Shown: positions 1 to 64,000 of the stretch, piece after piece
Layout: every line of letters begins with the position of its first letter
Position numbering within the stretch: the stretch's first letter is position 1
NCBI RefSeq assembly: GCF_024138145.1
Contig: NZ_CP099997.1
Span: 2,294,001-2,358,000, forward strand
From: Natronosalvus halobius
GTDB taxonomy: Archaea > Halobacteriota > Halobacteria > Halobacteriales > Natrialbaceae
Direction of reading: 5' to 3'
DNA length: 64,000 nucleotides
Made by a program: the position numbers and the translations under genes
The notes under the pieces: generated by a model
Seen by the model: the letters and a program-made list of their open reading frames with translations, nothing else
Databases searched by the model: none
What the model was told of the DNA's origin: nothing

Positions 1-1
1 G

Positions 2-658
2 GACGGCACCTGGACCGGCGTCTCTGGACGCGTTCGCTGTATCGCCTACAATACGGACACGTGGAGCCCCAGCGACCTGCCGACGGACATCTTCGCGTAC
101 CCCGACGACGAGCGGTTCCAGGACGAGATGGGGTGGCGCGTCGACTCCGGATCGTTCCTCGCGTGGGTCCGCGCGCTCATGATCGAACATGGCGAGGAGA
201 CCACCCGCGAGTACCTCACGGACATGGAGGACGCGGGCGTCACCGGCTACGAGGGCGGATCGACGACTCCTGAGGCGATCACCACCGGCGAGGTTACCGT
301 CGGCTTCGTCAACCACTACTATGTCGGCCGGCTGATGAGCGACCAGCCTGACGCCCCGATCAACGTCACCTACACCGACGGCGACCTCGGGTCGCTGTTC
401 AACGTCTCCGGGACTGCCGTCCTCGACAGCAGCGACGAACAGACCCTCGCCACGAACTTCATCCGCCACCTCCTGGGCGACGAGGGCCAGCAATTCTTCG
501 TCGAGACGAACAAGGAGTACGCCGTCATCCCCGGCGTCGACTACGTCCACGATCAAGTACCGCCGCTCGACGAGATCAACTACCCCGACTTCGACCTGAA
601 CCAGCTCGCCGACATCGAGCCCGCCGTCGACCTCCTCCGCGAGGTCGGCATCCGGTAA
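2..658 (+). CDS. ABC transporter substrate-binding protein, iron(III) type (C-terminal part)
   Basis: The 5' end lies outside the window; the reading frame is open from base 2 and ends with TAA at 656-658, giving 218 residues. It reads as the C-terminal lobe of a periplasmic-binding-protein fold of the FbpA/ferric-iron group: near the window edge it has 'RCIAYNTDTW', then 'GEVTVGFVNHYYVGRL' and a late 'QQFFVETNKEYAVIPGV', the usual end of this family. The protein would sit outside the cell, lipid-anchored through an N-terminus not seen here, and hand Fe3+ to the permease encoded 281 bases downstream. The 659-939 gap holds no gene. Substrate is inferred from family resemblance and could be another cation or an organic iron complex. 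Confidence 0.85.
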   Translation, partial: DGTWTGVSGRVRCIAYNTDTWSPSDLPTDIFAYPDDERFQDEMGWRVDSGSFLAWVRALMIEHGEETTREYLTDMEDAGVTGYEGGSTTPEAITTGEVTVGFVNHYYVGRLMSDQPDAPINVTYTDGDLGSLFNVSGTAVLDSSDEQTLATNFIRHLLGDEGQQFFVETNKEYAVIPGVDYVHDQVPPLDEINYPDFDLNQLADIEPAVDLLREVGIR

Positions 659-939
659 ACCGACAGCGACCACGAGCACTCGAAGGCGAGCGCCCGTCGC
701 TCACTCGAGACGGGAACGCAAGCGTCCGGCCCGCCGACTCGACCGGCACGTCCCATAGCACGCCGCCGGTTTCGGCGCGTCGTCCTGCCGGGTCTCGATG
801 CCTCCGGATTCAATTCGATCCGGTTCGACCCGTCTCGCGTATCACAGCGTCGAACGATGTCCCCCCTTCCGAAACCCTTTACAGCATACTCTGGCAATTT
901 TCGAGTAGCGAAACGTACTGTCTGCGGCCCCGCCACACC

Positions 940-2562
940 ATGAGCGACCAACCAGTCTCCGAACCTGCCCGACCGGGAGCCGCCAGACCGCTCGGATTGA
1001 CCCTCCTGAGCGGGGCCATCGCCGCCCTGATGGTCTTTCCGCTCACCTGGCTCCTCTATCGGGCCAGCGGGGTCGAGTTCGAACGCGCCTACGGGATCGT
1101 CGTCCGCCCGCGCACTCTCGAAATTCTCACCAACAGCGTCCTGTTGATGGTCGGCGTGACCCTTCTCTCAGTGTTCATCGCCGTCCCGCTCGCCGTGTTG
1201 ACCGTCCGGACGGACCTCCCCTACCGTCGGTTCTGGACGGTCGTCGTCGCCCTCCCGCTGGCCGTCCCCAGCTACATTGGCGCCTTCGCGTTCGTCTCCG
1301 TCTTCCGACCCCGCGGAATCGTTCAGGGATGGCTCGAGCCACTCGGCGTCCAGGAACTGCCGAGCATCTACGGCCTCCCGGGTGCCATCGTCATCATCGC
1401 CCTCTACACCTACCCCTACGTCTACGTCACGACGCGAGCGGCCCTGATCCGGCTGGACACGACGCTCGTCGACGCCGCGCGAACGCTCGAGCACGACCGC
1501 CTGGCGGCGTTCCGGCGCGTGACCCTCCCCCAGATTCGCCCGGCGATCGTCGCCGGTGCCCTGCTCGTCGCCCTCTACGCCGTCTCCGACTTCGGCACTC
1601 CCGCGTTCCTCCAGGCGGAAGTCTACACGCGACAGATCTACCTCGAGCACCGGAGCCTCGGCGGAGCAGACTACGCCGCGTTCCTCTCGCTGCAGTTGAT
1701 CGTCATCACGGTCTTCATCCTGGCCGTCGAGTCCCGGGTGCGCGGGAGCGAGACGATTCACACCTCCGGTGCTGCCGGCAGGACCGACGACCGCATCCGC
1801 CTCGGCCGCCTCAAATATCCGGCGACGCTCGCCTGCGGGCTCCTCGGGTTCGTGACGCTGGCGATGCCGATCCTGATCTACCTCTCGTGGCTCTCGACGA
1901 GCCAGAGCGACGTCCCAGAGAGCTTCACGTTCCAGTGGGTGTACGTCTGGAATTCGGTGCAGGTGGCTGGACTGGCGGCGGTCGTAGCCGCCCTCTTCGC
2001 CCTGCCCGTCGCCTACCTCTCGGCGCGCTCTGACTCCCGGCTCGGGCACCTCTTCGAGCGGGCGACCTACGTCGGCTACGCCGTTCCCGGGATCATCATT
2101 GGCCTCGCGCTGGTGTTCTTCGGCGCGAACTACGGCGACCTCGCCCTGGGACCGCTCTCGCTGCGCGTCTACCAGTCGATCCCGATCCTCGTCTTCGCGT
2201 ACGTCGTCCGGTTCATGCCTCAGGCGGTGGGCTCGACCCGGACGTCGATTCTGCAGGTAAACCCCCGTCTCCACGAGGCCGCTCGAACTCTCGGACACGG
2301 CCCGCTCGAAGCGTTCCGACAAGCGACCCTGCCGTTGATTGCCCCCGGTATCGTCGCGGGCGCAGCACTGGTCTTTCTCACGACGATGAAGGAGCTACCG
2401 GCGACGCTGCTCCTGCGGCCGACCGGCTTCGAGACGCTCGTGACGCGGATCTGGGCGGCCGAGAGCGCCAGCCTCTACGGCCACGCGGCGATTCCCGCCC
2501 TCATACTCATCCTCGTTTCGGGAATTTCGATGGTCATCATCCTCCGGCAGGAACGGGTGTGA
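940..2562 (+). CDS. ABC transporter permease, iron(III) type (FbpB-like, two fused permease domains)
   Basis: 540 residues, starting at ATG 940. Two copies of the binding-protein-dependent permease domain are fused, as in FbpB/ThiP proteins: each half has the cytoplasmic 'EAA'-type loop, seen as 'DAARTLEHDRLAAFRRVTLP' near residue 180-200 and 'EAARTLGHGPLEAFRQATLP' near residue 445-465. About twelve hydrophobic segments are visible, beginning with one at residues 20-45. It would form the membrane channel for the substrate delivered by the upstream binding protein. The ATPase subunit expected next is not found; the following gene is unrelated, so the ATPase must be encoded elsewhere or before the window. 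Confidence 0.9.
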   Translation: MSDQPVSEPARPGAARPLGLTLLSGAIAALMVFPLTWLLYRASGVEFERAYGIVVRPRTLEILTNSVLLMVGVTLLSVFIAVPLAVLTVRTDLPYRRFWTVVVALPLAVPSYIGAFAFVSVFRPRGIVQGWLEPLGVQELPSIYGLPGAIVIIALYTYPYVYVTTRAALIRLDTTLVDAARTLEHDRLAAFRRVTLPQIRPAIVAGALLVALYAVSDFGTPAFLQAEVYTRQIYLEHRSLGGADYAAFLSLQLIVITVFILAVESRVRGSETIHTSGAAGRTDDRIRLGRLKYPATLACGLLGFVTLAMPILIYLSWLSTSQSDVPESFTFQWVYVWNSVQVAGLAAVVAALFALPVAYLSARSDSRLGHLFERATYVGYAVPGIIIGLALVFFGANYGDLALGPLSLRVYQSIPILVFAYVVRFMPQAVGSTRTSILQVNPRLHEAARTLGHGPLEAFRQATLPLIAPGIVAGAALVFLTTMKELPATLLLRPTGFETLVTRIWAAESASLYGHAAIPALILILVSGISMVIILRQERV

Positions 2563-2732
2563 CGCCGGTAGCCGCCGCTCGAGACATCACTCCTGGATGG
2601 ACGGGATATCGAGGAGACGATGCACGAACCCGAGTGGCGCGCGTCACCTCCGCCCGCGGTACGGCGCGGAACTCGCGCAGCCGTTCGGTCAGGTCACGAC
2701 GACGGAAACCGAACGCCGTCGGACATCCGCAT

Positions 2733-2740
2733 CCTTAAGT
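2733..2740 (+). promoter_or_regulatory. TATA-like box of the following gene
   Basis: CCTTAAGT, 27-34 bases upstream of the ATG at 2767. This spacing predicts a leaderless transcript and supports choosing ATG 2767 over an in-frame upstream start at 2620. Seen in sequence; function inferred. Confidence 0.5.
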
Positions 2741-2766
2741 CAATCCCGAAACTTGTTCCCTCCAGT

Positions 2767-3345
2767 ATGGAGTACGCGCTCGAAATCGAGGGGACGCCGG
2801 AGACCGTACCGGGGGGGACGGGAATTCTCCTCCTGCACCCGAGCACCGGCGAAACGGACCGCATCGACACCGACTTTCTGAAGACCGACACCGATTCGTT
2901 CCTCGTCGTCTCGACGCGAACCACCGCCCGAGAGGTCACCCAGAAACTCGAGTACTACGACGTCGACGAATCCCGCGCCGTAATCCTGGACACCCTGAGC
3001 ATCGAGCGGGGCTACTCCCGGCGCTCGAGCGACGATGTCCACTACGTCGCCGCCCCCGACGACGTCGACGGCATCGTCCGTCAGGTCGAGCGCTTCCTCG
3101 AGGAAAACGACGGGAAGGTACGGCTGAGTTTCGACTCGGTCACCGAACTCGCCTACTACGCCGGCGAAGACGCCGCTCTCGAGACCGTCGAACGGCTGGT
3201 GGGGTTGCTCGAGGAGCATGACGCCGTCGGCCTGTTTCACCTCTCCGAGGAGGTCCACGACGCCGACGTCGTCGATCAGTTCCGAGGACTGTTCGCCGGT
3301 ATCGTCGACCTGGACGAGGACGGGACCGTCACGGCGGAGTTCTGA
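2767..3345 (+). CDS. Haloarchaeal conserved protein, KaiC/RecA-like fold remnant (DUF7090-like)
   Basis: 192 residues from ATG 2767; the frame is open further upstream to 2620, but a TATA-like box lies between. The sequence has alternating strands and acidic helices ('GTGILLLHPSTGETDRIDT', 'AVILDTLSIERGYSRR', 'KVRLSFDSVTELAYYAG') recalling the core of the KaiC/RecA-like ATPase fold, but the loop 'PSTGETD' is not a proper Walker A motif (no GKT/S). It resembles haloarchaeal proteins I remember as DUF7090, usually described as regulatory or KaiC-like without ATPase residues; that family name is from memory. It runs alone between the iron transporter and a convergent gene. Confidence 0.7.
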   Translation: MEYALEIEGTPETVPGGTGILLLHPSTGETDRIDTDFLKTDTDSFLVVSTRTTAREVTQKLEYYDVDESRAVILDTLSIERGYSRRSSDDVHYVAAPDDVDGIVRQVERFLEENDGKVRLSFDSVTELAYYAGEDAALETVERLVGLLEEHDAVGLFHLSEEVHDADVVDQFRGLFAGIVDLDEDGTVTAEF

Positions 3346-3395
3346 TCGGCGGGTCGCGGGCGCGGATTTACTACTTCGAGTCTTCGAGTTCTACT

Positions 3396-3455
3396 TCGAG
3401 TGCTTACGCTTCGAGTGCTCATACTTCGAGTGCTCACACATCGAGTGCTTACGCA
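3396..3455 (-). repeat. Four 15-bp tandem repeats carrying repeated stop codons
   Basis: The core TCGAGTGCT begins at 3396, 3411, 3426 and 3441, an exact 15-base period. The last copy contains the stop codon (TAA, 3451-3449 on the minus strand) of the hypothetical gene 3449-4234. Each further copy has an in-frame stop at the same place: TGA 3436-3434, TGA 3421-3419, TAA 3406-3404. Diverged fragments of the same unit continue to about 3370. Confidence 0.9.
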
Positions 3456-4234
3456 TCCTCGAGCGCCGCGAACGTCTTCTCGGCCCACCGGACCGCGTAG
3501 GACGGGCCGTGGTCGCGGTAGGCGCTCGTATCGAGGGCCGCGAACGGGGCCGGTAACTCGAGGCCGTGTTTGATAGCTGCACACGCGAGTTCCGTCGCGT
3601 CGGCGAGGTCCGTCTCCCCGTGGGCGACGGCCCCCGGGAGTTCGGAGACCCGACCCTCGAGTCTCGTCCCGGCGTCCGCCCACGCTTCCGCCAGTTCGGG
3701 GTGGGCGTCCGTCCAGGACCGGAAGACATCGCGGGTCTGTAGTCCCGTCCAGCCGTCGTACAGCGCGGCGGCGATCTGGTAGGTGGCGTTCGGTTCGAGC
3801 GGGACGGCCGCGTCGAGGTCTCGATACGCCTCCTCGAAGAACCCCAGGAAGTGTTCGGGTACGTCGAGGCCGAGTTCGACGAGCGCTTCGGCGAGTAGGA
3901 AGTCGAGGAAGGACTCGGGCGTCCCCTGGACGCGACTCTTGACCAGCACGACCGGCGGCCTGGTCTGGCGAGTCCAGACGATGCTCCCGTCTCCGGGCAT
4001 CCCGATGGTGAAATCCCGTCCAGCGTACCGGGCGAGGAGGCGCGGTGCGTCCTCGGGAAGCCACTCGGCTGGGTAGGTCGACGGCTCGAGACCCTCGACC
4101 AGCAGGCCGAGATCCTCCGCCTGGGCCGGCGGAAGCGTCTCGAAATCACGGCCCGCGTCCAGGACGAGCGCCTCGGGGGCGTGTTCCTCGCGAACGGCGT
4201 CGACGGCCGGCGAGAGGGTGCGTTCCTCGAACAT
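3449..4234 (-). CDS. Haloarchaeal hypothetical protein (DUF7089-like)
   Basis: 261 residues, start ATG 4234-4232. No catalytic motif I can name. The protein is mostly helical and acidic; a central stretch 'FLDFLLAEALVELGLDVPEH' begins a helical repeat-like half, and the N-terminal third has alternating strand/helix character. I recall haloarchaeal proteins of this kind as DUF7089, without known function. The start overlaps the stop of a 30-aa upstream membrane peptide (TGATG), so the two are probably translated together. The stop codon lies in a 15-bp tandem repeat. Confidence 0.65.
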   Translation of the reverse strand: MFEERTLSPAVDAVREEHAPEALVLDAGRDFETLPPAQAEDLGLLVEGLEPSTYPAEWLPEDAPRLLARYAGRDFTIGMPGDGSIVWTRQTRPPVVLVKSRVQGTPESFLDFLLAEALVELGLDVPEHFLGFFEEAYRDLDAAVPLEPNATYQIAAALYDGWTGLQTRDVFRSWTDAHPELAEAWADAGTRLEGRVSELPGAVAHGETDLADATELACAAIKHGLELPAPFAALDTSAYRDHGPSYAVRWAEKTFAALEDA

Positions 4235-4326
4235 CAGGCGGCGACGATCGCCTGGGCGACGAACAGCAGCGCCAATAGGGCCGAGGCGGCGATCGTGGTG
4301 ACGACGACCTTCGTTGCAGTGCTCAT
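4234..4326 (-). CDS. 30-aa single-pass membrane peptide
   Basis: Very short ORF: M-S-T-A-T-K then a hydrophobic stretch of about 24 residues ending A-I-V-A-A and TGA. The TGA overlaps the ATG of the downstream hypothetical gene (TGATG), a typical coupling arrangement. The peptide has a positively charged N-side (one Lys) and one transmembrane helix, so it could be a small membrane partner of the downstream soluble protein. Similar 30-aa peptides are common beside haloarchaeal genes but have no assigned function. Support is the junction plus the clean hydrophobic profile. Confidence 0.6.
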   Translation of the reverse strand: MSTATKVVVTTIAASALLALLFVAQAIVAA

Positions 4327-4422
4327 GGCGCCAACTCGGCGAGCGATTCGCTTAAAACCATCTGTCTGCCCGCGCTCGAGGGTGCGTTCGACCGGCGGTA
4401 CCGGAAAATTCGGCGGACGTAT

Positions 4423-5739
4423 CTAGGTCCCGTGGTCCCACGAGCCCATGTACTCGCGCTGGACGTCCGTCAGGTCGTCGAACGCGACGTCCTCGGCGGC
4501 GAGTTTGATCTCGGCGATCTCCTTGTCGAGTTCGTCCGGCACGTCGTGGACGCCGGGGCCGTACGCCTCGCCGTTCTCGACCATCTCGCGGACGCAGACG
4601 GCCTGGATACCGAAGCTCTGGTCCATGACCTCGACCGGGTGGCCGAGCGCGATGGGGGCCGCGAGGTTGACGAGTCGTCCCTCCGCGATTACGTTCAGGC
4701 GGCGGCCGTCCGCGAGTTCGTACGCCTGCACGCCGTCGCGAGCCTCGTAGGTGTCGACTGCGAGGTCGGCGAGTCCCTCGAGGTCGACCTCGATGTCGAA
4801 GTGGCCCGCGTTGGCCAGCAAGACGCCATCTTGCATGACCTCGAAGTGCTCCTCGACGATGACGTCGCGATTGCCCGTCGTCGTGAGGAAGACGTCGCCG
4901 ATCTCGGCGGCCTCGACCATCGGCATCACGTCGTAGCCCTCCATGTGGGCCTCAAGCGCCCGTCGGGGCTCGACCTCGGTGACGATCACGTTCGCGTTCT
5001 GGCCGGCAGCCTTCTTCGCGACGCCCTTCCCGCAGTAGCCGTAGCCGGCCACGACGACGTTCTTGCCGGCCCACGAGAGGTTCGTCGTCATCGCGATGGA
5101 CGCGAGGGAGGACTCGCCGGTGCCGTGGACGTTGTCGAACAGTCGCTTCATCGGCGTGTCGTTGACCGCGAAGACGGGATACTCGAGCGCACCGTCTTCG
5201 TCCATCGCGCGCAGGCGGTGAACGCCCGTGGTCGTCTCCTCGGCACCGCCGACAATGCCGTCGATGAGTTCGGGGTAGTCCTCGTGGACGGCCGCGACGA
5301 GGTCCATCCCGTCGTCGACGGTGATCGTCGGCTCCAGGTCGAGCGTCGCGTGGATCGCGTCGTAGTACTCCTCGCTGTCGACGCCGCGTTTCGCGTAGCA
5401 CGTAATGCGCTCGTGGGTGTCGAGCGCCGCGCTCACGTCGTCGTGGGTCGAGAGCGGGTTACAGCCGGTGATGGCGACCTCGGCGCCGCCATCGGCCAGC
5501 AACTCGACGAGGTTCGCCGTCTTGGCCTCGACGTGCATCGCCATCGCGATGCGCTCGCCCTCGAGTGGCTGATCGGCCTCGAATTCCTCCCGGAGCGCGG
5601 TGAGGATCGGCATGTGCTGGGCGGCCCAGTCCATCTTGCGTCGGCCCTCCTCGCGTGCGGACTCGAGGTCCTGGACGTCCGAGTCGGGGTCCTCGGCGGC
5701 GGCCGATAGCTGGTCGCTGATCGGTGGATAGTCGGTCAT
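4423..5739 (-). CDS. ahcY: S-adenosyl-L-homocysteine hydrolase (adenosylhomocysteinase)
   Basis: 438 residues from ATG 5739 (an upstream in-frame ATG at 5766 would add nine poorly conserved residues). Hydrolyses S-adenosylhomocysteine to adenosine and homocysteine using bound NAD+, clearing the product of SAM-dependent methylation. Visible features: N-terminal 'MDWAAQHMPILTALREEF', the substrate loop 'AVNDTPMKRLFDNVHGTGES' around residue 200, the NAD-binding glycine motif 'GYGYCGKGVAKKAAG' around 235, and the C-terminal dimerisation part ending with Tyr-rich 'QREYMGSWDHGT'. A TATA-like TTTTGAG lies about 26 bases upstream. It is near the MTA/SAH deaminase at 7060, which uses the same substrate. 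Confidence 0.97.
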   Translation of the reverse strand: MTDYPPISDQLSAAAEDPDSDVQDLESAREEGRRKMDWAAQHMPILTALREEFEADQPLEGERIAMAMHVEAKTANLVELLADGGAEVAITGCNPLSTHDDVSAALDTHERITCYAKRGVDSEEYYDAIHATLDLEPTITVDDGMDLVAAVHEDYPELIDGIVGGAEETTTGVHRLRAMDEDGALEYPVFAVNDTPMKRLFDNVHGTGESSLASIAMTTNLSWAGKNVVVAGYGYCGKGVAKKAAGQNANVIVTEVEPRRALEAHMEGYDVMPMVEAAEIGDVFLTTTGNRDVIVEEHFEVMQDGVLLANAGHFDIEVDLEGLADLAVDTYEARDGVQAYELADGRRLNVIAEGRLVNLAAPIALGHPVEVMDQSFGIQAVCVREMVENGEAYGPGVHDVPDELDKEIAEIKLAAEDVAFDDLTDVQREYMGSWDHGT

Positions 5740-6076
5740 GTTCCGATAGAGGCAGAGGGCGCTCAAAACCCTACCGAAGGCGGGTCGGGTTGCGAGGGAG
5801 TCGTCGACGTCTCGAGGTCATAATTGGGCCCCGATCGGCGGCGGGTCCGAAGAAACCTGTCGGTTCGGGTGTGGAGTAGCGGCTCGAAGAGGTCACGTTT
5901 CGAGAGGGGAGTCCAGGAGCGGGGTATCCGGCGAGGAGCGTAGTGAGTGCCTCTGACAGCGACCGCGTCCGGTACGCTCCCCCAGCAGCGCGTTCGACCC
6001 GAAGCCGGTTGGGGGGTCAGTCCGGGTTCGGGTTCTGATTCGGGCTCGATTCGGGTTCTATCGTGGTCGAGCGGAG
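5740..6076. other. Intergenic region with GGGTTC-type short repeats
   Basis: 337 bases between ahcY and the secreted repeat protein. It contains the ahcY promoter side (TATA-like GGTTTTGAG on the minus strand near 5763-5771). From about 6023 to 6060 there is a degenerate run of GGGTTC/GATTCGGG units just after the 3' end of the secreted-protein gene. No ORF or RNA recognised. Confidence 0.5.
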
Positions 6077-6871
6077 TTAGTTGTCGCCACCGTCCTCGTC
6101 GTCGCTGTCTTCGTCGTCGCTTTCTTCGTCAGTTTCGTCGATCCCGTCAACTTCTTCCCCATCGTCGTCCACATCGTCGTCAGGACCTGCGTGGGCTGGT
6201 GGGCCGCGCTCGTCGTCATCGTCTCTGTCCGGCGGGCCACGACGGTCGTCATCAGCGTCATCGCCTTCGTCGTCGGCGTCACCATCGTCGTCCGCATCGC
6301 CGTCAGGACCCGCGTGGGCTGGTGGGCCGCGCTCGTCGTCACTCGGTGGACCGGCGTGATCCGGGGCGTTCCCGGGATTGTTCTGGACGACGAAGTTCGC
6401 GACGGCGATTCCGAACGGACCATCCGTGTCGTTACGGTTCTCCTCGATGAACTGCGAGACGAGGGCACCGAAGGAGTCGGCCGACTCGTCTTCGTCACCG
6501 TCTTCGTCATCGGCCGCCTCGAGCGTCACGCTCGTGGTGGCCGTCACGTTTTCGGCGGACGCCGTGAGATCGACGGAGACGTTCTCCTCGGGGGTCGGCA
6601 ACGCGACGGTTCCGTTCTCGTCGGCCGTGTACGTTCCGTTACCCGCGTAGGAGGCGTTCTCGTCGCTCGGGGCGACCTCGAGTGTGGCGTTGTCGGCTGC
6701 CGTTCCGTTGTGTTCAATCGTCACGACGACGTCGTCCGTCTGGTCGACATCGATCGTGAGCTGCGATTCGGTCGTGTCCTCGCTGGCCATGGCCGCCGCA
6801 CCGAGCGGGGCCAGCACCGAGAGGATCATCGCCGCAGCCAGTACCGCTGCGGTGAGTGTGTGGCGTCTCAT
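6077..6871 (-). CDS. Secreted acidic repeat protein with Ala-Gly-Pro-Pro motifs
   Basis: 264 residues from ATG 6871, chosen because it begins a Sec-type signal peptide (MRRHTLTAAVLAAAMI..., cleavage near Ala-Met-Ala/Ser-Glu at about residue 30) and a TATA-like box lies 27-35 bases upstream; the frame is open to 6979. The mature part has an Ig-like beta region (residues about 35-140, with several N-x-T/S sequons), a short helix region with 'FGIAVANFVVQNNPGNAPDH', then a low-complexity tail alternating 'GPPAHAGPD' with Asp-rich blocks such as 'DDDGDADDEGDDADDD'. Probably a secreted or wall-associated protein; haloarchaea have many with 'NNPGNAPDHAGP' segments but I know no function. Confidence 0.75.
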   Translation of the reverse strand: MRRHTLTAAVLAAAMILSVLAPLGAAAMASEDTTESQLTIDVDQTDDVVVTIEHNGTAADNATLEVAPSDENASYAGNGTYTADENGTVALPTPEENVSVDLTASAENVTATTSVTLEAADDEDGDEDESADSFGALVSQFIEENRNDTDGPFGIAVANFVVQNNPGNAPDHAGPPSDDERGPPAHAGPDGDADDDGDADDEGDDADDDRRGPPDRDDDDERGPPAHAGPDDDVDDDGEEVDGIDETDEESDDEDSDDEDGGDN

Positions 6872-6897
6872 CCCGGCTGGAACACCCTCGAGATCAC

Positions 6898-6906
6898 TGA
6901 TAAACC
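6898..6906 (-). promoter_or_regulatory. TATA-like box of the secreted repeat-protein gene
   Basis: GGTTTATCA on the minus strand, 27-35 bases before ATG 6871, supporting a leaderless start. A second pair of TATAAACG-like elements occurs at 6958-6973, too far for the same start. Confidence 0.45.
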
Positions 6907-7059
6907 CCGTCAGCAGTTCGGGTTCGTTGACGTTCGTTTTGGCCGTCCGAGAACCGTTTATAGCGTTTATAGAATACACTGAGTGTTCAACGTACGCTCA
7001 CGGCTGCAGCGCATCCGAGACCGACCGTTCGTTTCGCTGAACAGTGCGAACGACCCCGG

Positions 7060-8349
7060 TCAGGCCACCCGCTCCAGGACGGCCGCGGCGTGCTCGGTCG
7101 CTCGTCGTCGAACGGCGTCCTCGTCGAGCGTCTGGACGACCCGGTCACGCATCAGCACCTGCCCGTCACAGACCGTGTGGCGGACGTCGTTCGCGGCGGC
7201 CGCGTACGTCAGATGGCTCACGAGGTCGTGGCGGGGCGTCAGGTGGGGCGCCTCGAGGTCGATCACGGCGAGATCGGCCGCGCCGCCGACCTCGAGGCGG
7301 CCGCTCTCGAGACCGATGGCGTCGGCGCTCCCCTGGGTGAGCATCTCGACGACCGCCTCGGCGGGGACCGCGCTGGCGTCGTTCGCGGCGAGCTTGCCGA
7401 GCATCGCGGCGTCGCGGGCCTCGTCGAGCATCGAGAGATCGTTGTTCGAGGCGGCGCCGTCCGTACCGAGGCCGACCGTGGCCCCTGCGTCGAGGAGTCC
7501 CTGGACCGGCGCCATGCCGCTGGCGAGTTTCATGTTCGACGCCGGACAGTGGATCACGCCGGTTCCCGTCTCGGCGAGTAACTCGATCTCGCGCTCGTTC
7601 AGGTGAACACCGTGGGCGACGAAGTCCTCGTCCTCGAGCATCCCGACCTCGTCGGCGTACTCGAGCGGGCGAATGCCCTGTGCCTCGACGATGGGGTGGA
7701 CCTCGTCGGTGGTCTCGTTCGCGTGGTAGTGGACCGGGATATCCTCAGTACGGGCCTTCGGGATGAACTCCTCGAGAATCTCCTGAGAGACGGTCGTCAG
7801 CGAGTGGGGCATGAACGCCGTCGAGATGCGACCGTCGGCCGCGCCGTCGAACTCGCTGGCCACGTCGAGACTCTCCTGGGCATCCGCTCGGGCATCGGCC
7901 TCGTCCTTGCCGACGGTGACGATACCGTGACCGAGTCGCGCCCGGAGGCCAGCCTCCTCGACTGCGGCGGCGATTTCGGGCACCTCGAAGTACATGTCGG
8001 CGAAGCCGGTGACGCCGCCCTTGATGAACTCGAGCAACCCTAACTCGGTGCCAGCCCGGACGTCCTCGGCCGAGAGGGCGGCCTCGACGGGCCAGATGTC
8101 CTCTCTGAGCCAGGCGTCGAGGGGCTTGTCGTCGGCGTACCCCCGCAGGAGCGTCATCGCGACGTGGGTGTGGCCGTTCACGAAGCCGGGCGTCACCAGG
8201 CAGTCGGTCGCCTCGAGCGTCTCGTCGGCCGCGAGGTCCTCGCCGATCTCGAGAATCTCGCCGGTCGATTGATCGATCAGTACGTCCGCGCGGTCGACGG
8301 TTCCGTCGGGGCGGAGGCAGTCCCCGCCGACGATCGCCAGCGTGGTCAT
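7060..8349 (-). CDS. mtaD: 5-methylthioadenosine / S-adenosylhomocysteine deaminase (amidohydrolase)
   Basis: 429 residues from ATG 8349. Metal-dependent amidohydrolase that deaminates 5'-methylthioadenosine and S-adenosylhomocysteine to inosine forms. Visible metal ligands and signatures: 'TPGFVNGHTHVAMTLLRG' (HxH, about residue 55-70), 'VHYHANETTDEV' (His near 210), 'VAHGVHLNEREIELL' (His near 250) and 'VGLGTDGAASNND' (Asp near 300), all in the expected order. The N- and C-terminal beta-sandwich pieces are present ('ADVLIDQSTGEILEIGEDL', 'LAVIDLEAPHLTP'). It starts 26 bases after the stop of the histidine kinase and may be read through from it. Guanine or cytosine-type deaminase is an alternative, but the pattern fits MtaD best. 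Confidence 0.88.
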   Translation of the reverse strand: MTTLAIVGGDCLRPDGTVDRADVLIDQSTGEILEIGEDLAADETLEATDCLVTPGFVNGHTHVAMTLLRGYADDKPLDAWLREDIWPVEAALSAEDVRAGTELGLLEFIKGGVTGFADMYFEVPEIAAAVEEAGLRARLGHGIVTVGKDEADARADAQESLDVASEFDGAADGRISTAFMPHSLTTVSQEILEEFIPKARTEDIPVHYHANETTDEVHPIVEAQGIRPLEYADEVGMLEDEDFVAHGVHLNEREIELLAETGTGVIHCPASNMKLASGMAPVQGLLDAGATVGLGTDGAASNNDLSMLDEARDAAMLGKLAANDASAVPAEAVVEMLTQGSADAIGLESGRLEVGGAADLAVIDLEAPHLTPRHDLVSHLTYAAAANDVRHTVCDGQVLMRDRVVQTLDEDAVRRRATEHAAAVLERVA

Positions 8350-8375
8350 TGCGTGACGTTTCGGCGGGGGAGGTG

Positions 8376-9527
8376 TTAATCTGCCGTCTCCGATTTCGAC
8401 GCCGCCTCGCTCTCCGCCGATTCGCCGGCCAGCGGTAACGTGAACGCAAACGTCGACCCCTCCCCGGGTTCGGACTCCACCCAGATGCGCCCGTCGTGGC
8501 AATCGACGATGCGCTTACTCAGCGCCAGTCCGATCCCCGTCCCCGGATGTTCGTCGCGGGTGTGGAGTCGCTCGAACACGTCGAAGATCCGATCCTGGTT
8601 CTCCGGGCTGATGCCGAGCCCGTCGTCCGTCACGCTCACCTGGCACAGCTCCCCATCCTGTTCGGCGCCGATATGGACGGTCGGAGACTCCTCGTCGGTG
8701 TACTCCAGGGCGTTGCTCAACAGGTTCTGAAAGAGCTGTCGGAGCTGCTCGGCGTCGCCACGAACCATCGGAAGCGGGTCGACTCTGAGGTCCGCCTGGG
8801 ACTCCCCGATCTTCATCCGCAGATCCGAACGCACGTTCTCGACGACCGTCTCGAGGTCGACCGGTTCGAACGACCCCGACTCGGTGTCGACCCGCGAGTA
8901 CTCGAGGAGCGCCTTGATCATCCGATGCATGCGTTCGGCCCCGTCGACGGCGTACGCGAGGAACTCCTCGCCGTCCTCGTCGAGGTCGTCGCCGTACCGG
9001 CGTTCGATCAGCTGCAGGTAACTCGAGACCATCCGCAGGGGCTCCTGGAGGTCGTGGCTGGCCGCGTAGGCGAACTGCTCGAGTGCGCGGTTGGAGTCCT
9101 CGAGTCGGGTGACGTAGTGCATCAACTCGAGGGATTGCTGGCGCCGGGCGAGCAGCGAGTTGAGCTGTCGAACCAGCGGCTCACGCTCGATCGGCGCGGT
9201 GACGATCTCGTCGACCAGGAGCGAGTCGTCGTTCTCGTCCGGGTCGGGGAGGACGATTCGAGGGTTCGTCCGTTCCCGCCGGACGAGGACGACCGGGCAG
9301 AACGCCGGATCGCTCTTTTCGACGTGCTCTTCGAGGGGCGCGTGGTAATCGGGGAACGAGAAGTCGTCGACCAGGTATGCGTCGGCCTCGACCACCGACT
9401 CGTCGGTGAGCACCTCGTAGCGATCCTCGAGCAGGTGACGGACGGCCGCCCGGTTTCGGTCCTGGGAGATCAGGAGCTGAACGCGGCTTTCGGACCGTCG
9501 GTGCTCGACGCGGTTCGGGTTACTCAT
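8376..9527 (-). CDS. Sensor histidine kinase (HisKA + HATPase)
   Basis: 383 residues from ATG 9527. An alternative GTG at 9581 overlaps the stop of the upstream KaiC gene by four bases (GTGA) and would add 18 residues; I prefer the ATG but cannot decide. Residues 1-115 look like a response-regulator-like fold with poor acidic-pocket residues; then the HisKA H-box 'FAYAASHDLQEPLRMVSSYL' with the phospho-accepting His, followed by HATPase motifs: N-box 'QNLLSNALEYT', G1 'VTDDGLGIS', G2 'GTGIGLALSKRIV'. No membrane segment, so a cytosolic sensor. Located directly after the KaiC ATPase, which suggests a shared signalling pathway. Confidence 0.88.
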   Translation of the reverse strand: MSNPNRVEHRRSESRVQLLISQDRNRAAVRHLLEDRYEVLTDESVVEADAYLVDDFSFPDYHAPLEEHVEKSDPAFCPVVLVRRERTNPRIVLPDPDENDDSLLVDEIVTAPIEREPLVRQLNSLLARRQQSLELMHYVTRLEDSNRALEQFAYAASHDLQEPLRMVSSYLQLIERRYGDDLDEDGEEFLAYAVDGAERMHRMIKALLEYSRVDTESGSFEPVDLETVVENVRSDLRMKIGESQADLRVDPLPMVRGDAEQLRQLFQNLLSNALEYTDEESPTVHIGAEQDGELCQVSVTDDGLGISPENQDRIFDVFERLHTRDEHPGTGIGLALSKRIVDCHDGRIWVESEPGEGSTFAFTLPLAGESAESEAASKSETAD

Positions 9528-9577
9528 TGGTCGTGTGTTCCAGCTGGTGGAGGGCTGTCGATCGACTCGGGCCTCGG

Positions 9578-11050
9578 TCACTCATCCTGCGCCAGGTCGC
9601 GAATATCGCTCATACGGGGGTTCCCCTGGAGCACGCCGTGGAGTCCGGAGAGCGGGTCGCCGACCCGGAGGCCGTCGTCGGTGATCTCGAACTCCCGGAG
9701 ACTGTGCTCGAACCCGCCGGTTCGTTTCTTCAGGACGCCGATGACCTTCCGCAGTCGACCGTCCATCTCGACGTAGCTCATAAACATGAGGTTGTCAGCC
9801 AGGTAGCTGATGTTCGGGCTCGTCGCCGTCGAGATACCGGTGATCTCGGAGATCTCGTTCGTGAAGATAACCGTCACGCCCTCGTTTTTGAGGTAACGGG
9901 TCAGGCCGTGAAGCTTTCGAATCAGTTCTGACTCCTCACCCTGAACCGAGATCGTGTAGCCGTCGATACCGTCGATGAACACGACGTCGGTTCCCTCAGT
10001 CTCGACCTGCTCGATGACTCGGTGAGCGAACTCCTCGCTCGAGAGGGTGAGTGGTTCTACCTGCTCGATCGTGAGATCACCCGATTCGCGCATGTCGCCG
10101 ATGGGGAACCCGATCGATTTGGTTCGGTGACAGTAGGTCTCGATGCTCTCCTCGAAGAGGTAGGCCGCACAGGTCATCCCCTCCTCGACCGCCCTGGTCA
10201 CGAACTGCGTCCCGACGGTCGTCTTCCCGACGCCAGAGGGGCCGCTGATGAACGTGACCGTCCGTTGCTCGAACCCGCCCTCGAGCAGGTCGTCGAGTTC
10301 GTCGACTCCCGACCGAAGCGGAGTCGGATCGAACGTCGTCTCTTCGTGCACGGGAACGACGTCCGGGTAGACCTCGATCCCGTGTTGGCGGATCTCGAGA
10401 CCGTGTTCTCCCTCCATCTGGCCGAGCGCGCGGTGTTTCGCGGGGGTGATGCGTCGTCCATCGATCCCGCGAGTGAGTTCGATGATCCCGTCGCTCAGCG
10501 AACGAACCTCGGCGTCGGACTTTTCGTCGTAGGACGTGGGCGCCGTGGCGACGACCGTGATGTCGCGCTGTTTGAGGAAACGCATGAACGCGAGCATCCG
10601 CTTGCGGAACTGATAGCCGCTCGACTCGACGTACCGGAGCTGGGTAATCGGGTCGAGGACGACCCGCGTCGGATCGATCTCCTTGATCGCGTCGTGAATA
10701 TCGCGGGTGTACTGCTCTTGCTCGAGGTCGCTCGGGTGAACCAGGTCGTAGGCCTCGTCCTGGGTGAAGAAGTCCGATTCGGGCCCCAGGTCGAGGAATT
10801 CGGCATCCCTGACGTCGATTCCGACGGCCAGCCCGTTCGAGACAATTTCCTCTTGGGATTCCTCGCCGTGGATACACAGCACGGTCTCTCCCTCGTCCAG
10901 CCCAGCCTCGAGGAAGTGCATACCGAGAAGCGTCTTCCCCGTGCCCGGTTCGCCCTGAACGAGATACATACGACCACGGACGAATCCGCCGTTCAGAAGC
11001 GTATCGAGGCCATCAATTCCCGATCGGATCGTTGAGATGGACGCCGACAT
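9578..11050 (-). CDS. KaiC-family ATPase with two KaiC domains
   Basis: 490 residues from ATG 11050, chosen because a TATA-like GGTTTTATC lies 30-37 bases upstream (frame open to 11101). Two RecA/KaiC domains: the first has Walker A 'GEPGTGKT' at residues 33-40 and a paired-Glu motif 'HGEESQEE'; the second has Walker A 'SGPSGVGKTT' near residue 265-275 and 'YLFEESIE'. Both therefore keep ATPase residues. Haloarchaeal KaiC-like proteins of this size are usually partners of histidine kinases; the kinase gene follows with a stop/start overlap or close spacing. No KaiA or KaiB is present, so a clock role is not implied. Confidence 0.9.
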   Translation of the reverse strand: MSASISTIRSGIDGLDTLLNGGFVRGRMYLVQGEPGTGKTLLGMHFLEAGLDEGETVLCIHGEESQEEIVSNGLAVGIDVRDAEFLDLGPESDFFTQDEAYDLVHPSDLEQEQYTRDIHDAIKEIDPTRVVLDPITQLRYVESSGYQFRKRMLAFMRFLKQRDITVVATAPTSYDEKSDAEVRSLSDGIIELTRGIDGRRITPAKHRALGQMEGEHGLEIRQHGIEVYPDVVPVHEETTFDPTPLRSGVDELDDLLEGGFEQRTVTFISGPSGVGKTTVGTQFVTRAVEEGMTCAAYLFEESIETYCHRTKSIGFPIGDMRESGDLTIEQVEPLTLSSEEFAHRVIEQVETEGTDVVFIDGIDGYTISVQGEESELIRKLHGLTRYLKNEGVTVIFTNEISEITGISTATSPNISYLADNLMFMSYVEMDGRLRKVIGVLKKRTGGFEHSLREFEITDDGLRVGDPLSGLHGVLQGNPRMSDIRDLAQDE

Positions 11051-11079
11051 AGACGACGGGACACTACGAGAAGGGTGAG

Positions 11080-11086
11080 ATAAAAC
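11080..11086 (-). promoter_or_regulatory. TATA-like box of the KaiC gene
   Basis: TTTTATC on the minus strand, 30-36 bases before ATG 11050. It lies in a 278-base divergent promoter region shared with the SpoIIM-family gene. Confidence 0.5.
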
Positions 11087-11298
11087 CTGTGTGCTCCACA
11101 CCCTGAAAATCGTAACGAGCGACGGTTGTCACCGGTATTCGGCACAATCGATCGGGAATCGATGCAAGTGTGGTAGCAACCGCCACAGTCTCCGCATCGG
11201 TCGGACCGCCGGAGACACCACGACGTCGGACGCGATTGTGAGGATTCGCTACCCTCGAGACCCGCAGCGACCTTCATCGCGCCCGTTACAGTCGGCGG

Positions 11299-11305
11299 AT
11301 TTATC
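11299..11305 (+). promoter_or_regulatory. TATA-like box of the SpoIIM-family gene
   Basis: ATTTATC, 24-30 bases before ATG 11329, predicting a leaderless mRNA. Confidence 0.5.
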
Positions 11306-11328
11306 GCTTTGTTGACCGTACGTGACGT

Positions 11329-12153
11329 ATGGCGACACGTTCGCGACCGGCGACGGACTCGAGGGACGGGCCACTCGTGCTCGTGCTTGCGCTAGCGGTT
11401 CTAACGCTCCTGACGGCGCTGTACCTCCTGGTCACGGAATCGTCGATTCGACCGGCCGTCGGCGCGTCGCTCCTGGCGTTCGGGTTCGCCGCGTTCGCCG
11501 CCGTCGATCAATTGAGCGAGCGACGGGTGCTCGTAGCCCTCGAGGCAGGGTGGCGCGAGCACCGACCGTACGTCGGCTTCGCCGCCGCGACCTTCGCTAT
11601 TGGGATCCTCCTGGGAGTGCTCCTCTACGCGCTCGGGGTCGACCTGCTCGAGTTCGTGCTCGAGGCCCTCGGAGAGGAGTTCGTTGGCGACGAGGAACTC
11701 GAACCCGGTGCCGGATCGGGGTCCGGATCCCCCTCGATCGAACTGACGGCCGGACTGTTCGTCGTCAACAACTCGGGCCCCTTCGCGCTCGCCATTCTCG
11801 GCGCCGTCTCGCTCGGAGCGTTCACGCTTCTCATCATGGTTTTCAACGGCATCCTCATCGGAAATCTCGCCGTCGGCATCGGCGGTCAGATGGGGTACGC
11901 CGAGTTCGTCACCCTGCTCGTCCCCCACGGCGTGTTCGAACTCACCGCGCTCTTCATCGCCGCCGGCATCGGCTTCCGGCTCGTCCACCGGTTCGGTCAG
12001 CGTCTCCGCGGGAGCCGCGACTCGTTTCTCACGAAGCGGTACCTCTATCGGACCGGCCTGCTGGCGTGCTTCGGCTGGTTCCTGCTGGTACTTGCAGCGT
12101 TCGTCGAGGCGTACCTGACCATCGCCATCGCAGAAACACTCTTCGAAATCTGA
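11329..12153 (+). CDS. Stage II sporulation protein M (SpoIIM) family membrane protein
   Basis: 274 residues, start ATG 11329. Five or six hydrophobic segments. The diagnostic SpoIIM-family core is visible: 'FVVNNSGPFALAILGAVSLG', then 'FNGILIGNLA', then 'LVPHGVFELTALFIAAGIGF' (PHG-x-x-E-L motif). Archaeal members of this family are membrane proteins of unknown role, unrelated to sporulation; an involvement in membrane remodelling or efflux has been suggested by fold. The N-terminal ~60 residues add two extra helices. It is transcribed divergently from the KaiC-kinase genes and converges with the next gene. Confidence 0.88.
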   Translation: MATRSRPATDSRDGPLVLVLALAVLTLLTALYLLVTESSIRPAVGASLLAFGFAAFAAVDQLSERRVLVALEAGWREHRPYVGFAAATFAIGILLGVLLYALGVDLLEFVLEALGEEFVGDEELEPGAGSGSGSPSIELTAGLFVVNNSGPFALAILGAVSLGAFTLLIMVFNGILIGNLAVGIGGQMGYAEFVTLLVPHGVFELTALFIAAGIGFRLVHRFGQRLRGSRDSFLTKRYLYRTGLLACFGWFLLVLAAFVEAYLTIAIAETLFEI

Positions 12154-12216
12154 TCGGCTGATCGCCGGGGCGGGTTCCGGGATTGGTGAGACCAGCAACT
12201 GCGGCGTCCTGGACGC

Positions 12217-12654
12217 TCACTCTCGAGGCGAATCGTCCACCGGAACCTCCCTGTCGTCGGTCGTCACCGGTACGGCCACGGACCCCGGTGGCGCGTCAGT
12301 CACCGTCGCCGTCACCGTCGTCTCCTCGAGGTCCGCTTCGGACTCAAGGACCTCGTAGCCGTCGTCCGTCTCGACGGCGACCGCGACGTCGGTCGGACTG
12401 GCTCCCGGCGGTAGTTCCGAGGGATCGTACGGGAGTTCGATGCGGCAGGCCACGAGTCCCTCGACCTCGTCGACGGCGTTCAGTTCGACCGGATCGCCCA
12501 GCGCGCCGGGCGGGGCCTCCGTATCGGATTCGACGATTTCGACGGCGTCGGGGACCGAGGAGGCGACCAGTTCCAGGCGAGCGGTCGTTCCGGGAGCGGT
12601 CCGCTCGAGCGTCCGTTCGATGATGTCCTGTGGATCGTAGCCGGGAATGGGCAT
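12217..12654 (-). CDS. Haloarchaeal hypothetical protein, all-beta, acidic
   Basis: 145 residues, start ATG 12654. I do not recognise the family. It looks like repeated beta-strands rich in Val, Glu and Asp ('TARLELVASSVPDAVEIVES', 'VACRIELPYDPSELPPGA', 'TTVTATVTDAPPGSVAVPV') with no cysteines and no signal peptide, so a small cytosolic beta-sandwich is likely. It lies between the SpoIIM gene, which it converges with, and a universal stress protein gene that is 72 bases upstream on the same strand. Confidence 0.6.
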   Translation of the reverse strand: MPIPGYDPQDIIERTLERTAPGTTARLELVASSVPDAVEIVESDTEAPPGALGDPVELNAVDEVEGLVACRIELPYDPSELPPGASPTDVAVAVETDDGYEVLESEADLEETTVTATVTDAPPGSVAVPVTTDDREVPVDDSPRE

Positions 12655-12726
12655 GGACCAATGTTCGAGCGTAATCGCCGTAGTTCCCCGGCGTGCTATC
12701 GCGTGGTTGGTCGTCCGCGGCCGCGG

Positions 12727-13185
12727 TCAGACCGAAAGCACCGGCTGACTCGCGTACGAGAGGACGTACTCGGCGGCCTTCTCGAGGACCTCCGTCGGCG
12801 CGTCGGTCACGGACTCGCGCGGGAGCACGATGAAGTCGGCGTCGACGGACTCGGCGGCGTCGAGGACGACGCTTCCAGGATGGCGCGTCTTGATCGACGG
12901 CGAGAAGCCGTGGGCCGTCGACGTCGAGAACTGGACGTCGTAGGCGTCGGTCACGCCTGCGACCTCCTCGAGGAAGCCCTGGGTATTCTCGGCGACGTCG
13001 GCTTCGGTGACGACGCCCGAATCCATGCCGTGAACGACCTCCCGGCCGAGGACGAACAGGACGTGGACAGTGGCGTCGTATCGGTCGGCGATGGCGACGG
13101 CGTACTCGACGGCGGTAGCGGAGTCCTCGCTGCCGTCGACGGGGGCGAGCACGGTGTCGACGGTGAGCGGATCGCTGACGTCCAT
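12727..13185 (-). CDS. Universal stress protein, non-ATP-binding type
   Basis: 152 residues from ATG 13185; the frame is open far upstream to 13881 but only as the antisense of the next gene. UspA fold: 'TVLAPVDGSEDSATAVEYAV' at the N-terminus, 'YDATVHVLFVL', and 'ESVDADFIVLPRE'. The C-terminal nucleotide loop G-2x-G-9x-G(S/T) is missing (sequence runs 'PRESVTDAPTEVLEKAAEYV'), so it should belong to the UspA group that does not bind ATP. It is divergent from a second Usp gene with an intact loop; the pair may share one regulatory region. Confidence 0.88.
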   Translation of the reverse strand: MDVSDPLTVDTVLAPVDGSEDSATAVEYAVAIADRYDATVHVLFVLGREVVHGMDSGVVTEADVAENTQGFLEEVAGVTDAYDVQFSTSTAHGFSPSIKTRHPGSVVLDAAESVDADFIVLPRESVTDAPTEVLEKAAEYVLSYASQPVLSV

Positions 13186-13394
13186 ACGGCCAGTGGGTGT
13201 GCCGGTGGCAAAAAACCAACCGTCTCCACGCTCGGGCGGTCGTCCGTCGGCCGCGCTGTCGAGACGCGCCCACCGTCGACGGGAGTGTCGAAACGCGCCC
13301 TTCGTCTTCGAGATATGGAGACGCGCCGTTCGCTCGAGGCATCGATTCCGACCGATCGGTTCCGACTGACACCGCACCAGCGACGTTCGAATGC

Positions 13395-13402
13395 GTTTAT
13401 AG
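13395..13402 (+). promoter_or_regulatory. TATA-like box of the second universal stress protein gene
   Basis: GTTTATAG, 24-31 bases before ATG 13426, predicting leaderless transcription and supporting that start over longer in-frame options. Confidence 0.55.
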
Positions 13403-13425
13403 GCCCGGAGGGGAAACGTACGACC

Positions 13426-13920
13426 ATGTTCGACACGGTCGTCGTCGCGACGGACGGGTCCGAGAGCGTCGAGCGCGCCGTCGAGGTCGGCATCGACCTC
13501 GCCGCCCGGTTCGGCGCCGACGTACACGCCCTCTCGGTCGTCGACGCCAGCGAAGTCGACGCCTCGCCCGAACAGCTCCGCGAGGAGTTCCGAACCGCCC
13601 TCGAGACCCACGCCGAAGGCGCGCTCTCGAGCGTTCGCGACGAGGCCGGTCCCGGAATCACGACCGCGGTCCGGGAGGGGCGTCCGGCCCCCGAAATCGT
13701 CACGTACGCGCGCGAGCAGGACGCGGACCTGATCGTCACCGGCACGCGCGGTCGCCACGGCGAGAACCGGCTGCTGCTGGGGAGCGTCGCCGAGCGCGTC
13801 GTCCGCACGTCGCCGATCCCGATCCTGACGGTCAGACAGCTCCCCGACGCGGACGGTGAACACGAAAACGAACACGAACACGAGGGATCGGCTGCCGGGA
13901 GCGGTCAGGCGACGAGCTGA
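13426..13920 (+). CDS. Universal stress protein, ATP-binding type
   Basis: 164 residues from ATG 13426. UspA fold with N-terminal 'TVVVATDGSESVERAVEV' and an intact ATP-binding loop 'GTRGRHGENRLLLGSVAERV' matching G-2x-G-9x-G(S/T) near residues 105-125. The C-terminus carries a His/Glu-rich tail ('EHENEHEHEG') beyond the usual domain end, possibly metal-binding or simply low complexity. Divergent from the non-ATP-binding Usp gene at 12727. Confidence 0.9.
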   Translation: MFDTVVVATDGSESVERAVEVGIDLAARFGADVHALSVVDASEVDASPEQLREEFRTALETHAEGALSSVRDEAGPGITTAVREGRPAPEIVTYAREQDADLIVTGTRGRHGENRLLLGSVAERVVRTSPIPILTVRQLPDADGEHENEHEHEGSAAGSGQATS

Positions 13921-13967
13921 TCCGAACCGGCCACATCCGGCGGTTACTTCCCTCCGGACCCCACAGG

Positions 13968-15203
13968 ATGGGTATGGACGCCGATCTCATCTCGAGTTCC
14001 GATCTTCCACTGGCTCGCAAATCTGTACTCCCGGGCACCGGCTTCTTCCTGCCCGACGACGTCGAGGACGACCTCGAAGAGCAGCAAGCGCGGGCCGCCC
14101 TCGAGGGCGCCGAGGTCGCCGTCGTCGCGGACCCGGACGCCGACGGACTGGCCTGCGTGGCCATGATTCGCGAGGCGTACGACGACGTGCAGGTGGTTCC
14201 GGAGCCGTCGACGGACGACCGGGACGAGGAAGAAGGTGACGGGGTTGATGACGGTGACGCAGATGCCGTCACCGACCCCCTCGATGAACTCGAACCGACC
14301 CCCCACCGCGTCGCCCTGCTCCCCGCGAGCCCTCACAACGTCGAGGAGGCTCTCGAGCGGGTCGCCGCCTACGCCGAACCGGGAATCGACTGTTTCGTCT
14401 GTGATCTCTGCCCGGATCGTTACGAGTACGTCGAGGACGAACTCGCGGCGCTGCTCGAGGTCGCCGGCGACGTCTCGTGGTACGACCACCACCAGTGGGA
14501 CGATGCCGTCGCTGAAGCGGTCAGGGACGCGGGCGTCGACCTCGTCGTCGGTGACTCCGAGGAGGAGTGCACCGCCGACGTGACCCTCCGGTCGCTCGCC
14601 TACGACTTCGATCGGAAGTACGAAACCCTCGCGGCCGTCACCCGCGATCACGACCTCTGGCTCCGCGAGGACCCGCGAAGCGACGACCTGGCCGACTACG
14701 CCTACTGGACGAACCCCGCTGAGTACGTCGAAGTCGTCCGGGAGTACGGCGTCGACTTCCCCGCGTGGGTGCGCGAGTTCATCACCGAGCGCCGCGTCGA
14801 GAAGGAGGCCCTGATCGAGCAGGCAGTCGGCCGCGCGAAGTTTCACGACGTCGGTGGCTACACCGTCGGCGTCACCTACGGCCGCTGTTCCCAGAACGAG
14901 GTCGCCGAGGCCATGCGCGAAGAGGGCGCCGACGCCTCCGTCGTCGTCAAACCCGCCGGGTCGGCCTCGATTCGCGGCACCGACGAATTCGACCGCTGCC
15001 ACGAGGTCGCGGGACGGGTCAACGGCGGCGGCCACCCGAAAGCCGCGGGCTGTAAGCCCGACATCTACGACGACATGCTCGACTACGCCCACCACTGGAC
15101 GACCCGCGGCGCGGTCACGAAACAGGTCATCCTGGAGGCGTTCGAGGACGTTGTCGAGAGTTCGAGTGCGGAGACCGCGGATGACGACGAACTCGAGGAG
15201 TGA
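13968..15203 (+). CDS. DHH/DHHA1-family phosphoesterase (RecJ/NrnA-like)
   Basis: 411 residues; ATG 13968 used, ATG 13974 equally possible. DHH superfamily signatures in order: 'VVADPDADGLACVAMI' (DxDADG, residues about 45-60), 'YDHHQWDDAV' (the DHH motif near residue 170), and DHHA1 C-terminal 'NGGGHPKAAGC' near residue 350. An acidic insertion of about 30 residues lies between the first motifs ('DDRDEEEGDGVDDGDADA'). Members cleave phosphodiester bonds in single-stranded nucleic acids, oligoribonucleotides or cyclic/linear dinucleotides with Mn2+; which substrate applies cannot be told from sequence. It begins 47 bases after the Usp gene. Confidence 0.88.
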   Translation: MGMDADLISSSDLPLARKSVLPGTGFFLPDDVEDDLEEQQARAALEGAEVAVVADPDADGLACVAMIREAYDDVQVVPEPSTDDRDEEEGDGVDDGDADAVTDPLDELEPTPHRVALLPASPHNVEEALERVAAYAEPGIDCFVCDLCPDRYEYVEDELAALLEVAGDVSWYDHHQWDDAVAEAVRDAGVDLVVGDSEEECTADVTLRSLAYDFDRKYETLAAVTRDHDLWLREDPRSDDLADYAYWTNPAEYVEVVREYGVDFPAWVREFITERRVEKEALIEQAVGRAKFHDVGGYTVGVTYGRCSQNEVAEAMREEGADASVVVKPAGSASIRGTDEFDRCHEVAGRVNGGGHPKAAGCKPDIYDDMLDYAHHWTTRGAVTKQVILEAFEDVVESSSAETADDDELEE

Positions 15204-15632
15204 ATCAGAGCGGGGTGATACGCTCCCTGCGTCCCCACGTGTACGGCTGTCCGCCGTTTGTCGTTCCGTTCACGAGTTCGTGACTGAATATGCGGAATCC
15301 TCTTCGGTCGCCAATTCTCTTCCCTCGCGGAACGACCTGGCGGAACAACCCGGAGACGGCGAGGTCGTCGCTCCGGAGCTCGATCCGGAGACGCACAACG
15401 ATCCAAACGAATCGAAGTGAGTTCGTCGCGCAGCGACGCGCAGCGACGCGCACTAACCCTCCAATCAACGATGAACGCGCGGTAAAGAGGAAAAACGTCG
15501 GCCGTCGTCGGGCGGCTTGCTGCGTGTAAAACCGTGGTAACTCGGGGTTACGGCTACAGGTTTTCGTCGTCCCGACGGGTGCAAGCGCTGCCGTTATTCT
15601 TAACCGGGCTACAGGTCTGGATGGAGTTCATC
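15204..15632. other. Intergenic region, no gene recognised
   Basis: 429 bases between the DHH gene and the SPW protein. Contains a short direct repeat (three GCGCAGCGAC-like units, about 15426-15451) and, near 15594-15602, a TTATTCTTA element that could be the TATA box of the SPW gene. Weak ORFs here lack haloarchaeal codon bias. Confidence 0.5.
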
Positions 15633-16070
15633 ATGAGCAATACACCGACTGACACCGAATCGAGCGGTCGCCGCGAGTCTGCGCGAAATACTATAAACAC
15701 GGACGTCATGCAGTGGCTGAGCGCCCTGGTCGCACTAATCGGCCTGTACGTCGTCGCGTCGCCGTTCATCTTCGAAGCGACGGACACAGCGATCTGGAAC
15801 GACACACTCATCGGAACGGCGGTTTTCCTGCTCGCTGGGTACAACTTCTACCGCCTTTCGAGGGATCGACTGGCGAGCGTCGGCGCCGCATCGCTGACCG
15901 TCCTGCTCGGCCTGTGGTTGTTGATCGCGCCCTCGTTCATCGAGATGGGGAGTGACCAACTAGCGACCGGCACCGCCATCTCCGGGGCGCTCGTGGCCCT
16001 CCTCTCGGCGTACAACGCGTACGCCAACAACAAGGCCGACGCGCCCGATCGCACTCGCGCTCGCGCCTGA
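15633..16070 (+). CDS. SPW-repeat membrane protein
   Basis: 145 residues. ATG 15633 is chosen because GGAG at 15623-15626 sits 6-7 bases before it; ATG 15621 is four codons upstream. Four hydrophobic helices form two SPW-type repeats: the first is 'MQWLSALVALIGLYVVASPF' followed by 'IWNDTLIGTAVFLLAGYNFY', the second 'GLWLLIAPSFIE' followed by 'LATGTAISGALVALLSAYNA'. The tryptophan of the name motif is missing in both. Function unknown; commonly small integral membrane proteins of haloarchaea. Confidence 0.82.
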   Translation: MSNTPTDTESSGRRESARNTINTDVMQWLSALVALIGLYVVASPFIFEATDTAIWNDTLIGTAVFLLAGYNFYRLSRDRLASVGAASLTVLLGLWLLIAPSFIEMGSDQLATGTAISGALVALLSAYNAYANNKADAPDRTRARA

Positions 16071-16303
16071 GACGGTCGGCCTTCCGCTTTCGGTGATCGT
16101 GTAGTAAGCCCGGCCACGAGCGGGCGTTTCGTACATCGATACGTCCAGGAAGCCAGTTGAGACCGCAGGAGGAGTACAAGGAATACGATAGTTTCTATAG
16201 CATTTCTCGAGTCAACTCGTTCGCTCGATGAACGCGTCGAAGTTACGCGACGAGTGAAAGAATAGCGGCCACGAAACGAGTCGGGAAGCGAGAGTCGAAC
16301 CGA

Positions 16304-16885
16304 CTACGGCGCTTCGTTCGTCTCGATCGAGAACTCTCCGCGTGGGTAGCCGACGCACGTAAGGACGTACCCCTCACCCATCTCGTTCTCGTCGAGCATC
16401 TGCTGGTTGTCGTGTTCGATGAGTTCGTTCGCATCACCGGAAATCTTGGCCGAACAGGAGACGCAACTGCCCTCGCGGCAGGCGTAGGGCAGGTCCCAGC
16501 CCTGGTCTTCGCCCTGGTCGAGCAGCGGTTCGTTGTTCGCGACCTCGATCGTTTCGCCTTCCTTGACCCACTCGACCTCGTAGTACTCGATTTCGTCCTC
16601 GGGGATGTCCCCCGGGCCCGAGGCGGCCTCGCTCTCGCCCTCACCGCCCTCGAGTTCGCCGCCTGCTTCCCCGCCACCGACGGCCGCGACGGCGCCACCG
16701 CCGCCGATGGCCCGGTTCATCGGTTCCGGGAAGTCCGTCTCGGGGACGCTCTTCGCACGGTGTTCGAGGACGTCCTGGGAGATGTCCTCGGTCGGGCGCC
16801 ACGGGGTCCCGCGGGCGAAGTGAAGCACGGTCGCCCCGAGGGTCAGGGTGAGCCCGATGATGAGCCCCATCTGGCTATAGTCCAT
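16304..16885 (-). CDS. Membrane-anchored plant-type [2Fe-2S] ferredoxin
   Basis: 193 residues from ATG 16885. The C-terminal half is a plant-type ferredoxin with ligands C136, C141, C144 and C177 (CREGSCVSC ... LTC). N-terminally it has one hydrophobic helix at about residues 7-23, then a basic/aromatic stretch and a Gly/Glu-rich linker (residues 60-95), which ordinary haloarchaeal ferredoxins lack. It is therefore probably a membrane-tethered electron carrier with the cluster in the cytosol. It lies 84 bases before the 3' end of tgtA on the same strand; no dedicated redox partner is adjacent. Confidence 0.9.
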   Translation of the reverse strand: MDYSQMGLIIGLTLTLGATVLHFARGTPWRPTEDISQDVLEHRAKSVPETDFPEPMNRAIGGGGAVAAVGGGEAGGELEGGEGESEAASGPGDIPEDEIEYYEVEWVKEGETIEVANNEPLLDQGEDQGWDLPYACREGSCVSCSAKISGDANELIEHDNQQMLDENEMGEGYVLTCVGYPRGEFSIETNEAP

Positions 16886-16969
16886 ATGCGTGGGATTTGG
16901 GTGCAGTGATTTATGTGTGTTGCTCTTTCCTCGAACGGCGTTTCGAGGGCGGTCTGGACACCGACGGCA

Positions 16970-18457
16970 TCAGCGTGGCGAGTGATCGGTCGTCAGGTCG
17001 AGACACCGCACGTTCTCGGGCACCGACTCGAGGACGCTCGCCGGCCAGTGGCGGTGGCCCAGCGTGAACTCGCTGCCGGGGTTGGCATCGACCAAGCGGG
17101 CGATCCCCACGGCCGCCGCCTCGAGGGCCGCCCGGTCCCGGCGGTCGGGCACCTCGGCCGCGAGGGGGTACGTTCGCGAGAGTGCCCGCGGGAAGGGGCC
17201 GAAGGGAGGCAAAACGCGCCAGGAGGCGTCGTATCGGTCCTCGTTCGAGGCGTCGCCCTCGGTGAGGAAGACAGCGTCGGGTACGGAAAGGCGCTCGAGG
17301 CGGCGGTGGTGGCGGAGCACTTCGGGTCGGCGGGCGCTCTCGTGAGAGGTGTAGAAGAACGTCCCCTTCGAGATGGGGTCGGTCCGCTCGAGTTGCTCGG
17401 CGTGATCCAGGAGGGCGCGGTAGCCGTCGAGCATCGTCGGGTGCGACCGGGCGCGTTGTTCGACCAGTTCGAGGAGGCGGCCGGCACGGATCGCATCCTT
17501 GATCCGCCGGATCTCGGCGAAACTGACGTGGAGGTTGTGTTCGGCGAGGGCGGTCTCGCGGGCGTCGTCGTCCAGGGCGGCAAGGCTGTCGGGATCGTGG
17601 CTGGTGCAGATTGGACAGGGACAGGGGAGGTGCGTAAGGTCATCGAGGTGGCGCGTCCCCCGGACGGTGAGGTAGCGGTCGTCGCGGGCGTAGAGAGCGT
17701 AGGCGGCGGAGTCGAAGAGGTCGCAGCCGATGGCGGCCGCGAGGGCGAACATCATGGGGTGGCCCGCCCCGAAGAGGTGGACCGGCGCGTCGGCGCCCAG
17801 CCCCCGCTTGGCGGCGGCCACGACGTCGACCATGTCGTCGTAGCGGTAGTCGTTCATCAGCGGGACGACCGCACCCACCGGAAACACGTCGAGGTCGGTT
17901 CCGTCGGCGTGTCGACCCGCCCGTTCGCGCAGGTCGGGGTAGGTCGAGCCCTGGACGGGCGCGTTGACGAGCATCTCGCCGGTGTCGACGGCTTCGGCGG
18001 CCTCGAGGCGTTCCTGGGTGGTCTCGAGTTCCGTCTCGGCGCGTTCATGGGAGACGTCCGGCGGGGTCGGAATGTCCACGGGCGTCCCGATGTCCGAGCC
18101 GATCGCGCGCTGGAACTCGAGGATCTCCTCGGTCGTGACGGAGATGTCGCCGTATTCGGACAGCTGGAACGAGCCCGAGTCGGTCATGACCGCGCCGTCG
18201 AAATCCAGGAGGTCGTGGAGCCCGTCCTCGAGCGCCCGCTCGCGGACATCCTGGCTATTGTGGATGATGTAGGCGTTGGTGATCAGGATCTCCGCGCCGA
18301 AGTCCTCGTCCAGGCGGCCCGGCTCGACGGTGTCCAGGTGGGGGTTGATGACGGGGAGCAACGCCGGTGTCTCGACCGTAGTGTTGGCCCGCGGGACCGT
18401 CAACTCGCCGAGGCGACCGCCGGCGTCCGTTGCCCGGATTTCGAAGCACTCGCGCAT
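16970..18457 (-). CDS. tgtA: tRNA-guanine(15) transglycosylase, archaeosine pathway
   Basis: 495 residues from ATG 18457 (frame open to 18721). Exchanges guanine-15 in tRNA for preQ0, the first tRNA-bound step to archaeosine. Catalytic features: '[19 protein letters not shown]' (nucleophile Asp and substrate loop) near residue 90-105, '[20 protein letters not shown]'-like second Asp region '[13 protein letters not shown]', and the Cys3-His zinc site '[14 protein letters not shown]' near residues 277-285. The C-terminus ends with a domain typical of archaeal TgtA, without a PUA domain; the ArcS partner that carries PUA is not in the window. Confidence 0.95.
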
Positions 18458-18670
18458 CGACCGAGTGTTGACGAGCGCGCCGGTAAACGTTCCGTTCTGA
18501 AGCGCTGAGTCCGGGTGGTCAGCGTATGCAAGCGATGTGCCAATACCTACGTGTCCCCACTGGGCCCCAGCGAAGCCGATCGAGGACGGTAGTATCAGTA
18601 AAACGCCATTATCAACCGTTTTGAGAGTACAGCGCTGGTTTCGTGCGAAGAAAGCCCGTAACAGTCTCTT

Positions 18671-18680
18671 TGTTTTACTC
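18671..18680 (+). promoter_or_regulatory. TATA-like box of the NETD-repeat protein gene
   Basis: TGTTTTACTC, 26-35 bases before ATG 18706, in the divergent region shared with tgtA. It supports ATG 18706 over the upstream in-frame ATG 18643. Confidence 0.5.
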
Positions 18681-18705
18681 TCACCGTCGCCGTCGGTCGA
18701 ATCGC

Positions 18706-20304
18706 ATGGTTTCACGAGCACAGAAACTAACCGTCATCCTCGTCACCGCCCTGGTCGCCGTCGCGATCGGCGGCGGCCCTGCTCTGGCAGCGGCGACAAC
18801 AGGGACGACGAGTGCGAGCGATGACGCGACAGCAGGAGACACGAGCGCATCGATCAAGAACGTCCAGGTTGGGACCCTGGAACTCGAGAACGTTACCCTC
18901 GAGAACGTGACGATTGAAGAGTTGAACGTCGAGAGCCTGAACGTCGAAGACGAAGAACTCGAGCAGGCACTCGAGGAGGACAACGAGACGGACGAGACGG
19001 ACGAATCGGGGGCGAACGACACCGATACGGGGACTGATACCGAGAACGACACCGATGTCGGTATGGACGACGAAGACAACGAGACCGACGTCGGCACCGA
19101 CGCGGACGACGGCGACGACCTCGGAACGGACTCCCAGGAGATTACCATCTCGGATATCGAGATCGAGTCGCTCGAACTCGAGAACGTCTCGATGAGTGAT
19201 CTTAGCTTCGAGGAAGAAGAGATGGACGACGGTGTCGATACCGACGACGACAGTGTTGACACCGACGATGATAGCGAGATGGACGACGACAACGAAACCG
19301 ATGTCGGAACCGACGATGGCGAAGACAACGAGACTGACGTCGGTATGGACGACGAAGATAACGAGACCGACATCGGCACCGAGGACGGAGACAACGAAAC
19401 CACTGGAGAGAACGTCATCGAGGAAGATACCGACGAACTCGTCGTCCAGAACGTCACCATCGAGGAGATGAACGTCGAACAGCTCACCATCGAGGAGCTC
19501 ACCGTCGAGGAAGACGAAGAGGGCGTCCTCGAGCAGATCGGCGGCTTCTTCGAGGGGCTGTTAGACGGTGACGACGACAACGAGACGGACACCGACGTTG
19601 GGACCGACGATGAGGACGACAACGAGACTGACGTCGGCATGGACGACGAAGACAACGAGACTGACGTCGGCACCGAGGACGGAGACAACGAGACTGACGT
19701 CGGCACCGAGGACGGAGACAACGAAACGGATACTGACGTCGGTACAGACGATGAAGACAACGAAACGGACGAGCAAAACACCCAGGAAATCGAGGAACTC
19801 ACCATCGAAATCTTTGAAATCGAGGAACTCACCTTCGAATCGATGACCATCCAGTCGCTCGAAAGTAGCGACGAAGACGGCGTCGACACCGAGGACGACA
19901 ACGAGACCGAGACGGACATCGGAACCGACGACGATGACGACAACGAAACCGACGTTGGGACCGACGATAGCGAGGACAACGAGACGGACGTCGGTACGGA
20001 CGACGAAGATAACGAGACCGACATCGGCACCGACGACGAGATGGACGACACCGGTGAAACGATCGAGTTCGTCTCCGCGAGCGAGGTAACCGTCGAGAAC
20101 TCCACCGCCGAAACGGTCACGCTCGGCGACACGAGCGAACTCGAGGAGGCACTCGGTGAGGACGGTGCCAACGAGACGGACACCGGTACTGACACCGACG
20201 ACACCGAGGCCGGAAACGACACTGACGACACAGACGACACCGAAACCGAGAACGACACCAACGACACCGAAACCGATCAGCGTCAACTACCGTTCCTCGG
20301 CTGA
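18706..20304 (+). CDS. Secreted, highly acidic repeat protein (NETDVGTDD repeats)
   Basis: 532 residues from ATG 18706. Signal peptide: '[20 protein letters not shown]' then cleavage near Ala-Leu-Ala-Ala (residue ~29). The mature protein alternates two repeat kinds: beta-solenoid-like strands of the form '[17 protein letters not shown]' (residues about 50-85, 150-170, 245-270, 360-385, 440-460) and disordered runs of '[13 protein letters not shown]' (about 20 copies). Nearly every acidic repeat contains N-E-T, an N-glycosylation sequon, and the strand parts add N-V-T. No sorting signal or C-terminal anchor is visible. It is probably exported and heavily glycosylated; role unknown. Repeats are close enough at DNA level for slippage. 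Confidence 0.82.
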
Positions 20305-20480
20305 GAAGCCACGACGTAGTGGACTCAGTCCACACGTGACGTTTCGATTTTTTCGCACGCCCCAATGCCGACGAGCAACAGCATTCGACGCGCAGCACTC
20401 ATCCAGACCGCCGATCGCCTCCGCACCCAGCCGAAACCAGACGGCCCGACCTTGATACCGCCCCAGCTCGTAGCGACCGT

Positions 20481-20768
20481 ATGGCCGATCACTCCCTCGA
20501 CGAAATCGAGGCAGCCCTCGAGCGCGCGACCGACCTCGAGACCAACGAGGCGGTTACCGTCCTCGAAGACGCGCGACGAAAGCTAGAGGACCTCGACGAT
20601 TCGGAACTCCAGGAGGCGGACCTGAACGTCGACCTCGAGGGTCACGCATCGCCTCGGGAAGCCCTGGAAACCCGAATCGAGCAGCGGATTCGCGAAATCG
20701 AGAATCGCGACGCCTACGACGGCGGGCTCGGATCGGCGATGAATCCAGGAGACGGCGACGCGCCCTGA
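20481..20768 (+). CDS. Small helical acidic protein, unknown
   Basis: 95 residues from ATG 20481. Predominantly two amphipathic helices ('DEIEAALERATDLETNEAVT', 'LETRIEQRIREIENRD') separated by an acidic loop, with a flexible tail. I do not recognise a family. Codon composition is normal for the genome. It lies between the secreted repeat protein and npdG; it may be independently transcribed. Confidence 0.65.
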   Translation: MADHSLDEIEAALERATDLETNEAVTVLEDARRKLEDLDDSELQEADLNVDLEGHASPREALETRIEQRIREIENRDAYDGGLGSAMNPGDGDAP

Positions 20769-20858
20769 ACTGGCGATGGACGGCCAGGCCGCATTCGACC
20801 CTTTTTCGCTCTCTAGTGAACGCGCGCCGAAACCGGCAGCGCCGGCCGAACACCTAGC

Positions 20859-20866
20859 GTTTAATC
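20859..20866 (+). promoter_or_regulatory. TATA-like box of npdG
   Basis: GTTTAATC, 25-32 bases before ATG 20891. Confidence 0.5.
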
Positions 20867-20890
20867 ACCTTGCCGGCCCCAGAATTGGGT

Positions 20891-21565
20891 ATGCGAATCG
20901 CACTCCTCGGTGGGACCGGCGACATCGGCGAAGGACTGGCGCTGCGCTTTGCTCGGGACACCGACCACGAGATTCTGATCGGTTCTCGCGACCCGGAGAA
21001 GGCTCGAGACGCCGCCGACACGTACGTCCAGGCGATCGAATCCCAGTCCCGCGGCGGGGAGCCCACGGTCAAGGGCTTCGCCAACGAGATGGCGGCCGAC
21101 CGTGCGGACGTCGTCGTGCTCGCGGTGCCGCCGTACCACGTCGGCGACACGGTCGAGGCAGTCGCCGAAAAACTCGACGCGGATTCGATCCTGGTCAGCC
21201 CCGCGGTTGGGATGAAAGGCGACGAAGACGGCCTGCACTACCACCCGCCTGGAACCGGGAGCGTCACGGCGCTCGTCGCCCAGCGGGCCCCCGACGACGT
21301 GCCGGTCGTCGGCGCGTTCCACAACCTCGCCGCCGCGAAGTTGTCGAACCTCGAGGCCGACCTGGACGTCGATACCCTCGTCGTCGGCGACGACGACTCG
21401 GCGAAAGAGACGGTGCGGCGGCTGGCGACGGAAATCGACGGTCTCCGGGCGCTCGACGCCGGCCCCATTGCCAACGCACCCGAGGTCGAGAGCGTGACGC
21501 CGCTGGTGATCAACGTCGCCCGGTACAACGACGACATGCGCGACGTCGGCGTTCAATTTCACTGA
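20891..21565 (+). CDS. npdG: F420H2:NADP+ oxidoreductase
   Basis: 224 residues from ATG 20891, where the Rossmann strand starts (MRIALLGGTGDIGEG; frame open from 20870). Transfers hydride between coenzyme F420 and NADP+. Diagnostic stretches: 'GSRDPEKARDAADTY' (NADP phosphate binding), 'DVVVLAVPPYHVGDTVEAV', 'GAFHNLAAAKL' and the C-terminal 'ALDAGPIANAPEVESVTPLV'. The length matches the family. Haloarchaea contain F420, so the assignment is coherent. Confidence 0.93.
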   Translation: MRIALLGGTGDIGEGLALRFARDTDHEILIGSRDPEKARDAADTYVQAIESQSRGGEPTVKGFANEMAADRADVVVLAVPPYHVGDTVEAVAEKLDADSILVSPAVGMKGDEDGLHYHPPGTGSVTALVAQRAPDDVPVVGAFHNLAAAKLSNLEADLDVDTLVVGDDDSAKETVRRLATEIDGLRALDAGPIANAPEVESVTPLVINVARYNDDMRDVGVQFH

Positions 21566-21744
21566 CCAGCCTGCAGAACGAGCACGCCGTCACCCCGCAA
21601 CGGGAGGAAGATACGACGGCGTCACGACACTGATTGTCGACGACACTCCCTCTCACGGGCGCGAACGCAGAGCATCGATGGATCGGCCTCGAGCCTCGAG
21701 AAGGAATGCGAAACGATCGTCGGGTCTGCGTTCGGTCGCGGCCC

Positions 21745-22014
21745 TTACGCACCGGCCGATTCGAGGGCGTCCTCGATGTCCTCGCGCTGGGTAACGCCGA
21801 CGAAGCGTTCGACCACGCCGTCGTCGTTCTCGATGATGAGCGTCGGCAACGAGCGAACCTGATACTCGTTCGCGACGTCCTGTTCTTCGTCGACGTTGAC
21901 CTTCTCTACTTCGAATCGGCCGTCCCAGTCGTCCTCGAGTTCCTCGAGGATCGGATCCTGGGTCTTACAGGGGCCACACCAGTCCGCGTAGAAGTCCTTG
22001 AGCGTAACAGTCAT
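21745..22014 (-). CDS. Thioredoxin-family protein
   Basis: 89 residues from ATG 22014; ATG 22023 would add three residues. Thioredoxin fold with active site C13-G-P-C16 ('FYADWCGPCKTQDP') and the cis-proline segment 'VRSLPTLIIEN'. Short form lacking the first strand of bacterial thioredoxin, as is common in haloarchaeal homologues. A TATA-like CTTATGC on the minus strand near 22041-22047 lies about 30 bases upstream. Role: dithiol-disulfide exchange in the cytosol. Confidence 0.92.
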   Translation of the reverse strand: MTVTLKDFYADWCGPCKTQDPILEELEDDWDGRFEVEKVNVDEEQDVANEYQVRSLPTLIIENDDGVVERFVGVTQREDIEDALESAGA

Positions 22015-22255
22015 GCCGTTCATCGAATCTTTCCGCCCGCCGCGCATAAGGGTTTCCCACCTGTGTATGCTTGCCGGAAGTCGCGGTGTTAGCTGAATTG
22101 AGAAGTGTAAGCGGCCCATACGAGCGGCCGCAGTGACGGAGCGGTCGATCGAGTTCGGGGTCCTGCGGAAATCATCGAAGACCACCAGAATCTGCGGCGA
22201 GCGACGGCGGCGTTCGGTCGTAATCACCATAGGGACGGTGAGACGTACGACTCGT

Positions 22256-22966
22256 ATGGAGAAAGACGCGATCCGCGAACGAATCTGGGACGACCTCGAG
22301 TCCTCGGGGGTGGCCCGCTTTCCCTACCCGCCGCACGGCCGCATTCCGAATTTCGAGGGAGCAAGTGAGGCCGCGACGGTGCTGGCCGACCAACCGGAGT
22401 GGCGGGCCGCAGAGACGATCAAGGCCAATCCGGATGCACCACAGCTACCCGTCCGGCGGCGAGCGCTTCGCGACGGAAAGACGGTCTACATGGCGGCACC
22501 GCGCCTTCGAGACGAGCGGTGCTTCCTGGAACTCGATCCAGAGACGCTCCAGGACTACGACGCGGCGACGACGGTCTCCGGATCGTCGACACACGGCACC
22601 GCGGTTCGACCCGAAGCCGTCCCCGAAATCGATCTGATCGTCTCTGGAAGCGTCGCCGTCGCCGAAACGGGAACCCGGATCGGCAAAGGCGAGGGCTACA
22701 GTGACCTCGAGTACGCCATCCTTCGCGAACTCGACCTGGTCGACGATGAGACAGTCGTCGCGACGACCGTCCACGAACGACAACTGATCGCGAGTTTCGA
22801 GCCGGACGCCCACGACGTCCCGCTAGACCTGATCGTCACACCGGAGCGCATTGTCCGCCCGGAATCGGCCGACAGACCGGCGGGTATCGACTGGAATGCG
22901 CTCGCGGACGATCGACTCGACGAGATTCCGATATTGCGGGCGCTTCGGGAGGACATCGATGGCTAA
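22256..22966 (+). CDS. 5-formyltetrahydrofolate cyclo-ligase family protein
   Basis: 236 residues from ATG 22256 (frame open from 22133). Family signatures: N-terminal 'KDAIRERIWDDLESSGVARF' and the C-terminal nucleotide-binding region 'TRIGKGEGYSDLEYAILREL' (the G-K-G-x-G-Y-x-D motif) near residue 142-161, followed by 'VATTVHERQLI'. True cyclo-ligases convert 5-formyl-THF to 5,10-methenyl-THF with ATP; haloarchaeal members lack some basic N-terminal residues, so the reaction is not certain. The stop codon lies in a 26-bp tandem duplication. Confidence 0.82.
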   Translation: MEKDAIRERIWDDLESSGVARFPYPPHGRIPNFEGASEAATVLADQPEWRAAETIKANPDAPQLPVRRRALRDGKTVYMAAPRLRDERCFLELDPETLQDYDAATTVSGSSTHGTAVRPEAVPEIDLIVSGSVAVAETGTRIGKGEGYSDLEYAILRELDLVDDETVVATTVHERQLIASFEPDAHDVPLDLIVTPERIVRPESADRPAGIDWNALADDRLDEIPILRALREDIDG

Positions 22967-23006
22967 AGAACGGGCTCGATATCGATGGCTAAAGAACGGG
23001 CTCGAG
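22955..23006. repeat. 26-bp tandem duplication over the end of the cyclo-ligase gene
   Basis: 22955-22980 and 22981-23006 are 25 of 26 bases identical. The first copy holds the gene's TAA (22964-22966); the second repeats it at 22990-22992, in another frame. A recent duplication. Confidence 0.95.
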
Positions 23007-23420
23007 GGTGGAAAATTGCAGGGACGAAAGAGGCCGGTGCAGAGCCTCCGTCGTCGACAGCCACGAACCGGCCGGAGGAGGTGCAGGCCTCCGTCCGCGA
23101 ACGCGGCGCGGCAATGGTGGGGAAGGGTGCTGTGGTGGGTTGCTGGAAGTCACGGGATCGACTAAGGCTTGGGGTGCCTCTTGTGGTGGGATTCGCCCGT
23201 CGACCTCCATCATCGACAACGAGTGGTAGTTACTTCAACGGCGGTGTCAGTCCACTCAATTCGGTCGGATTCTACCACACTTTACCCGGATTTAATCGGC
23301 CGAATTCAAAGGTTAGAAAGTTCATTGACGGAGTATTCGAAACCCACACGATCGATTGCGACGAATTTATTCCAGTTGCAGGCAAAATGTGCCAATCCCG
23401 CGAGGACTAGCGACGAGTGG
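23007..23420. other. Intergenic region with an AT-rich island
   Basis: 414 bases. 23020-23100 has imperfect repeats of a GAGG-GGTGCAG-GCCTCCGTC type. From about 23225 to 23400 the AT content rises clearly above the neighbours. An open frame (22985-23410) exists but has no recognisable domain and mixed composition; I do not call it a gene. Confidence 0.5.
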
Positions 23421-23753
23421 TCACGACGACGGCTCCCGGACGAGTTCGCTCGCGAGCACGTCGGGATCGATCAGCGCCGGGTCGACCGCGAGGTCGAGCT
23501 GGCCGCGTACGAACTCTGGAACCGTATTTCGGTCGTAGACGACCGTCCGAACGTCGTCGGTGAGATCACAGACGATCGGAATCGTCGTCGACTCGCCGAC
23601 GTCAGTCAGGACGTACAATTCAGCGTCGACGATGCCTGCTTCCTCGAGAACCGGCCGGGTCAGGGGCCCCTCGAGCCGTTTCACGTCGGCGCCAACGGCC
23701 TCGAGCGCGTCGGCGATACCGTCCTCGTCGGGCGCAGTGACAATCGCGTTCAT
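23421..23753 (-). CDS. Haloarchaeal conserved protein, TrkA-N/Rossmann-like (DUF7126-like)
   Basis: 110 residues from ATG 23753. Rossmann-like alternation: 'MNAIVTAPDEDGIADALEAV', 'ELYVLTDVGESTTIPIVCDL', 'TVVYDRNTVPEFVRGQLDL', similar in layout to the nucleotide-binding half of TrkA-type domains but short and without a GxGxxG loop. It matches my memory of the haloarchaeal DUF7126 family. Function unknown. It lies 78 bases before the 3' end of no other gene in its direction; the membrane protein upstream (23832) is on the same strand. Confidence 0.75.
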   Translation of the reverse strand: MNAIVTAPDEDGIADALEAVGADVKRLEGPLTRPVLEEAGIVDAELYVLTDVGESTTIPIVCDLTDDVRTVVYDRNTVPEFVRGQLDLAVDPALIDPDVLASELVREPSS

Positions 23754-23831
23754 CGTGGCTGAGGCGACGAGCCCCGGGGGTTTGTGTGTGTCGAAGCGGT
23801 ACGAAATCGAGCGAAGAAGCCGCTGGCCCAA

Positions 23832-24329
23832 TCAGGGCTGGATCAGGGCGTAGACCGTGCCGAGGACGAGGCCGTAAACGGCGTGACCGACGAGGCTGAG
23901 TTCGTTGACGTTCGGAAGCGGGGGAGCGCCCGGAAAGCCGACCGCCTCGAGCCAAATCGGCATGACGAGGACCGCCAGGACGGCCCACACGACGACGCCG
24001 TACAGCAGTCCGATCAGCGCGGTCTTGACGCCCGAGTTCGTCCAGGTAGCGATCGGTCCGCGGTGGACCACCCCGGCGAAGACGACGCCAATAACGGCGC
24101 CGTGTGAGAGGTGGATCACCCAGCCAGCGAGTTCCGCAGAGTTCGCGGGCGTGGCCTCGATGCCGTACATATTCGGAATCGCGACCTCGAGGACGAGGTC
24201 CGGGATCATGGTCATCATGAGCGCGCCGAAGACGATGGATCCGAGTAGCCCGCCGACGACCCCGGCTTGCCAGGGCTGGATCGATGTTCGATTCGTGACG
24301 GCCGTCTGTGAAGTGGTACCTGATGCCAT
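23832..24329 (-). CDS. Four-helix membrane protein (DUF6789-like)
   Basis: 165 residues from ATG 24329. Four hydrophobic segments beginning about residues 20-42, 65-85, 103-125 and 145-163. Conserved-looking elements are 'QAGVVGGLLGSIVFGALMM', 'GWVIHLSHGAVIGVVFAG' and 'SLVGHAVYGLVLGTVYAL', each with small residues and a His in the helix. I recall this pattern as DUF6789, sometimes wrongly called histidine kinase. No function known. Confidence 0.75.
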   Translation of the reverse strand: MASGTTSQTAVTNRTSIQPWQAGVVGGLLGSIVFGALMMTMIPDLVLEVAIPNMYGIEATPANSAELAGWVIHLSHGAVIGVVFAGVVHRGPIATWTNSGVKTALIGLLYGVVVWAVLAVLVMPIWLEAVGFPGAPPLPNVNELSLVGHAVYGLVLGTVYALIQP

Positions 24330-24471
24330 ACGAGAGATCGTACAGTCCTCAAGGAACTACGTCTATCCCGGTGTGGACTCGTCCATACACGACCGCGCGT
24401 GCGTGGCGAAGGGAACGGACGGGGGTGACGGAGAGAAACCGTTTTTCCCGTGGTCCTCGAACGGACAACGA

Positions 24472-24708
24472 ATGACGACGCCGTTGCGGATCGCGGCCGG
24501 CGAGCACCCGCCTGAAACGATTCTCGAGGCGCTTCGAAACGGACGCCGAGTCGTGATCGCGACCCGGGCACTCGGCGAGAGCCACGACATCACGCTTCGC
24601 GTCGTCGACGGTACGTACTACTGCGATACGCCGACCCGCCTTCACCGGCATGAGACGCTCGACACCTGGACCGCGGGCGTTCACGACGTCATCGACGACT
24701 TTTCTTGA
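24472..24708 (+). CDS. Small haloarchaeal protein, unknown
   Basis: 78 residues from ATG 24472; a T-rich CCGTTTTTCCC element (24439-24448) sits about 25-33 bases upstream. Compact alpha/beta composition: helix 'PPETILEALRNGRRVVIATR', strands 'DITLRVVDGTYYCDTPTRLH', and a C-terminal helix. One Cys. No family recognised with certainty. The stop is followed by 18-bp tandem repeats that repeat the TGA in frame. Confidence 0.65.
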   Translation: MTTPLRIAAGEHPPETILEALRNGRRVVIATRALGESHDITLRVVDGTYYCDTPTRLHRHETLDTWTAGVHDVIDDFS

Positions 24709-24759
24709 GCGCCGACGTCGTGATGGCCACCGGCGTCCTGATGGCCACCGGCGTCGTGA
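24706..24759 (+). repeat. 18-bp tandem repeat after a stop codon, in-frame TGA in each unit
   Basis: 24717-24734 and 24735-24752 are 17 of 18 bases identical. TGA occurs at 24706 (the gene stop), 24721, 24739 and 24757, all in the same frame. Confidence 0.9.
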
Positions 24760-24838
24760 CCAGTGACCCGATAGTCCTCGACGGCAGCATCCGCAGCAAC
24801 CCGCCCACTTTTCCCCGTTGGCTCCCTCCCGCCGGATA

Positions 24839-26122
24839 ATGACCGATAGCCACGATCCTTCCCACACCCTCTCTCTCACGGCCGACTGGGAGTCACCGCC
24901 CGAAACCGCGGTCGACGGTACCTGGCTCGAGTGCGTCGCCTGCGGCGAGACGTTCGCTCCGTTCGAGGCCATCCGCTACACCTGTGACGCCTGCGACGGA
25001 CTGCTCGAGGTTCGCTCCGACGAACTCCCTACGTTCGAGGACTTCTCGGGAACCGGGGTCTGGCGGTACGCTGAATCGCTCCCGCTCGACTCGAGCGTCA
25101 CGATCCAGGAGGGCGACACGCCGCTCTACCAGGTCCCCCGGCTCGAGGCCGACATCGGCGTCGAGACCCTTCGGATCAAACACGAGGGGATGAACCCGAC
25201 CGGAAGTTTCAAAGATCGGGGAATGACCGTCGGCGTCGCCGTCGCTCGCGAACTCGGCGCCGACCGCCTCGCGTGCGCCTCCACGGGCAACACCAGCGCC
25301 GCGCTCGCGGCGTACGGTTCTCGCGGCGGCATGGAAACGCTCGTCCTCCTCCCCGCGGGCAAGGTCGCCGCCGGCAAGATCGCCCAGGCCAGCCTTCACG
25401 GGGCGCGCATCCTCGAGGTCGACGGCAACTTCGATCGGTGTCTCGACATCGTCCAGGAACTGGCCAGCCGTGGCGAAACCTACCTCCTCAACTCCCTGAA
25501 CCCGTTCCGCCTCGAGGGACAGAAGACGATCGGCCTCGAGATTCTCGAGGGGTTCCGGGCCGACTACGGCACCTGGCCCGACCGGATCGTCCTCCCCGTC
25601 GGCAACGCGGGGAACACCGCGGCGCTGTACAAGGTCTTCCGCGAGCTGGTCCAGGCGGGCGAACTCGCGGTCGAGGACGTACCGAAGCTGACGGGCGTGC
25701 AGGCCGAGGGGGCCGCACCGATGGTCGAAGCGATCGAGAACGACGCGGACGCGGTGCGCCGCTGGGACGAAGTCGAGACGCGCGCGACGGCGATCCGGAT
25801 CGGCAATCCCGTGAACGCGCCGAAAGCACTGCCCGGGATCAGGGAGACCGGCGGGACCGCTGTCGCTGTCAGTGACGAGGCGATCACTGCGGCCCAGCGC
25901 GACCTGGCCGAGGAAGGGATCGGTGTCGAACCCGCATCCGCCGCGTCAGTCGCTGGCCTTCGAAAACTTCGAGCACAGGGCGTTGTCGCCGCAGACGAAC
26001 GCGTCGCCTGCCTCACCACCGGACACTTGCTCAAGGACCCCGACGCGGCCGCCGCGGCTGGCCGCGATCCGGAACCGGTGCCCGCCGATACGGCGGGCGT
26101 TCTCGAGGTTCTCGAGTCCTGA
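24839..26122 (+). CDS. thrC: Threonine synthase
   Basis: 427 residues from ATG 24839. PLP enzyme converting O-phosphohomoserine to threonine. Schiff-base lysine K125 in 'NPTGSFKDRGMTVGVAVA'; phosphate-binding glycine loop 'VLPVGNAGNTAALYK' near residue 250. The N-terminus carries a zinc-ribbon-like pair C32/C35 and C49/C52 ('CVACGETF', 'CDACDG'), usual in archaeal ThrC. Last step of threonine biosynthesis. It stands alone and converges with the carotenoid-family gene. Confidence 0.95.
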   Translation: MTDSHDPSHTLSLTADWESPPETAVDGTWLECVACGETFAPFEAIRYTCDACDGLLEVRSDELPTFEDFSGTGVWRYAESLPLDSSVTIQEGDTPLYQVPRLEADIGVETLRIKHEGMNPTGSFKDRGMTVGVAVARELGADRLACASTGNTSAALAAYGSRGGMETLVLLPAGKVAAGKIAQASLHGARILEVDGNFDRCLDIVQELASRGETYLLNSLNPFRLEGQKTIGLEILEGFRADYGTWPDRIVLPVGNAGNTAALYKVFRELVQAGELAVEDVPKLTGVQAEGAAPMVEAIENDADAVRRWDEVETRATAIRIGNPVNAPKALPGIRETGGTAVAVSDEAITAAQRDLAEEGIGVEPASAASVAGLRKLRAQGVVAADERVACLTTGHLLKDPDAAAAAGRDPEPVPADTAGVLEVLES

Positions 26123-26150
26123 CTCACTACTCGGCGACAGGGAGGCCGAA

Positions 26151-26621
26151 CTAGAGCAACGAGACGCCGATCGCCGCCGTCAGTCCGCTGATGACGAACC
26201 ACCCCAGAAAATTCCACCACGGAACTCGGCGGCGACGGGGTCCGGGGAGACTGTCGGTGTAGGTCCAGTACCCTTCCTCGACGCCCTGATGGTCGACTAA
26301 CAGATCGTACCCGGTCGCGAGCGCGGCCGCGAGGACGACAGCACTCCAGCCGTCGACCGCGAGAAACGCGAGCCGAAGCGCGACGTAAATCACGCCGGTC
26401 CAGCCGAACAGTACGTAGAGCGGCACGCCCGCGACCTTCGGGCCGACGTGGTGCTCGAGCCAGCCGAGGCCGATGACGAGCGCTTCCGCGACGAACGCAA
26501 TCAGCGCGCCACCGACAAAGAACGCGATCGTCACGTGCGTTGGCCACGTAAACGCCGCGTGCATGAGGGCAATGACGCCGACGAGTACCGTCGTGAAAGC
26601 GAACTGACGACTACCTGGCAT
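26151..26621 (-). CDS. Carotenoid-biosynthesis-family (CruF/DUF422-like) membrane protein, short
   Basis: 156 residues from ATG 26621. Five hydrophobic segments. The C-terminal part 'ALATGYDLLVDHQGVEEGYW' followed by 'VPWWNFLGWFVISG' is the hallmark of the CruF/DUF422 family (bisanhydrobacterioruberin hydratase and relatives), which are usually around 250-290 residues; here only about five helices exist. It may be a shortened paralogue or a separate family member of unknown reaction rather than a functional hydratase. No carotenoid genes lie nearby. Confidence 0.7.
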   Translation of the reverse strand: MPGSRQFAFTTVLVGVIALMHAAFTWPTHVTIAFFVGGALIAFVAEALVIGLGWLEHHVGPKVAGVPLYVLFGWTGVIYVALRLAFLAVDGWSAVVLAAALATGYDLLVDHQGVEEGYWTYTDSLPGPRRRRVPWWNFLGWFVISGLTAAIGVSLL

Positions 26622-26962
26622 ACGCCGTTCGTTTCACGTCATGACAAATATGTGCTCCGTTCAGACCGGACCGAGTGAGGGCGCACGATTCCGCTGAGAG
26701 AAACCCACGAACTGCGATCAATCCGGGTTAACTAACCCAGTTCACATACTTAGCGTCCGTTCGAGCGGCCGATCGACGAATGCACTGGTCTGAAAGGAGT
26801 TAGCTGGCGAGTAACCTATCGACTGCCTCGCGTGCGTGAATGTCGTTTCTGGGGGAGCATTTTTGGTTCGAAAAATTGCAACTCCATTGTTTTATTCCTG
26901 AAATCCAAGCGTGAAACGTTACAGAGCCTATAGCCAAATAGTCACTGTTCTCAGGGCCTTCC
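26622..26962. other. AT-rich upstream region of the beta-helix gene
   Basis: 341 bases without a gene. From about 26850 the sequence is AT-rich for this genome, with TTGTTTTATTCC at 26887-26898, a possible TATA region about 65 bases before the GTG start, implying a short leader. The composition differs from flanking housekeeping genes. Confidence 0.5.
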
Positions 26963-28462
26963 GTGAGTTCCAACGAACCACAGTCGGCTCGATTCGGTCG
27001 GAGATCGTATCTGAAAGGCTGTCTCGTCGGCGCCGGTTCTGCGCTCGCTCTTTCGGGGGTGACGTCCGCGTCTGACGATACACTCGAGGACCAGTACCGG
27101 ACGGTTATCGACGTCACGGAGGAGGGGGCGGACAACACCGGGGACGAATCGGTGACACCCGTTATACAGCGGCTCGTCGACGACGACACGCTGCTGAAGT
27201 TCCCCGAGGGGCGTTACTACATGGACGAGCAGGTCCGGTTCACTAGCTTCGAGAACGTCGGACTCGTCGGTGACAAGGCGACGCTGGTACCGGCGAACTA
27301 CCACAATTTCCAGGGCCCGCAGTATCGGCTGTTTCGATTCGGGACCGCGAAAAACCCCGGACGTGACCTGCACTTCGAGAAATTTACCGTCGACCAGCGT
27401 GCCAAAGACACGGGCATCCGCGTGATCAACGCGGAGGTCGAAGACGGACTTTACGTCGGCAGAATCGGTATTTACGGCCTGCACGACAGCGGCACGTGGG
27501 GTCCCGGACTATTCAACGTCCTCGAGCCCAGTGGGACGGGGCTCGTCGAGTGTTTCCGTGCGTACGGCGGGGGGATCCACGTCGACGAGACGCCCAACAG
27601 CGGAAACATGTGGCGCGGACCCACCGGGATCCACGTCAACAACCATCACGGGTCGCTCGTCCTTCGGGACTGTACGCTCGGGGGCTTCCCCGGAACCGGA
27701 CTGTACGAGTCCACTGAGAACGGCGCACTCGACATCCAGGGCGGATACTTCGAGAACAGCGCCACGGCGTCGATCCGGCTCGCCGGGGCGCGAGCGTCCA
27801 TCAACGACGCGGTCATCGTCGTCGACGATAATCCATCGTATGCAGCCGGGCAACACCCGATTCGAGTCGACAAGGGGGGAACCTTCGAGATCGACGGCGT
27901 CGAGATCAGGATGCCCAAGCCCAACGGCGACGCGATCAGAATCATGGACGGCGTCAACTCGACATCGATCGCGAACACCAGCATCTCGATCGGGAATCGA
28001 GAGAATTCGGGAATACGGCTCGATTCCGGTGGGGGTCCGATGTCCGCAGAGAACGTGGATATCGACATTGACGGCAGTGGCTACGCCTTCCGCCTCCTCG
28101 GCGACGACGAAGACGTAGTCACCCTTCGAGACGTGGCGATTACCGGCGACGCGAGCGGTTCGCCGCTCCGGCACACGGTCTTCTGCGAGCGGAGTAACTG
28201 CCGGTTCCACAACCTCTCGATCGATCAGCCTGGCGACGACCGTGGCGGACTCGAGCTCCGCGGTGACAACTACCAGATCACCGAGAGTGAGTTCCGGACC
28301 GATCACATCCCGGTCGTCGTCAACGGCTCCAACGACGTGGTGATCGAAGACAGTTACAGCGAGTCCTACGGAGATCGCGTCTCTCTGCTCATCCTGGACG
28401 GTTCGAGTAACGTCTCGCTTCAGAACAACGACTTCCCCGGCGGCGTGAAAGACAAACGGTAA
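26963..28462 (+). CDS. Tat-exported right-handed beta-helix protein
   Basis: 499 residues starting at GTG 26963; the next in-frame ATG would remove the signal. Residues 13-14 are the twin arginine of 'RRSYLKGCLVGAGSALALSG', a Tat signal. Mature part: an N-terminal 'VTPVIQRLVDDDTLLKFPEG' segment typical of pectate-lyase-like superfamily proteins, then many short strands with Asn/Gly turns ('SLVLRDCTLGGFPGTGLYES', 'DVVIEDSYSESYGDRVSLLI') forming a parallel beta-helix. No clear catalytic triad, so either a polysaccharide lyase relative or a surface binding protein. It lies next to tRNA-Arg attachment-site fossils and may be horizontally acquired. Confidence 0.85.
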   Translation: MSSNEPQSARFGRRSYLKGCLVGAGSALALSGVTSASDDTLEDQYRTVIDVTEEGADNTGDESVTPVIQRLVDDDTLLKFPEGRYYMDEQVRFTSFENVGLVGDKATLVPANYHNFQGPQYRLFRFGTAKNPGRDLHFEKFTVDQRAKDTGIRVINAEVEDGLYVGRIGIYGLHDSGTWGPGLFNVLEPSGTGLVECFRAYGGGIHVDETPNSGNMWRGPTGIHVNNHHGSLVLRDCTLGGFPGTGLYESTENGALDIQGGYFENSATASIRLAGARASINDAVIVVDDNPSYAAGQHPIRVDKGGTFEIDGVEIRMPKPNGDAIRIMDGVNSTSIANTSISIGNRENSGIRLDSGGGPMSAENVDIDIDGSGYAFRLLGDDEDVVTLRDVAITGDASGSPLRHTVFCERSNCRFHNLSIDQPGDDRGGLELRGDNYQITESEFRTDHIPVVVNGSNDVVIEDSYSESYGDRVSLLILDGSSNVSLQNNDFPGGVKDKR

Positions 28463-28648
28463 CGACAGTTGGACCGCTTTCGGCCTGCGTTTTTTGGAGC
28501 GCTCGTAGAGAGTGATGGGGTCTTTCGCTCGAGAGTCACATCTAAGAGCGTTCTGACGGAGTCTTTCGCGAGCGAAGCGAGCGGAAGGCACGTCAGGACC
28601 GAACCCGCAGCGAGCGCTGAGCAACGCGAAGTACTCGCCAGAAGTGAG

Positions 28649-28669
28649 CGTCCTGACGGAGATTTGAAC
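28649..28669 (-). repeat. Attachment-site-like copy of the tRNA-Arg 3' end
   Basis: 21 bases identical to 28798-28818, that is the discriminator base, the 3' acceptor strand and most of the T-arm. It lies 149 bases downstream of the tRNA, in the same orientation, as expected for an attR left by a tRNA-targeting integrase. Confidence 0.8.
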
Positions 28670-28750
28670 GCGCCGAGACGGTCCGGGTCGCTCACTTCGT
28701 TCGCTTCCCGGGCTGCGACTCGTCTGCTCAAATCTCCGTGTGTGAGTTTC

Positions 28751-28792
28751 GTCGACACCAGCCGCTCGCTCCGCTCGCGGGTTGGTGTCGAC
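28751..28792 (-). other. Hairpin just downstream of tRNA-Arg
   Basis: GTCGACACCA (28751-28760) pairs perfectly with TGGTGTCGAC (28783-28792) around a GC-rich loop. It begins six bases beyond the tRNA 3' end; it could be a processing or termination hairpin, or part of an integration site. Confidence 0.6.
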
Positions 28793-28797
28793 AGAAA

Positions 28798-28870
28798 CGT
28801 CCTGACGGAGATTTGAACTCCGGTCCCTGGCTCCGCAAGCCAAGAGGATAGTCCACTACCCTACCAGGAC
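28798..28870 (-). tRNA. tRNA-Arg (anticodon GCG)
   Basis: 73 nt, CCA not encoded. Acceptor stem GTCCTGG/TCAGGAC (one G-U pair), anticodon arm TTGGC-TTGCGGA-GCCAG with anticodon GCG reading CGC, T-arm CGGAG-TTCAAAT-CTCCG. All arms are canonical. Discriminator G at 28798. Confidence 0.95.
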
Positions 28871-29090
28871 TCATCTCTTCGTAACCCGGAGTCGGTTAAA
28901 GCCCTTTCGAAAGGGAGGCGGTGTCGCTGCCGATTCTGTGGGACGTGACCGTAACGCACAGCTCTCGAGACGCTTTCTCGGGACGCGAACTCGAGGCGGT
29001 TTTCCCGACGCCACCTCGAGCACCAGCGCACGTTCGGCACCGACTGACGGCGGCCGACGATTTAAATACCATACCGCGGCAGATCCCGGT

Positions 29091-29162
29091 ATGAACGACC
29101 GAATCCGGCGACGACCGCAAATGGACAATGCTTATGCGCGGGCTACCCATGCACGAGCATAG
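29091..29162 (+). CDS. Possible 23-aa leader ORF before RPA
   Basis: ATG 29091 to TAG 29162: 23 residues, Arg-rich (MNDRIRRRPQ...). A strong TATA-like TTTAAATACC (29061-29070) is 21-30 bases upstream, so a leaderless mRNA could start exactly at this ATG. Its stop is one base before the RPA ATG (TAG-A-ATG), ideal for coupling. Alternatively RPA uses the weaker box at 29127-29134 and this ORF is chance. Confidence 0.4.
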   Translation: MNDRIRRRPQMDNAYARATHARA

Positions 29163-29163
29163 A

Positions 29164-30669
29164 ATGAGCGAGATCGAGGGTATCTACGAAGACCTCGAGG
29201 CCGACGTCTCCCTCGAGGAGTTCCAGGAGGCCGTCGAGGCCAAAGTCGAGCAGATGGGTGGACTCGCCGACGAGGAAACGGCGGCGATGCTCATCGCACA
29301 CGAACTCGGCGAGAGCGAGGTCACCGGCGTCGCGGACATCGAACCGGGGATGGAGGAGGCGAAGTTCACCGCCAAGGTCGTGAAAATCGGCGACATCCGC
29401 ACGTTCGAACGCGACGGCGAGGACGAGGACGGGCGCGTCGTCAACGTCGAAGTCGCCGACGAGACCGGGAGCGTCCGGGCTGCGTTCTGGGACGAACACG
29501 CCCAGGCGGCCGTCGACGAACTCGAGGAGGGGCAGGTGCTGAAGATCAAGGGCCGCCCGAAGGAGGGGTTCAGCGGCGTCGAAGTGAGCGTCGACGACGT
29601 CGAGCAGGACGACGACACCGAAATCGACGTCCAGATCTCCGACACCTACACCGTCGAGGCGCTCTCGCTCGGCCTCTCGGACGTGAACCTCGTCGGCGTC
29701 GTCCTGGACACCGACACCGTCCGAACGTTCGACCGGGACGACGGCTCGGAGGGAAAAGTGGCCAACCTCACGCTCGGCGACTCGACCGGACGCGTCCGGG
29801 TCACCCTCTGGGACGAGCGAGCCGATCTCGCCAACGAGTTCGCCCCCGGCGACACCGTCGAGGTCGTCGACGGCTACGTGCGCGACCGCGACGGCTCGCT
29901 CGAACTCCACGTCGGCAACCGCGGCGCCGTCGAGGAAGTCGACGTGGACGTCGAGTACGTCCCCGAGAGCACGCCGATCGAATCCCTCGAAATCGGGGAT
30001 ACGGTCGACATCGCGGGCGTCGTCCGCTCGGCGGACCCGAAGCGGACGTTCGACAGGGACGACGGCTCGGAGGGGCAGGTTCGAAACATCCGCGTCCAGG
30101 ACGCGACGGGCGACATTCGCGTCGCCATGTGGAGTGAGAAGGCCGATGTCGACGTCGGTCCCGGCGACGAGGTTGCGCTGGCGGACGTGGAGATCAAGGA
30201 CGGCTGGCAGGACGACCTCGAGGCCTCCGCCGGGTGGCGCTCGACTGTGACGGTGCTCGGCGAGGGCGATGGCGGTGGTGCCAGCGCCGATTCGAGCGAC
30301 GGTGGGAGCGAGTCGACCGGGCTTTCAGCGTTCGCGAACGGCGATGCCGGCGGGGCGAACGCGGCCGAAGACGGCAGAGATGGTGATACAGGTGAAACAG
30401 GCGATACAAACGATACAGACGGTGCTGCCGATACCGCCAATGCCAGCGGTGCCAACGACGCCAACGACCCCGAAGACGCCAACGACCCCGAAGACGGCCA
30501 ACAGATCGAATTCACCGGCGTCGTCGTCCAGGCCGGCGATCCGGTCGTCCTCGACGACGGCGAGACGACGATGAGCGTCGAGACGACCGTCGACGTCGGT
30601 CTCGGGGAAGAAATAACGGCTCGCGGACAGGTCAACGACGGGCGACTCGAGGCCGACGAGGTCTTCTGA
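29164..30669 (+). CDS. Replication protein A-like single-stranded DNA-binding protein
   Basis: 501 residues from ATG 29164 (frame open to 29128). Three OB-fold domains are visible by internal repetition at about residues 60-150, 165-260 and 270-370; two contain the near-identical 'RTFDRDDGSEG' / 'KRTFDRDDGSEG' strand. A Gly/Ser/Asp/Thr-rich linker (residues about 375-450) leads to a short C-terminal OB-like piece 'QIEFTGVVVQAGDPVVLDDG'. No cysteines, so no zinc finger, unlike some archaeal RPAs that have one. Binds ssDNA in replication and repair. Resembles the stand-alone RPA2 type of haloarchaea (no rpap partner gene next to it). Confidence 0.9.
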   Translation: MSEIEGIYEDLEADVSLEEFQEAVEAKVEQMGGLADEETAAMLIAHELGESEVTGVADIEPGMEEAKFTAKVVKIGDIRTFERDGEDEDGRVVNVEVADETGSVRAAFWDEHAQAAVDELEEGQVLKIKGRPKEGFSGVEVSVDDVEQDDDTEIDVQISDTYTVEALSLGLSDVNLVGVVLDTDTVRTFDRDDGSEGKVANLTLGDSTGRVRVTLWDERADLANEFAPGDTVEVVDGYVRDRDGSLELHVGNRGAVEEVDVDVEYVPESTPIESLEIGDTVDIAGVVRSADPKRTFDRDDGSEGQVRNIRVQDATGDIRVAMWSEKADVDVGPGDEVALADVEIKDGWQDDLEASAGWRSTVTVLGEGDGGGASADSSDGGSESTGLSAFANGDAGGANAAEDGRDGDTGETGDTNDTDGAADTANASGANDANDPEDANDPEDGQQIEFTGVVVQAGDPVVLDDGETTMSVETTVDVGLGEEITARGQVNDGRLEADEVF

Positions 30670-30698
30670 GCGGGCACGCCCCGTAGCCTGTACGAAAA

Positions 30699-30706
30699 GC
30701 GTTAAG
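30699..30706 (+). promoter_or_regulatory. TATA-like box of the histone gene
   Basis: GCGTTAAG, 25-32 bases before ATG 30731, so the histone and deacetylase genes can be transcribed apart from RPA. Confidence 0.5.
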
Positions 30707-30730
30707 AAGGTCAACTTCGGCTATCTGTGT

Positions 30731-31162
30731 ATGAACGTCGAACTTCCGTTCGCTCCGGTGGACACGATAATTCGACGGAACGCGGGGGACCTTCGGGTGA
30801 GCGCCGGTGCGGCGGAGGAACTGGCCAGGGAGATTCAGGCCCACGGCGCCCGGCTAGCGATCGACGCGGCCGAACGAGCGACCGCGGACGGCCGGAAGAC
30901 GCTGATGGCCGAGGACTTCGAGGTCGAAACCGTCGTCGACAAGGACGACCTCGAGTTGCCGGTCGCCCCGGTCGACCGGATCGCGCGCATCGACATCGAC
31001 GAACACTATCGCGTCTCCATGGACGCCCGCATCGCGCTCGCGGACATTCTCGAGGACTACGCCGACAACGTCGCCCGTGCGTCGGCGACACTCGCCCATC
31101 ACGCCGACCGCCGGACGATCACGGCCGACGACATCGAGACGTACTTCGCGCTCTTCCAGTAA
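30731..31162 (+). CDS. Archaeal histone, two fused histone folds
   Basis: 143 residues from ATG 30731. Two histone-fold units in tandem: residues 1-70 ('LPFAPVDTIIRRNAGDLRVS' ... 'RKTLMAEDFEVE') and 75-143 ('LPVAPVDRIARIDIDEHYRV' ... 'RRTITADDIETYFALF'). Fused dimers of this kind are the haloarchaeal form and are unusually acidic, with few Lys. They probably act more like regulators than abundant chromatin proteins. The next gene begins four bases after its stop. Confidence 0.95.
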   Translation: MNVELPFAPVDTIIRRNAGDLRVSAGAAEELAREIQAHGARLAIDAAERATADGRKTLMAEDFEVETVVDKDDLELPVAPVDRIARIDIDEHYRVSMDARIALADILEDYADNVARASATLAHHADRRTITADDIETYFALFQ

Positions 31163-31166
31163 TCAC

Positions 31167-32180
31167 ATGCGCTTTGGGTATAGCTCCACCTGCCTCGAAC
31201 ACGACCCTGGCCCGCGCCACCCGGAGACGCCAGACCGTCTTCGGGCGATTCGGGAGGGACTGAAGCGAAAACACGGCGTGGAGTACGTCGACGTCGATCC
31301 GCTCTCCATAGACACCATCGCCGCCACTCACGACTGCTCGTATCTCGAGGAAGTTCGCGAGTTCTGTGCCGACGGCGGCGGCAACTGGGACCCGGACACG
31401 AGTGCCGTCGAAGAGACGTGGGACGCGGTCCGGACCAGCGCCGGCCTCGCGTGCTGGGCGGCCGAACGCGCCCTCGAGGGCGACGACGGTCGGGAGACGC
31501 CGTTCTCGTTGGGTCGGCCACCAGGTCACCACGCCGTCTACGACGACGCGATGGGGTTCTGTTTCGTCAACAACGTCGCGGTCGCGGCCCAGTACGCCAT
31601 CGACGAGTACGACGTCGACCGCGTCGCGATCATCGACTGGGACGTCCACCACGGCAACGGAACCCAGGACCTGTTCTACGAGCGCGACGACGTGTTCTTC
31701 GTTTCGCTCCACGAGAAGGGGCTGTATCCCGGGACGGGCGACATCGACGAGATCGGGGCCGACGCCGGCGAGGGGACGACCATGAACGTCCCGATGCCTG
31801 CCGGCGCCCACGACGGCGACTACCTCGAGGCGCTCGACGGCGTCATCGCCCCGGTTCTCGAGGAGTACGATCCTGGACTCGTCCTCACGAGCGCCGGGTT
31901 CGACGCCCACCGCCACGACCCTATTTCGCGCGTTCGCCTGTCGACTGAAGCGTACGCGCTGATGACCGATCGGCTCCGGACGCTGACCGAAGACGTCGAC
32001 GCAGCGCTCGCGTTCGTCCTGGAGGGAGGCTACGGCCTGGAGGTGCTCGCCGATAGCGTCGCGCTGGTTCACGAGACGTTCGACGGGCGCGACCCGCTCG
32101 GGCCGGACGATCCGGTGAGCGACGACGTCGCCGCGGTGCTCGAGGAGGTACGCGAGGCACACGGTCTCGATCTCGAGTAG
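31167..32180 (+). CDS. Histone deacetylase-family (class II) amidohydrolase
   Basis: 337 residues from ATG 31167, four bases after the histone stop. Zn2+-dependent deacetylase superfamily: 'GRPPGHHAVYDDAMGFCFVN' (catalytic His pair), 'AIIDWDVHHGNGTQDLFY' (Asp and His zinc ligands), 'SAGFDAHRHDP' (third zinc ligand Asp) and 'LEGGYGLEVLADSV'. All catalytic residues are present. Family members remove acetyl groups from protein lysines, acetylpolyamines or acetoin; the operon with a histone suggests but does not prove protein targets. No acetyltransferase is adjacent. Confidence 0.93.
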   Translation: MRFGYSSTCLEHDPGPRHPETPDRLRAIREGLKRKHGVEYVDVDPLSIDTIAATHDCSYLEEVREFCADGGGNWDPDTSAVEETWDAVRTSAGLACWAAERALEGDDGRETPFSLGRPPGHHAVYDDAMGFCFVNNVAVAAQYAIDEYDVDRVAIIDWDVHHGNGTQDLFYERDDVFFVSLHEKGLYPGTGDIDEIGADAGEGTTMNVPMPAGAHDGDYLEALDGVIAPVLEEYDPGLVLTSAGFDAHRHDPISRVRLSTEAYALMTDRLRTLTEDVDAALAFVLEGGYGLEVLADSVALVHETFDGRDPLGPDDPVSDDVAAVLEEVREAHGLDLE

Positions 32181-32287
32181 CGCCACCGGAAACGAATCAA
32201 TTCACCGAGGAGGGCCAGATCGTACCAATCGAGTGACCAGATAGAAGCCAACACACTCATTAGAACTGACTCGCCAGATAGCACACG

Positions 32288-32941
32288 ATGAATCGCAGAG
32301 ACGTCCTCGCGGGGACCGGTGTCGTCGGTCTCGCGAGTCTCTCGGGGTGTCTGGGTGTACTGGGACTTGCCGAACACGAATCGGCACCGGCCGGTGTCGA
32401 CCAGTCGGTACTCGAAGAAACCGGCTACCAGGAGAGCAGGACCGAACCGATCGGCGTCGACGAGGACGTCGACCTGCTCCTCTACAGCGAAACGGTGACC
32501 GTGACGAACTACCTGACGGAGTACGACAAGAGCGTCGACCTCGGCCCGCTCGGGAGTCTACGTGCGGCCGTCTTCAACGTATTAACGACGCCGCAGGTCG
32601 ACGTTCTCGGACAGGAACTCAACCCGATCGAGGAGATGTCGACGGAGGAGGTCGTGGAACTCGTCAAGAACAACTACGACGGGTTCGGTGACGTCACCCA
32701 TGAAGCCGACGAGTCGGTGTCGGTGCTCGGACAGGAGGCGACGATGTCACGGTTCAGCGCGAGCGCGAACTTCGACGGCGTCGACCTCGACGTGTTCATC
32801 CACGTCACCGAAGCGATCCAGACCAGCGAGGACCACCTCGTGGCGATCGGCGTCTACCCGGAACAGACCCAGGGGCGAGAGGAGGCAAACGTGTTCTCGC
32901 TCGTCGAGGGCGTCATCGAGGACGCAGGCGAGGCCGAGTGA
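32288..32941 (+). CDS. Tat lipoprotein (DUF6517-like)
   Basis: 217 residues from ATG 32288. Signal: M-N-R-R-D-V-L at the N-terminus (twin Arg) and lipobox 'LASLSGCLG', so the mature Cys is about residue 20. The mature domain has a sequence of beta strands and helices ('DVDLLLYSETVTVTNYLTEY', 'ATMSRFSASANFDGVDLDVF'); I recall this as haloarchaeal DUF6517. Surface-anchored, unknown role. The stop codon begins a 15-bp tandem repeat. Confidence 0.78.
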   Translation: MNRRDVLAGTGVVGLASLSGCLGVLGLAEHESAPAGVDQSVLEETGYQESRTEPIGVDEDVDLLLYSETVTVTNYLTEYDKSVDLGPLGSLRAAVFNVLTTPQVDVLGQELNPIEEMSTEEVVELVKNNYDGFGDVTHEADESVSVLGQEATMSRFSASANFDGVDLDVFIHVTEAIQTSEDHLVAIGVYPEQTQGREEANVFSLVEGVIEDAGEAE

Positions 32942-32983
32942 GACGGCGCTAGCTGAGACGACGCCGACTGAAACGGCACTGAT
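32939..32983 (+). repeat. Three 15-bp tandem repeats each starting with in-frame TGA
   Basis: Units at 32939, 32954 and 32969, each beginning TGA-G/A-ACG. The first TGA is the stop of the lipoprotein gene. Units agree in 10-11 of 15 bases. Confidence 0.8.
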
Positions 32984-32987
32984 TCGA

Positions 32988-34451
32988 TCACGGCGTCGGT
33001 TCGAAATACGTCCGTAACCCTGCCCCGAACTCCTCGAGCAGCGCGCTCACGTCGGGTCCGACCAGCACTTCGTACTCGCCCTCGAGTGCCGTCTCGACGT
33101 GGGCGCCGAGTCCGACGTCCAGCAGTCGGTCGCTCTCGAGGAACGAAACGGCGTCGGTGAACTCCCGGTCGCGTTCGACGACGTACCGGTCGCCGTCGAT
33201 GAACGGGCCGTACACCGCCTCGTCGTCCGCGTAGGCGTCGTGGAACCCCTCCGCGTGGCTCCTGACGTGAACAGGCGGCCCCTCGTGGCGCTCGACGGCT
33301 GGGCGCTCGGCGACGGTCAGTTCGACGAGGAGAACGGCGCTCGCGTCGGCGAACGCCTCGGCTCTGAGGACGTCGAACTCGCGACGCTCGAGACCGCTCA
33401 CAACGCCGTCGAGGGACTTCTGGAGTTGCGGATAGAGCTGATCGTCGACGAGGTTCGGCGCATCGAATCGGATCGCGACGGGCGTCGTCTCGCGTCGGTC
33501 GATGTGGGCCGCGAGTTCGTCGGTTTCGAGTGGCACCGTTTCGTCCGGCTCGAATAGATCGATTCGGGGCGACTCGAGCAACTCGCGCGCGTAGTGCTGG
33601 AATCGGGCGACATTCGCCGCCGAACACACCGCGGCCACGTTGCGTTCGGGATCGGTCGGATCGATGACGACGAGCGGGTCGTCGAACGGGAAGGTGGCGT
33701 CCGCTCCGTTGCGAGACGACGTCTCGCGCGCCCGCCCGTGGTCTTCGGGATCGAGTTCGACGGGCGGGTGCCAGTCGGCCACTGCCTCGAGCAGGGGCCG
33801 AAAGCCACCGTACTCGACGACGAGCAACTCGGTCAGGTAGCCGCTGAATCCCTCCGTCCGGAGGTTCGACCCGTACGCACCGATCGCTTTGAGGAACTGC
33901 TTGGCGAGACGAACGTCATCGGCAGTCTCGTCGTCGAGTCGGGCCTCGAGATACCGGTTGTGAAAGGGCGTCCGGTCGACCGCCGAGCGGATGTCGGTGG
34001 CCTCCTCGAGTCGAAAACAGGGGACGACGTCCACGTCGAATCCGTCGTACTCGCCCGTGACGTAGGGGTGTTCGGCGTACTCCTCGTGGCCCTCCGGAAG
34101 CGTCTCGTGACCGACATCGAGCCCGTAGGTCTCGAGGGTCTCGCGGTCGAGCGCCGGTGGAAAGCGGACGAACACGTCGATGTCGCGGTCGCCGCCAATC
34201 CAGGTGTCGCGCGCCGTGGATCCGACCTGGACGACATCGGCGTCCGGACAGCGGTCGGTAGCCGCGGCGGTCGCCCGGGCAATGAGTTCCTCGGCGACCG
34301 CGCGCATGGTGGCTCGTTCGTCGTCGTCGGGGCTGATTCGCTCCAGGACGCGCTCGGTGACGGCCTCGAGTGCAGCGTTCCCCGCGTCCGCGGCCTCGGG
34401 CGCCCCTCCGGTTCCGCGTTCGGGTTCGCCCTCCCCCGTGTCGTCGCTCAT
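32988..34451 (-). CDS. cca: CCA-adding tRNA nucleotidyltransferase (archaeal class I)
   Basis: 487 residues from ATG 34451 (frame open upstream but Arg/Pro-rich junk). Adds CCA to tRNA 3' ends, needed here because the three tRNAs in the window do not encode CCA. Nucleotidyltransferase motif 'QVGSTARDTWIGGDRDIDVF' (GS and DxD) near residues 75-95, third Asp in 'GFDVDVVPCF', and the archaeal-specific C-terminal region ('LLVELTVAERPAVERHEGPP'). The first ~25 residues are an acidic Gly-rich extension typical of halophiles. Confidence 0.94.
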   Translation of the reverse strand: MSDDTGEGEPERGTGGAPEAADAGNAALEAVTERVLERISPDDDERATMRAVAEELIARATAAATDRCPDADVVQVGSTARDTWIGGDRDIDVFVRFPPALDRETLETYGLDVGHETLPEGHEEYAEHPYVTGEYDGFDVDVVPCFRLEEATDIRSAVDRTPFHNRYLEARLDDETADDVRLAKQFLKAIGAYGSNLRTEGFSGYLTELLVVEYGGFRPLLEAVADWHPPVELDPEDHGRARETSSRNGADATFPFDDPLVVIDPTDPERNVAAVCSAANVARFQHYARELLESPRIDLFEPDETVPLETDELAAHIDRRETTPVAIRFDAPNLVDDQLYPQLQKSLDGVVSGLERREFDVLRAEAFADASAVLLVELTVAERPAVERHEGPPVHVRSHAEGFHDAYADDEAVYGPFIDGDRYVVERDREFTDAVSFLESDRLLDVGLGAHVETALEGEYEVLVGPDVSALLEEFGAGLRTYFEPTP

Positions 34452-34761
34452 ACGGGGGACGTACACGAGCGACGGCCGAAAGGGTATCGAACGACGACGC
34501 GTCCTCGGGGAGGGACAGCGAAAGCGAGGGTGGGGCGAGGCGGGGCGAGAAGAGGCGCGGGGTCGAGAGCAAAGGTGAGGGCGGAGGCAGAGGCGAGACC
34601 GACTGAAAAGGTGAGGGTGAGGGCAGAGGCGAAGACGAGCACAACGGCGGAAGTGAAAGCGTACGTGAACGCCTGCCCGACGTGGACTGTGAACCCGGAG
34701 CACGACCCGGCGAAAAGCGAAAGCCCTATCAAATCAACCCGACAACCAGCAGATGCCCTAA
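34452..34761. other. Intergenic polypurine tract before tRNA-Asn
   Basis: 310 bases. About 34500-34640 is strongly purine-biased on the plus strand with AGGCGAG/GAGGGTG-like units repeated. The remainder is the presumed tRNA promoter (AT-richer 34727-34740). No ORF. Confidence 0.55.
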
Positions 34762-34834
34762 GCCGAAGTAGCTCAGTTGGTAGAGCACCTCGCTGTTAAC
34801 GAGGCGGTCCCAGGTTCGAGTCCTGGCTTCGGCG
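34762..34834 (+). tRNA. tRNA-Asn (anticodon GTT)
   Basis: 73 nt, CCA not encoded. Acceptor stem GCCGAAG/CTTCGGC, D-arm with GTTGGTAGAGC, anticodon arm CCTCG-CTGTTAA-CGAGG (GTT), T-arm CCAGG-TTCGAGT-CCTGG. Confidence 0.97.
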
Positions 34835-34976
34835 CCTTCTCTCGCACTCACACTCGAACTCACGCTCGCGGAGCACTCACGCCGAGGTTTGAAGACGCGA
34901 CGGCACTTCGAAAACGACTACCACAACACCGTTCCCGAGGAATGGCTATTAGTGGCCGCCCACCGGAGAGACGCCC

Positions 34977-35564
34977 ATGTCGACACCCGCCGACAGACGA
35001 ACGACCGACGACGATGGACACGACGTCATCGATCCGCTACACGTAGGAATCGTCACCGTCTCGTCCTCGAGAGCCGCGAGCGACGAGCCCGATCCGGACG
35101 ACCCCGGCGGCGACACCATCCAGGAGTGCTTCGAGGCCAAGGGTCACGAGGTCCAGGTCCGCGAACTCGTCCGCGACGATTACGCGGCGATTCGGACGGC
35201 CGTCAGGAGTCTGGTCGTCCAGCCCGAGATCGACGTCGTGCTCACGACCGGCGGAACGGGCGTCACCGCCGACGACGTCTCTCCGGACGCGGCCTCGGCG
35301 CTCTTCGAACGCGACCTGCCGGGGTTCGGTGAGCTCTTCCGCTCGCTCTCGTGGGACGAGGTCGGCACGCGAGCGATGGCCTCGCGAGCGACGGCGGGTA
35401 TCGCCGCGGACACGCCCGTGTTCTGTCTCCCGGGGAGTACGAACGCCTGCCGAACGGCCTGCGAGCAGTTGATCGTCCCCGAGGCGCCCCACCTGGCGGG
35501 GCTGGCGACGAAACACCGCGCCGGAACGGGTACACAGACGCTCGCGGATTTCGACGGGGAGTAG
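34977..35564 (+). CDS. moaB: Molybdenum cofactor biosynthesis protein B
   Basis: 195 residues from ATG 34977. MoaB/MogA family: adenylylates molybdopterin. Signature 'VVLTTGGTGVTADDVSPDAA' near residue 85-104 and 'VGTRAMASRATAGIAADTPV', 'FCLPGSTNACRTACEQLI'. The N-terminus is an Asp-rich ~20-residue extension. No other molybdenum cofactor genes nearby. Confidence 0.93.
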   Translation: MSTPADRRTTDDDGHDVIDPLHVGIVTVSSSRAASDEPDPDDPGGDTIQECFEAKGHEVQVRELVRDDYAAIRTAVRSLVVQPEIDVVLTTGGTGVTADDVSPDAASALFERDLPGFGELFRSLSWDEVGTRAMASRATAGIAADTPVFCLPGSTNACRTACEQLIVPEAPHLAGLATKHRAGTGTQTLADFDGE

Positions 35565-35623
35565 CGCCAGTTCGAGGCTCGAAACGGGCAGGGAAGGTGT
35601 CTCGAGTGAGGGCAGACAGCAAG

Positions 35624-35632
35624 CGTTAATTA
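35624..35632 (+). promoter_or_regulatory. TATA-like box of tRNA-Met
   Basis: CGTTAATTA, 26-34 bases before the tRNA 5' end. Confidence 0.55.
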
Positions 35633-35657
35633 GCCCGCCCGTTTTCCCCCGATTGAA

Positions 35658-35775
35658 GGGCCCTTAGCTCAGTCTGGTTAGAGCGCTCGGCTCATAACAC
35701 GCGCTGTACCCGCCGTGTGGGTATGAGGGGGTGTGAGATACCGAGTGGTCGATGGTTCGAATCCGTCAGGGCCCA
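35658..35775 (+). tRNA. Elongator tRNA-Met (anticodon CAT) with intron
   Basis: 118 nt including a 43-nt intron (35697-35739) inserted one base after the anticodon (35693-35695), the canonical 37/38 site. Exons pair as acceptor GGGCCCT/AGGGCCC and anticodon stem CTCGG/CCGAG. Discriminator A; CCA not encoded. The intron is shorter than the ~75 nt one known for the same tRNA in Haloferax. Excision needs the archaeal endonuclease at a bulge-helix-bulge. Confidence 0.93.
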
Positions 35776-35910
35776 TCCAGCGACTACACGCTTCCGAGCC
35801 AACGTGTCTCCAGGAAACAGCGTTTACGTCCCGTATGTTCTGCAGCTGGGTAATGATTGACCCTCAGGTCCTAATTAGATTCCCTGGAGCCGACTGATGA
35901 TCCAGCCCGC

Positions 35911-37164
35911 TCATACTTTGCTGCCGATCGGAAGCTCGTCGACGCCGCGGACGATTCGTTCGCGCTCTCGTTTTGCCTCCTCCCAGTCGTCGACCAACTG
36001 ACGACCAATCGCGCGCAGTTCCTCGTTGTCCAGTTGTTCGTTTTCGTCGCCCGGCAGTGCGTGGAGGAGTTCCTCGCCGTCGTGTCTTCTGCCGAACTTC
36101 CAGTTCTTCCCGCGGATGCAGGTCGTCGGGTTTCTGTTCCGCGTGACCACCCACGGCTCCGTCAGCGCTTCGTAGTCCCCACCCGCCGCCAGCGTCGAGA
36201 CGAGTTCCGGGAGGCGTCGCAAGGAGAACGGCTCCGTCACGGTGTCGTTCGGCCCGTTGCCGACGACCAGCGGAACGTGAGCCAGTTCCTCGTGGGGATA
36301 CCCGCCGTGGCCGTATCGTCCGTGTTCGCCGAACAGTTCGCCGTGATCTGCGTGAACGATGAGCAACGGGTCGTCGTCCATCTCCTCCAGGTCGTCTAGG
36401 AGCCGCGAGAGGAACGCGTCGGTGTGTCGAACCGTGTCCTCGTAGGCGTCCAGAAGCGCCGCGCGAAACCGCTCGTCGAACCAGTCCGGCCGTCCAGCGT
36501 ACATCCACATGTTCGCCAGGTACGTCATCAGTCGCGACCGCGAGCGATATTCGTCACCTGGAATGTACGGGAGGTGGGGGTCGACCAGAAACGCCCACGC
36601 GAAGTACGGGTCGTCGGCGCTCTCGAGCCACGTGGCTATCTCGTCGTAATAGTTCTCCCACGACATGAACATGTCCTGGCCCTGCCACCAGTTGAGCGCC
36701 TGGACGAGCGCGTAGCGAACGGTGTTGTCCGGCCGGCCACCTTCGATGAGCCCCTGTGAGAGGTCTTCGTCCATGAAATCTTCGAAGTAGTCGAAGCCGG
36801 CATCGAACCCGAAGTGGCGCGATGTCCACGGGTTCGCGGTGAATCCCGCGGTCTCGTATCCGGCCGCCGACATCCGTTCGGCGAGCGTTCGCTGCGATCG
36901 GAGATGCGCTCGGATGTGGGTCCGCATCTGTGATTTGGTAATCTCGGTGCTCCCCGGTCGCTCGACCGCGTGTTCTCCGGTCATGAACGTCGTCGCCGAC
37001 TCGTGGGTTGCAGGCCCCGTGGCGATCGCGTTCTCGAACGCGAGACCGTCGTCCGCGAGCCGCTCTAACGTCGGCATCGCGTCCGAGAGCTCGTCCGCGT
37101 AGCTACAGTAGTCGAGTCGAAGACTGTCGACCGTGACGAGTATGACGTTCCGTTGGTCTCCCAT
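35911..37164 (-). CDS. Sulfatase/alkaline-phosphatase superfamily protein
   Basis: 417 residues from ATG 37164; a GTG at 37194 would add ten. Sulfatase-like fold: 'NVILVTVDSLRLDYCSY' (first metal Asp), 'DPHLPYIPGDEYRSRSRL', and 'LLIVHADHGELFGEHGRYGH' (metal Asp-His). The usual formylglycine motif C/S-x-P-x-R is replaced by 'ATGPATHESATTF', so the nucleophile would be a Thr or Ser and classical sulfatase activity is doubtful; phosphoglycerol- or phosphoethanolamine-transferase-like activity is an alternative. No signal peptide, so cytoplasmic. Confidence 0.85.
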   Translation of the reverse strand: MGDQRNVILVTVDSLRLDYCSYADELSDAMPTLERLADDGLAFENAIATGPATHESATTFMTGEHAVERPGSTEITKSQMRTHIRAHLRSQRTLAERMSAAGYETAGFTANPWTSRHFGFDAGFDYFEDFMDEDLSQGLIEGGRPDNTVRYALVQALNWWQGQDMFMSWENYYDEIATWLESADDPYFAWAFLVDPHLPYIPGDEYRSRSRLMTYLANMWMYAGRPDWFDERFRAALLDAYEDTVRHTDAFLSRLLDDLEEMDDDPLLIVHADHGELFGEHGRYGHGGYPHEELAHVPLVVGNGPNDTVTEPFSLRRLPELVSTLAAGGDYEALTEPWVVTRNRNPTTCIRGKNWKFGRRHDGEELLHALPGDENEQLDNEELRAIGRQLVDDWEEAKRERERIVRGVDELPIGSKV

Positions 37165-37273
37165 TACTGTCGCTACGGTCTCCAGTCTCACCAATCAATG
37201 TTTGTATTCGACGAAGCGGTGGCGATAGCTTATACACCCGATAATAATACGCTTCGCAGTCCAACTCACGCCA

Positions 37274-37519
37274 ATGGCTTCGGACCACGCTGCGATAGAA
37301 CGTGACGAACGCGAGTCGATTACCCTTCCGCCGGACCTCGTCTCCAGGATCGAATCTCGGCTCCCCAGAAGCGACTTCGACTCAGCCGACGAGTACGTGA
37401 CGTTCGTCGTCCGGGAAGTGCTCACGTCCGTCGAAGCCGAAACCGAGACGGACGACTACGAGGGGCCGGCCCAGGACGAAGTCGAAGCGCGACTCGAGTC
37501 GCTGGGCTACCTCGAGTAG
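37274..37519 (+). CDS. Small ribbon-helix-helix (CopG-like) protein
   Basis: 81 residues from ATG 37274. 'ESITLPPDLVSRIESRLPRS' then 'SADEYVTFVVREVL' gives the strand-helix-helix of the RHH fold, followed by an acidic tail ending 'VEARLESLGYLE'. Likely a DNA-binding regulator or an accessory protein. It is divergent from the sulfatase-family gene and separated by 109 bases; in haloarchaea this small protein often accompanies sulfatase/phosphatase-family genes, so it may control that promoter. Confidence 0.8.
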   Translation: MASDHAAIERDERESITLPPDLVSRIESRLPRSDFDSADEYVTFVVREVLTSVEAETETDDYEGPAQDEVEARLESLGYLE

Positions 37520-37538
37520 CGATCAGATCGCCCGCTCG

Positions 37539-37568
37539 GTTTCAGTTTCGGTTTCAGTTTCAGTTTCG
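37539..37568 (+). repeat. Hexamer repeat GTTTCA/G, five units
   Basis: Five GTTTC(A/G) units begin 20 bases after the stop of the RHH gene. Confidence 0.9.
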
Positions 37569-37685
37569 GTTATCCGGTTCGTCCGTTCGTTTGTGGGCGA
37601 CGCAGCCATCGACAATCAGGCGATTCTCGCACGTCTGGAATCGTCGACACAGAGATGGCACTCGAGAGAGACTATCGGAGTGCGA

Positions 37686-38174
37686 ATGAGAGAGACATCG
37701 AGACGCGCGGCCTTGCTTGCCGGTGGGAGTGCAATCGGCATTGCGCTGGCAGGGTGCCTGAGCGATGGAACTGACGAGTGGGAGACGGACGACGCAATTC
37801 CGGCGACCGCCGCAACGATGTACAAGGGATCGAATTGCGACTGCTGTGACGTCTACGCGGAGTATCTCGACGACTTCCTCACGACTGACCTGGAGACAGT
37901 CGTTCCCGACGACCTCGAGGACTTCAAGGACGATCGCGGAATCGAACCCGACCTTCGAAGCTGTCACACCGTCGAACTGGACGACTACCTCGTGGAAGGT
38001 CACGTTCCAGCCGAAATCATCGCCACGCTGTTTGAAGACGAGCCCAGTATCGCTGGAATTGCATTACCGGGAATGCCGCCAGGGTCGCCGGGGATGGGCG
38101 GAAAGAAAGACGAAACGTGGCCGGTGTACGAAATCCGGTTCGAAGGGGGCCCGAAAGTATATACAGAGCTGTGA
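37686..38174 (+). CDS. DUF411 copper-binding-type lipoprotein
   Basis: 162 residues from ATG 37686 (frame open from 37593). N-terminus 'MRETSRRAALLAGGSAIG' with twin Arg and lipobox 'IALAGCLS'. The mature part is a DUF411 domain: 'MYKGSNCDCCDVYAEYLDDF' with the C-x-C-C metal site, and 'LRSCHTVELDDYLVEGHVPA' with a conserved His. Related domains bind copper. Probably anchored outside the membrane. The stop lies in a 30-base-period duplication. Confidence 0.9.
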   Translation: MRETSRRAALLAGGSAIGIALAGCLSDGTDEWETDDAIPATAATMYKGSNCDCCDVYAEYLDDFLTTDLETVVPDDLEDFKDDRGIEPDLRSCHTVELDDYLVEGHVPAEIIATLFEDEPSIAGIALPGMPPGSPGMGGKKDETWPVYEIRFEGGPKVYTEL

Positions 38175-38220
38175 ACGGCCAGCAATCCAGTCACAGAACT
38201 GTGAGTGCCCGGTAATCCAG
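38166..38220 (+). repeat. 25-bp repeat, period 30, spanning a stop codon
   Basis: 38166-38190 and 38196-38220 agree in 19 of 25 bases. TGA at 38172 (the DUF411 stop) is repeated in frame at 38202. Confidence 0.8.
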
Positions 38221-38333
38221 CCCCGTCGAACGAGCGCTGGAAATAGAGCAGTGACGCAGTCCGATCGATTCCAGCGTCCAGGACACGAACCAGAAGCAAC
38301 GACTCGATGGCAGAGGCCCTCGAGCAGTACCCG

Positions 38334-38489
38334 TCACTCCATTATCTCGAAGTCGCGGCTACCGCAGGAACACGCGTCCGTACCGATCGGGCGAATTCGT
38401 CCGCCCTCACAGACGATCGCTGCGTGGGAGGATCCACACTCGACGCAGATCGCGACCACTCTGTTCGAGCCGTCTCCCCTTCGAGCCAT
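38334..38489 (-). CDS. 51-aa zinc-ribbon-like protein
   Basis: Very short gene, ATG 38489 to TGA 38334. It has 'ICVECGS' near residue 14-20, a single Cys at about 27 and 'DACSCGSRDFE' near 39-49, giving two CxxC/CxC knuckles of a small zinc ribbon. Tiny CPxCG-type zinc-finger proteins are numerous in haloarchaea and some affect biofilm formation or motility. A TATA-like GAATATGC (minus strand about 38510-38520) is 20-30 bases upstream, which fits a leaderless gene. Confidence 0.65.
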   Translation of the reverse strand: MARRGDGSNRVVAICVECGSSHAAIVCEGGRIRPIGTDACSCGSRDFEIME

Positions 38490-38716
38490 AGCCGATCATA
38501 CTCGGCCATGCATATTCAAATCCCTTTATCCGGGAGTCGAAAGTCGGTCGGGAGAGAACGGCAGTCCACGTCGGATACCGTGATCGAGAACCTGCCGGGT
38601 CGAGAGTTGCCTCGAGGAATTGGCACGCGTACCGATCGCTGCTTCTCGTCGATTGCGTCGATTGCGAGTCCGATCACCCGACCTGAAACGCATGTCGCTC
38701 GTGGAGAAGGGGTCGG
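38490..38716. other. Intergenic region, nothing recognised
   Basis: 227 bases between two small minus-strand genes; contains the zinc-ribbon promoter side. No additional gene seen. Confidence 0.4.
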
Positions 38717-38962
38717 CTACCTGTTTTTCGACCGGCTCGACCAGTAGAGCGGGATCAAGAGGACGAGAAACACCGATCCCATCGCGGCGATCGAGATCCA
38801 GATGACGCCGATGATCTGTTCGTCCAGGTAGCCCGCAATCTCGAGCAACCAGAGAAGGCTGTAGACGGTGGTCACGATCACGATGGTGATGTAGACGCGA
38901 AGGAAGAGCCCAGCGGCGTGGTAGAGGACCGTTTTCGAGGGGATGAGGGAAGTGTGCTGCAT
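38717..38962 (-). CDS. Small two-helix membrane protein
   Basis: 81 residues from ATG 38962. Two transmembrane helices: 'AGLFLRVYITIVIVTTVYSL' and 'IIGVIWISIAAMGSVFLVLL'. Polar 'SSRSKNR' C-terminus. It begins six bases after the stop of a 43-aa membrane gene on the same strand, so the two are an operon. No family recognised. Confidence 0.6.
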   Translation of the reverse strand: MQHTSLIPSKTVLYHAAGLFLRVYITIVIVTTVYSLLWLLEIAGYLDEQIIGVIWISIAAMGSVFLVLLIPLYWSSRSKNR

Positions 38963-38968
38963 AGTGTG

Positions 38969-39100
38969 TTAGAAGATGGCCCCGAACTCGGCGGCGAGGA
39001 TGATCGTCCCGACGAGCGCGACCCCGACGGCGATGGTCGAGAGGACGAGTATCCACCACGCGAGCGGACTGAGGTCGTCACGAAGACGAGGAAGTGCCAT
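38969..39100 (-). CDS. 43-aa single-pass membrane protein
   Basis: ATG 39100 to TAA 38969. The N-terminus 'MALPRLRDDLSPLAWW' is charged, then one long transmembrane helix ('ILVLSTIAVGVALVGTIIL'). It precedes the 81-aa membrane gene by six bases. Small single-pass proteins of this sort occur as subunits or regulators of membrane complexes; nothing identifies a partner here. Confidence 0.55.
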   Translation of the reverse strand: MALPRLRDDLSPLAWWILVLSTIAVGVALVGTIILAAEFGAIF

Positions 39101-39455
39101 AGTGCCTGTTCTGCTGAGAGACGGCCGCATCGAATAATAAAATGAGCGGTTTGTTCAGCCGGGGAATGTTTTCGGCGATCAGAGCCCGTGAGACTGGACA
39201 AACGAGACCGGTGGGTCACACTCATCACCGAGTCGTCAACCGCCGATCGCAAATGATAGTATTTTAACGTTAACCACAAGACAAAAATAAACGTGGTCGA
39301 AACGGGCGGTAGATACAGTGGAGGTGCTGACATGCGCGTGAGATCGAGACGAGCGACCGGGCGCGAGACAGTGACACGGACGGCATTGTCCGAGATTATC
39401 AGAAGTGGTAATTTCTGGATGAAACTTTTGATGGATGAGAGATTGGAGGACGTCA
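39101..39455. other. Promoter region of the pilus-like operon
   Basis: 355 bases, AT-richer than average. Contains the 10-bp palindrome TTAACGTTAA (39264-39273), a candidate operator, and AAAAATAAAC about 39283-39292. GGAGGA at 39445-39450 is a strong ribosome-binding site five bases before ATG 39456, so this operon has a leader unlike most genes here. Confidence 0.55.
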
Positions 39456-42400
39456 ATGGCTACTGAGGACGTCGACCAGACCGATCCGGGTGCGGTCACT
39501 GAGGGAGGTGACTCGGGATCGGCGTCGGGGTCGAATACACAGACGACACACGAACCGACTCGAGGCGCCGACGTTCGGGTCGGAGCGTACACGTGGGCCG
39601 ATTTCATGACGGAGTACGGCTACGAGGACGAAATTTCGATTCTCTATCCCCACGGAGTGAGCGGCCCCGACGACCAGCTCGGGCTCGATACCGACGGCTC
39701 GGCGGAGTCGACCGCACCCTACGGCGCCGACTGGGAGCGCGTTGAGTTCGATCCGGAGGCCCACCTGGGCTACGATCCGGACGAACTGCCGGACCTGATC
39801 GGCGAGGTATTTCAGCCGAACGGGGACCGTCTCCAGGACATCTTTCTCACCTACGTCGACCCCGAATCCACCCCGGTTCTGAAGGACTTCTACACCTGGG
39901 AGCACTACAAGTGGGAGTACTATTACGACGAGGACGGCAGCCGCCCCCGCGACGGGTCGGGCGAAATCGAGTCGTTCGACGAGGAGGAGGCACTCGGGTT
40001 CGACCCGGACGACATCCGTCGGAAGCTCCACCAGGGCGGGCAAGCCGCGATGGAACTGGACGACGTCGTCGAGGAGCGGACGGTCAACGTCAGCGAAGAA
40101 CTCGACGAAGACAAGTTCTTCTCGACGGAAATCGGCGACACGACGGTCGTCAACCGGTACGACCTCGAGAAGGCGGTTCCGTTCGCCAAGAAGCGCCACT
40201 ACCGCGAAGTCGAGCGCTACTGGGTGAACAAACCCTACGCGTTCGTCATCATCTTCCACTCCGAGAAGGAAAACGAGAAGAAGTACTACGCCGTCGAGCC
40301 CCACCTGAATCCAATCGAAGAGGAGCTACGGGACTTCCTCGGCGGGAAGTTGCGGACGGCGATCAAGTACTCCGACGACGGGATCAAACACACCGCCGAC
40401 CTGGACGGCCGCCGGGAGGTCATCGAGGAGGAGACCCGTCGGTTGCTGAAACGCTACGACCTGTTCGAGAAGTCGAGCGGGAAGACCACGAAGGGGATCA
40501 TCGAATCGCTGCGAACGCTGCTCGATGACGAGGACGAGACGCCGACGACGGCCGACCTCTACCTCGAGGGCACGGCGGCCAGGCCGGAGCCAGCGATTCT
40601 CGAGGACGACCCGGACACGCTGACCGAGTACCAGGTCGAGAAACTGCTCTACCTCCTGAAACGAAACTTCCTCGGCTACGAGCGGATCGACCCGATCAAA
40701 CACGACATCAACGTCGAGGACATCTCCTGTGACGGCTACAACTCGCCGGTGTTCGTCTACCACTCGGGATACGAACAGGTCATCTCGAACATCTACCACG
40801 GCGAGGGCGAACTCGACGACTTCGTCGTCAAACTCGCCCAGCGCTCGGGCAAAGGGATCAGCAAGCGACTTCCGCAGGTCGACACCACCCTCCCCGACGG
40901 CTCGCGCGCCCAGTTGACCCTCGGCAAGGAGGTCTCCGATCACGGGACCAACTACACGATTCGACAGTTCAAGGACGTCCCGTTCACCCCGGTCGACCTC
41001 ATCAACTGGAACACGTTCAGCCTCGACGAGATGGCCTACCTCTGGCTCGCCATCGAGAACCACAAGAGCCTGATCTTCGCGGGCGGGACGGCCTCCGGGA
41101 AGACGACCAGCCTGAACGCGGTCTCGCTGTTCATCCCGAGCAACACCAAAATCGTCTCCATCGAGGACACCCGCGAGGTCGAACTCCCACAGCGAAACTG
41201 GATCGCCTCCGTCACCCGCCCCTCGTTCGCCGACGACGACCAGGGCGACGTCGACGAGTTCGACCTGCTGCGCGCCGCGCTGCGTCAACGTCCCGACTAC
41301 CTCGTGATGGGCGAGATTCGGGGCGAGGAAGGACGAACCCTGTTCCAGGTCATGTCGACGGGGCACACGACGTACACGACCTTCCACGCCGACTCCGTCG
41401 ACGAAGTGCTCAAGCGGTTCACGACGGACCCCATTAACGTCTCGAAGACGATGTTCACGGCGCTGGACCTGGTCTCGATCCAGACCCAGACCCGGGTGCA
41501 GGGCCAGAAGGTCCGCCGGAACAAATCGCTCACCGAGATCAACCACTACGAGGCCGAACACGACGAGATCAACGTCCAGGACGTCTACCAGTGGCAGGCC
41601 GAGACCGACGAGTACCTCAAGATGGGGGACTCGAACACCCTGGAAGAGATCAAGTTCGACCGCGGCTGGAACGACGAGAAGCTCCGGACCGAACTGTTCA
41701 AGCGCCAGGTCATCCTCGCGTACCTGATCAAGAACGGCCTCAACACGTACTCGGAGGTCGCGGCGACCGTCCAGGCGTTCATCAACGATCAGGAAACCAT
41801 CCTGACGCTGATCGCCAACGGCCAGCTCGAGAACAGCCTCGAGGACCTCCAGGAGATGGAGAGCGTCCTGATCGACGTCGACCCCGAGAAGGAGGAACTG
41901 GTTCCGCGGCCGGACTCGACCACCGAGACGTACAACCTCTCGACGGACATCCTCGAGCGGGCTGAGGAGTCGCTCTTCGAGGAGTACCGGGGACAGGTTC
42001 CGAGCGGCCTCGCGAGCGCACTCGGCGACGTCGAACAGGCGGACACAATCGAGGTCGACCGGGCCGACGTCGACGAGTTCGACTTCGGCGGCGAGGTCGA
42101 CGAGGACGTCCCGGACGACGACTGGGACCTCGGCGACGGCTCGACCGAGTTCGCCTTCGACTCGGGCGACGGTCCTGCGTGGCTGGACGACGACGGGGAC
42201 TTCGCCACCGGCGATTCGAGCGGTCAGAGTCAGACGGCGACGGCGGACGCGTCGTCCGCGGACGAATCGACGGCCGAACCCGCTACGGCACCGGCGTCTG
42301 CACCGGAACTGGAGGCCGGGCCGTCGGAGACATCGACGACTGCGCCGGCGGAAACGACATCCAGCCGATCCACCGACGAGATCCAGCCGCCGACCGGGTC

Positions 42401-43265
42401 CGACGAGACGGCGAGCGAGGCGAGTCGGCCGGCGGCCGAACCCAGCCCCGAGTCCGACCTCGAGGACGAAAGCGAGGAAGCGGCGACTCAGCAGGCAGGC
42501 ACAGGGACGGTTGCGACCGCCGATCACGGTACGTCAGGGAAATCGAGCGCCGCGGACGGTACGTCTGCCGAAACCGATACGTCAGCCACGTCCGATACAT
42601 CAACCACTACTGACACAACCACCACGACCGATACGTCAGCTACAGCCGATACGTCCACTACGACCGACACGTCAACCACGAACACCACTTCTACGACGAC
42701 TACTCCGGAGACGACCGACGAGGGAGACGGCACCCTAGAGGGACTGTTCTCCGACATGGGGTCGACGCTCGAGCGCCTCGAGGAGGGGCCGAGCACGGAG
42801 ACACAGACGGAAACGCACTCGAAGCCAGGCCCCGACACGTCGGGATTCGACGCGATGTTCCCGGATCGGGATCTGGACTCGATTTTCGGGTCCGGCCCGA
42901 CGACCGACGACGCCGACAGCTCGAGCGCCGACAGCTCGAGCGACGACGCTCGTTCCGATACTGACGGCTCGAGCGACGACACCCCGGCGGAGGCCCCCCA
43001 GGGGTCGATCTTCTCCGAGGACGACGGATCGATCTTCGACGACGAAAGTTCGACAGCCGACGCTGGCGCGGATGACGGCTCGACCGATTCGACCGATGGA
43101 AGCGGCTCGATCTTCGGCGACGACGGCGGTGATTCGATCTTCTCAGAGGATGGAGCCGACGAGGACGCAAGCGACGCCAGCGAGGATAGCATGTCGGGCT
43201 CGATCTTCTCCGAGGACGGAGACGACGAGCCGGCCGACGACGACGCGGAGGAAGACGACGCATGA
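39456..43265 (+). CDS. Type II/IV secretion (PilB/TadA-like) ATPase with long acidic C-terminal tail
   Basis: 1269 residues; ATG 39456 chosen for the GGAGGA 5 bases upstream. The N-terminal ~540 residues include a helical domain of archaeal PilB/GspE proteins; the ATPase core has Walker A 'FAGGTASGKTTSLNAV' near residue 545, the Asp/Arg box 'IVSIEDTREVELPQRNWIAS', Walker B 'YLVMGEIRGEEGRTLF' near 612-628 and the His box 'TGHTTYTTFHADS'. After about residue 860 there is a ~400-residue Ser/Thr/Asp/Glu-rich tail containing six 'SIF' motifs. Normal family members are 500-800 residues. It would power assembly of a pilus-like filament. Confidence 0.9.
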   Translation: MATEDVDQTDPGAVTEGGDSGSASGSNTQTTHEPTRGADVRVGAYTWADFMTEYGYEDEISILYPHGVSGPDDQLGLDTDGSAESTAPYGADWERVEFDPEAHLGYDPDELPDLIGEVFQPNGDRLQDIFLTYVDPESTPVLKDFYTWEHYKWEYYYDEDGSRPRDGSGEIESFDEEEALGFDPDDIRRKLHQGGQAAMELDDVVEERTVNVSEELDEDKFFSTEIGDTTVVNRYDLEKAVPFAKKRHYREVERYWVNKPYAFVIIFHSEKENEKKYYAVEPHLNPIEEELRDFLGGKLRTAIKYSDDGIKHTADLDGRREVIEEETRRLLKRYDLFEKSSGKTTKGIIESLRTLLDDEDETPTTADLYLEGTAARPEPAILEDDPDTLTEYQVEKLLYLLKRNFLGYERIDPIKHDINVEDISCDGYNSPVFVYHSGYEQVISNIYHGEGELDDFVVKLAQRSGKGISKRLPQVDTTLPDGSRAQLTLGKEVSDHGTNYTIRQFKDVPFTPVDLINWNTFSLDEMAYLWLAIENHKSLIFAGGTASGKTTSLNAVSLFIPSNTKIVSIEDTREVELPQRNWIASVTRPSFADDDQGDVDEFDLLRAALRQRPDYLVMGEIRGEEGRTLFQVMSTGHTTYTTFHADSVDEVLKRFTTDPINVSKTMFTALDLVSIQTQTRVQGQKVRRNKSLTEINHYEAEHDEINVQDVYQWQAETDEYLKMGDSNTLEEIKFDRGWNDEKLRTELFKRQVILAYLIKNGLNTYSEVAATVQAFINDQETILTLIANGQLENSLEDLQEMESVLIDVDPEKEELVPRPDSTTETYNLSTDILERAEESLFEEYRGQVPSGLASALGDVEQADTIEVDRADVDEFDFGGEVDEDVPDDDWDLGDGSTEFAFDSGDGPAWLDDDGDFATGDSSGQSQTATADASSADESTAEPATAPASAPELEAGPSETSTTAPAETTSSRSTDEIQPPTGSDETASEASRPAAEPSPESDLEDESEEAATQQAGTGTVATADHGTSGKSSAADGTSAETDTSATSDTSTTTDTTTTTDTSATADTSTTTDTSTTNTTSTTTTPETTDEGDGTLEGLFSDMGSTLERLEEGPSTETQTETHSKPGPDTSGFDAMFPDRDLDSIFGSGPTTDDADSSSADSSSDDARSDTDGSSDDTPAEAPQGSIFSEDDGSIFDDESSTADAGADDGSTDSTDGSGSIFGDDGGDSIFSEDGADEDASDASEDSMSGSIFSEDGDDEPADDDAEEDDA

Positions 43266-45316
43266 GCCTCCAGTCGAGTGACGGACCGGGCGCCATCGCA
43301 AACAGTTCCGACCTCCTCGGCGAGACGTTCTACCCGCTCTACGACTGGCTGTTCGACGAGGACAACCAGTTCGTCTCCGACCTGGAGACGAAACTCGCCC
43401 AGGCCCGGATGACCGACACCGTCGAGATGTACCTCTCGCGGTCGCTCGGCATCGGATTCATCGCCGGCCTCGTGCTCTGGCTCATGGGGCTAATGCTGGG
43501 GTACGGCCTGTTCGCAACCGGGGTGATCCAGGTCGATACGATCATCGGCTTCCCCGTCAGCAGCGAGACGGTCCTCGCGATCATCGACACGCTGCGGATT
43601 CCGGCACTGATCGTCACGACGGGCCTGTTCTTCGGGAGCCTCGGGTTCGCCTTCGGCTTCGGCACGCTCGTCGCGATTCCGTACTCGCGTGCGTCGACAC
43701 GCAAGCGCGAGATCAACATGCTCCTGACGGACTCCGTCTCCTACATGTACGCCCTCTCGGTCGGCGGACTGAACCAGCTCGAGATTCTCGAGGCGATGGC
43801 CGAGGCCGACGACACCTACGGCGAGGTCTCGAAGGAGTTCCAGAGCATCGTCCAGGAGACCGAGTACTTCGACGTCGACTACCGGACGGCAATCCGAAAG
43901 CAGGCGATCGAGACGCCGAGCAACGACCTCTCGCAGTTCCTGACCGACATGCTCTCGATCGTCAACAGCGGCGGTGACATGGAGAGCTTCCTCGAGGACA
44001 AGAAGGAAAAGCACATGCGAACTGCTAAACAGGAGCAAGAACTCACCCTCGAGACGCTCGAGCTGTTCGGCGAGATGTACATGACGCTCTCGCTGTTTCC
44101 GCTCCTGTTGATCATCATCCTGGTGATCATGCAGATGGTGCCGGACGCGGACGTCGATCCTAACCTGTTGTACATGTCAGTCTACGGACTTATCCCGCTC
44201 ACGGGAGCGGGCTTTATCGTCCTCGTCTCGACGGTCAAACACGACGAGCCCGGCGACGGCTACCTCGGGACGTCGAGCGAGGACAGCCGGATCAAGCACG
44301 AGCACGATCGCGGCCTCCTCAACCTGGGCCTCGTCGAACAGTACACCGGCGCTCACCGCGTCTTCGACCGGATCAAGAACCGAGAGGGCACCCACGAGAC
44401 CGTTAAGGTTCTGCAGGCACCGCACATCTTCTTCCGGGACAACCCGCTGTACACGCTCGCGCTGACCGTGCCGGCCGCCCTCGTCGTCGTGACGACGGCA
44501 ATGGTCAACGGAAGCGCGCCGACCTCGTGGGAAGGGATGAAAGCACGGCCCGTCTGGGGCACGTTCATCTACCTCTACGCGCCGCTTTACATCACGATGG
44601 TCCCGCTCTCGATCTTCCGGGAGTGGAACGTCATCTCGCGAAACGCCGTCGTCAAGACGCTCTCGGAAGACTTACGAAAACTCGCGAGCGCGAACGACAC
44701 CGGCCTCACGCTCCTCGAGTCGCTCAAGTCCGTCTCTGAAACGACCTCGGGGCGGCTGGCTCGAGAACTCGAATTGATGCACACCAAGGTCAACTACGGG
44801 ATGAGCCTCTCGGAGGCGCTCGTCGAGTTCAACAACAAGTACCACATTCCGCGGCTGGCCCGGACGGTCAAGCTCATCACGAAGTCCCAGGAGGCGTCGA
44901 ACCAGATTTCGGCGGTGTTGCGGACGGCCGCCCGCTCGAGCGAGAATCACGACGACATCGAACGGGAACGAAAGTCCAGGACACGGATGCAGGTCGTCAT
45001 CATCATCATGACGTTCATGACGTTGCTCGCGGTGATCGCCATCCTCCAGACCCAGTTCATCGGGACGATGGCGGGCCTCGAGACGGGCGGCAGCGACGTC
45101 GACGCCGGGGCGAACAGCCAGCTCGCGGACGCCAACTTCAGCGAGAACGTCGACATCGATCAGCTGTCGTTGCTGTTCTTCCACGCGGTGACCTTGCAGG
45201 CCGTCCTCTCGGGGTTCATCAGCGGCTACATCCGCGACGCCGACCTGTTGAGCGGGTTGAAATACGTGATCATCCTCTCGACGATTGCCCTGGTCGCCTG
45301 GGCGCTGGTGGCCTGA
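43262..45316 (+). CDS. Type II secretion F-family membrane protein, double domain (PilC/TadC-like)
   Basis: 684 residues, ATG overlapping the ATPase stop by four bases (ATGA). Two T2SSF domains each with a cytosolic helical bundle between transmembrane pairs: first around residues 130-260 ('LLTDSVSYMYALSVGGLNQL'), second around 470-580 ('LSEDLRKLASANDTGLTLLE'). Eight to nine hydrophobic segments. Platform protein of the pilus-like machine. Confidence 0.92.
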   Translation: MSLQSSDGPGAIANSSDLLGETFYPLYDWLFDEDNQFVSDLETKLAQARMTDTVEMYLSRSLGIGFIAGLVLWLMGLMLGYGLFATGVIQVDTIIGFPVSSETVLAIIDTLRIPALIVTTGLFFGSLGFAFGFGTLVAIPYSRASTRKREINMLLTDSVSYMYALSVGGLNQLEILEAMAEADDTYGEVSKEFQSIVQETEYFDVDYRTAIRKQAIETPSNDLSQFLTDMLSIVNSGGDMESFLEDKKEKHMRTAKQEQELTLETLELFGEMYMTLSLFPLLLIIILVIMQMVPDADVDPNLLYMSVYGLIPLTGAGFIVLVSTVKHDEPGDGYLGTSSEDSRIKHEHDRGLLNLGLVEQYTGAHRVFDRIKNREGTHETVKVLQAPHIFFRDNPLYTLALTVPAALVVVTTAMVNGSAPTSWEGMKARPVWGTFIYLYAPLYITMVPLSIFREWNVISRNAVVKTLSEDLRKLASANDTGLTLLESLKSVSETTSGRLARELELMHTKVNYGMSLSEALVEFNNKYHIPRLARTVKLITKSQEASNQISAVLRTAARSSENHDDIERERKSRTRMQVVIIIMTFMTLLAVIAILQTQFIGTMAGLETGGSDVDAGANSQLADANFSENVDIDQLSLLFFHAVTLQAVLSGFISGYIRDADLLSGLKYVIILSTIALVAWALVA

Positions 45317-45317
45317 G

Positions 45318-45794
45318 ATGACGCGCCGACGCCCCCACACCGTCTCGGTTTCGCTCGACACGAGAGGCCAGACCACCCAGGACTTCGCGGTCGGCATCGG
45401 GGTGTTCCTGCTCGCGGTCGCGTTCGTGTTCTCGTTCGTTCCGTCGCTGATCACGCCGTTTTCGGCGTCGACGGCGCCGGAGTCGGCCCAGGCCGACCGA
45501 ATCGCCGGTGAAATCATTACGAAGTACTCGAGCGGGGAGGCGAACGAGCTCGATCTGGCAGCACTCCAGGACGCCGATCCCGACGGGCTCGCGGAAATGG
45601 GGCTGCGAGACACCGGGTCGGTTCGGATCGATCGGATCAACGTGACGGTCGTGAACGCCACTCGAGAACCCCAGTTTGGCGTTGGAAACGAGTACCGGGG
45701 CCAGTCGGCGGGTAGTGCGACGCGGATCGTGACGGTGTCCGACCCGTCCCACGACTGCGACCCCGCCTGTCGACTCGTCGTGAGGGTGTGGTAA
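45318..45794 (+). CDS. Prepilin-like protein 1 (DUF7287-like)
   Basis: 158 residues from ATG 45318, two bases after the upstream stop. 'DTRGQTTQDFAVGIGVFLLA' at residues ~14-33 resembles the euryarchaeal class III prepilin signal (RG-Q-x-S/T-x-D/E), followed by the H-domain. A C-x4-C pair ('DCDPAC') sits near the end. Family name from memory of haloarchaeal pilus clusters. Confidence 0.75.
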   Translation: MTRRRPHTVSVSLDTRGQTTQDFAVGIGVFLLAVAFVFSFVPSLITPFSASTAPESAQADRIAGEIITKYSSGEANELDLAALQDADPDGLAEMGLRDTGSVRIDRINVTVVNATREPQFGVGNEYRGQSAGSATRIVTVSDPSHDCDPACRLVVRVW

Positions 45795-45796
45795 CC

Positions 45797-46438
45797 ATGA
45801 GACGAAATACACGAGAAACACCGACGTCGACCGACCGCGCCCAGGCATACACGCTCGAGGGATTCATCGCGGCGTTCATCCTGCTGATCGCGGTGCTGTT
45901 CGCAGTGCAGTCGGTGGTCATCACGCCATCGTCGGGCGGAGCGGTCGACCGCACGGCCCAGGCCCAGCAACAACAACAGGTCCAGGACGCGTTGATCATC
46001 GCCCAGCGGGAGCACGACCTCTCGCGAACCGTTCGGTACGTCGACCTTAACTCGAGCGACGGCTTCGAGGAGTTCCACAACCACTCGAGCGGCGTCCAGG
46101 GGGTTTACTCGACGGCGGCGTTCGAGAACGTGTCGACCCTGGGTGCGATTTTGAACCAGCACCTAGACGCCGGACAGAGTTACAACGTGGAGTTACACTA
46201 CGAAAACGAGTCCGGAGAGGCGGCGTCGCCGATCAAACTCGTCAACCAGGGACCGCCCTCGAGTACGGCGGTGACGGCGAGTTACACGGTCGTCTTGCAC
46301 GACGATCAGAATCTGACCTCGCCCGATTACGAAGATCGGACCCTCGGCGAAATCGAGGGGACGGCTGGGTATATCCCCGATATCGACGACGATGGTGGCC
46401 TCTACAACGTCGTGGAGGTGCGGGTGGTCGTATGGTGA
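45797..46438 (+). CDS. Prepilin-like protein 2 (DUF7288-like)
   Basis: 213 residues from ATG 45797, two bases after the previous stop (ORF open from 45788). Signal-like 'DRAQAYTLEGFIAAFILLIA' with the H-domain at residues ~22-42. A Gln run (QAQQQQQVQDA) follows. Many N-x-S/T sequons in the globular part. Second of five adjacent pilin-like genes; same operon. Confidence 0.72.
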   Translation: MRRNTRETPTSTDRAQAYTLEGFIAAFILLIAVLFAVQSVVITPSSGGAVDRTAQAQQQQQVQDALIIAQREHDLSRTVRYVDLNSSDGFEEFHNHSSGVQGVYSTAAFENVSTLGAILNQHLDAGQSYNVELHYENESGEAASPIKLVNQGPPSSTAVTASYTVVLHDDQNLTSPDYEDRTLGEIEGTAGYIPDIDDDGGLYNVVEVRVVVW

Positions 46439-47298
46439 GAGCGCGATCGACTCGAGAACCGACGCGAGACCACGAACGCGGTCAACTCGTCCTCATCTCG
46501 GCGATCACCATCGCGTTCATCCTCCTCGGCGTCGTCGTCGTGTTCAATGGCGTCCTCTACACGCAGACGCTCTCCTCGAGTGCGTCGGGACAGACCGTCT
46601 CGGACGCCGAGCGGACGGCAGCAGAGGTGACACAGGGGGTACTGACGGTAACCGAGCATCGAGAAGCGGTGGTCGTCCATCCGGACGACAGCGGCCCGCT
46701 CCTCGACGACGTCAATTCGTTCCTGGACCAGTATCAGAACCAGACGGCAGCGAATCGGCCGGCGATCGTCTCGAGCAACGTGTCGACAGTGAATGGAACG
46801 TACGCGACCGCGAATCTCTCCGCCGAGCGAAACGTGTCGAACGCCGATATCTACGGAGTGGCGCTTACGCTCGAGAGCGTCGACCTCAATGATAGTGAAA
46901 ACGTCACCGTCGAACTGAACGGAAGCCCAGACGTCACGATATCGGAGAACAACGGCACCCTCGAGATCGAGCGAGGAGACGACCGCTGTGAGATCGAACT
47001 CGACGGAGAGCCGGCGACGATCGACTTCGTCACGGGAACGGTCCACGGTGCAGAACGGACGACGTGTTCGGCGAGCAGGCTCCCGCCGGCGAGCGCCGAC
47101 CTGGTCGTTGCGCCCAGTGAGAACATGAGCGGCGTGCAGCTCGAGGTGCTTTTCGCCGAGGGAAGTGCGCCGGCAGACTGGGAGGACGATGAGGACGCCG
47201 TCGTCGCGATCGAAATCGACCTCGAGTACACCACGAACGACCTCACGCAGTCTCGAACGCTCGAGGTGCCGATGCCACTGGGGGTGTCCGACTCGTGA
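46432..47298 (+). CDS. Prepilin-like protein 3 (DUF7261-like)
   Basis: 288 residues from ATG 46432, overlapping the previous gene by seven bases. 'HERGQLVLISAITIAFILLG' gives the RGQ signal and H-domain near residues 14-40. The large globular domain carries Thr/Ser/Asn-rich beta sequence and one Cys pair (in 'DDRCEIEL' and 'TTCSAS'). Largest of the five. Confidence 0.75.
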   Translation: MVRARSTREPTRDHERGQLVLISAITIAFILLGVVVVFNGVLYTQTLSSSASGQTVSDAERTAAEVTQGVLTVTEHREAVVVHPDDSGPLLDDVNSFLDQYQNQTAANRPAIVSSNVSTVNGTYATANLSAERNVSNADIYGVALTLESVDLNDSENVTVELNGSPDVTISENNGTLEIERGDDRCEIELDGEPATIDFVTGTVHGAERTTCSASRLPPASADLVVAPSENMSGVQLEVLFAEGSAPADWEDDEDAVVAIEIDLEYTTNDLTQSRTLEVPMPLGVSDS

Positions 47299-47771
47299 TC
47301 GAACCCGAATCGAACGACCGCGGCGTTTCCATCGCCATCACCCACGTTCTCACCCTTGGCATCACGACCGTCCTGATCGCCGGGCTCCTCATCTCCGCCG
47401 GGTCGCTCCTCGAGTCCCAGACCGATCGTAGCGCCCAGCAATCGCTCGAGACGATTGGCGAACGACTCTCGGGCGAAATCTCGAGGGTCGACCGACTGGC
47501 AACGGAAGACGGGACGACCGAGTTGACCGTCGACCACCCGTCGATGGTCGCCTCGAATCGCTACACGATCACGTTACTGGATAACGAAACGTGTGCGGAG
47601 GAACCGTTACTCACAGACGCGACGAACTGCATGCGACTGAGCGCACAGAGCGCGGACGTTGACGTGTATGTGCCGGTCACTGCTCCCGTCGACGATGGAA
47701 GTTCGGTTTCAGGTGGCACCATCAGAATCGTCCACGACGGCGACAAAGTCAGACTCGAGCGTGATCGCTAA
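47295..47771 (+). CDS. Prepilin-like protein 4 (DUF7266-like)
   Basis: 158 residues starting at GTG 47295, overlapping the previous TGA by four bases (GTGA). 'NDRGVSIAITHVLTLGITTV' is the signal/H-domain region. Contains 'NETCAEEPLLTDATNC', a possible disulfide. Confidence 0.75.
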   Translation: MIEPESNDRGVSIAITHVLTLGITTVLIAGLLISAGSLLESQTDRSAQQSLETIGERLSGEISRVDRLATEDGTTELTVDHPSMVASNRYTITLLDNETCAEEPLLTDATNCMRLSAQSADVDVYVPVTAPVDDGSSVSGGTIRIVHDGDKVRLERDR

Positions 47772-48520
47772 TGTTTGGTCGTACCCCCTCCACCCACGAC
47801 CGCGAGGACCGCGCCGTCTCCGAGGTCCTGGCGTTTATCCTCGTGTTCACCATCATCATCGGCTCGGTGACGATGGTGTCGGTCTTCGGGATGCAGTCGC
47901 TGACGAGCTACCAGGAGGGCGAACAGTTGCGCAACGCTGAACGGGCGATGGACGCCCTGAGCGACAACTTCAACGACGTGGTCCGGTACGACGGCGTGAC
48001 GGCTCGAGCGGGCGAACTCAACCTTCGTGGTGGATCGGTGTCGACGGCGCACGAGGGGACGGAGTTGGCGATCGAGATCGAACGCAATGGATCTCCAGAC
48101 GCGGAGTACGACGTCACCACCGGCGGCCTCGTCTACGAAGCCGGCAGCGGCACCGACACCATCGCCTACGAGGGCGGCGCCATCTTCCGCGGCGACCACA
48201 CCGGCAACGTCGCCCTCCAGGAGCCCATGCTCCGCTGTCAGGACGGCTCCGGTACCGCCGTCATCTCCCTGCTCGTCATCGACGCCGAACCGCGGACCCT
48301 CCAGAGCAGCGAGATCAACCAGCTCCGTCTCATGGAGTCGAAGACGACCCGGCGAACCTACACCGGAGTCGACGAGGTGAGTATCACCGTCGGCGACTCC
48401 GAGTACGAGATGGCCTGGGAGCGAACGCTCGAGGAGCGTGGATTCGGAGGAGAATGTACGTTCAGCGGCGGCGACGGCCGCGTCACGATTCACGTCGTCT
48501 ACGCGGACCTCGAGTACTGA
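47771..48520 (+). CDS. Prepilin-like protein 5 (DUF7289-like)
   Basis: 249 residues from ATG 47771; TAATG overlap with the previous stop. 'DREDRAVSEVLAFILVFTII' is the RAVS-type archaeal pilin signal, followed by a hydrophobic helix. Two Cys in 'LRCQDG' and 'GGECTFSGGDG'. Last gene of the operon; the stop is inside a 16-bp repeat. Confidence 0.78.
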   Translation: MFGRTPSTHDREDRAVSEVLAFILVFTIIIGSVTMVSVFGMQSLTSYQEGEQLRNAERAMDALSDNFNDVVRYDGVTARAGELNLRGGSVSTAHEGTELAIEIERNGSPDAEYDVTTGGLVYEAGSGTDTIAYEGGAIFRGDHTGNVALQEPMLRCQDGSGTAVISLLVIDAEPRTLQSSEINQLRLMESKTTRRTYTGVDEVSITVGDSEYEMAWERTLEERGFGGECTFSGGDGRVTIHVVYADLEY

Positions 48521-48551
48521 ACGTCACATCAAACTGAGTACTGAACGTCAC
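48512..48551 (+). repeat. 16-bp perfect repeat over a stop codon
   Basis: GAGTACTGAACGTCAC at 48512-48527 and 48536-48551. TGA of prepilin-like 5 (48518) is repeated 24 bases later in frame. A third partial GAGTACT is at 48561. Confidence 0.92.
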
Positions 48552-48569
48552 GCTAACTTCGAGTACTAC

Positions 48570-50033
48570 TCACTTCCAGTCGCCCGTCAACATCACCCGA
48601 TACCCCGCGCGAGCGCCGAGCGCCTCGACTCGGTCGGCGTGGTCGGTCGAGGAACCCGCGGTATTGAGGTAATAGCCGTTCGAGAGTTGCCGACTCCGCG
48701 GGAGGCGTGTTGCACCGTCCTGGCCGACGAGAACCGGGAGATCCAGGACGCCGTCGGTGTCGTGGGTCTCCGGCTCCGATTCGGGCCACGGAACGCGGAC
48801 GCCCGAGAGCCCCCGCTCCAGGAGGAACTCGGTGGCGTGGACGAGTGCCCCTGTCGAGGAACCGTGGCCGATCGCCCCGATCGAACCGTGGTCGGCGAAG
48901 AATCGAGCGACGTATTCGCTATCCTGACTGTGATCGTTGCCGTCACCGGCGTCGTCTTCACTGTCACCGTTGCTGGCGTTATCATCGCTATCCTGACTGT
49001 CATCGTCGCTGGCGTCACTATCGCCATCCTGGCTGTCACCACCACTATCATCATCACCGTCGCCGACGCCGACGCCGACGCCGACGCTGGAGGCCTCGTC
49101 GGAGTCACCGGTGTCGCCAGTGTCGATTCGAGTCGACGAGTCGGTCGACCGGTCGTGAGCCGAATCAGTCGACCGGTCGTGGGCCGAATCGGTCGACCGA
49201 CCGTGTAACGAGGAACGCGACCGCAAGTCACCTCGCTCGTCGGAAGGACCGTCCAGGAACCGGTCGCGATACTGAACGCGTTCTCGAGTCGACGAATCGG
49301 TGTTCTCGCTCTCACTCTCGCTCTCGCTTTCACCCTCGCCCTCGGCCTCATCCTCGTCTTCGCCCTCGAACGTCGGCACCCCGGCGTCGACGTTCCTGGA
49401 CACGGATACGGACCCGGTTCCGGTCCCCGAGAACGAATCGACCAGGTGTTCGAGCAGTCGGTCGACGGCGGCTTCCAGTTCGTCGGTGTAGGCCGCCCCG
49501 GTGACCACTTCGAGGTCGCCGACGAGCGATTCTCGCACCGCCGCGCGCTCGACGGCTAGCCGGCGGGCGACGGTCGCTCTGGAGTGGCGCCCGAGGCGCC
49601 GCTCGAGCGCCCGTCGCTGGTAATGTTCGAGCAATGGCTCGAGCGTCTCCCGGCGGCGAAGGTCGCAACGGCGGGTGTCGATCGAGTCCGTTCCAGCGAG
49701 TAACACCGCCTCGCGGCCGTCGGTGTAGATCGCTCGATCGACCCCGGTTTTGACGAGGCACGTCCCGAGCGCCGAGAGACGATCGCTCGAGGGGAACGCG
49801 CTCGCCGGATCGACGGCCACGAACAGCGCGGGGGTCGCCTCGATCGAACAGACGTACTCGAGTGTGGTTCCCACCACCGGGACGTTTCGCCGGCAGTCCT
49901 GGATGGTGTCCCAGCCGAGGGCGCTCAGCAGCATGTCGACGATCGGCGTCGTTTCGGCGAGCGTCTCCGGCGGCGCGGCTTCACACAGGAGCTGTATCCG
50001 GGTAACGAACGTCTCGAGGCGGTGGGTAGACAT
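48570..50033 (-). CDS. Protein with a degenerate HsdR_N-like nuclease fold, acidic linker and C-terminal domain
   Basis: 487 residues from ATG 50033. N-terminal ~165 residues follow the layout of the type I restriction HsdR N-terminal/COG4748-like nuclease fold ('TPIVDMLLSALGWDTIQDCR', then strands, then 'CLVKTGVDRAIYTDGREAVL') but the expected D...ExK is replaced by E ('TTLEYVCS') and 'FVAVDPAS', so catalysis is improbable. Residues ~215-370 are Ser/Asp/Glu/Gly repeats, including 'STDSAHD' three times. The C-terminal ~115 residues ('FFADHGSIGAIGHGSSTGAL' ... 'YRVMLTGDWK') are a separate conserved-looking domain. Located between the pilus operon and the chemoreceptor. Confidence 0.6.
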   Translation of the reverse strand: MSTHRLETFVTRIQLLCEAAPPETLAETTPIVDMLLSALGWDTIQDCRRNVPVVGTTLEYVCSIEATPALFVAVDPASAFPSSDRLSALGTCLVKTGVDRAIYTDGREAVLLAGTDSIDTRRCDLRRRETLEPLLEHYQRRALERRLGRHSRATVARRLAVERAAVRESLVGDLEVVTGAAYTDELEAAVDRLLEHLVDSFSGTGTGSVSVSRNVDAGVPTFEGEDEDEAEGEGESESESESENTDSSTRERVQYRDRFLDGPSDERGDLRSRSSLHGRSTDSAHDRSTDSAHDRSTDSSTRIDTGDTGDSDEASSVGVGVGVGDGDDDSGGDSQDGDSDASDDDSQDSDDNASNGDSEDDAGDGNDHSQDSEYVARFFADHGSIGAIGHGSSTGALVHATEFLLERGLSGVRVPWPESEPETHDTDGVLDLPVLVGQDGATRLPRSRQLSNGYYLNTAGSSTDHADRVEALGARAGYRVMLTGDWK

Positions 50034-50135
50034 GTGCGCTCAGTGGAGGATACTCGGGTAGGTATCCCGGGGTGACAACTTAAACGACACTGTTCGGAGG
50101 TGACCTGTTCTCAGTCGTGATAATCACGGGAGAGG

Positions 50136-50142
50136 ATTTATT
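50136..50142 (+). promoter_or_regulatory. TATA-like box of the chemoreceptor gene
   Basis: ATTTATT, 26-32 bases before ATG 50168; supports that start over GTG 50117. Confidence 0.55.
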
Positions 50143-50167
50143 GTGGGTGATACCTGTCTATGACCGT

Positions 50168-52843
50168 ATGTTAGGCCCGGTCCGAAAAGTCATTCCCAAA
50201 TTCATCAGACGGCGATATGCACTCAAGTTCGCTATCGTGCTTCTCGTCATCGGTCTGTCTGTGGGGGCAATGGGGTATCTGGGGACGAATCAAATCGCAA
50301 ATGAAGTACAGTCGCAGGTGCAGAACGATTCCGCAGAGTTGGCACAACAGGAGGCTCGGAACGTCGACAAGTGGAACCAGTTGAACGTACAGGCACACAA
50401 ATCGGCTGAAGCGACGCTGACGACGGGTGAAACAGGAGAGTTGCTAGGTGCACGAAACTCGATGTCAGCCCATAGCGTCCACTACGTCGACCTCAACAAC
50501 AACGTCACCCACAGCACGGTGGGAGACATTAGCGGGAAGGCTCCTGCAGAGATCGCACGAGACCACAGCCCCGAAAATGGTGAAATTACCTGGGCAGCGG
50601 AGTTCGCCAGGATCGAGCCTCACTACGAGAGCAACGATGACCCGCTCAAATCTGGAGGCGAAGCTTTCGGCCAGCGGGTTTCGAGCCTCAACACCAAGGT
50701 TGCGATCGTGCCACACGTCGCGTCCGATGGGACGCTCGTGTTGAGTTACATCACGAGTGTCGATGGGAAAAACGAGTTCATGGTCTCCTCCCTCGAGATC
50801 GGCGCGTACACTGATGAGATGATCCACAACGAAAACGAGGGTCGAATCTCGTTCATCGTCATGGAGACCGGCGACGGCGACGCCCAGGTCGTCATGGACC
50901 CAAGCGAAAACGTCTACCTCGAGGAGTACTCGACGAAGGACTTTAACCTCAGTGCAGTCGGGCTCAAGGGCGAGCACTTCTCTATCGACGAGCCGAACGA
51001 CGCACTCGCGTCCGCCGTTGGCAGCGATTACGGAAACGAACCGTACATCGGCGCGGCGGCTCGCGTCACCGAGGACAGCCCGTTCCTCGTCGTCATCCAC
51101 ACGCCCGAGTCCGAGGCCTTCGGCTTCGTACAGGACGTTCAACAGTACGGCATCTACGCCTCCATCGGCGGCATCCTGTTCGTGATGCTCATCGGCGGCG
51201 TCATCGGGCGCAACACCTCGCGTTCGATCGACCGACTCACGACGAAAGCCGAGCGAATGGAAGAAGGCGACCTCGACGTCGAGTTCGAGACCCAGCGCGT
51301 CGACAGCATCGGTCGGCTCTACGCCGGATTCGCCACCATGCGCGACTCGCTGAAGAACCAGATCCAGAACGCCCAGGACGCCCGCGAGGAAGCCGAACAG
51401 GCCCGCGCGGAGACCGAGGCGATCAACCGCCACCTCGAGGCGAAAGCCGACGAGTACCGCGCAGTCATGCAAGAGACCGCCGAGGGCGACCTCACCGCCC
51501 GGATGAACGCCGACACCGACAACGAGGCGATGCAGGACATCGCCCTCGAGTTCAACGCGATGGTCGCCGAACTCGAGGAGACGACTGCCGGCGTCAAGGC
51601 CTTCGCGACGGACGTGGCGACCGCCAGCGAGCAGGTCACCGCCTCGAGCGAGGAGGTTCGCTCCGCCAGCGAACAGGTCACCGAATCCGTCCAGGAGATT
51701 TCCGACGGTGCCGAGCGCCAGAACCAGAGCCTCCAGTCGGTGAACCACGAGATGAACGGCCTCTCGACCACGATCGAGCAGATCGCGGCCTCCTCGAATC
51801 AGGTTGCCGACATCGCCGAACGCACCGCCCAGACGGGCAAGCGCGGGCGTGATGCCGCCGAGGACGCCATCGAGGGCATGGCCGAGATCGAATCCGAGTC
51901 TCAGTCCGCAGTCGAAGAGATCGAACGACTCGAGGCGGAGATGGAACAGATCGACGAACTCATCGAGTTCATCACCGAGGTCGCCGAACAGACCAACATG
52001 CTGGCGCTGAACGCCAACATCGAGGCCGCTCGCTCGGGCGACTCCGGTGAAGGGTTCTCCGTGGTCGCCGGCGAGGTCAAGGAACTGGCCGAGGAGACGA
52101 AGACGGCGGCCGAAGACATCGAGGAGCGACTCGAGGCGATCCAGAACCAGACCGAGCAGACGGCGACCGAGGTGCAGTTGACCAGCGACCGGGTGGCCGA
52201 ACACACCGACTCGGTGCAGCGGGCGGCCAACGCGCTGGACGAGATCGCCGACTACGCCGGCGAGACCAACGTGGGCGTCCAGGAGATTTCGGCGGCGAGC
52301 GAGGAACAGGCGGCGTCGACTCAGGAAGTCGTCTCGATGGTCGACGAGGCTGCGACGATCTCCGAGGAGACTACCGCCGAGAGCGAGAACGTCGCTGCCG
52401 CGGCCGAAGAGCAGACCACGGCCCTGACCGAGGTCTCCCGTAGCGCGAGCGACCTCGCGAACCAGGCAGCACAGCTCTCGGAGGCCCTCGACCGGTTCGA
52501 CACCAACGCCCAGCCGGCGCTCGAGTCTGGGGGCGTCGACGACCTCGAGAGCGAGGCAATCGCGTTCGACGACGCGACCCCGTCGGTGACGGATGCGCCA
52601 GCTACCGACCAGTCTGAGCAACAGACCGAAGAATCGAACCCCGTCGAGATCGGGGCCGGAAGCGGAGCGGGCGGCGATGGAGCGGGCGACGGCGGCGAGA
52701 CCGACGACGTCGATTCCGTCGACTCGGCGGGCGTAAACGAGTCGACGCTGGCACTCGAGTCGGAAGTCGAAGCCGACGACGGCGACGGCGACGACGAATC
52801 AGACGATAGCGACGACATGTTCACGTTCGGTAACAGCTCCTGA
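50168..52843 (+). CDS. Membrane methyl-accepting chemotaxis transducer (Htr/MCP)
   Basis: 891 residues from ATG 50168. Layout: TM1 ~17-39, external sensor of Cache type ~40-325 ('[18 protein letters not shown]' ... '[17 protein letters not shown]'), TM2 ~328-350, HAMP ~350-400 and a second HAMP ~430-480, then the signalling domain with the hairpin '[20 protein letters not shown]' near residue 595-615. Gln/Glu-rich heptads flank it as methylation regions. The C-terminal ~110 residues are Asp/Glu/Ser-rich and lack a recognisable CheR-binding pentapeptide. It precedes the che operon on the opposite strand, so it probably feeds that CheA. Confidence 0.95.
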
Positions 52844-53379
52844 GCGGCTCGATAATCGAGTCTGCATCGAATCGCCGTTTTTCTGTTTCGTTCTCGTTAT
52901 CTTTCGTCGTTTTTCGCCGCCTCGACGTCGCTTCCCGAGACCGGATAAGGATCCATTGCTCGAGGACGAGCCGGCACGTGAATCGTCGAGCATGCGTCCA
53001 AGTCCCCGAGAACCAGCGAGTCGACGCCGACAAAGCCGACGGCAGAGGCGGACGACACTGCGCCACACGACGACCACGACGGTGACGACTCGTCGGACGG
53101 CTTTACCTCCGTGAGGAGGACGACAGTAGTCGTTAGAACAATGCACCCATCGGTCCCAGCAGTCAGACGGAACGGTAATCGGTCACCCTCGTCACCGACG
53201 ACGTCGAGGCGGCGGTCACGCTCTTCCGATGAATCGTCGTCAAGACACCGAGCCCGGCCAGAATCGCGACCTCGTATCCGTCGACCTCGAGCGATCACGA
53301 TCGATCGACGACGAGGCGTTCGTCGAGACGAAGCAGTCGGTCCGGACGTTGCTTCGGTAGCCGCCACGAGAACGGGAGA
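52844..53379. other. Intergenic region, no confident gene
   Basis: 536 bases between the transducer and cheR. A short ORF (53229-53360, 43 codons with ATG to TAG) has plausible acidic composition but no other support. AT-rich T-runs after the transducer stop (52875-52920) may terminate transcription. Confidence 0.45.
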
Positions 53380-54231
53380 TCAGTTGGTCGACTCGGAATT
53401 CATCGAAACACCCACCGAAGAACCCTCTCGCTGGTAGATTCGAAGTCTGCCGTCGGTAATCGCGAACGCGGACTTGAGCGTCGGCGGAATCGTCTCGGCC
53501 TTGCCGATGACGAGGTAGCCGTCGGCCCGAAGCGATCGGCCGATGGTCTCGAGCATCGACTGCTTGTACGCGTTGTCGATGTAGATAAACAGGTTTCGGC
53601 AGATCACGAGGTCGAACCCGGACTTCGCCTCGCCGTTGATGAGGTCGTGTCGCTCGAACGTGATCGGCCGGGCGACGGACTCACACACCCGGTAGGTTTC
53701 GTTCGACGGGTCGTGGTCGACGTACCGGTGGTAGTCGTTCAAAAACTCGAGCTGGTCGCCGAGGTCGACCGTCCTGGACTCGGTATACGTCCGTTCGCGC
53801 GCGGTTTCGAGGGCCGGTTCGCTGATGTCGGTCGCGAGGATGTGGATCGACGATTCGTCGATCTTGTCGTCGTCGTGGGCGAGCATCGACAGCGAGTACG
53901 GTTCGCGGCCGTCGGCACACGCGGCGCTCCAGATGTGTACGCTCTCGTGGTGCTCGGTCAGCGTCCGGAGCACGTCGCGAATCCCCTCCCAGACGTCGGG
54001 GTTGCGAAAGAAGCCGGTGACGTTGATGCTCAGCGAGTCGAGCAGCGCCCGCTGTTCGTCCGTCTCCGACCGCAGCAACTCGAAGTACTCCTCGTAGCTG
54101 TCACTGCCGGTTCGGCGCATCCGCGAGGAAACCCGCCGGTCGAGGTAACTCGTGTTGTAGTGGCTCGTCGCGAAAGCCAGCTCCGCCTCGACGTACTCGA
54201 GGAGGCGTTCGAACGCCGGGTCGGTGCTCAC
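53380..54231 (-). CDS. cheR: Chemotaxis protein methyltransferase CheR
   Basis: 283 residues from GTG/ATG near 54231, overlapping cheD by four bases. N-terminal helical domain ('NTSYLDRRVSSRMRRTGSDS'), SAM-binding motifs 'IHIWSAACADGREPYSLSML' and 'DLVICRNLFIYIDNAYKQ'. Methylates glutamates of chemoreceptors such as the one at 50168. Last gene of the che operon. Confidence 0.96.
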   Translation of the reverse strand: MSTDPAFERLLEYVEAELAFATSHYNTSYLDRRVSSRMRRTGSDSYEEYFELLRSETDEQRALLDSLSINVTGFFRNPDVWEGIRDVLRTLTEHHESVHIWSAACADGREPYSLSMLAHDDDKIDESSIHILATDISEPALETARERTYTESRTVDLGDQLEFLNDYHRYVDHDPSNETYRVCESVARPITFERHDLINGEAKSGFDLVICRNLFIYIDNAYKQSMLETIGRSLRADGYLVIGKAETIPPTLKSAFAITDGRLRIYQREGSSVGVSMNSESTN

Positions 54232-54743
54232 AACTCGGTCACTCCGTGCTCACCGTTGGCCGTCCGAACGATAAGTGTGCCGGTGCCGGGAGTGAATTCA
54301 ACCGTCCGACCGTGTTTCCCGCCGACGTCCTCGGCGATCAGGGGGACGCCGAGTTTCTCGAGTTCGACCTTCGCGGCGTCGACGTTTCGCTGGCCGACGC
54401 CGTCACCGAAGCTCTCGAACTGGAACATGTCGCTCCCGCCGGCGATCTTGGCCTCGACGGAGGTGTAGCTGGCACCGCGTTCGACCATCCGTCGCAGGAG
54501 GGCCCGGATGGCCGTGTCGGCGTACTTCCCGGGCTTGACGTCGCTATTGTCGGCAGTGTCACCGTCCGGGAGCATGACGTGTGCAAGGCCGCCGATGTCG
54601 GAGTCCGGATCGTACAGCGCGACGGCGAGACACGAACCCAGTCCGTAGGATTTCAGCGTGTCCTCGCCCTCGCTGACGACGAGTTCCGAGATACCGACCT
54701 GCACCGGTTCGGGGACCCCTGGTTCGGTTCCGTACGTCTTCAT
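54228..54743 (-). CDS. cheD: Chemoreceptor glutamine deamidase CheD
   Basis: 171 residues. Catalytic Cys in 'LKSYGLGSCLAVALYD' near residue 38 and His in 'GGLAHVMLPDG' near 54, Thr/Ser in the 'GKHGRTVEFTPGTG' region. Deamidates receptor Gln to Glu and binds CheC. Overlaps both neighbours by four bases. Confidence 0.95.
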   Translation of the reverse strand: MKTYGTEPGVPEPVQVGISELVVSEGEDTLKSYGLGSCLAVALYDPDSDIGGLAHVMLPDGDTADNSDVKPGKYADTAIRALLRRMVERGASYTSVEAKIAGGSDMFQFESFGDGVGQRNVDAAKVELEKLGVPLIAEDVGGKHGRTVEFTPGTGTLIVRTANGEHGVTEL

Positions 54744-55972
54744 TCTACGTCTCCGAATTCGGCCGTCGTCGGCGTCTCCTCGATGCGGTCGACGTCGAGG
54801 TCGTTCAGCGCGCGTTCCAGGTCACGCTCGTCGGGGATGGCGTAGATGTCACAGTCGAACTCGCGCCCGTCGGCCATCACCTGGGTGTCGAAGACGAACG
54901 CGAACTCCTGGTTCTCGCCCAACTGGATGATGACGGGGTCGATGGCGGCGGCGCCGATGTCGTGGATGAACTCCGGCGGCGAGTGATCGATCGTCGTGTC
55001 GAGGACGTTCGCCCAGCCGTCCAGGAAGCCACTGGCCATGATGTTCCCGAGTTCCGTGATGGCGCTTCGCTCCATCTCGCCGAATCCTTCCTCGTCGTCG
55101 GTCTCCATCGGCACCATCGCGTCGACGATCTCGTGTGCAGACTCCTCGTCGAACAGGAACAGGAGGTACCCACTCGGCGTGCCGTCGAACTCGAAGGCGA
55201 CCCCGACGAGACGCTCGTTCGGGACGGACGCGGGAATAGCCTCGAGCGAGACGAAGTTCAGGCGTCGAATCTCGACGCTCGTCTCGATGCCGGTGAGCGT
55301 CGTCGCCGTCTTCGCTACCTCCTCGGCGCCCTGCTCGGCCATCCGGTCGAAGCCGTCGAGTTTGTCGTACTCGATCCCGTCGCTGGTGCGCAGTCGCTCG
55401 AGCAGGCTCGCCATGGAGTCGCGAGCGGGGAACAGGTAGTGGCTAAAACTGAGTTCGGTGCCGACGGCGTTGATGTGACTCTGGAAGAGTAGGGCCATGT
55501 CCCCCTCGCCAGGAGCCTCGTCGATGTCGCCGAAGAAGGGCTCGGCGGTCGCCCCCTCGATGAACTGCGGCGTCGAGACGTCGATCACGGTCTCGAGCAC
55601 GTCGGCCCAGCCGTCGATGAACCCGCTGTTCATCACCTGGCCGACCTCGGTGGCGGCGCTCATGCTCATCTCGTCGAACTCCTCGACGTCGGCCTCGGCG
55701 ATCAGCATCTCGACGATGCGGAGCGCGCTGTTGCGATCGAAGACGACGACCGAGTGACCGTCGAGGCCGCCGCTGAGTTTGACGCGAATTCCGACCTTCT
55801 CGGTGCCGTCCTCGAAGTCGTGGCGAATCTCCTCGCCGCGCATGAAGTTGAGCTTCGTGACGCCGACTTGTGTCTCGACGCCGGTCATCTTCGTCAGCCG
55901 ACCGGCCGCCAGCCCGGCGCCCTCACGGGCCATCCGGTAGAACGTACCGAGGGCGTTGACGTCGAGTTTCAT
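54740..55972 (-). CDS. cheC: CheC-family CheY-P phosphatase, double CheC domain
   Basis: 410 residues with two CheC domains (residues ~1-195 and ~205-400). The second keeps the E-x2-N phosphatase residues in 'ITELGNIMASGFLDGWANVL'; the first has E-x2-Q ('ATEVGQVMNSGFIDGWADVL') and is probably weaker or structural. Double-length CheC proteins are known in haloarchaea. Overlaps cheD and the single CheC by four bases. Confidence 0.92.
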   Translation of the reverse strand: MKLDVNALGTFYRMAREGAGLAAGRLTKMTGVETQVGVTKLNFMRGEEIRHDFEDGTEKVGIRVKLSGGLDGHSVVVFDRNSALRIVEMLIAEADVEEFDEMSMSAATEVGQVMNSGFIDGWADVLETVIDVSTPQFIEGATAEPFFGDIDEAPGEGDMALLFQSHINAVGTELSFSHYLFPARDSMASLLERLRTSDGIEYDKLDGFDRMAEQGAEEVAKTATTLTGIETSVEIRRLNFVSLEAIPASVPNERLVGVAFEFDGTPSGYLLFLFDEESAHEIVDAMVPMETDDEEGFGEMERSAITELGNIMASGFLDGWANVLDTTIDHSPPEFIHDIGAAAIDPVIIQLGENQEFAFVFDTQVMADGREFDCDIYAIPDERDLERALNDLDVDRIEETPTTAEFGDVE

Positions 55973-56574
55973 GCGGGGTGCACATCGATGCCGTTGACCA
56001 TCTCGACGAACTCCTCGAGTTCCGGGAAGGCGTAGATTTCGGCCTCGATCTGGTAGCTCGGCACCGAGAGATCGGAGTCGAAGAAGAGCGCGAGGTCGTC
56101 CCCGCCAAGCCCGGCCGTTCGAACCACGATGTCGCCGGCCGGCGCGTAGACGAGTTGTGGGGCGGCGATGTCGATCGCGCGCCCGAGCACGTCGGCCCAG
56201 CCGTCGATGAACCCGCTGGCCATCATGTTGCCCATCTCCTCGACGGCGCTTCGGGCCATCTTCCCGGAGACGTTCGACATGTCGTCGACGACGTCCCGAA
56301 GCATGATCGCGGTGATCTTCTTCGCGCTCGCCTCGGGGAAGAGGATGAGGATGTGACCGTGTGGCGGGTCGAGCAACCGGACCCGGACGCCGACGCGCTT
56401 GCCCGGCTCGAGCTGGCTCTGGATGTCGTCGACGTCGATGAAGTTCGTCTTCGTGACCTCCATCTGGGCGTCTTCGCCGGTCAGTTTGCTCATGTTGTCG
56501 GCGACGCCGTTCGTTCCGACCTTCGCCATTTCGTTGATAAAGCTCAGCTTCCGAATGTCGACCATCATCGTCAT
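55969..56574 (-). CDS. cheC: CheC-family CheY-P phosphatase, single domain (CheJ type)
   Basis: 201 residues. Phosphatase motif 'AVEEMGNMMASGFIDGWADV' with E-x2-N intact. Removes phosphate from CheY-P and may stimulate CheD. The ATG overlaps the stop of the 42-aa ORF (ATGA). Confidence 0.92.
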   Translation of the reverse strand: MTMMVDIRKLSFINEMAKVGTNGVADNMSKLTGEDAQMEVTKTNFIDVDDIQSQLEPGKRVGVRVRLLDPPHGHILILFPEASAKKITAIMLRDVVDDMSNVSGKMARSAVEEMGNMMASGFIDGWADVLGRAIDIAAPQLVYAPAGDIVVRTAGLGGDDLALFFDSDLSVPSYQIEAEIYAFPELEEFVEMVNGIDVHPA

Positions 56575-56699
56575 AGATTAGGTACCTCCGTGTGCGTTGT
56601 CGAGTTCGTTCTCGTGTCCGTCATCGGTGTCTCCGTCGAGTGGGGGTTCTCGCCCGACCGTCCGTCACTCTCGATATGGATGTGGGTGTGCATGCTCAT
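56571..56699 (-). CDS. 42-aa His-rich ORF coupled inside the che operon
   Basis: ATG 56699 overlaps the cheA stop (ATGA); TGA 56573-56571 overlaps the cheC start (ATGA). It starts MSMHTHIHIESDG and is rich in Thr/Ser with several His, no hydrophobic helix. Double overlap with both neighbours is the same arrangement as the other che genes, so it is likely translated. I know no described chemotaxis protein like it; the His-cluster could bind metal. Confidence 0.6.
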   Translation of the reverse strand: MSMHTHIHIESDGRSGENPHSTETPMTDTRTNSTTHTEVPNL

Positions 56700-59600
56700 A
56701 GTGTATTGACGTCGAGGATCGTAACCACTTCCCCCCGACCGCGAACTGTCGCCCCACTCAAACCCGGAAGCCCACTCATGAACCCCTCGAACGGCTTGAT
56801 GACGACCTCCTGTTGCCCGTGGACGACGTCGCAGTGAAGGGCGACCGATCGGACGTCGTCCCGAATTCGGATCACCATTCCGTCGTCGAGGTCGGACGAC
56901 TCCGGCGTCTCGAGTCGCTCGGCGAGTTCCACGACGGGAACGGACGAGTCGCCCGAGGGAATCACCGGATTGCCGTCGACCGTCTCGACGATTCGCGCGT
57001 CGTCGATGTCCTGGACGGCCTTGATCGGGACGCCGAACTCCTCGCCGCCGATCTCGAAGAACAGGACGTCGGCGATGGCGACCGTCACGGGGAGTTCCAT
57101 CGTGATCGTCGTCCCCTCGCCGGGGTCGCTGTCGACGGAGACAGTGCCGTCGAGATCTTCGATCGTCCGCTTGACGACGTCCATCCCGACGCCACGGCCG
57201 CTCACGTCCGTCACTTCCGTTGCCGTCGAGAGGCCGGGGTGGAACACCAGGTCGTAGACCTCCTCGTCGTCCAGGTCCGCGGCCTCCTCGGCTGCCAGGA
57301 CGTCGGCGTCGACCGCCGCCTCGCGTAACTCCTCGGCGTCGAGGCCGCGACCGTCGTCGTGAATCCGAATCTTCACGCGGTCGCGGGCTCGTTCGGCCGT
57401 GAGTCGGACCGTCCCCTCGCGGGGTTTTCCGGCCTCTTCGCGGACCGACGGCGCCTCGATACCGTGGTCGACCGCGTTTCGAACCAGGTGGATCAGTGGG
57501 TCGCCGATCCGGTCGAGGATACTGCGGTCGAGTTCGACCGACTCGCCCTCGGTCTCGAAGGCGACCGCCTTGTCCTGGTCGCGCGCGATGTCCCGAACCG
57601 TCCGGGGCAATCGGTTGGCGACCGTCTCGAGGGGGACCAGTCGGACGTCCATCACCGTCTCCTGGAGTTCGGCCGTGATGTCGTCCAGGTCGTCGAGTTC
57701 GCGACGCAGCGTTTTCGGGTCGTCGTCCTGCTCGATGGTGTGACGGAGGCGGACACGAGCGGTGACGAGCCCCTCGACGAGGTTGAGGAGCGTGTCGACC
57801 TGATCGATGTCGACGCGAATCGACTGCGCCTGGTCGGCGTTGGATTCCGAATCCGCCTCCTCGTCCGTTTCGGGCACGCCAACGTCAGGAATCGGCATCG
57901 CCGGAGCGTCCTCGTAGACGCGATCCGATTCCTCGCCGGTAGCGCTCCCGGCGTCTCTGTTTTCTGCAGCGCCGAACGCAGCGGCGCTCGACGCGTCTGC
58001 GCCGGCCGCGAGGCCGTCCCCTGGAGCGGAATCGACGGCATCAATGTCGAGGTCGTCCGCGTCCTCGAAGTCGTCGACACCGCCAGCATTCTCGAATTCG
58101 GCACCACCGAACGAGTCGCCCGCGGCGGCCGTTTCGTCGAGTTCGTCGAACTCATCGGCGGAACCGTCGTCCAGTACGGGAGCCTCGAGTCCAGCGTCGT
58201 CCTCGAACGCGTACGCGTCGTCCGCGTCGTCCGCGTCGAACGCCGTCGGTGCCGGCTGGTCGTCGACGAACGCGGTATCGTCCGGCGTCTCGAGGTCCCC
58301 GTCCAGGTCGTGGTCGTGGTCTTCATCGACGTCCACGTCGAGCGCCGACTCGTCGAACGAGGCGTCCTGTTCGTCCTCGAGTGCCGGGTCGTCGACCGGA
58401 TCGAAGCCGAAGTCGACCGCGAAGTCGTCTGCGGCCTCGTCCCGGTTGGGCGTCTCGAGGTTCAGGTCGTCTTCGAGGTCCAGGTCGTCTTCGAGGTCCA
58501 GATCATCGTCATCGAGAGCAACGCCCTCGACGTCCAGGTTCGCTCCCTGATCGTCGGCAACGGAATCGGCGTCGGAATCCAATTCGAAATCGGCCGCCTC
58601 ATCGTCGGTTTCACCGAAGTCGACGCCGTCGAGGGCGGCAACGTCATCCTCCTCGAGTTCGTCGGCCCCCTCGGCGTCCGTCGTTCGCGGTTCGAGCGAG
58701 TCGGCGCCGGACGCCTCGGCGGCTTGCTCCGCGGGACTGTCGTCCAGGTCCGGGTCCAGGTCCGCGTCGTCGAACGCGAACGCCTCGAAGTCGTCGTCAG
58801 TTGGGACGATCGAGTCGTCAGTTGGGACGATCGAGTCGTCGGCGTCAGCCGGTGTCGAATCCGTCTCCGCCTCTGTATCCGCATCCGCATCCGATTCTGC
58901 ACCCGCATCCGACGACAGCTCCAACGGAGCGTCGTCCAGGTCGGACGACTCGGCGGCTGTCACCTCGCTATCGACGTGCGTACCTTCCACGCCCTCGGCG
59001 TCGCTCTCGAGGTTCACGTCGTCAAATTCGTCGTCGAACTCGTCATCGAACTCGTCGTTAAACTCGGCCCCGAACTCGTCTTCGACCTCGAGGAAACTGT
59101 TGTCGTCGACGTCGACGTCGTCGCCGAGCAGCTCGTCCATGTCGACCTCGTCGTCACTGTCGTACTCGTCGAACTCGAGTTCCTCGAGTTCGTCCTGGAG
59201 TTCGTCGAAGCCGACCATCTCGACCTCGTTTTTGAGTTCGGCGAACACCGCGCTGGCGTCGTCGGCGTCGCCAGCGTCGGCCACGTCTTCGCTATCGTCT
59301 ACACCGCCACCGCTCGCGGATTCCGCATCCGATGGCTCGGCGGCGATTGCCCCGTCGGCAGAGACCGATTCGGCCTCCGAATCGTCGGTGTCCCCTTCCA
59401 GTGAGGCATCCGCCGACGTCGACTCGCCGAGCAAGTCGTCGAACGACCCTGCATCACCCATCGCGTCGAACGCATCGAGGTCCTCGCCCTCGACCTCCTC
59501 GACCATCGCGTCCAGGTCGTCGAACTCGTCGAACTCGTCGAGCAGTTCGTCGACCGAGAGGTTCTGTGCGTCGTTCGAGGACAGGTCCTCGACGGGATCG

Positions 59601-60385
59601 TCTGCGGCAAGCGCCTCGTCGGGTTCACTGGCTGGGGACGGATCGCTGCTCGACGCGAACCGATCGGTCACCTCGACGATCTCGAACGCCTCGACGGCGT
59701 CGACCGGCTCGAGGGCCGCGCTAATCGCGTCCTTGCCAACGGCACTTCCGAATACGGCGTCGAATCCAGCGCCGTACTCGGCGTTTTCGATCGCTTCACG
59801 CGAAGGATCGGTGCCGACGAGATCGAACGCGTCGACGAGCGCCTCGACGACGAGTTGACCGTTGTTGACTCCCTCGCCGTCGGTGATCGCGAGTCGAACG
59901 AGAAACGCGTCGTGGTCGGCGTCTTTCGGGGGCTCGAATCGGGCCAGGATGCCGTCGATTTCGGCCTTCGTTGGCGCCGAAACGTCCCCGCTCGTCCTCG
60001 CCCTCGTCGTCGAATCGTCCAGAAAACTTCGGAGCGTCTCGATCTTCGCCGCCGGATCGCGATCGATTTCGCCGTTCGGGGGCGCTTCGTCGAGCATCGC
60101 CTCGAGTTCGTCGACGCCGTCGAAGATGGCATCCATGACCTCGGGCGTGATCTCGAGGGCGTCCCGTCGGACGGCATCGAGGAGGTCCTCGATGGCGTGT
60201 GCGAGGTCGCTCGCGCGGGCGAGCCCCATCGCGCCGCAGTTCCCCTTGAGGGTGTGTGCGGTCCGAAAGATGGCCTCCATCGCATCGTCGTCGTCCGGTT
60301 CTCGCTCTAGTGTGAGCAGAGAGTTGTTCAGTTCCGTGATCTGTTCGTCGCTCTCCTGGGTAAAGTCCGTCCAGTACTCACTCAT
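56696..60385 (-). CDS. cheA: Chemotaxis histidine kinase CheA with giant acidic linker
   Basis: 1229 residues from ATG 60385, overlapping cheB by eight bases; ordinary CheA is 650-750. Hpt domain with phosphoacceptor H44 in 'IFRTAHTLKGNCGAMGLA'. A CheY-binding-like P2 around residues 160-245. Residues ~250-850 are an Asp/Glu/Ala-rich low-complexity region. Then P3 dimerisation ('SIRVDIDQVDTLLNLVEGLV'), P4 kinase ('HLVRNAVDHGIEAP', 'HDDGRGLD', 'SGRGVGMDVVK') and P5 CheW-like domain. All catalytic boxes intact. Confidence 0.96.
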   Translation of the reverse strand: MSEYWTDFTQESDEQITELNNSLLTLEREPDDDDAMEAIFRTAHTLKGNCGAMGLARASDLAHAIEDLLDAVRRDALEITPEVMDAIFDGVDELEAMLDEAPPNGEIDRDPAAKIETLRSFLDDSTTRARTSGDVSAPTKAEIDGILARFEPPKDADHDAFLVRLAITDGEGVNNGQLVVEALVDAFDLVGTDPSREAIENAEYGAGFDAVFGSAVGKDAISAALEPVDAVEAFEIVEVTDRFASSSDPSPASEPDEALAADDPVEDLSSNDAQNLSVDELLDEFDEFDDLDAMVEEVEGEDLDAFDAMGDAGSFDDLLGESTSADASLEGDTDDSEAESVSADGAIAAEPSDAESASGGGVDDSEDVADAGDADDASAVFAELKNEVEMVGFDELQDELEELEFDEYDSDDEVDMDELLGDDVDVDDNSFLEVEDEFGAEFNDEFDDEFDDEFDDVNLESDAEGVEGTHVDSEVTAAESSDLDDAPLELSSDAGAESDADADTEAETDSTPADADDSIVPTDDSIVPTDDDFEAFAFDDADLDPDLDDSPAEQAAEASGADSLEPRTTDAEGADELEEDDVAALDGVDFGETDDEAADFELDSDADSVADDQGANLDVEGVALDDDDLDLEDDLDLEDDLNLETPNRDEAADDFAVDFGFDPVDDPALEDEQDASFDESALDVDVDEDHDHDLDGDLETPDDTAFVDDQPAPTAFDADDADDAYAFEDDAGLEAPVLDDGSADEFDELDETAAAGDSFGGAEFENAGGVDDFEDADDLDIDAVDSAPGDGLAAGADASSAAAFGAAENRDAGSATGEESDRVYEDAPAMPIPDVGVPETDEEADSESNADQAQSIRVDIDQVDTLLNLVEGLVTARVRLRHTIEQDDDPKTLRRELDDLDDITAELQETVMDVRLVPLETVANRLPRTVRDIARDQDKAVAFETEGESVELDRSILDRIGDPLIHLVRNAVDHGIEAPSVREEAGKPREGTVRLTAERARDRVKIRIHDDGRGLDAEELREAAVDADVLAAEEAADLDDEEVYDLVFHPGLSTATEVTDVSGRGVGMDVVKRTIEDLDGTVSVDSDPGEGTTITMELPVTVAIADVLFFEIGGEEFGVPIKAVQDIDDARIVETVDGNPVIPSGDSSVPVVELAERLETPESSDLDDGMVIRIRDDVRSVALHCDVVHGQQEVVIKPFEGFMSGLPGLSGATVRGRGEVVTILDVNTL

Positions 60386-61586
60386 CGGTCTCACCGTCCG
60401 TGACGAACGCGTCGACGATCCGATCGACGAGCGCCGACGCGGGAACGACCTCGTCGACGCGACCCGTCCGGATCGCCTGCTGTGGGATACCGAAGACGGG
60501 GCTCGTCGCCTCGTCCTGGGCGATGGTGTGGCCGCCGGCGTCGGCGATGGCCTCGATGCCCACGGCACCGTCCCGACCCATTCCGGTCAGGACGACGCCA
60601 CAGAGTGGATCGACCACGCGCTGTGCGGCGGTCTCCATCGTCACGTCGATCGCCGGGCGGACCCCGTGAACGCGCTCGCCGTCGTCGAGGCGAACGCGGA
60701 GCGATCCGTTGACGTTGTTCACGACCCGGAGATGCTGGCCGCCTCTGGCGATGGCGACGTCGCCGGCGTCGATCCGGTCGCCGTCGCTCGCCTCGAACAC
60801 GTCGTAGACACTGATGGTGTCCAGGCGAGCGGCGAGTCGCCGGGTGAAATCCGCCGGCATGTGCTGGACGATCAGCACCTTTGCCTCGAGATCGGCCGGC
60901 AGGTGCGCTAGCAGTTGCTCGATGATCTTCGGGCCGCCGGTCGACGCACCGATCACGACGGTCGGGTGGTCGAGGGACGTGCCGTCGACAGGGGTCGGCG
61001 CGTCCATCGTTGGCGGGGTAGACGGACCACGAGCGGTTAGCGTGCCCGCATTTCCAGATTCGAGAACCTCGGTGGTCCCGGTCCCGGTCCCGGTACTGGC
61101 GCGAACGCCGTTCGCCGGCTGTGTCGCGTTCACCTGCCGGCGTTCGGTCGCCGTAACCGCGGCCGTCGCGCGCGCGAGTGCCAGCGCCGATACTGGGGCC
61201 GCCGAGAGCTCGTCGACCTTCGCGACGACGGCGTCCGTGAGATGACCAAGGTTCTGCGTCCCCGTGCCGTCGGGTTTCTGGAGGACGTCGAGCGCTCCGC
61301 GTTCGAGCGCCTCGAGGGTCGCATCCGCCCCGGCCTCCGTGTGGGCACTGAGCACGAGAATCGGCGTGGGATCGTGCGTCATGATGCGCTCGACGGCTTC
61401 GATGCCGCCTATTCCCGGCATTTCGACGTCCATCGTGATCACGTCGATCGCGTCGTCCGACGCGACGGCCTCGATAGCCGCCTCGCCGGTGTCGGCGGTC
61501 CGTACATCGTACCCGGCGTTATCGAGCGCGTTACCGACGACTGTTCGCATGAACTGCGAGTCGTCGACAACGAGTACGCCCGTCAT
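60378..61586 (-). CDS. cheB: Chemotaxis methylesterase CheB
   Basis: 402 residues. Receiver domain with D8, D9 and phospho-acceptor D53; a ~70-residue linker with TG repeats; methylesterase catalytic triad S215 ('GASTGGPK'), H242 ('VQHMPADF') and D339 ('GMGRDGAVG'). ATG overlaps the cheY stop (ATGA). Demethylates and deamidates receptors. Confidence 0.96.
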   Translation of the reverse strand: MTGVLVVDDSQFMRTVVGNALDNAGYDVRTADTGEAAIEAVASDDAIDVITMDVEMPGIGGIEAVERIMTHDPTPILVLSAHTEAGADATLEALERGALDVLQKPDGTGTQNLGHLTDAVVAKVDELSAAPVSALALARATAAVTATERRQVNATQPANGVRASTGTGTGTTEVLESGNAGTLTARGPSTPPTMDAPTPVDGTSLDHPTVVIGASTGGPKIIEQLLAHLPADLEAKVLIVQHMPADFTRRLAARLDTISVYDVFEASDGDRIDAGDVAIARGGQHLRVVNNVNGSLRVRLDDGERVHGVRPAIDVTMETAAQRVVDPLCGVVLTGMGRDGAVGIEAIADAGGHTIAQDEATSPVFGIPQQAIRTGRVDEVVPASALVDRIVDAFVTDGETDE

Positions 61587-61945
61587 GCCGCGACGACGTC
61601 AGCCAGTGCCTTCCGTACGCTTGGTTCCTCGAACGGCTTCGTAACGTAGCCGTCAGCACCAGCCTTTACGGCGAGTTTCATCTTCTCTCGTTGCCCGACA
61701 CTCGTACACATGATGACCCGCGACCGGGGATCGAGTTTCTTGATCGCCGCGGTCGCCTTGATACCGTTACACTTCGGCATCACGATATCCATCATGACGA
61801 TGTCGGGGTTCTGTTCCTTGTAGAGTTTTACCGCCTCAGCGCCGTTCGACGCCTCTCCAACGATATGGTAATCCTGCTCGAGAATCTGTCGCAGTAGATT
61901 ACGCATAAAATGGGAGTCGTCTACGATGAGCACCCCTGTCGACAT
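61583..61945 (-). CDS. cheY: Chemotaxis response regulator CheY
   Basis: 120 residues. Receiver with acidic pair D9/D10, phospho-acceptor D53 ('MMDIVMPKC'), T81 and K103. First gene of the operon; output would be a motor or pilus adaptor. In archaella-bearing cells CheF is the partner but none is in the window. Confidence 0.97.
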   Translation of the reverse strand: MSTGVLIVDDSHFMRNLLRQILEQDYHIVGEASNGAEAVKLYKEQNPDIVMMDIVMPKCNGIKATAAIKKLDPRSRVIMCTSVGQREKMKLAVKAGADGYVTKPFEEPSVRKALADVVAA

Positions 61946-61982
61946 TCAATTGTACACCAAATTCCGATAGAGATACAACTAC

Positions 61983-61989
61983 CATAAAT
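61983..61989 (-). promoter_or_regulatory. TATA-like box of the che operon
   Basis: ATTTATG on the minus strand, 38-44 bases before ATG 61945, predicting a short leader of about a dozen nucleotides. Confidence 0.5.
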
Positions 61990-62093
61990 GCTGTCTCTCG
62001 ATTATCAGACGTGATAACCGACGGCAGCGGCCGAATTCTCCGGGTTTTCGGGCGAATACGAATAGGTCTACCGGCCGTTCGACGGCGGGTTTG

Positions 62094-62903
62094 TTACGCT
62101 TCGGCCCCGGCTGCTAACAAAAGCGCCGGCACGTCGAGGATTCCGGTCGCCTCGATCACGATGGTCGCCTCCGTTCGAGACGGCGTCCTGGACGCCTCGT
62201 CGGCATCTTCGTCCTCGAGGACAAACTCGTCGCTCACGACGGTCTCGTCCGCGTCCACGCCAGCATCAGCACCAGAACCCGCCGAACCGCGGCGCGAAAT
62301 ACGTCCCGTCGAGGAGGGCGAAGCCGAAGCGGAACCCGACTTCGACCGACTCCTCGAAAACCGCGACGATCGATCCCTGCGCCGCGTTCGCGACTCCTGG
62401 CGCGGGCGGCGCTCACGTTCGACGAGCCCGCAGACGAGCGGGTGTTCGATGACGCCGCCGGCAACCCCGGGGTCCTCGACCTCGTCGGGCTCCAGGACGT
62501 CGTCCTCGGCGATGTTGTGGACGCCGAGCACTTCGTCGACGCGAAGCGCCGCCGATTGCTGGTCGGTGGGTCGGTCGAGCACGACGAGTCGCTGTGCGGC
62601 CGGCGCCGGCCCGACGGGGAAGTGGACGCGAGGGTCGACGATTGCGGTGATCTCCCCGCGGAGGTCGACCAGGCCTTCGACGGCCGCCGGCGACCGCGGC
62701 ACCCGCGTGAGGTTCGTGTCTGCCGGCGGGTCTGTGACCGTCTTCACTTCGTCGACGGGGATGGCCAGGCGGTGGTCGCCCAGTCGGACGAAGATGAATC
62801 GGACGCGTTCTTCTTCCTTGGCCTTCGTCTCGTCGGTCGTCTGTCGCTCGCTCGGGTCCTCGATACTGATCCCGAGGAGTCTGTCGGGTAACTCCGGAGC
62901 CAT
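62094..62903 (-). CDS. cheW: Chemotaxis coupling protein CheW with an inserted low-complexity segment
   Basis: 269 residues from ATG 62903 (usual length 150-180). CheW fold: 'RFIFVRLGDHRLAIPVDEVK', 'RSPAAVEGLVDLRGEITAIV', 'VVLDRPTDQQSAALRVDEVL', and a late 'IVIEATGILDVPALLLA' corresponding to the last CheW strand-helix. Between 'HPLVCGLVER' and that end lie ~85 extra residues: an Arg/Ser-rich half then an acidic half. A TATA-like TTTTAGT is about 28 bases upstream; it is transcribed separately from cheY (148-base gap). Confidence 0.9.
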   Translation of the reverse strand: MAPELPDRLLGISIEDPSERQTTDETKAKEEERVRFIFVRLGDHRLAIPVDEVKTVTDPPADTNLTRVPRSPAAVEGLVDLRGEITAIVDPRVHFPVGPAPAAQRLVVLDRPTDQQSAALRVDEVLGVHNIAEDDVLEPDEVEDPGVAGGVIEHPLVCGLVERERRPRQESRTRRRDRSSRFSRSRSKSGSASASPSSTGRISRRGSAGSGADAGVDADETVVSDEFVLEDEDADEASRTPSRTEATIVIEATGILDVPALLLAAGAEA

Positions 62904-63091
62904 TGTCTGGTCGACTATCTCAGTCCACCACTAAAACGTTGCCTCTCCGAGGGGTCCCCCAGTTTGGCGGCTCGAGAAGTTTGCTCGTCGGGAGTTCACG
63001 ACCACGAGCGAGAACGGGAGTGAGGGTGAGAGCACGTGCGAAAGTGAGAACGAGAGACGAAAGGGCCTTAAGTCACGGTCGACTATCCAGA

Positions 63092-63405
63092 TGTGGACTA
63101 GGTCGGGCAGTTAGGCCCTGCTCACAACCCACGGTATGGCCTTCAGTGGGGACCGAAGCCCGCGGGCGTCCGGTCAGACCGGCCGGGGCCCCGGGAGCCA
63201 ACGTGGAAGCCTCGTCCGTCGGGGACAGCGGTCGACTATGACCGTCCGCAGGGACGACTCATCGTCGTTAGCCGGCGACAGCCCATCAGGCGCGGAAGCG
63301 AGCAGTGGACCGCCGGACACCTGTCGCTCGACGGGTTGCGGGGTGGAGGAGGCAACCGGGATTCCCCCGGCCGGAACGCCGGGCAACCACGGGGTCCAAC
63401 ACTCA
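63092..63405 (+). ncRNA. ffs: Signal recognition particle 7S RNA
   Basis: About 314 nt. Domain IV is recognised at 63282-63308: CCATCAGGCGCGGAAGCGAG then CAG, with the GGAA tetraloop and asymmetric bulge that bind SRP54. The 5' end (TGTGGAC, about 63094-63100) can pair with GTCCAACA (about 63394-63401), closing helix 1 as in archaeal 7S RNA. Length and overall GC-rich stems match haloarchaeal SRP RNA. CCTTAAGT (63067-63074) is a likely TATA box; CTTTT after 63413 a terminator. Ends are approximate. Confidence 0.88.
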
Positions 63406-63512
63406 TAACCGATCTTTTGCGCTGCGTCGAAGCGAGACGCAGAGTGATCGCTCTGCGTCTCGCTGTTACTCGGCAAAAGCTCGACCACAAGCACTCCTCC
63501 TTCACCTTCACT

Positions 63513-63620
63513 CACTGCGTTCGCTTCGAGTTAGTCGTCGCCCGATCGTTCACTGCGTTCGCTTCGAGTCAGTCGTCGCCCGATCGTTCACTGCGTTCGC
63601 TTCGGGTCAGTCGTCGGCTG
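63513..63620 (-). repeat. 38-bp tandem repeat at the end of the MscS gene
   Basis: CACTGCGTTCGCTTCGAG units begin at 63513, 63551 and 63589, a 38-base period. The third copy holds the MscS stop (TGA 63609-63607); the others have TGA at 63571-63569 and TAA at 63533-63531. Confidence 0.92.
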
Positions 63621-63999
63621 CCTCGAGCGTCGCCGGATTACCGACGTGCAACCCGCCATCGAGCGTCCGAACGGGGTAGGGAATGTCGATGCCCACCTCG
63701 TCGAATCGCTCCTTGACGCTCGTGACGTACTCCGCGCGGGTGCGGACGAAGTCGGCGCGAGAGGGGTTCGCGATCCAGAACCGCGACTGGAGGCCGACGT
63801 CGGAGTCCCCGAGTTCGGTGAGTCGCACCGATGGGCCGGGCTCGTCCATGATGTCGGGATGTTTCTCGGCTTCCTCGACGATGATGTCCGTCGCCTCCTG
63901 AATGTCGTCGTCGTAGCCGATCCCGAAGAGGAACTTCAGGCGGAGCCTGTCCGCCTCGACGGGATTTTTCAGGACGCCTTCAGTGAGGACGCTGTTGGG
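63607..63999 (-). CDS. MscS-family mechanosensitive channel (C-terminal part)
   Basis: 131 residues; the gene continues beyond the window. The sequence starts 'PNSVLTEGVLKNPVEADRL' and continues 'KFLFGIGYDDDIQEATDIIV', the typical MscS beta domain, then the C-terminal alpha/beta part ending 'IPYPVRTLDGGLHVGNPATL'. Channel releases osmolytes on hypo-osmotic shock. The stop is embedded in a 38-bp tandem repeat. Confidence 0.9.
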   Translation of the reverse strand, partial: PNSVLTEGVLKNPVEADRLRLKFLFGIGYDDDIQEATDIIVEEAEKHPDIMDEPGPSVRLTELGDSDVGLQSRFWIANPSRADFVRTRAEYVTSVKERFDEVGIDIPYPVRTLDGGLHVGNPATLEAADD

Positions 64000-64000
64000 C

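Follow-up and report, generated by a model that had tools for sequence, protein, structure and literature searches.

Hairpin cassettes ending in copies of the tRNA tail behind tRNA genes of Halobacteria

The repeats behind the tRNA-Arg(GCG) gene of Natronosalvus halobius are read here, with a probability of roughly 0.4, as a stack of two non-coding hairpin cassettes that entered at the tRNA 3' end, probably through a trans-acting recombinase. Right past the discriminator base of its host tRNA, a unit of type A opens with a hairpin (alpha); after a spacer comes another hairpin (beta), whose 3' arm copies the last ~21 nt of that tRNA and whose 5' arm is complementary to this tail copy. Hairpin cassettes behind tRNA genes are a genome-wide pattern, not peculiar to tRNA-Arg, and both arms tend to follow each host tRNA's own tail. 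The features of the locus are collected in Table 1, with positions counted in the window, i.e. the whole stretch of 64,000 nt that was analyzed. G000 denotes the genome holding the window, other G-numbers denote compared genomes, and L-numbers single extracted loci.

Table 1. Features at the tRNA-Arg(GCG) locus, in window positions
Feature	Position	Strand	Basis
tRNA-Arg(GCG), host gene	28798-28870	minus	ARAGORN; Rfam RF00005, 47.7 bits
Copied tail: last 21 nt of tRNA-Arg(GCG), T-loop to discriminator base	28798-28818	minus	
Unit A, 149 bp: hairpin alpha, spacer, hairpin beta ending in tail copy	28649-28797	minus	
Hairpin alpha, 52 nt, begins at first base past the tRNA	28746-28797	minus	inverted repeat; centroid fold
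5' arm of hairpin beta: 12-nt inverted tail copy, ACGGAGATTTGA	28728-28739	minus	inverted repeat, 100% complementary; pairing of arms across units
Inner core of hairpin beta	28670-28727	minus	fold; in relatives cores differ or are common to several tRNA loci
3' arm of hairpin beta: exact 21-nt tail copy, containing TCAAATCTCCGT	28649-28669	minus	repeat search, 21/21
Unit B, 100 bp: short hairpin and hairpin ending in worn tail copy	28549-28648	minus	read by eye
Third, strongly worn tail trace	28513-28528	minus	repeat search, 88% to 28554-28569

A preliminary description of this locus had listed a perfect 21-bp copy of the tRNA end 149 bases off, a diverged 13-bp copy 100 bases further, and an inverted partial copy, with no integrase nearby, and these observations were borne out. 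Repeat searches placed the direct copies at 28649-28669 (21/21) and 28549-28569 (71%), with spacings of 149 and 100; the former value is measured from start to start, the distance from the tRNA end to the copy being 128 nt, and the worn copy, read from the sequence, matches in 12/13 of its first 13 bases. The inverted 12-nt copy (28728-28739), complementary to 28656-28667 in the repeat search, is the 5' arm of hairpin beta, and the nearest PF00589 match in G000 lies ~226 kb away. The direct repeat of the tRNA 3' end borders both ends of the unit, as expected of an attL/attR remnant. In the hairpin of unit B, inspected by eye, the worn tail copy lies in the 3' arm and the 5' arm complements the acceptor strand, and the trace at 28513-28528 may represent the remnant of an older unit. 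Among relatives, unit A is present in G000 and G007, while in G002 the flank resumes at base +0 after the tRNA; unit B was found by eye directly behind tRNA-Arg in G002, G004, G008 (copy worn), G009, and G016. The fold z of the region, tRNA included, is -3.9. Over positions 28500-28900, only RF00005 exceeded its threshold in Rfam 15, i.e. no family matched outside the tRNA; sub-threshold scores were obtained for mir-4857 (25.3 bits, cut-off 70) and mascRNA-menRNA (19.9 bits, cut-off 42.5). A hairpin tip of the form GAGCnnnGCGA recurs in alpha, beta, and unit B of many species and is found in the window at 28762-28779 and 28567-28584.

The beta-helix gene next to the array, proposed earlier as left-over cargo, does not belong to unit A, as G002 lacks the unit and has the gene (78% aa). 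Sought in 22 of the 38 extracted tRNA-Arg loci, the gene accompanies unit A in G007 and has a 49% homologue in G003, which has no copies, and its role as cargo is ruled out. The AT-richness noted there holds for the DNA upstream of the gene (49% GC vs. 64% for the window) but not for the unit DNA (63%). Two further genes of the window may be mentioned. An ORF at 18643-20304, possibly for a surface protein, has a hydrophobic N-terminal stretch followed by many acidic DNETDVGTD-like repeats, and a gene with several OB-fold domains (29128-31162) adjoins an archaeal histone gene; judged by coordinates, the OB-fold gene is close to tRNA-Arg(GCG) in many relatives.

The tRNA set of G000 comprises 43 Rfam matches, and 13 of these tRNAs are followed, 20-200 nt downstream, by a copy of their own tail with at least 20/21 matches, compared with 0/1802 for tails of other tRNAs and 0/2150 for shuffled ones. 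With at least 16/21 matches required over the same distance, the count rises to 18/43 (0/2150 shuffled, 77/1802 other-tRNA tails). Exact own-tail copies of at least 13 nt occur within 600 nt downstream of 13 of the 44 tRNA genes used for that count (cross-tRNA controls 15/1890), and no such copy was found within 600 nt upstream of any of the 44. One gene missed by the RF00005 list, tRNA-Pro(CGG) on the minus strand (L208:965-1037, G000:C1:2286964-2287036), was found via an adjoining unit match.

To follow the units beyond G000, a covariance model, R1, was built from 33 units (set A1, 33 of 35 candidate rows, with the Arg units of G007 and G015 omitted). R1 is mostly a sequence model, RNAalifold having put forward just 5 pairs. 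At E up to 1 it yields 18 matches in G000, 15 of them training rows; 17 follow closely on a tRNA, in its orientation, and one lies over tRNA-Arg itself. Its best match there is unit A, but this is also one of the training rows. The model recovered 15 of the 19 training units of G000, missing those of Arg(tcg), Gly(tcc), Val(tac), and an intron-bearing tRNA labelled Asn, and of 3796 first-look candidates no more than 150 received a score. At E up to 0.001, matches are found in 114 of 116 genomes of Halobacteria, some of which supplied training rows, with 1 to 33 matches each. Contrary to the reading of the preliminary description, this largely amounts to copies at the same site in distant species without an element. 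In a phylum-wide draw of 148 genomes, R1 matches 23/24 members of the order and 1/124 others (one weak match), 104 of these 124 having been assigned outside the order from the order of listing.

An independent test was provided by G112, a genome of another family, not itself used in building R1, although one training row (G027) belongs to its family. Of the 32 R1 matches in G112, 30 were extracted, and 29 of these follow a tRNA of the same strand at a distance of 26-331 nt; for 24 of the 28 scored copies (L242 and L247 left out), the own tail is the best match. The array at L247:1080-1500 opens with a tRNA-Val-like tail in which ARAGORN finds no complete tRNA, possibly an intron-bearing or degraded tRNA-Val. 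At the tRNA-Arg locus, compared in 38 of 40 relatives (G025 gave no match, G039 no tRNA match), an exact tail piece of at least 13 nt lies within 600 nt in 29/39 genomes. Further out, 0.9-6.8 kb behind the 39 tRNA-Arg genes were covered, and beyond 600 nt only four matches of 11-12 nt appeared. The only plasmid record matched is the 987-kb replicon CP031304.1 of Natrinema thermotolerans, with a unit and exact tail copy behind an unannotated tRNA-Glu-like gene. The latter (L277:2850-2970) appears to carry an insertion within its anticodon region, with the 5' acceptor strand altered as well, and ARAGORN finds nothing there. The phage records searched held no unit, and two core patterns, sought in IMG/VR viral contigs, returned 4 and 6 stretches with no unit among them. 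A viral origin was rejected: nine of these ten stretches look unrelated, and L268 is a tRNA 3'-end piece on a phage-like contig, again without a unit.

Pairing of the beta arms was assessed with a specified 14-pair structure and not via RNAalifold. Across the 33 units, 86.4% of positions are paired and covariation is 0.298, compared with 0.176 after shuffling (reached in 0/500) and at most 0.190 when the arms are slid; for the G112 set, the values are 84.4% and 0.293, vs. 0.153 (0/500) and at most 0.122. Pairs with two-sided change are unexceptional, 55/500 (33 units) and 35/500 (G112 set) shuffles being as high. When tail copies were permuted among 5' arms, the observed pairing was reached in 0/20000 permutations both for G000 (17 units) and for G112 (36 units). 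The G112 set (A2; 51 rows, 41 distinct) contains five antisense or doubtful rows (L245:1506, L236:1496, L259:1384, L240:1496, and L239:1496), which were left out of the permutation test and included in the covariation test, and in either set arms are not independent where units have a tRNA in common. The match between the arms is partial, with 4.2 and 4.7 Watson-Crick pairs at 7 outer positions vs. 3.0 (cross) and 3.6 (permuted). Read from the sequences, the border of both arms falls at T-loop sequence.

Occupancy differs between close relatives. Among the congeners G000, G007, and G002, 15 tRNA genes differ in the presence of a copy (at least 16/21, so that worn units count as absent). Filled and empty sites were compared for the first copy only, with alignments of at least 40 nt and more than 75% identity, and in 5 of 12 comparisons of a copy-bearing with a copy-free genome the alignment meets the tail border to within 5 nt: Ser(gga) (91% over 148), Met (79% over 135), and Gly(gcc) (81% over 150) at +0/+0, and two Ile alignments (95% and 92% over 146) at +4/+5. 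The other seven comparisons, Ala(cgc), Leu(tag), Glu(ttc) twice, Leu(gag) twice, and Met of G007-G002, are off the border, with worn units or other changes in between. Four further +0/+0 cases involve a second genome with copies of its own, one of them being unit A at Arg(gcg) (G000 vs. G002, 92% over 111). Outside this group, Haloferax larsenii (NZ_AOLI01000028.1) carries behind tRNA-Met a 100-bp unit with a 20/21 copy, while H. elongans (NZ_AOLK01000011.1) has no unit there and a closely similar flank directly after the tRNA.

In 25 of 45 arrays, preservation of the first copy exceeds that of the last; the reverse holds in 5, and 15 are tied, the loose 10/13 cutoff of this count letting in chance distal matches. 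Near-identical units may be stacked, as in G026 with the order B-A-B; at G049:C1:63203-63525, three R1 matches of equal score lie exactly 122 bp apart, probably a recent tandem array. Variant tRNA-Arg tails are reproduced in copies of at least 13 nt in G012, G015, G029, G030, and G034; each genome was searched with its own tail, and G019, G031, and G032 have a variant tail and no copy. The inner parts of the units combine more freely. Judged by alignment score per length, not identity, related genome pairs have similar alpha and dissimilar beta cores at Lys(ttt), Arg(cct), Val(tac), and Leu(taa), and at Val(gac) alpha is common to one genome pair and the core to another. Similar cores are also found at different tRNAs, one example being Arg(tcg) with the intron-bearing tRNA labelled Asn, another Ser(tga) of G002 with Ser(gga) of G007, and cores of the form CAGGGAG..CGACCGTGG are common to G000 and Haloferax. 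By these comparisons, loci exchange hairpin cores.

No PF00589 match was found near the tRNA-Arg array. Four 20-kb stretches of G000 holding both an integrase and a tRNA contain, apart from the unit at Glu(ttc), no further direct tail copy of at least 16/21; a single inverted match, of 16/21, was seen. That the units are the ends of large integrated elements was rejected on the lack of extra copies in these stretches, a search that elements longer than 20 kb would escape.

If the units are inserted cassettes, they would be non-autonomous elements mobilized by a recombinase in trans, most likely a tyrosine-type integrase of tRNA 3' ends. Crossover would then occur at the T-loop (TTCAAAT/TTCGAAT, a sequence that nearly all tRNA genes here possess), the folded beta hairpin perhaps being the substrate of the recombinase. 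In favour of insertion stand the excess of own-tail copies over both controls, the placing of R1 matches behind tRNA genes and their spread through the class, the exact borders, the combinations of alpha and cores, and the better state of first copies in arrays. Its weak point is that no enzyme turned up, the nearest integrase match being ~226 kb off and four stretches around integrases showing no such ends; the seven comparisons off the border and the lack of a unit in the viral matches and phage records also count against it. Plain integration alone would not adapt the 5' arm to a new host tRNA; both arms might be kept matched to it afterwards by local recombination or template correction. 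Arms that track the host tail are explained at least equally well by selection on a folded RNA. The main rival is a possible but doubtful reading in which the units function as RNA trailers transcribed together with the tRNA, and in which tail copies and complementary arms are maintained by selection on a small RNA released by processing, as in RttR behind E. coli tyrV. R1 matches lie on the tRNA strand, the arms covary in two sets, permuted tails never reach the observed pairing, the region including the tRNA has a low fold z, and the tyrV units share the layout, the first being annotated as an ncRNA. Against this stand the unexceptional two-sided changes, the fact that sister genomes have, by score, unrelated cores behind one and the same tRNA, and the lack of an Rfam match above threshold besides the tRNA. 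Copy presence, moreover, differs at 15 tRNA genes among three congeners (at 16/21, with worn units counted as absent), and 25/43 tRNAs of G000 have no copy of at least 16/21 within 200 nt; because of this uneven occupancy, no general essential role is ascribed to the units.

An explanation that needs neither a dedicated enzyme nor a function, a self-maintaining mutational structure, is considered unlikely. Recombination between tails would resize the arrays and template switching in quasi-palindromes would keep the arms, as the near-identical stacked units of G026 and G049, the near-palindromic T-loop sequences, and the variant tRNA-Arg tails carried by copies in five genomes would suggest; but similar cores at different tRNAs and in distant families (as between G000 and Haloferax), and the clean 100-bp difference at tRNA-Met of Haloferax, are left unexplained. 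The view of the preliminary description, that the copies are footprints of unrelated elements integrated and lost at an ordinary attachment site, is very improbable. It is partly right as to gains and losses at tRNA ends: in several relatives the tRNA 3' end is the exact border at which a unit is present or lacking, the sites are polymorphic, and the copied segment runs from T-loop to discriminator base, as is often the case for integrase sites at tRNA 3' ends according to PMC8371274. It overlooks the hairpin family, since these are not leftovers of assorted elements but ordered hairpin units behind many tRNA genes. Random remnants would have neither matched arms nor one hairpin layout with R1 matches throughout the class, and next to nothing was matched past 600 nt behind the 39 tRNA-Arg genes; the class-wide layout largely refutes this reading. 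More speculative, and distinctly improbable, is a gene-less integron-like system, in which cassettes would move as folded single-stranded DNA via a T-loop-specific recombinase and the arms would subsequently come to match the host. Because the T-loop is nearly universal, entry into almost any tRNA gene would be open to such cassettes, and with arms matched after insertion, an array would therefore be a stacked record of the insertions at that tRNA gene.

The units are markers that change quickly at tRNA ends, and they offer a natural way to test how the arms of a short piece of DNA stay matched to the gene beside it. As trailer RNAs, they would make up a large class of archaeal small RNAs linked to tRNAs; if they are mobile, the responsible enzyme becomes a concrete target. 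Searches of the open literature, with most subscription papers outside their scope, turned up no description of tail-copy hairpins behind haloarchaeal tRNA genes. New is the layout of the tyrTV repeats on the scale of a whole class, combined with mobility-like behaviour.

Several known systems resemble the units in part. Integron gene cassettes have attC hairpins with inverted core sites at the base around a variable inner part, and they stack at a fixed site. The likeness lies in the stacking by a fixed site and in the hairpin design and is a resemblance only; the halobacterial units have no gene inside and no adjoining integrase, the PF00589 search near the tRNA-Arg array having returned no integron integrase, and their site is a tRNA gene. 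With the attachment sites of tyrosine integrases, as PMC8371274 presents them, the units have the target, a similar extent of the direct repeat, and polymorphic occupancy in common, and differ from them by the absence of an integrase or cargo between the repeats, by the complementary hairpin, and by a size of ~100-180 bp. The MITE, PATE, and SMR elements of Haloquadratum are transposase-free, and the mobilisation of SMR is called enigmatic in their description (PMC3119063); they are likewise short, non-coding, palindromic, and strain-variable, but have no or short target duplications and often lie within other mobile elements. The halobacterial units, in contrast, lie behind tRNA genes and have a tail copy of 13-21 nt. 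Elements of the PATE/IS605 type are recognized, in PMC3119063, by near-terminal palindromes without target duplication; the units have palindromes but fall outside this type by their 13-21 nt tail copy.

The closest counterpart in layout, and an unexpected one, is the tyrTV operon of E. coli (NC_000913.3). Tail copies of 19/22 lie 156, 334, and 512 nt behind tyrV, in a unit of 178 bp, and GGGGAAGGAT at 59, 237, and 415 complements ATCCTTCCCC in the copies at 160, 338, and 516. A search for inverted copies at 11/14 reported none in E. coli, the tyrTV complement being 10 nt long; in the first unit, annotated as the ncRNA rttR, the predicted fold pairs all ten bases. As in the halobacterial units, each downstream unit of tyrTV/RttR has a tail copy at its 3' end and a paired inverted copy inside, a comparison that refers to layout alone. 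The E. coli case differs in being a single operon with a longer unit, an overlapping small ORF (tpr), and encoded CCA, whereas in Halobacteria many tRNA genes are followed by members of one family, for which alternative cores and exact empty sites occur. Since a bacterial operon has both the tail copies and their 10-nt complements, this layout is common to tyrTV and a class of archaea.
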